NCBI GenBank assembly: GCA_021442845.1
Contig: JABUSD010000159.1
Location: 1-10,555 of the forward strand
DNA: 10,555 bases
Direction of reading: 5' to 3'
Origin: Holdemanella sp.
Lineage (GTDB): Bacteria; Bacillota_I; Bacilli_A; Erysipelotrichales; Erysipelotrichaceae
A model generated the notes under the pieces. The model was not told where the DNA came from, did not search any database, and saw only the letters and a list, made by a program, of their open reading frames with translations. A program made the translations under genes and the position numbers. Numbering within the stretch: the stretch's first letter is position 1; every line of letters starts with the position of its first letter. Positions 1 through 10,555 of the stretch are shown in pieces.

Positions 1-661
1 ATGTCTTTACTAATTTTGCAGATTGTTCACTTGCTAGTTCTACATATTTCATAAAGTCAATCGAATTGTTTCCTTTTCCTACCACATCGCTTAACGATCT
101 TCCAATCACAAATGGAATATTAAACTTGGAAGCCACCTGTGCAACAGCCCCTGCTTCCATTTCAGAGCAGATTGATTCAGGAAAATGTGTTATCAGCTTA
201 TCATAATCCTCTTTTCTTTCCATGAATAAATCCTGTGAAGCAATTGTACCCACATGATAAGAAATATTACATTGCTTAGCAGCTTCAATACAAGCATCTC
301 GCATTGTATCGTCTGGCTTGAATATCAGTCCTCTTCCAGATTCACCATCTAAAGGAGATGTATCATAATCTGCCTGTACAATTGTATCGCTAATCACAAT
401 ATCAAAGACATTTTCATTCAATCTTAATCCACCAGCTGTTCCGATATTGATAATCGCATCTGGTTTAGCCTGCATACAAAGAATTGCGGTTGCCATAGCT
501 GCGAATCCTTTTCCAACCCCACTCTTGCAAAGAACAACATCTTTTCCATCTACATTTCCATATGTTAACTCAACACCTGCAATTGTTTCTGTTTTCGTTA
601 CAGTCACAAACGCTTTCATCGCATTTACTTCAGCATCCATTGCTGCAATAATTCCTATCAT
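1..661 (-). CDS. mtnN: 5'-methylthioadenosine/S-adenosylhomocysteine nucleosidase, C-terminus cut by window edge
   Basis: This cytosolic enzyme cleaves adenine from methylthioadenosine and S-adenosylhomocysteine, recycling methionine and relieving product inhibition of methyltransferases. I translated 220 codons from the ATG at 661 with no stop before the window edge. The E. coli enzyme has about 232 residues, so only roughly ten are missing. The N-terminus MIGIIAAMDAEV carries Glu11, which I align with catalytic Glu12 of E. coli. Other landmarks are NIGTAGGL (72-79), SEMEAGAVA (166-174) with ribose-binding Glu169, and SLSD (189-192) with Asp192 in the place of catalytic Asp197. The start is set by AAAGAGG eight bases upstream; this ribosome binding site is encoded by the last codons (AGA AAG AGG) of the upstream methyltransferase gene, whose stop is only five bases away. 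The family call is firm. Its position behind a SAM methyltransferase fits a role in removing SAH. Confidence 0.95.
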   Translation of the reverse strand, partial: MIGIIAAMDAEVNAMKAFVTVTKTETIAGVELTYGNVDGKDVVLCKSGVGKGFAAMATAILCMQAKPDAIINIGTAGGLRLNENVFDIVISDTIVQADYDTSPLDGESGRGLIFKPDDTMRDACIEAAKQCNISYHVGTIASQDLFMERKEDYDKLITHFPESICSEMEAGAVAQVASKFNIPFVIGRSLSDVVGKGNNSIDFMKYVELASEQSAKLVKT

Positions 662-666
662 ATCTA

Positions 667-1368
667 TTACCTCTTTCTACATACATAAAAGTATTTTTCG
701 CCTTCACAGATTCCTTTTAAATCAAAATCTGTTGTTGTTTTTTCAATTATAAACAATTTTTCTAGTTCCTCTTTCAACCAGTCTGGATGATAGACCCTTT
801 GGATATGGTGTTCCTGTATCATACTACCATCTGGAAGATAGAAGGCAAAGTCCTGATATACTCTTTCATCTTCAGCCATAATGGACCACTGATAATCACA
901 GTCATCAAACGAACCTGTTTCATTGAATTCCTCTTCAAATTCAGTCAATCGATCCAGTGAGTGCGTATCAAAGAAGAAATGTCCTTTTGAATTCAGATGA
1001 TTATGAACTTCCTGAAAGAAATGGATGACTTCTTTTTTGCTTAAAATATAGTTAAAGCTATCACACAAACAAGTAATCGCATCAAATGTAGGAAGATTGC
1101 TTAAATCCTTCATGTCCTGTACATAAAACAGGATTTTTCCATCCACATCCTTTGCTTTCGCCTTCTCTACCATCTGCTCACTTAAATCAAGGGCTGTGAC
1201 TGCATATCCATCCTTAGATAAAGCCAGTGTAATTTCACCGCTTCCACAGGCAAGCTCTAACAAAGTACAAGGTCTGCATTCCTTTTCAATCCAGTTTACC
1301 CAGCATTTTGTTGCTTCATCGTCTTTTACCAATTCATCATAATAAGATGCAAGCTTGTTATAGATCAT
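667..1368 (-). CDS. yqeM: Class I SAM-dependent methyltransferase, YqeM-like
   Basis: A 233-residue class I methyltransferase whose substrate is unknown. The N-terminus MIYNKLASYYDELV matches the Y-x-x-fA-x-xYDeL opening of YqeM proteins. SAM-binding motif I is LELACGSGEI (37-46), the acidic end of strand 2 is ALDLS (59-63, Asp61), and QDMKDL (84-89) fits motif II/III. A longer in-frame ATG exists at 1434, but it would overlap rsfS by 77 bases and would place a non-family leader before MIYNK. I chose the ATG at 1368, which overlaps the rsfS stop by 11 bases. The ribosome binding site there is weak (AGG five bases away), so translation is probably coupled to rsfS. In B. subtilis yqeM also follows yqeL (rsfS), which supports orthology. 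The target is not established; gene order alone suggests rRNA, tRNA or a ribosome-associated protein. Confidence 0.88.
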   Translation of the reverse strand: MIYNKLASYYDELVKDDEATKCWVNWIEKECRPCTLLELACGSGEITLALSKDGYAVTALDLSEQMVEKAKAKDVDGKILFYVQDMKDLSNLPTFDAITCLCDSFNYILSKKEVIHFFQEVHNHLNSKGHFFFDTHSLDRLTEFEEEFNETGSFDDCDYQWSIMAEDERVYQDFAFYLPDGSMIQEHHIQRVYHPDWLKEELEKLFIIEKTTTDFDLKGICEGEKYFYVCRKR

Positions 1369-1696
1369 AAACCTGGCATGGAACATCTCCATAAAGACGA
1401 TCCAGCTGGTACACCTGCCTTTCTTCATGAACAAATAGATTTACGACAATCTCCTGCAGATCAATCAATAGCCATCTGGAATCCGTATTCCCTTCTACGC
1501 GTACCTGTATATCTACATTGTTTTCTTTCAATCTATCCTTGATATTCTGAGCAATGGCATTGTTCTGTCGTATGTTATTTGTCGAAACAACAATCATGTG
1601 ATCCATAAATGGAGTCAATGTTCTGCAGTCATAATCACAAATATCAAACCCTTTTTTTTCGCTTATTGCCTTTAATACTATGTCTTTAAATTCCAT
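1358..1696 (-). CDS. rsfS: Ribosomal silencing factor RsfS (YqeL/Iojap family)
   Basis: A 112-residue Iojap-family protein. The family binds uL14 on the 50S subunit and blocks joining to the 30S, dampening translation when nutrients are low. Visible family features are the early helix with DIVLKAISEKKG (5-16), the strand and loop TPFMDHMIVVSTNN (28-41; usually SPIADYFVI-x-SG), the helix with RQNNAIAQNIKDRL (43-56), and the conserved RVEGNTDSRWLLIDL (66-80) followed by EIVVNLFVHEER (82-93) and LDRLYGD (98-104). The length is typical. The ATG at 1696 lies one base after the stop of the nadD-yqeK gene, with AAAGGA about ten bases upstream inside that gene's end. The position nadD-yqeK-rsfS-yqeM is the same as in Bacillus. 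Confidence 0.95.
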   Translation of the reverse strand: MEFKDIVLKAISEKKGFDICDYDCRTLTPFMDHMIVVSTNNIRQNNAIAQNIKDRLKENNVDIQVRVEGNTDSRWLLIDLQEIVVNLFVHEERQVYQLDRLYGDVPCQVYDL

Positions 1697-1697
1697 T

Positions 1698-2717
1698 CTA
1701 ATAATGTTCCTTTACATATTTTGCATTTTCTTCTTTTTCAAGATAAAAGCCTTCATAAATATTTCGTTTACAGATATCAATCATAGGCTGTACTTCATAT
1801 CCTCTTAAAGGATCCAGCTTATCCGCACAGAAGACAACCATCGCATATGGATCATCGCTAGTTCCAAGAACGTGGTGATAGATGGCATTCTTAATCTGAA
1901 AGTCATTAATTCCAAAAATACGATCTACTATTTCACTTCCAACAAATCCATGCCATACACCATAAGCATAATGCATATTTTCCGGGCATATGATCTCCAT
2001 CCATTTTGCCATTTCATCAACAGGCATGCTTTTGGCAATATCATGGAACAAGCCTACATAATAGGCTTTCTGCACATCCAATCCATTGGCTTTGGCAATT
2101 TCTTCACAGAGTTTGGCAACCGATAATGTATGAAGATAACGCTTTTCTTTAACACGTGTCTTCACAAAGTTTTTTACATACAATCTATGATCATAAATAT
2201 AATCCAATACTTTTGGATTCAAATAATTCAATTTATTTCCAACACGGATATCACTGCTTGATACAGGAACATCCTTCATATACATACTTTGGATTGGATA
2301 GCTGGTTTTGCAGATTTTTCCATCTCGGTTATATGCAACCACATGTGCTAATTTACAAATTTCATCCGGTTCTTTCCATGCGCTAAACTGCTCTAGCTGA
2401 TCATTTCCAATCATCCAGTAGAATGTATACGCCGGATATATTTCCTTCAATGCCCGAAGCGTATCAACTGTATAACTGATTCCTTGTCGTTCCATTTCAA
2501 TTGTACATACCTTGAACTTTGGATTATCTTCTGTTGCCAGATAAAGCATATTCAAGCGGTCTTCGTCGGATGTCAGATCTCTACTTTTCAATGGTGTCTT
2601 ATGGCTGGGAAGAAACCAGATTTCATCTACTTCTAATTGCTGTAAAGCATTTTCAGCAATCGCTATATGACCTAAATGAATCGGATCAAAAGATCCACCT
2701 AATATTGCGACTCTCAT
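1698..2717 (-). CDS. nadD: Fused nicotinate-nucleotide adenylyltransferase (NadD) and HD-domain hydrolase (YqeK)
   Basis: This 339-residue protein joins two enzymes that are separate neighbours in B. subtilis. Residues 1 to about 182 form NadD, which makes deamido-NAD from nicotinate mononucleotide and ATP. The nucleotidyltransferase signature GGSFDPIHLGH (7-17, HLGH 14-17) and the SSSDIR motif (153-158, the ISSTxIR equivalent) are intact. Residues from about 184 form a YqeK-like HD domain: RYLHT with His196, FHD with His225-Asp226, VWHG with His256, YHH at 280-282 and ADKLDP with Asp299, which are the expected metal ligands. YqeK proteins hydrolyse Ap4A symmetrically to ADP. The HD part ends about 15 residues earlier than B. 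subtilis YqeK. The start overlaps the yhbY stop (ATGA), with AGGG nine bases upstream. There is no frameshift or stop at the junction, so the fusion looks real; similar fusions occur in Mollicutes. Confidence 0.95.
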   Translation of the reverse strand: MRVAILGGSFDPIHLGHIAIAENALQQLEVDEIWFLPSHKTPLKSRDLTSDEDRLNMLYLATEDNPKFKVCTIEMERQGISYTVDTLRALKEIYPAYTFYWMIGNDQLEQFSAWKEPDEICKLAHVVAYNRDGKICKTSYPIQSMYMKDVPVSSSDIRVGNKLNYLNPKVLDYIYDHRLYVKNFVKTRVKEKRYLHTLSVAKLCEEIAKANGLDVQKAYYVGLFHDIAKSMPVDEMAKWMEIICPENMHYAYGVWHGFVGSEIVDRIFGINDFQIKNAIYHHVLGTSDDPYAMVVFCADKLDPLRGYEVQPMIDICKRNIYEGFYLEKEENAKYVKEHY

Positions 2718-3004
2718 TTCTTAAGCCCTAACTTATTTTCCTTGCTTCTACGATATAACACAAATGTATGACCGATGATATGCACAATTTCACTTCCTGT
2801 AGCTCCTGCGCATTCAATAGCAGCCTCTCTTGTTTCAATTGGACTTGTCTTTAACAATTTACACTTTACAAGTTCATGGGCTTCTAATGAATCATCTAAT
2901 GTATTATATAGATTTTCACTTAAACCATCTTTTCCAATCTGAATTAAAGCACGATAATCCTGACTTAACTTTCTTAAATACTTTTTATTTTCATTTGATA
3001 ACAT
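2714..3004 (-). CDS. yhbY: CRM/YhbY-domain RNA-binding protein (YqeI)
   Basis: A 96-residue single-domain CRM (CRS1-YhbY) protein. The family binds pre-50S ribosomal RNA particles through a KH-like fold. The GxxG-type loop is in ALIQIGKDGLSEN (19-31), followed by the typical LEAHELVKCKLL (40-51) and the C-terminal IIGHTFVLYRRS (76-87), all in the usual order and spacing. The length is normal for the family. The ATG at 3004 sits two bases after the yqeH stop, with AAAGG about 13 bases upstream, a rather long spacing that suggests coupling to yqeH. Its stop overlaps the nadD start by four bases. In Bacillus the same gene (yqeI) lies between aroE and nadD; aroE is missing here. Confidence 0.94.
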   Translation of the reverse strand: MLSNENKKYLRKLSQDYRALIQIGKDGLSENLYNTLDDSLEAHELVKCKLLKTSPIETREAAIECAGATGSEIVHIIGHTFVLYRRSKENKLGLKK

Positions 3005-3006
3005 AT

Positions 3007-4086
3007 TTAAATCATCGCCTTTCTAAATGATACATAAATACCTTTATGCACTTTTACCGAAACATCCTGAATATCTCCACTGATGCAGAACCATCCAACA
3101 CCATGAATCACAACATCCATTTTCTTATACCCTTTCATAGTGGAATGGTATGTGTGCATTGTCTTCAAGGATGTATCCAGACATGGTACAAGCATTTCAT
3201 TTAAATGATTCTGCCATAATGCATCCGCTGTCGATAGTTTCCCTCTATGAATGGAAATGGAACGCGAGAAGTACCCGACTACACTCGCTTTGCCTTTGAC
3301 CACTAAATCCAATCTGGCAAGTCCACCTGCCGCAAAGGACTGGTCTTCATAAATCTGTGAGACAAATGGCCGAATTGGTTTTGTTGGGATAACAGCCTTT
3401 AAGTCCTTAGGCTGTAGATATGTTAGTGCAGAATGCTTGTTTTCTATACCAGGTGTATCAAAAATAGTATATCCTTCTCTTTCAATTGGAATTAAATCCA
3501 ATGTTGTTCCTGGATTTCTAGATGTCGTTAGTGCATTGCTGCTTAAAAGTCCATTTAACACAGTCGATTTACCGACATTGGCAACCCCCATAAAAATGCA
3601 GTCTTTACCGTTGCGATATTTATCAATCATATAATCCACTTCATCTAAAAAATTATCAGCAGCTTCTCCTTTTTTAAGAAGATATCCTCCAATTATAATA
3701 TCTTTCACCTTGATATTCTCTTCCTTTAGACGATCCATGACAAAATTACGAATCTTATCATCTGTTAATGTCTTAGGAAGTACATCTCTTTTTGTCAGTA
3801 CTAGTATTATTTCCTTATTCGGTAATTTCTGATTCAATCTGGAAATGATGCTGGATTCAAAAGCAAATAAATCCACAATCCAGAAAACAATCCCATCTAT
3901 TTCATTTATCTTTTCAAAGGTCTGATTGGATTCAACCCCTTGCTGCATGGAAATTACAACATCTCCATAGTTGCGAATACGAAAACATCTCTGGCATAAA
4001 GATGCATCTAAGCTAGGTACATATCCAATCTCTTCTGGGTTCTCATTTTGTAAGAGAACACCACATCCCTTGCAGTACTCTGTCAT
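3007..4086 (-). CDS. yqeH: Ribosome biogenesis GTPase YqeH (circularly permuted)
   Basis: A 359-residue cytosolic GTPase needed for 30S subunit assembly in Bacillus. The N-terminal zinc finger is CKGC (Cys5, Cys8) with CQRC (Cys31, Cys34). The GTPase motifs appear in permuted order: G4 as TKRD (98-101), then the P-loop G1 GVANVGKS (167-174), G2 around NPGTT (191-195), and G3 DTPG (210-213). The C-terminal part (about 230-359) corresponds to the RNA-binding extension. G4 normally reads NKxD, so Thr98 is a mild departure in the base-recognition motif. A clear ribosome binding site (AAGGAG, nine bases before the ATG at 4086) follows a 28-base gap, the longest in the operon, with no terminator or obvious promoter in it. 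The usual upstream partner yqeG is absent. The identification is secure because of the permuted order and zinc finger. Confidence 0.95.
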   Translation of the reverse strand: MTEYCKGCGVLLQNENPEEIGYVPSLDASLCQRCFRIRNYGDVVISMQQGVESNQTFEKINEIDGIVFWIVDLFAFESSIISRLNQKLPNKEIILVLTKRDVLPKTLTDDKIRNFVMDRLKEENIKVKDIIIGGYLLKKGEAADNFLDEVDYMIDKYRNGKDCIFMGVANVGKSTVLNGLLSSNALTTSRNPGTTLDLIPIEREGYTIFDTPGIENKHSALTYLQPKDLKAVIPTKPIRPFVSQIYEDQSFAAGGLARLDLVVKGKASVVGYFSRSISIHRGKLSTADALWQNHLNEMLVPCLDTSLKTMHTYHSTMKGYKKMDVVIHGVGWFCISGDIQDVSVKVHKGIYVSFRKAMI

Positions 4087-4114
4087 AATCGTTAGCTCCT
4101 TTTTTAAATTTTAC

Positions 4115-5686
4115 TTAGGATGTTATATCCTTGTCAAAAGTCTTGATTAAATATTCTGCACATTTCAGCCCATCAATTGCACTTGTCATAATACCGCCTG
4201 CATATCCACTGCCTTCCCCTGAAGGATAAATGCCTGCAATATTCGACATGCATCCATCATCGCGATATATGCGGATAGAAGATGAACTCCTTGATTCAAC
4301 GGCGGTTAAGATAGCTCCTTCTGATACAAACCCAGGAACTTTTCTTTCATAATGCTCCAGGGCTTCATGCAAAGCAAGATTAACCTCTGTACTAAACAAG
4401 TTGTTTAAATCAACAAATACACTTCCCGTTTCTATTGTAGGCAATACATTTTCATATGCATCACTTATCGTATGGGATAAATAATCCTTTGCCAGCTGAC
4501 AAGCCCCTTTAAATCCACCTGCCATTTCATAGGCTTTCCTCTCCAATTGTTCCTGGTATTTTAATCCATCAAACAATTCCATTCCATAATCCGATTCATT
4601 CACCTGAACAAGCAAGGCGCTATTGGCATTGATACCATCACGTGCTGCATAGCTCATTCCATTAACAACAAGCTGTCCATTTTTAGAAGAGCTGTTGACT
4701 ACATATCCTCCTGGACACATGCAGAATGTATAGACACCCTTTTGGTTGGATGCCATGTAGGTTAACTGATATCTTGCTGGAATCAGTCTTTCATCATGAC
4801 AATATTCCTTTAACATGGCTCTATTGATATATTCCTGTGTATGTTCAATTCTTACTCCAACCGCAAATGGTTTATTCTCCATCTGCAATCCTTTATCATG
4901 CAGCATATGGATCGTATCGGTTGCACTATGTCCAATTCCTAAAATCATCGCATTGCATAATATTCTCTTACCATTTACAGTAATTGATTTCAATTCATTA
5001 TTCTCTACTTCAATATCCTCTAATTTTGAATCAAAATAGAATGTACCACCAAGTTCAACAATTTCTTTTCTTAAATTCTTTAATATTTTGACAAAGGAAT
5101 CTGTACCGATATGAGGGTGTGCATCTACAAGAATTTCTTCCTTTGCCCCAAAATGCACAAATTCCTCCAATACCTTTGTACAACGGCTATCCTTTGATCT
5201 TGTCGTGAGTTTTCCATCGCTAAAGGTTCCCGCTCCCCCTTCACCAAACTGCACATTGCATTCCTCATCTAACTTTTGTGTCTTCCAGAATGTATTCACC
5301 TTTTCCTGACGGATTTCTACATTGCTTCCTCTTTCAATAATTACTGGATTGTATCCATTGCGAGCAAGCAGCAGCGATGCGAACATACCAGCAGGGCCAA
5401 ATCCAGCCACTATTGGTCTAGCAAGCAATTTCTTATTGCCCATTTTGGGATTATGATACGTTTCATCTGGCTTTATAATGACATCCTTATCTTTTAGATA
5501 TTTTTTTTCATTTCGAACTTCACAATCAATGACATATGAAAATAAGACCTTTTGTTTACGAGCATCCACACTTTTTCTATGAATTGCCCATGATAAAAGA
5601 TCTTTTTTTGTTAATCTTAATTTTTTACACAAATGTGCCTCTATTTCATTTTCATGTGCACATTTTACCTGATACACTCGAATCAT
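4115..5686 (-). CDS. Uncharacterised FAD-dependent dehydrogenase (COG2509-type)
   Basis: A 523-residue flavoprotein of unknown substrate. An N-terminal region of about 85 residues (MIRVYQVKCA to KMGNK) precedes the dinucleotide-binding fold. The FAD-binding beta-alpha-beta has GFGPAG (95-100) and ends at the acidic IIERG (116-120). A conserved segment QFGEGGAGTFSDGKLTTR (146-163) follows, then ILGIGHSA (248-255), and a C-terminal FAD contact GIYPSGEGSGYAGGI close to the end. This architecture matches the broadly distributed but uncharacterised FAD-dependent dehydrogenase group related to BaiN/HI0933-like and geranylgeranyl-reductase-like flavoproteins. The ATG at 5686 lies four bases after the acyltransferase stop. 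I see no good ribosome binding site, so expression may rely on coupling, although the start agrees with the usual MIR-V opening of the family. The gene sits between the wall module and the ribosome module without an obvious link to either. Confidence 0.85.
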   Translation of the reverse strand: MIRVYQVKCAHENEIEAHLCKKLRLTKKDLLSWAIHRKSVDARKQKVLFSYVIDCEVRNEKKYLKDKDVIIKPDETYHNPKMGNKKLLARPIVAGFGPAGMFASLLLARNGYNPVIIERGSNVEIRQEKVNTFWKTQKLDEECNVQFGEGGAGTFSDGKLTTRSKDSRCTKVLEEFVHFGAKEEILVDAHPHIGTDSFVKILKNLRKEIVELGGTFYFDSKLEDIEVENNELKSITVNGKRILCNAMILGIGHSATDTIHMLHDKGLQMENKPFAVGVRIEHTQEYINRAMLKEYCHDERLIPARYQLTYMASNQKGVYTFCMCPGGYVVNSSSKNGQLVVNGMSYAARDGINANSALLVQVNESDYGMELFDGLKYQEQLERKAYEMAGGFKGACQLAKDYLSHTISDAYENVLPTIETGSVFVDLNNLFSTEVNLALHEALEHYERKVPGFVSEGAILTAVESRSSSSIRIYRDDGCMSNIAGIYPSGEGSGYAGGIMTSAIDGLKCAEYLIKTFDKDITS

Positions 5687-5690
5687 ACGC

Positions 5691-6707
5691 TTATAATAAA
5701 TGTTCTAAAATCGGGAATTGCTTCTTATTTGTAATTACAAGTGTTGCGAACAACTGTGATAAGGCTAACGTTATAAAATATACAACTAAATTAGCCCTAG
5801 GGAACAAATTAATCAAAACTTTCGCAAATAAAATATGCGACATATAGATTAATGATGCTTCTTTGTTTAGTTCTCTATATCTTTGCTTATCTGGGATATT
5901 CATAGAAAGAAGCCAATTCATCAAAAAGTAAACAGCAGGTATAAGGGTAATATACATACTTGTGATATCTCTTAGAATACCAAACAAACGATAAAGAGTT
6001 ACCTCTAATACAAGAAGTATAAAACTTACTAAAAAGCCTGATATAATCCATTGTTTCGGAAGCCTTCTGGTACGGGATAAAAGCAGTCCTATACCTATGA
6101 AGATTGGTCCAAAAAAGATACCGTTACGCGATGTAGCAAATGCCTTCATAAAGAATTCATAGATAAAGGATACAACAGGTACCTGCTCCCAGACTGGTCC
6201 ATATACATTGATAAAATAACCAATAATATATGCAATCAGACAGGTTTTCAATGTATTTAACAATCCAAACCGTTGATACATCATACTTACAAGTGGCATC
6301 GCAAGCATGATTGTAGGAAGTACCCACAAATGATAATAACTTCCATTCAACAGGAAATCACGCAGATACGATACAATACTCAACACGCTAAATCCTGCTT
6401 TCGCATAGTCCCAGATTGTATAAGGGAGATAAATCACAGTCCAGATAAGATATAATTTCAACACTCGCTTTTCAAAGCGAATCAGATTCCGCTTATTCAC
6501 CTCTGGATCTTCATCCCATTTTCTAAAGAAGAAAAAACCAGCAGACGCAAAGAAGAATGGAATCGCAAGACGACAGATCGTCTGAATCCAATATGTGTTC
6601 AATAGGGAAGAAATCTCAACAAGTGGAAATGTATGTACACATATAACAAGTAATACAGCTACATACTTAGCAATATCTATAGATACATATCTCTTCTTCC
6701 CTATCAT
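5691..6707 (-). CDS. Acyltransferase-3 family integral membrane protein, resembling the membrane half of VanT
   Basis: A 338-residue membrane protein with about ten hydrophobic segments (near 11-28, 45-62, 84-98, 123-143, 154-171, 197-212, 220-240, 250-267, 286-301 and 308-327). Acyltransferase-3 hallmarks are visible: DIAKYVAVLLVICVHTF with Asp11 and His25, CRLAIPFFFASAGFFFF with Arg46 and Pro50, and HLWVLP at 126-131. Members either O-acylate cell-surface polymers or, as the N-terminal domain of the VanT serine racemase, sit in front of a racemase and are proposed to help serine enter. Here the gene starts one base after the stop of the racemase gene, with AAGAGGGG as ribosome binding site inside the racemase's last codons, so the two are tightly coupled. 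The length equals one membrane domain with no racemase attached. The family is clear from sequence; the VanT resemblance is from memory and context, and a wall-polymer O-acetyltransferase remains possible. Confidence 0.85.
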   Translation of the reverse strand: MIGKKRYVSIDIAKYVAVLLVICVHTFPLVEISSLLNTYWIQTICRLAIPFFFASAGFFFFRKWDEDPEVNKRNLIRFEKRVLKLYLIWTVIYLPYTIWDYAKAGFSVLSIVSYLRDFLLNGSYYHLWVLPTIMLAMPLVSMMYQRFGLLNTLKTCLIAYIIGYFINVYGPVWEQVPVVSFIYEFFMKAFATSRNGIFFGPIFIGIGLLLSRTRRLPKQWIISGFLVSFILLVLEVTLYRLFGILRDITSMYITLIPAVYFLMNWLLSMNIPDKQRYRELNKEASLIYMSHILFAKVLINLFPRANLVVYFITLALSQLFATLVITNKKQFPILEHLL

Positions 6708-6708
6708 A

Positions 6709-7860
6709 CTAACCCCTCTTTTCTAAACGTGGTACACGTGCTGTAATCAAAGATAACGTCTCATAGTTGATTGTCTTTGACTTACGTGTGATTTCATCCA
6801 CTGTCACCACATTACCATTCTGTTTACCGATAATGCAGGCAACATCCCCTTCTTGTACATCCTCCACACCTGTAATATCAACCATGCACTGGTCCATACA
6901 GACATTTCCGATGATTGGGCATTTCACACCATGAATTAATACTTCCAACCCCTTGTTGGATACAAGGCGTGTCAGCCCATCTGCATACCCGATTGATAAT
7001 GTCGCAACCTTTGTTGGCTTTGTGACTGTATAATGTCTACCATAACTAACAGTCATACCTTCTCTTAGCCATTTCACCATAGACACATTGGCATAAAGCG
7101 ATAAGATCGGAATAAAATCAGGCTTGCTTAAAGTCTCTACGGAGTCATCGCTAGTAACTCCCATATATAATAGTCCTGCTCTACAGTAATCAAATTTCAA
7201 ATCACCATAATTCAGGATTCCGTAACTGTTTTGAAGATGACAAATACCAGGATTGATTCCTTCCTTTTCAAGATTGTTCAGCACTTCCTTGAACAACTGA
7301 ATCTGGTTCACTGTAAATGATTTTGATTCCTCATCTAATTCATCGCTTACAGGTAAATGTGAGAAAATACCTTCTACGCTCAGATTCTTTAAATGATATT
7401 CATCTATAATCTCTTTCATATCTTTCTGTTGTGACTGGTAGATGACACCTGTACGACACATACCTGTATCTACCTTGCAGTGACAACGAATCTTTATGTT
7501 GTTCTTTTTCGCATATGCATCCAGTTTACATGCATATGCATAAGAAACAAGCGATTGTACAATGTTTAATTCAGAAAGATAGTGGAAATGTTCCACTGGT
7601 GTATATCCAAGAATTAAAATATTTTCACAAATCCCTGCTTCTCTTAATTCTATTGCTTCATCGATAGAGCTGACACCAAAGAAATCAACACCACATTCAA
7701 CCAGCTTTCTTGTACATGCAACAGCTCCATGTCCATAGGCATTCGCCTTTACAATTGCCATAAGTTTTGTATTTCCGATAAGCTTATAGACTTCCTTGAC
7801 ATTATGTTCAATCGCATCATAATCGATTTCAGTCCAACAGCGACTATATGCCTCTAACAT
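6709..7860 (-). CDS. alr: PLP-dependent alanine/serine racemase (Alr family, VanT-like features)
   Basis: A 383-residue fold-III PLP racemase that supplies D-Ala, and possibly D-Ser, for peptidoglycan. The PLP lysine is Lys38 in IVKANAYGHGA (36-46). The second catalytic base is Tyr273 in VSYGRHY (271-277). Arg227 in YCRAGLLYMG contacts the PLP ring nitrogen, and the GNVCMDQCMVD segment (318-328) carries the Met of the active-site gate. Two places differ from common alanine racemases. The usual HLANSA reads HLQNSYGILNY (208-218), as I recall for VanT-type serine racemases. The residue I align with Tyr354 of the Geobacillus enzyme, which in VanT is Asn, is Ala374 in ITARVPR. The ATG at 7860 overlaps the ligase stop by seven bases, with AAAGGA ten bases upstream. 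As the only racemase seen here, it may still be the housekeeping Alr; which substrate it prefers cannot be read directly. Confidence 0.93.
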   Translation of the reverse strand: MLEAYSRCWTEIDYDAIEHNVKEVYKLIGNTKLMAIVKANAYGHGAVACTRKLVECGVDFFGVSSIDEAIELREAGICENILILGYTPVEHFHYLSELNIVQSLVSYAYACKLDAYAKKNNIKIRCHCKVDTGMCRTGVIYQSQQKDMKEIIDEYHLKNLSVEGIFSHLPVSDELDEESKSFTVNQIQLFKEVLNNLEKEGINPGICHLQNSYGILNYGDLKFDYCRAGLLYMGVTSDDSVETLSKPDFIPILSLYANVSMVKWLREGMTVSYGRHYTVTKPTKVATLSIGYADGLTRLVSNKGLEVLIHGVKCPIIGNVCMDQCMVDITGVEDVQEGDVACIIGKQNGNVVTVDEITRKSKTINYETLSLITARVPRLEKRG

Positions 7861-8903
7861 GCACTGATTGTCCTTTGAAGTGCTAATTCAACCAATCGAT
7901 CAATCAAATCCGGGAAATCAATTCCAATTGATTTCATCATAGAAGGATATCTTGAAGTTGCGGTAAATCCAGGAATCGTATTCAATTCGTTCAATACGAT
8001 TTCATTATCCTCTGTTAAGAACATATCCACACGAGCAAGTCCACAACAATTCATCGCAATATATGTCTTCTTTGCGAATACTCTTGCCTCCTGACGTTTT
8101 TCATCAGGAATTGATGAAGGACAATGAACAGAGGCTCCATTGTTTTCATATTTTCCTTCAAAATCATACATGTGGCCTGTAACACGAACTTCATCCACTT
8201 CTCCAGTAATGATGTCTTCATTTCCCATAACTGCACAACCGATTTCCAATCCTTTGATCATGCTTTCTACAAGAATCTTGCCTCTGCCATCATAATAGAA
8301 GGCATCTTCTATAGCTGGCATATAATCTGCTTCATTATCCACATAATGAACACCATAGCTGCTTCCTGCACTGCATGGCTTAATAAACCATGGAAGTGGA
8401 AGTGTTTGCTTCAATTCATCAAAGGAAGGAACAGTCTGTGTCTTTCGGATGCATACATACTTAGCACAAGGAATCCCTGCATTCTCACATAGGATATGGG
8501 TGATTTCCTTATCCATAGATGCTGCACTTGATAGAACATCACATCCGACATAGTGTATATTCATCAACTCAAACAATCCCTGGATACATCCATCCTCACC
8601 ATTCTTACCATGAAGAACAGGGAATACACAATCCAATGCGATTACTTCATTTGTTTTTCCAAGTTTAATAATCCCTTTATGCACCCATGCTGCAGGTGTA
8701 CTCTTTTCTTGCCATTGATCTTCTTCGATTTCTTCTATAGAAGCATCTGTAATATAGGTACGACCTGTTTTATCGATACCAATTAAAGTCATTTCGTATT
8801 TTTCAGTGCGGACCTGTCTAAGAACCGAACCAACAGAGTGAAGTGAAACAGAATATTCACTGCTTTGTCCACCAAAGACAATTCCTAATTTAATCTTGTC
8901 CAT
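7854..8903 (-). CDS. ddl: D-alanine:D-alanine (or D-serine) ligase, ATP-grasp family
   Basis: A 349-residue ATP-grasp ligase that makes the terminal D-Ala-D-X dipeptide of peptidoglycan. Key motifs are GIVFGGQSSEYSVS (7-20), HGKNGEDG (98-105), IKPCSAGSSYGV (174-185), the omega-loop EGKY (249-252), RVDMF (291-295, Asp293 for Mg) and NELNTIPGF (305-313). Tyr252 in the omega loop argues against a D-lactate ligase, where Phe or other residues occur. The following SRYPSMM (317-323) has Arg318 where ordinary Firmicute Ddl proteins read SMYP. This Arg is shared with VanC/VanG D-Ala:D-Ser ligases and aligns with VanC2 Arg322. The start at 8903 follows the murF stop by four bases, with AGGGAG encoded in murF's last codons. 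The stop overlaps the racemase start. The ligase family is certain; Ala versus Ser specificity is open. Confidence 0.95.
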   Translation of the reverse strand: MDKIKLGIVFGGQSSEYSVSLHSVGSVLRQVRTEKYEMTLIGIDKTGRTYITDASIEEIEEDQWQEKSTPAAWVHKGIIKLGKTNEVIALDCVFPVLHGKNGEDGCIQGLFELMNIHYVGCDVLSSAASMDKEITHILCENAGIPCAKYVCIRKTQTVPSFDELKQTLPLPWFIKPCSAGSSYGVHYVDNEADYMPAIEDAFYYDGRGKILVESMIKGLEIGCAVMGNEDIITGEVDEVRVTGHMYDFEGKYENNGASVHCPSSIPDEKRQEARVFAKKTYIAMNCCGLARVDMFLTEDNEIVLNELNTIPGFTATSRYPSMMKSIGIDFPDLIDRLVELALQRTISAC

Positions 8904-8907
8904 TTCT

Positions 8908-10266
8908 TTACATCTCCCTTAACATATTTACAATTTTATCCATAGCCATTGCACGGCTTCCCTTGACTAGAATGACACAATCCTGTTGAAGATAGTCCTT
9001 AACAGCTTCTACTATTTCTTCCTTTGTCTCAAACCATCTAGCTCCATCAAATGCTTTTGCCATATGCTTTGAAATTGGTCCTGTGCAATATAAAACATCA
9101 ACGCCATGTTCTTTGGCATAAGCACCCACATCATAATGAAGATCATCTTCCTCCGGTCCAAGTTCTAACATATCTGCAAGCAATGCAATATGTTTCTTTG
9201 CCGGTATCTTCATCAATGTATCAATCGCTGCCTTTGCGCTTTCTGGATTTGATTTATACGTATCATCTAAAATACGCGCTTTTTCAACAGAAATCAATGC
9301 TGTTCGCATTTTTGTGATTTCTAATTCTTTCAATCCTTTTAAAATAGATTCTTCTTTAATACCTTCATGGCGGGCAATATAGATAACCGGCAGACTATTC
9401 ATTGCCTGGAAATCACCAAATGCCTTCAAATAAACTCTATCCTGTAATAAAGAGGTCATAAAAGAAATGCCATCTTCCTCATAAGCGATATCTGAAGTAA
9501 TAGAGATATCACCACATTTTCCAAAGGAAGCAATAACCTTTGATGCATCAATTGTCATCTCTTTTAAACATTCTTTTAGTTCAGGACTTTCAATGTTGTA
9601 TAGGAATAATCCATTCTCTTTTAAGTTATCCAGAATTTCCAGTTTGGATTGAGCAATCTGCTTTTTTCCACCAAAGAATTCCATATGAGCAGTACCAATT
9701 GTTGTGATGACAGATATATCTGGTTGGGCAATGCTGCATAGGAAATCAATATCATGTTTATATTCCATACCCATCTCAAGAATGGCTACTTCAATGTCTT
9801 CATCAAAATCAAGAATTGTTAGTGGAAGACCCAATTCATTGTTTCGATTTCCTTGTGTCTTCTGTGTCTTTCTTTCCTGCGAGAATACACTATATAACAT
9901 ATCCTTACAGCTAGTCTTTCCATTGGATCCAGTAACCGCAATCACTTTGCAATCCAATGTAGCAAGATATGTTTTTGCTAATTCCTGTAATGCCTTTGCT
10001 GTATCTTTAACCAGAACACATACAATTCCTTCTGGATATGGTCTATGATCTTCCATCCACAAAGTAGCAGAAGCTCCCTTTTCAATAGCAGATTCAACAA
10101 AAGTATGTCCATCCACCCTTGTTCCAACCATTGGAATATATAACATATTTGGTGCAACCTGTCTTGAATCCATTGTCACACCACAGATTTTTTTATTTAC
10201 ATCGTCTAAATTTAAAATTTCAGCCTGTAGCATTTTAGCTACTTCAATAACGGTCTTTTCAATCAT
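8908..10266 (-). CDS. murF: UDP-N-acetylmuramoyl-tripeptide:D-alanyl-D-alanine ligase MurF
   Basis: A 452-residue Mur ligase that adds the D-Ala-D-X dipeptide to UDP-MurNAc-tripeptide in the cytoplasm, the last soluble step of the precursor. The N-terminal UDP-binding domain includes GVTMDSRQVAPNMLYIPM (29-46). The central ATPase domain has the P-loop TGSNGKTS (112-119), GNRNNELGLPLTIL (139-152) and LEMGMEYKHDI (163-173), with the lysine region IAQSKLEIL (204-212). The C-terminal domain begins near residue 320 and holds DDTYKSNPES (334-343), where most MurF proteins read DDTYNANP. The length is typical. The ATG at 10266 has GGGAG nine bases upstream and an extended -10 promoter just before that, making it the first gene of the operon. 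The ligase and racemase genes follow directly, so the whole D-dipeptide branch is co-expressed. Confidence 0.96.
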   Translation of the reverse strand: MIEKTVIEVAKMLQAEILNLDDVNKKICGVTMDSRQVAPNMLYIPMVGTRVDGHTFVESAIEKGASATLWMEDHRPYPEGIVCVLVKDTAKALQELAKTYLATLDCKVIAVTGSNGKTSCKDMLYSVFSQERKTQKTQGNRNNELGLPLTILDFDEDIEVAILEMGMEYKHDIDFLCSIAQPDISVITTIGTAHMEFFGGKKQIAQSKLEILDNLKENGLFLYNIESPELKECLKEMTIDASKVIASFGKCGDISITSDIAYEEDGISFMTSLLQDRVYLKAFGDFQAMNSLPVIYIARHEGIKEESILKGLKELEITKMRTALISVEKARILDDTYKSNPESAKAAIDTLMKIPAKKHIALLADMLELGPEEDDLHYDVGAYAKEHGVDVLYCTGPISKHMAKAFDGARWFETKEEIVEAVKDYLQQDCVILVKGSRAMAMDKIVNMLREM

Positions 10267-10275
10267 TTCTCAAAG

Positions 10276-10280
10276 CTCCC
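10276..10280 (-). promoter_or_regulatory. Ribosome binding site of murF
   Basis: GGGAG on the minus strand, nine bases before the murF ATG. It fixes the start at 10266. The predicted transcript start is only about 18 bases upstream of the ATG, so the leader is very short and leaves no room for a riboswitch. Confidence 0.75.
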
Positions 10281-10291
10281 ATATGGAGTAT

Positions 10292-10300
10292 ATTATAGCA
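10292..10300 (-). promoter_or_regulatory. Extended -10 promoter for the murF operon
   Basis: On the minus strand TGCTATAAT gives a perfect -10 hexamer (TATAAT, 10292-10297) with the extended TGn element (10298-10300). The -35 position, about 17 bases upstream, reads ATTAAT and is weak, which fits an extended -10 promoter. Transcription would start near 10284. This is the only convincing promoter on this strand ahead of the eleven genes. Confidence 0.7.
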
Positions 10301-10318
10301 TAATAAAGCCGTTTATTA
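10301..10318. promoter_or_regulatory. Palindrome in the murF promoter spacer, possible operator
   Basis: TAATAAA and TTTATTA form a perfect 7-base inverted repeat around a 4-base centre (GCCG). It lies directly against the TG of the extended -10 and fills the -35/-10 spacer. A dimeric regulator bound here would overlap RNA polymerase. The palindrome is seen directly; regulation is inferred, and AT-rich sequence can produce such repeats by chance. Confidence 0.4.
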
Positions 10319-10383
10319 ATACAAGTTTCTATGCAAATATTATGCCTCTAACTCCCTGACCAAAGAGAATTATAACCAAATTA

Positions 10384-10427
10384 TCACACATTTTCACATA
10401 TCACATATTTTCACATTTTTTACACAT
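10384..10427. repeat. Cluster of TCACA direct repeats between two divergent promoters
   Basis: TCACA occurs at 10384, 10394, 10401 and 10411, followed by a related ACACA at 10422, in an otherwise T-rich tract. Intervals are 10, 7, 10 and 11 bases, close to one helical turn. On the minus strand the units read TGTGA. The tract lies about 85 bases upstream of the murF -10 and just upstream of the divergent -10, so it could be an activator or repressor array, or merely an AT-rich upstream region. Only one unit (TTTTACACA) comes near a DnaA box. Confidence 0.45.
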
Positions 10428-10445
10428 AATTTAATAAGTAAGGTA

Positions 10446-10454
10446 TGGTATACT
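10446..10454 (+). promoter_or_regulatory. Divergent extended -10 promoter
   Basis: TGGTATACT on the plus strand combines the TGn extension (10446-10448) with a good -10 hexamer TATACT (10449-10454). The -35 region is weak (ATAATT at 17-base spacing). Transcription would begin near 10461 and run off the right edge of the window, so this promoter serves a gene or RNA that is not seen here. Confidence 0.5.
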
Positions 10455-10459
10455 CTAAA

Positions 10460-10555
10460 CTAAGCAAGGAATAGAAGGCCTTGTCAGTATGAATTTATAT
10501 TCATACAAAATTTTCTATCCCCTTAATTTTTGAAAAGTCAGGCATCCCCTTAGCC
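10460..10555 (+). ncRNA. Structured leader or small-RNA-like segment, unidentified and cut by window edge
   Basis: Starting at the predicted +1 of the divergent promoter, the sequence can fold strongly. An inner hairpin has GTATGAAT (10487-10494), loop TTAT, and ATTCATAC (10499-10506). An outer helix pairs ATAGAA (10471-10476) with TTCTAT (10513-10518), extended by AAGG with CCTT. The 9-mer ATCCCCTTA occurs twice (10517-10525 and 10544-10552), and CTAAG (10460-10464) can pair with CTTAG (10549-10553), giving a possible alternative closing stem. No reading frame with a ribosome binding site is visible. I do not recognise a known RNA family (6S RNA or a riboswitch leader are options), and the strand is inferred from the promoter. 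Confidence 0.35.
10487..10506. repeat. Perfect 8-base inverted repeat (hairpin)
   Basis: The arms GTATGAAT and ATTCATAC enclose a TTAT loop. On the plus strand it is followed by AAAATTTTC rather than a T tract, and on the minus strand by TGACAAGG, so it is not a typical intrinsic terminator on either strand. It is best read as the inner stem of the larger foldable segment at 10460-10555. Confidence 0.6.

What the first reader, a model, noticed from the sequence alone, without database searches (positions are those of the whole stretch)
5691..10266. Possible built-in D-Ala-D-Ser wall-precursor module: murF, VanG-like ligase, VanT-like racemase and VanT-like membrane protein in one operon
Four adjacent, tightly coupled genes cover synthesis of a D-amino acid, its ligation to D-Ala and its addition to the precursor, plus a membrane protein of the type fused to VanT. 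Independent motif departures in ligase and racemase point the same way. Published work on Clostridium innocuum, which I believe is a relative, reported D-Ser-ending precursors and an adjacent ligase and racemase behind intrinsic low-level vancomycin resistance. If this holds, the genes are housekeeping in position (behind murF, no two-component regulators) yet resistance-type in specificity, and could be a chromosomal ancestor of mobile vanC/vanG clusters. An ordinary D-Ala-D-Ala pathway with unusual sequence remains possible.
Basis: partly seen in the sequence, partly recalled or inferred. Interest (0 to 1): 0.72.

Follow-up and report, generated by a model that had tools for sequence, protein, structure and literature searches.

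The report
Resistance-type cell-wall operon, apparently switched back
This gut bacterium appears to build its cell wall with a ligase and a racemase of the kind linked to vancomycin resistance in other bacteria, but in this species the two residues best known to set their substrate choice have both changed to the ordinary, drug-sensitive type.

Summary
The four genes are real and tightly coupled: murF, a D-Ala:D-X ligase of the VanG/VanA clade, a VanT-type racemase and a VanT-type membrane protein. The murF-ligase-racemase block recurs in 14 of 14 related loci. In the window's clade it holds the only ligase (25 of 25 genomes tested) and, in the window's genome, the only alanine-type racemase found. 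Relatives mostly carry the recalled D-Ser determinants: ligase Phe at the VanG Phe252 position and racemase Asn at the VanT Asn696 position; 116 of 137 paired loci are F/N. The window is the only Tyr/Tyr pair: ligase Tyr246 and racemase Tyr366, both D-Ala-type residues. Side result: Erysipelothrix, a genus with unexplained intrinsic vancomycin resistance, has a single ligase (10 of 10 genomes tested) and an F/N pair in 10 of 11 loci read, a directly testable explanation. Products were not measured.

The parts
8908..10266 (-). murF, UDP-MurNAc-tripeptide:D-alanyl-D-X ligase (452 aa)
   Evidence: (TIGR01143 392 bits, cut-off 288.6)
7854..8903 (-). D-Ala:D-X ligase of the VanG/VanA clade, sole ligase found in the genome (349 aa)
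8193..8195 (-). ligase Asp237 codon (GAT), equivalent of VanG Asp243: Van-type state
   Evidence: the determinant role is recalled from the VanG structure paper
8166..8168 (-). ligase Tyr246 codon (TAT), equivalent of VanG Phe252 and of the Ddl Tyr: D-Ala-type state; Phe (D-F-R) in 116 of the best 119 homologues listed
7950..7952 (-). ligase Arg318 codon (AGA), equivalent of VanG Arg324: Van-type state
6709..7860 (-). VanT-type (serine/)alanine racemase, sole Ala_racemase_C protein found in the genome (383 aa)
6763..6765 (-). racemase Tyr366 codon (TAT), equivalent of VanT-G Asn696 and Alr Tyr354: D-Ala-type state; Asn in 118 of the best 119 homologues listed
5691..6707 (-). Acyltransferase-3 family membrane protein like the N-terminal half of VanT (338 aa), encoded separately
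10292..10319 (-). promoter-like site upstream of murF (TTAATA-16-TATAAT, TG before the second hexamer); consensus match only
   Evidence: such sites are no more frequent than in shuffles (32 found, 43.1 expected)

Best explanation
This is a chromosomal wall-precursor operon shared with a large part of the family. The racemase makes the D-amino acids, the ligase joins D-Ala to a second D-amino acid, and MurF adds the dipeptide to the UDP-MurNAc tripeptide. In most relatives the ligase/racemase pair has D-Ser-type residues (F/N), so the second residue should be D-Ser, with the same racemase also supplying D-Ala. In the window's clade the separate divergent Ddl of the next ring is absent, so this ligase is the only one. 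In the window's own species both specificity residues then changed to the D-Ala type, so the module most likely makes mainly D-Ala-D-Ala again. Shown: gene identity, order, clade, single-copy status, and the two substitutions against the family. Inferred: loss of the second Ddl, substrate, product and drug response.
For: Clade and sole-copy status. MurF-ligase-racemase order: (14 of 14 loci L008-L021; membrane gene in 12 of 14). F/N is the rule near the window: D-F-R in 116 of the best 119 ligase homologues listed, Asn in 118 of the best 119 racemase homologues listed, F/N in 116 of 137 paired loci. The window is the only Y/Y pair; its 79% sister proteins are F (P0002) and N (P0242), and two same-genus loci (L017, L212) are F/N. 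The window departs from near-invariant columns at 6 of 107 ligase and 3 of 114 racemase positions, and both determinants are among them; the chance of that by position alone is about 0.0015. All 18 stand-alone racemases have Tyr; three reference Ddls have Tyr (alignment strings). No Y/N pair occurs: 16 of 16 loci with ligase Tyr lack racemase Asn, over 4 ligase changes on the joint tree. The window's end branch is long in ligase (0.39 against 0.05-0.24) and membrane protein (0.43 against 0.08-0.31), not in MurF, FAD protein or YqeH (9 taxa).
Against: Asp237 and Arg318 stay Van-type, and the membrane protein is intact. In the other three groups with ligase Tyr the racemase residue is D, S, H, I or L, not Tyr, so Tyr246 need not mean D-Ala. 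Five loci lost racemase Asn while keeping ligase Phe, so the sites are not strictly coupled. The sign test on 4 independent pairs gives p = 0.125 (racemase goes the same way in 3.7 of 4 on average). One solved alanine racemase (4y2w) has Gln, not Tyr, at the racemase site. 15 of 119 racemase rows depart from conserved columns as often as the window. The determinant roles are recalled from papers not held (the VanG paper was not found). No product was measured.
Confidence: 0.58

Rival explanations
1. The module still makes D-Ala-D-Ser in this organism; the two tyrosines only tune activity.
For: D237, R318 and the membrane protein are retained; relatives are mostly D-F-R/N. Floccifex porci, the nearest named genus, has the type strain LKV-178-WT-2G, and LKV in that paper is a kanamycin-vancomycin agar (PMC7738495, passages; that the prefix names the isolation medium is my inference).
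Against: Both recalled D-Ser determinants are lost at once, both to the residue of D-Ala enzymes.
Confidence: 0.25
2. The pair has moved to a mixed or different second residue (promiscuous D-Ala/D-Ser, or another D-amino acid).
For: Other lineages show further combinations (YYL/FYL ligases with D, S or H in the racemase), so the family's specificity is not fixed.
Against: The Y/Y state in the window equals the usual Ddl/Alr state at both sites.
Confidence: 0.13
3. An ordinary D-Ala-D-Ala Ddl/Alr pathway that never had D-Ser specificity.
For: Single-copy, beside murF, no regulators in the window, no VanX match; general Alr and Ddl models are over cut-off.
Against: Both enzymes nest inside sets that are otherwise F (27 rows) and otherwise N except P0309 (29 rows); the Gly-Tyr-Met Ddls and the stand-alone Tyr racemases lie outside.
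Confidence: 0.04

Closest known systems
VanG-type glycopeptide-resistance cluster (vanG, vanXY, vanT with regulators)
   Same: Ligase and racemase are nearest to VanG and VanT-G by profile and by solved structure; a VanT-type membrane protein is present.
   Different: Beside murF, sole ligase, racemase and membrane parts separate and in reversed order, no VanXY or VanX found, no regulators in the window, below the curated Van cut-offs, and Tyr at both specificity sites.
Intrinsic D-Ser pathway of Clostridium innocuum (ligase and racemase genes)
   Same: Chromosomal; there two genes are held responsible for serine-ending precursors (PMC8888209, passages). Longicatena and Merdibacter loci carry the F/N version of this operon.
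   Different: No C. innocuum sequence was compared. Longicatena- and Merdibacter-type genomes keep a separate Ddl; the window has one ligase and shows Y/Y. The primary paper (David et al. 2004) is not held.
VanL cluster with split VanTm and VanTr
   Same: Membrane and racemase parts are encoded separately (NCBIfam has VanT-L membrane and catalytic models; gene order of vanL recalled).
   Different: Lower scores than to VanT-G (232.5 against 417.2 bits); here the racemase comes first.
Housekeeping Ddl plus Alr
   Same: Sole ligase and racemase, murF operon, Tyr at both sites.
   Different: Different clades; D237 and R318 in place of the Gly and Met of reference Ddls.

Membership tests
VanG-type D-Ala-D-Ser resistance cluster | Ligase inside the Van D-Ala:D-X clade | tested here: met
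   105-row fork with VanA, VanB, VanM and VanG, SH-aLRT 100
VanG-type D-Ala-D-Ser resistance cluster | Curated VanG, D-Ser ligase and VanT score cut-offs | tested here: not met
   389.6/495, 341.2/520, 417.2/460 and 129/900 bits
VanG-type D-Ala-D-Ser resistance cluster | Ligase determinants Asp243, Phe252, Arg324 (recalled) | tested here: not met
   Asp and Arg present, Phe replaced by Tyr246
VanG-type D-Ala-D-Ser resistance cluster | Racemase Asn696 (recalled) | tested here: not met
   Tyr366 in the window; Asn in 118 of the best 119 homologues listed
VanG-type D-Ala-D-Ser resistance cluster | VanX or VanXY removing D-Ala-D-Ala | tested here: not met
   No PF01427 match; five PF02557 proteins, each with a hydrophobic or signal-like N-terminus read by eye; genome 90.4% complete
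VanG-type D-Ala-D-Ser resistance cluster | VanRS-type regulators next to the cluster | tested here: not met
   None among the annotated genes of the 10.5-kb window; the wider genome was not searched for them
Intrinsic D-Ser pathway (C. innocuum kind) | Chromosomal ligase and racemase in tandem | tested here: met
Intrinsic D-Ser pathway (C. innocuum kind) | UDP-MurNAc-pentapeptide ending in D-Ser | not testable with these tools
   needs mass spectrometry
Ordinary Ddl/Alr pathway | Ligase and racemase in the D-Ala-D-Ala Ddl and Alr clades | tested here: not met
Ordinary Ddl/Alr pathway | Only ligase and only alanine-type racemase of the cell | tested here: met
   90.4%-complete genome
Ordinary Ddl/Alr pathway | Tyr at the Ddl Tyr210 and Alr Tyr354 positions (numbering recalled) | tested here: met

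The most novel reading that the evidence does not exclude
A sizeable part of Erysipelotrichaceae, Erysipelothrix included, uses D-Ala-D-Ser as its standard and, in the sole-ligase clades, only wall-precursor ending, made by a murF-linked ligase/racemase pair. This would explain the unexplained intrinsic vancomycin resistance of Erysipelothrix. The window would then be a natural case in which a lineage locked into a resistance-type wall switched both enzymes back to D-Ala-D-Ala.
Probability: 0.42. Interest if true: 0.82.

Novelty: new variant of a known kind. Interest (0 to 1): 0.66.

Why it matters
Van clusters are usually seen as acquired add-ons to a D-Ala-D-Ala wall. Here a Van-type ligase/racemase pair appears to be the wall pathway itself, with a single ligase behind murF, in a clade of mostly gut commensals and in Erysipelothrix. 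If products match the residues, this gives a simple cause for intrinsic vancomycin resistance in Erysipelothrix, which the one paper found treats as unsettled (PMC9637936, passages). It may also help explain why some Erysipelotrichaceae persist under vancomycin. The window would add a paired, same-lineage switch of two specificity residues, useful for working out how the D-Ser/D-Ala choice evolves. Most named entries are labelled 'D-alanine--D-alanine ligase' and 'alanine racemase', so the trait is easily missed; JGI, however, already labels four of the listed ligases 'D-alanine---D-serine ligase' (P0039, P0048, P0082, P0104) and two of the racemases 'serine/alanine racemase' (P0283, P0293).

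Tried and rejected
VanC/VanE/VanL/VanN sequences were not fetched; comparison with them rests on NCBIfam scores. The C. innocuum mechanism paper and the VanT structure paper are not held and the VanG structure paper did not appear; the VanG Asp243/Phe252/Arg324 and VanT-G Asn696/Alr Tyr354 assignments are recalled. A VanC2 paper was searched for residue names and does not mention them. Direction of descent between this operon and mobile van clusters: forks not firm, left open. My first notebook entry numbered the ligase Tyr as 245, and one search printed that neighbouring column as the middle letter; corrected to 246 and later. Pairing P0002 with P0242 as one organism is an assumption from their equal 79% identity. 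Structure prediction was not used; its description promises no coordinates to measure. P0309, the one other Tyr racemase, has an unlike C-terminus and its ligase is unknown, so it was not counted as a second double switch; the racemase partners of P0068 and P0109 (ligase Tyr) are also unknown. Contrary phenotype: Merdibacter massiliensis, whose locus is F/N with a second Ddl, is reported vancomycin-susceptible and teicoplanin-resistant (PMC6538751, passage). The Ileibacterium paper allows other causes for replication during vancomycin exposure (PMC9980609, passages). On what is in print: my searches for the Erysipelothrix mechanism were made, and for D-Ser pathways in the family, in open-licence PMC only; most hits were seen as listings.
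Full report
What is there. The window holds eleven minus-strand ORFs of at least 80 aa, in a nearly gapless run. The four in question are murF (8908-10266), ligase (7854-8903), racemase (6709-7860) and membrane protein (5691-6707), with a gap of 4 nt, an overlap of 7 nt, and a gap of 1 nt. Downstream follow an FAD-dependent protein, YqeH, a YhbY-like protein, a NadD-like protein and others, an ordinary housekeeping run (the YhbY and NadD names are by eye and recall). No tRNA and no Rfam match at the gathering score was found.

Family assignment. The ligase scores best to VanG (389.6 bits), then a generic D-Ala-D-Ala ligase model (366.1, over its cut-off of 262). The racemase scores best to VanT-G catalytic (417.2), then Alr (321.4, cut-off 168). 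The membrane protein matches the membrane half of VanT (129 bits) and Pfam Acyltransferase 3. None of the Van models listed reaches its curated cut-off. The nearest solved chains by sequence are 4fu0 and 4ecl (4fu0 is VanG by recall, deposited as D-alanine--D-alanine ligase 7). The role of the membrane half of VanT is unknown; L-Ser transport is a proposal (PMC9558356, passages).

Gene number. The window's genome is 90.4% complete, in 430 contigs. It has one ligase hit, one Ala_racemase_C hit, no VanX-family hit and five VanY-family proteins, each with a hydrophobic or signal-like N-terminus by eye. Pfam PF07478 was run on 46 genomes that I chose. I counted matches at E below 1e-30; the next best match is 2.8e-14, and the weaker ones are mostly in frames of about 455 or 1,070 aa, taken from size to be other ATP-grasp enzymes. 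This gave one ligase in 25 of 25 genomes around the window (G246 and G248 of these are not in the ligase tree), two in 11 of 11 of the next ring (Merdibacter-, Longicatena- and Traorella-type among them), and one in 10 of 10 Erysipelothrix-genus genomes. Erysipelothrix-genus genomes left out were G226 and G227, and G078, which had no ligase hit. The second ligase of the next ring is a divergent Ddl at about 28-35% identity.

How widespread. A ligase of this kind (E at most 1e-50) is in 109 of 272 genomes of the family, 68 of 152 of the better ones; some of these are van-type clusters, not the murF operon. So it is a large part of the family, not all of it. Many members have only the divergent Ddl. 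The genome-contig scan gave 80 loci, of which 14 (L008-L021) are the Erysipelotrichaceae set: 12 placed in that family by title and 2 (L009, L010) titled only Bacillota but falling beside the window in the trees. All 14 have MurF-ligase-racemase in that order; 12 of 14 also have the membrane gene (not L018, L020). In the other 66 loci the ligase is 40-45% identical and is often followed by membrane and racemase parts in the VanT order.

Trees. In the ligase tree (126 rows I selected, quick IQ-TREE) the Van-type ligases form a 105-row fork with support 100, containing VanA, VanB, VanM and VanG, the Erysipelotrichaceae operon ligases and the Erysipelothrix ligases. The Gly-Tyr-Met Ddls lie outside. 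The window pairs with P0002 (100) inside a 27-row set (99). In the racemase tree (120 rows) the window pairs with P0242 (99) inside a 29-row set (100); 18 stand-alone racemases, used as outgroup, are separate. Which of chromosomal operon and mobile cluster came first is not resolved.

Specificity sites. VanG Asp243, Phe252 and Arg324 and VanT-G Asn696 (Alr Tyr354) are recalled as determinants. In the best 119 ligase homologues listed (of 5,369 hits) 116 are D-F-R; the exceptions are P0029 (gap), P0068 (D-Y-R) and P0109 (D-Y-H). In the best 119 racemase homologues listed (of 5,469 hits) 118 have Asn and one, P0309, has Tyr in an unlike C-terminus. The window has D237, Y246, R318 and racemase Y366. 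The sister proteins P0002 and P0242 have F and N. Stand-alone racemases have Tyr in 18 of 18, but the solved alanine racemase 4y2w has Gln. Reference Ddls have Gly, Tyr, Met.

Paired loci. After removing copies with identical ligase segments and loci with a gap at either site, 137 ligase/racemase pairs remain: F/N 116; F with other 5 (P 2, Y 1, I 1, V 1); Y with other 16 (S 6, D 4, I 3, L 1, H 1, Y 1); Y/N none. The ligase site changed 4 times and the racemase site 7 times on the joint tree. In 4 independent pairs the racemase goes the same way in 3.7 on average and never the other way; the sign test cannot reach significance with 4 pairs (p = 0.125). The window is the only Y/Y. Among murF-linked loci with Asp at the first site, 67 are D-F-R with Asn, one is D-F-R with Tyr (L138), one is D-F-gap with Asn (L223), one is D-F-R with no readable racemase residue (L256), and the window is D-Y-R with Tyr.

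Is it chance? The window departs from columns at least 95% conserved at 6 of 107 (ligase) and 3 of 114 (racemase) positions, and both determinants are among them. By position alone that is about 0.0015; two of the ligase departures are shared with P0002. Fifteen of 119 racemase rows and 2 of 119 ligase rows depart as often. The ligase residues checked (17 positions, chosen as catalytic or conserved by recall) match VanG except one that differs in the family as a whole. The window's end branch is long in ligase and membrane protein, just above the others in racemase, and within range in MurF, FAD protein and YqeH (FastTree on 9 taxa). The protein cluster is listed on three contigs (P0001), which argues against a one-assembly error.

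Mechanism. In known systems MurF is broad enough to take the modified dipeptide, and VanX/VanXY removes D-Ala-D-Ala made by the normal pathway (PMC8541618, passages). With a single ligase I infer that no VanX is needed. A single racemase must at least supply D-Ala; that review calls VanT a serine/alanine racemase. So in F/N sole-ligase relatives I infer D-Ser-ending precursors, perhaps mixed. In the window I infer a return to mainly D-Ala-D-Ala.

Phenotype hints. C. innocuum resistance is ascribed to two chromosomal genes giving serine-ending precursors, MIC 4-16 mg/L (PMC8888209, passages). E. rhusiopathiae had MIC 32 mg/L in one report, which suggests a presumptive vex23-vncRS locus, also mentions its unusual stem peptide, and reads murF as meaning D-Ala-D-Ala (PMC9637936, passages). 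In Erysipelothrix-genus loci the murF-linked pair is D-F-R/N in 10 of 11 loci read, C-A-L in the other, L260. Of 64 Erysipelothrix-like ligases (P0121-P0184) 47 are D-F-R; named ones include E. anatis, E. urinaevulpis and HDW6C (D-F-R), while E. larvae is V-F-F. Eight of eight Erysipelothrix-genus genomes have two racemases. I could not name an E. rhusiopathiae sequence. Five pig Erysipelotrichaceae each carry one vancomycin-resistance-related gene (PMC8063399, passage). Floccifex porci's strain prefix LKV matches a vancomycin agar (PMC7738495, passages; inference). Ileibacterium dominated the replicating fraction during vancomycin exposure (PMC9980609, passages). Against: Merdibacter massiliensis is reported susceptible (PMC6538751, passage).

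Verdict. Real, conserved and informative.

Noticed in passing
L140, L201, L202, L251-L254, L257-L259 (Erysipelothrix-genus genomes): The murF-linked ligase is D-F-R and the adjacent racemase has Asn, a D-Ser-type pair; the one second racemase read (L194) is Tyr-type. Candidate cause of intrinsic vancomycin resistance in this genus.
   Followed up: partly
L137, L139, L238, L239, L243, L246, L247, L249, L250, L255 (genera g2, g41): murF-linked ligases with Y/F-Y-L at the three sites and racemases with Asp, Ser or His at the Asn696 position: a combination unlike both D-Ala and D-Ser enzymes.
   Followed up: no
P0167, P0170-P0184, L260: Ligases near Erysipelothrix with x-A-L (or V-F-F, V-L-F) at the three sites; second-residue specificity unknown.
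   Followed up: no
L138 2422-4827, L144 1805-4189, L019 6687-9038; ligase frames of 785-814 aa also in G119, G121, G220, G244, G245, G246: MurF and ligase in one open frame (seen for the three loci, inferred from frame length for the rest); L138 also pairs a D-F-R ligase with a Tyr racemase.
   Followed up: no
G041, G062, G078, G086: Four of 118 genomes of the order, 97-99% complete, gave no ligase match; G041 and G062 also gave no racemase match. Wall-less or missed.
   Followed up: no
P0309: A racemase close to the L172 type whose last stretch reads like an ordinary Alr (IPYE), possibly a recombinant.
   Followed up: no
window 4115-5686: FAD-dependent protein (PF21688) of unclear function, found downstream of the operon in 11 of the 14 related loci L008-L021.
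   Followed up: no
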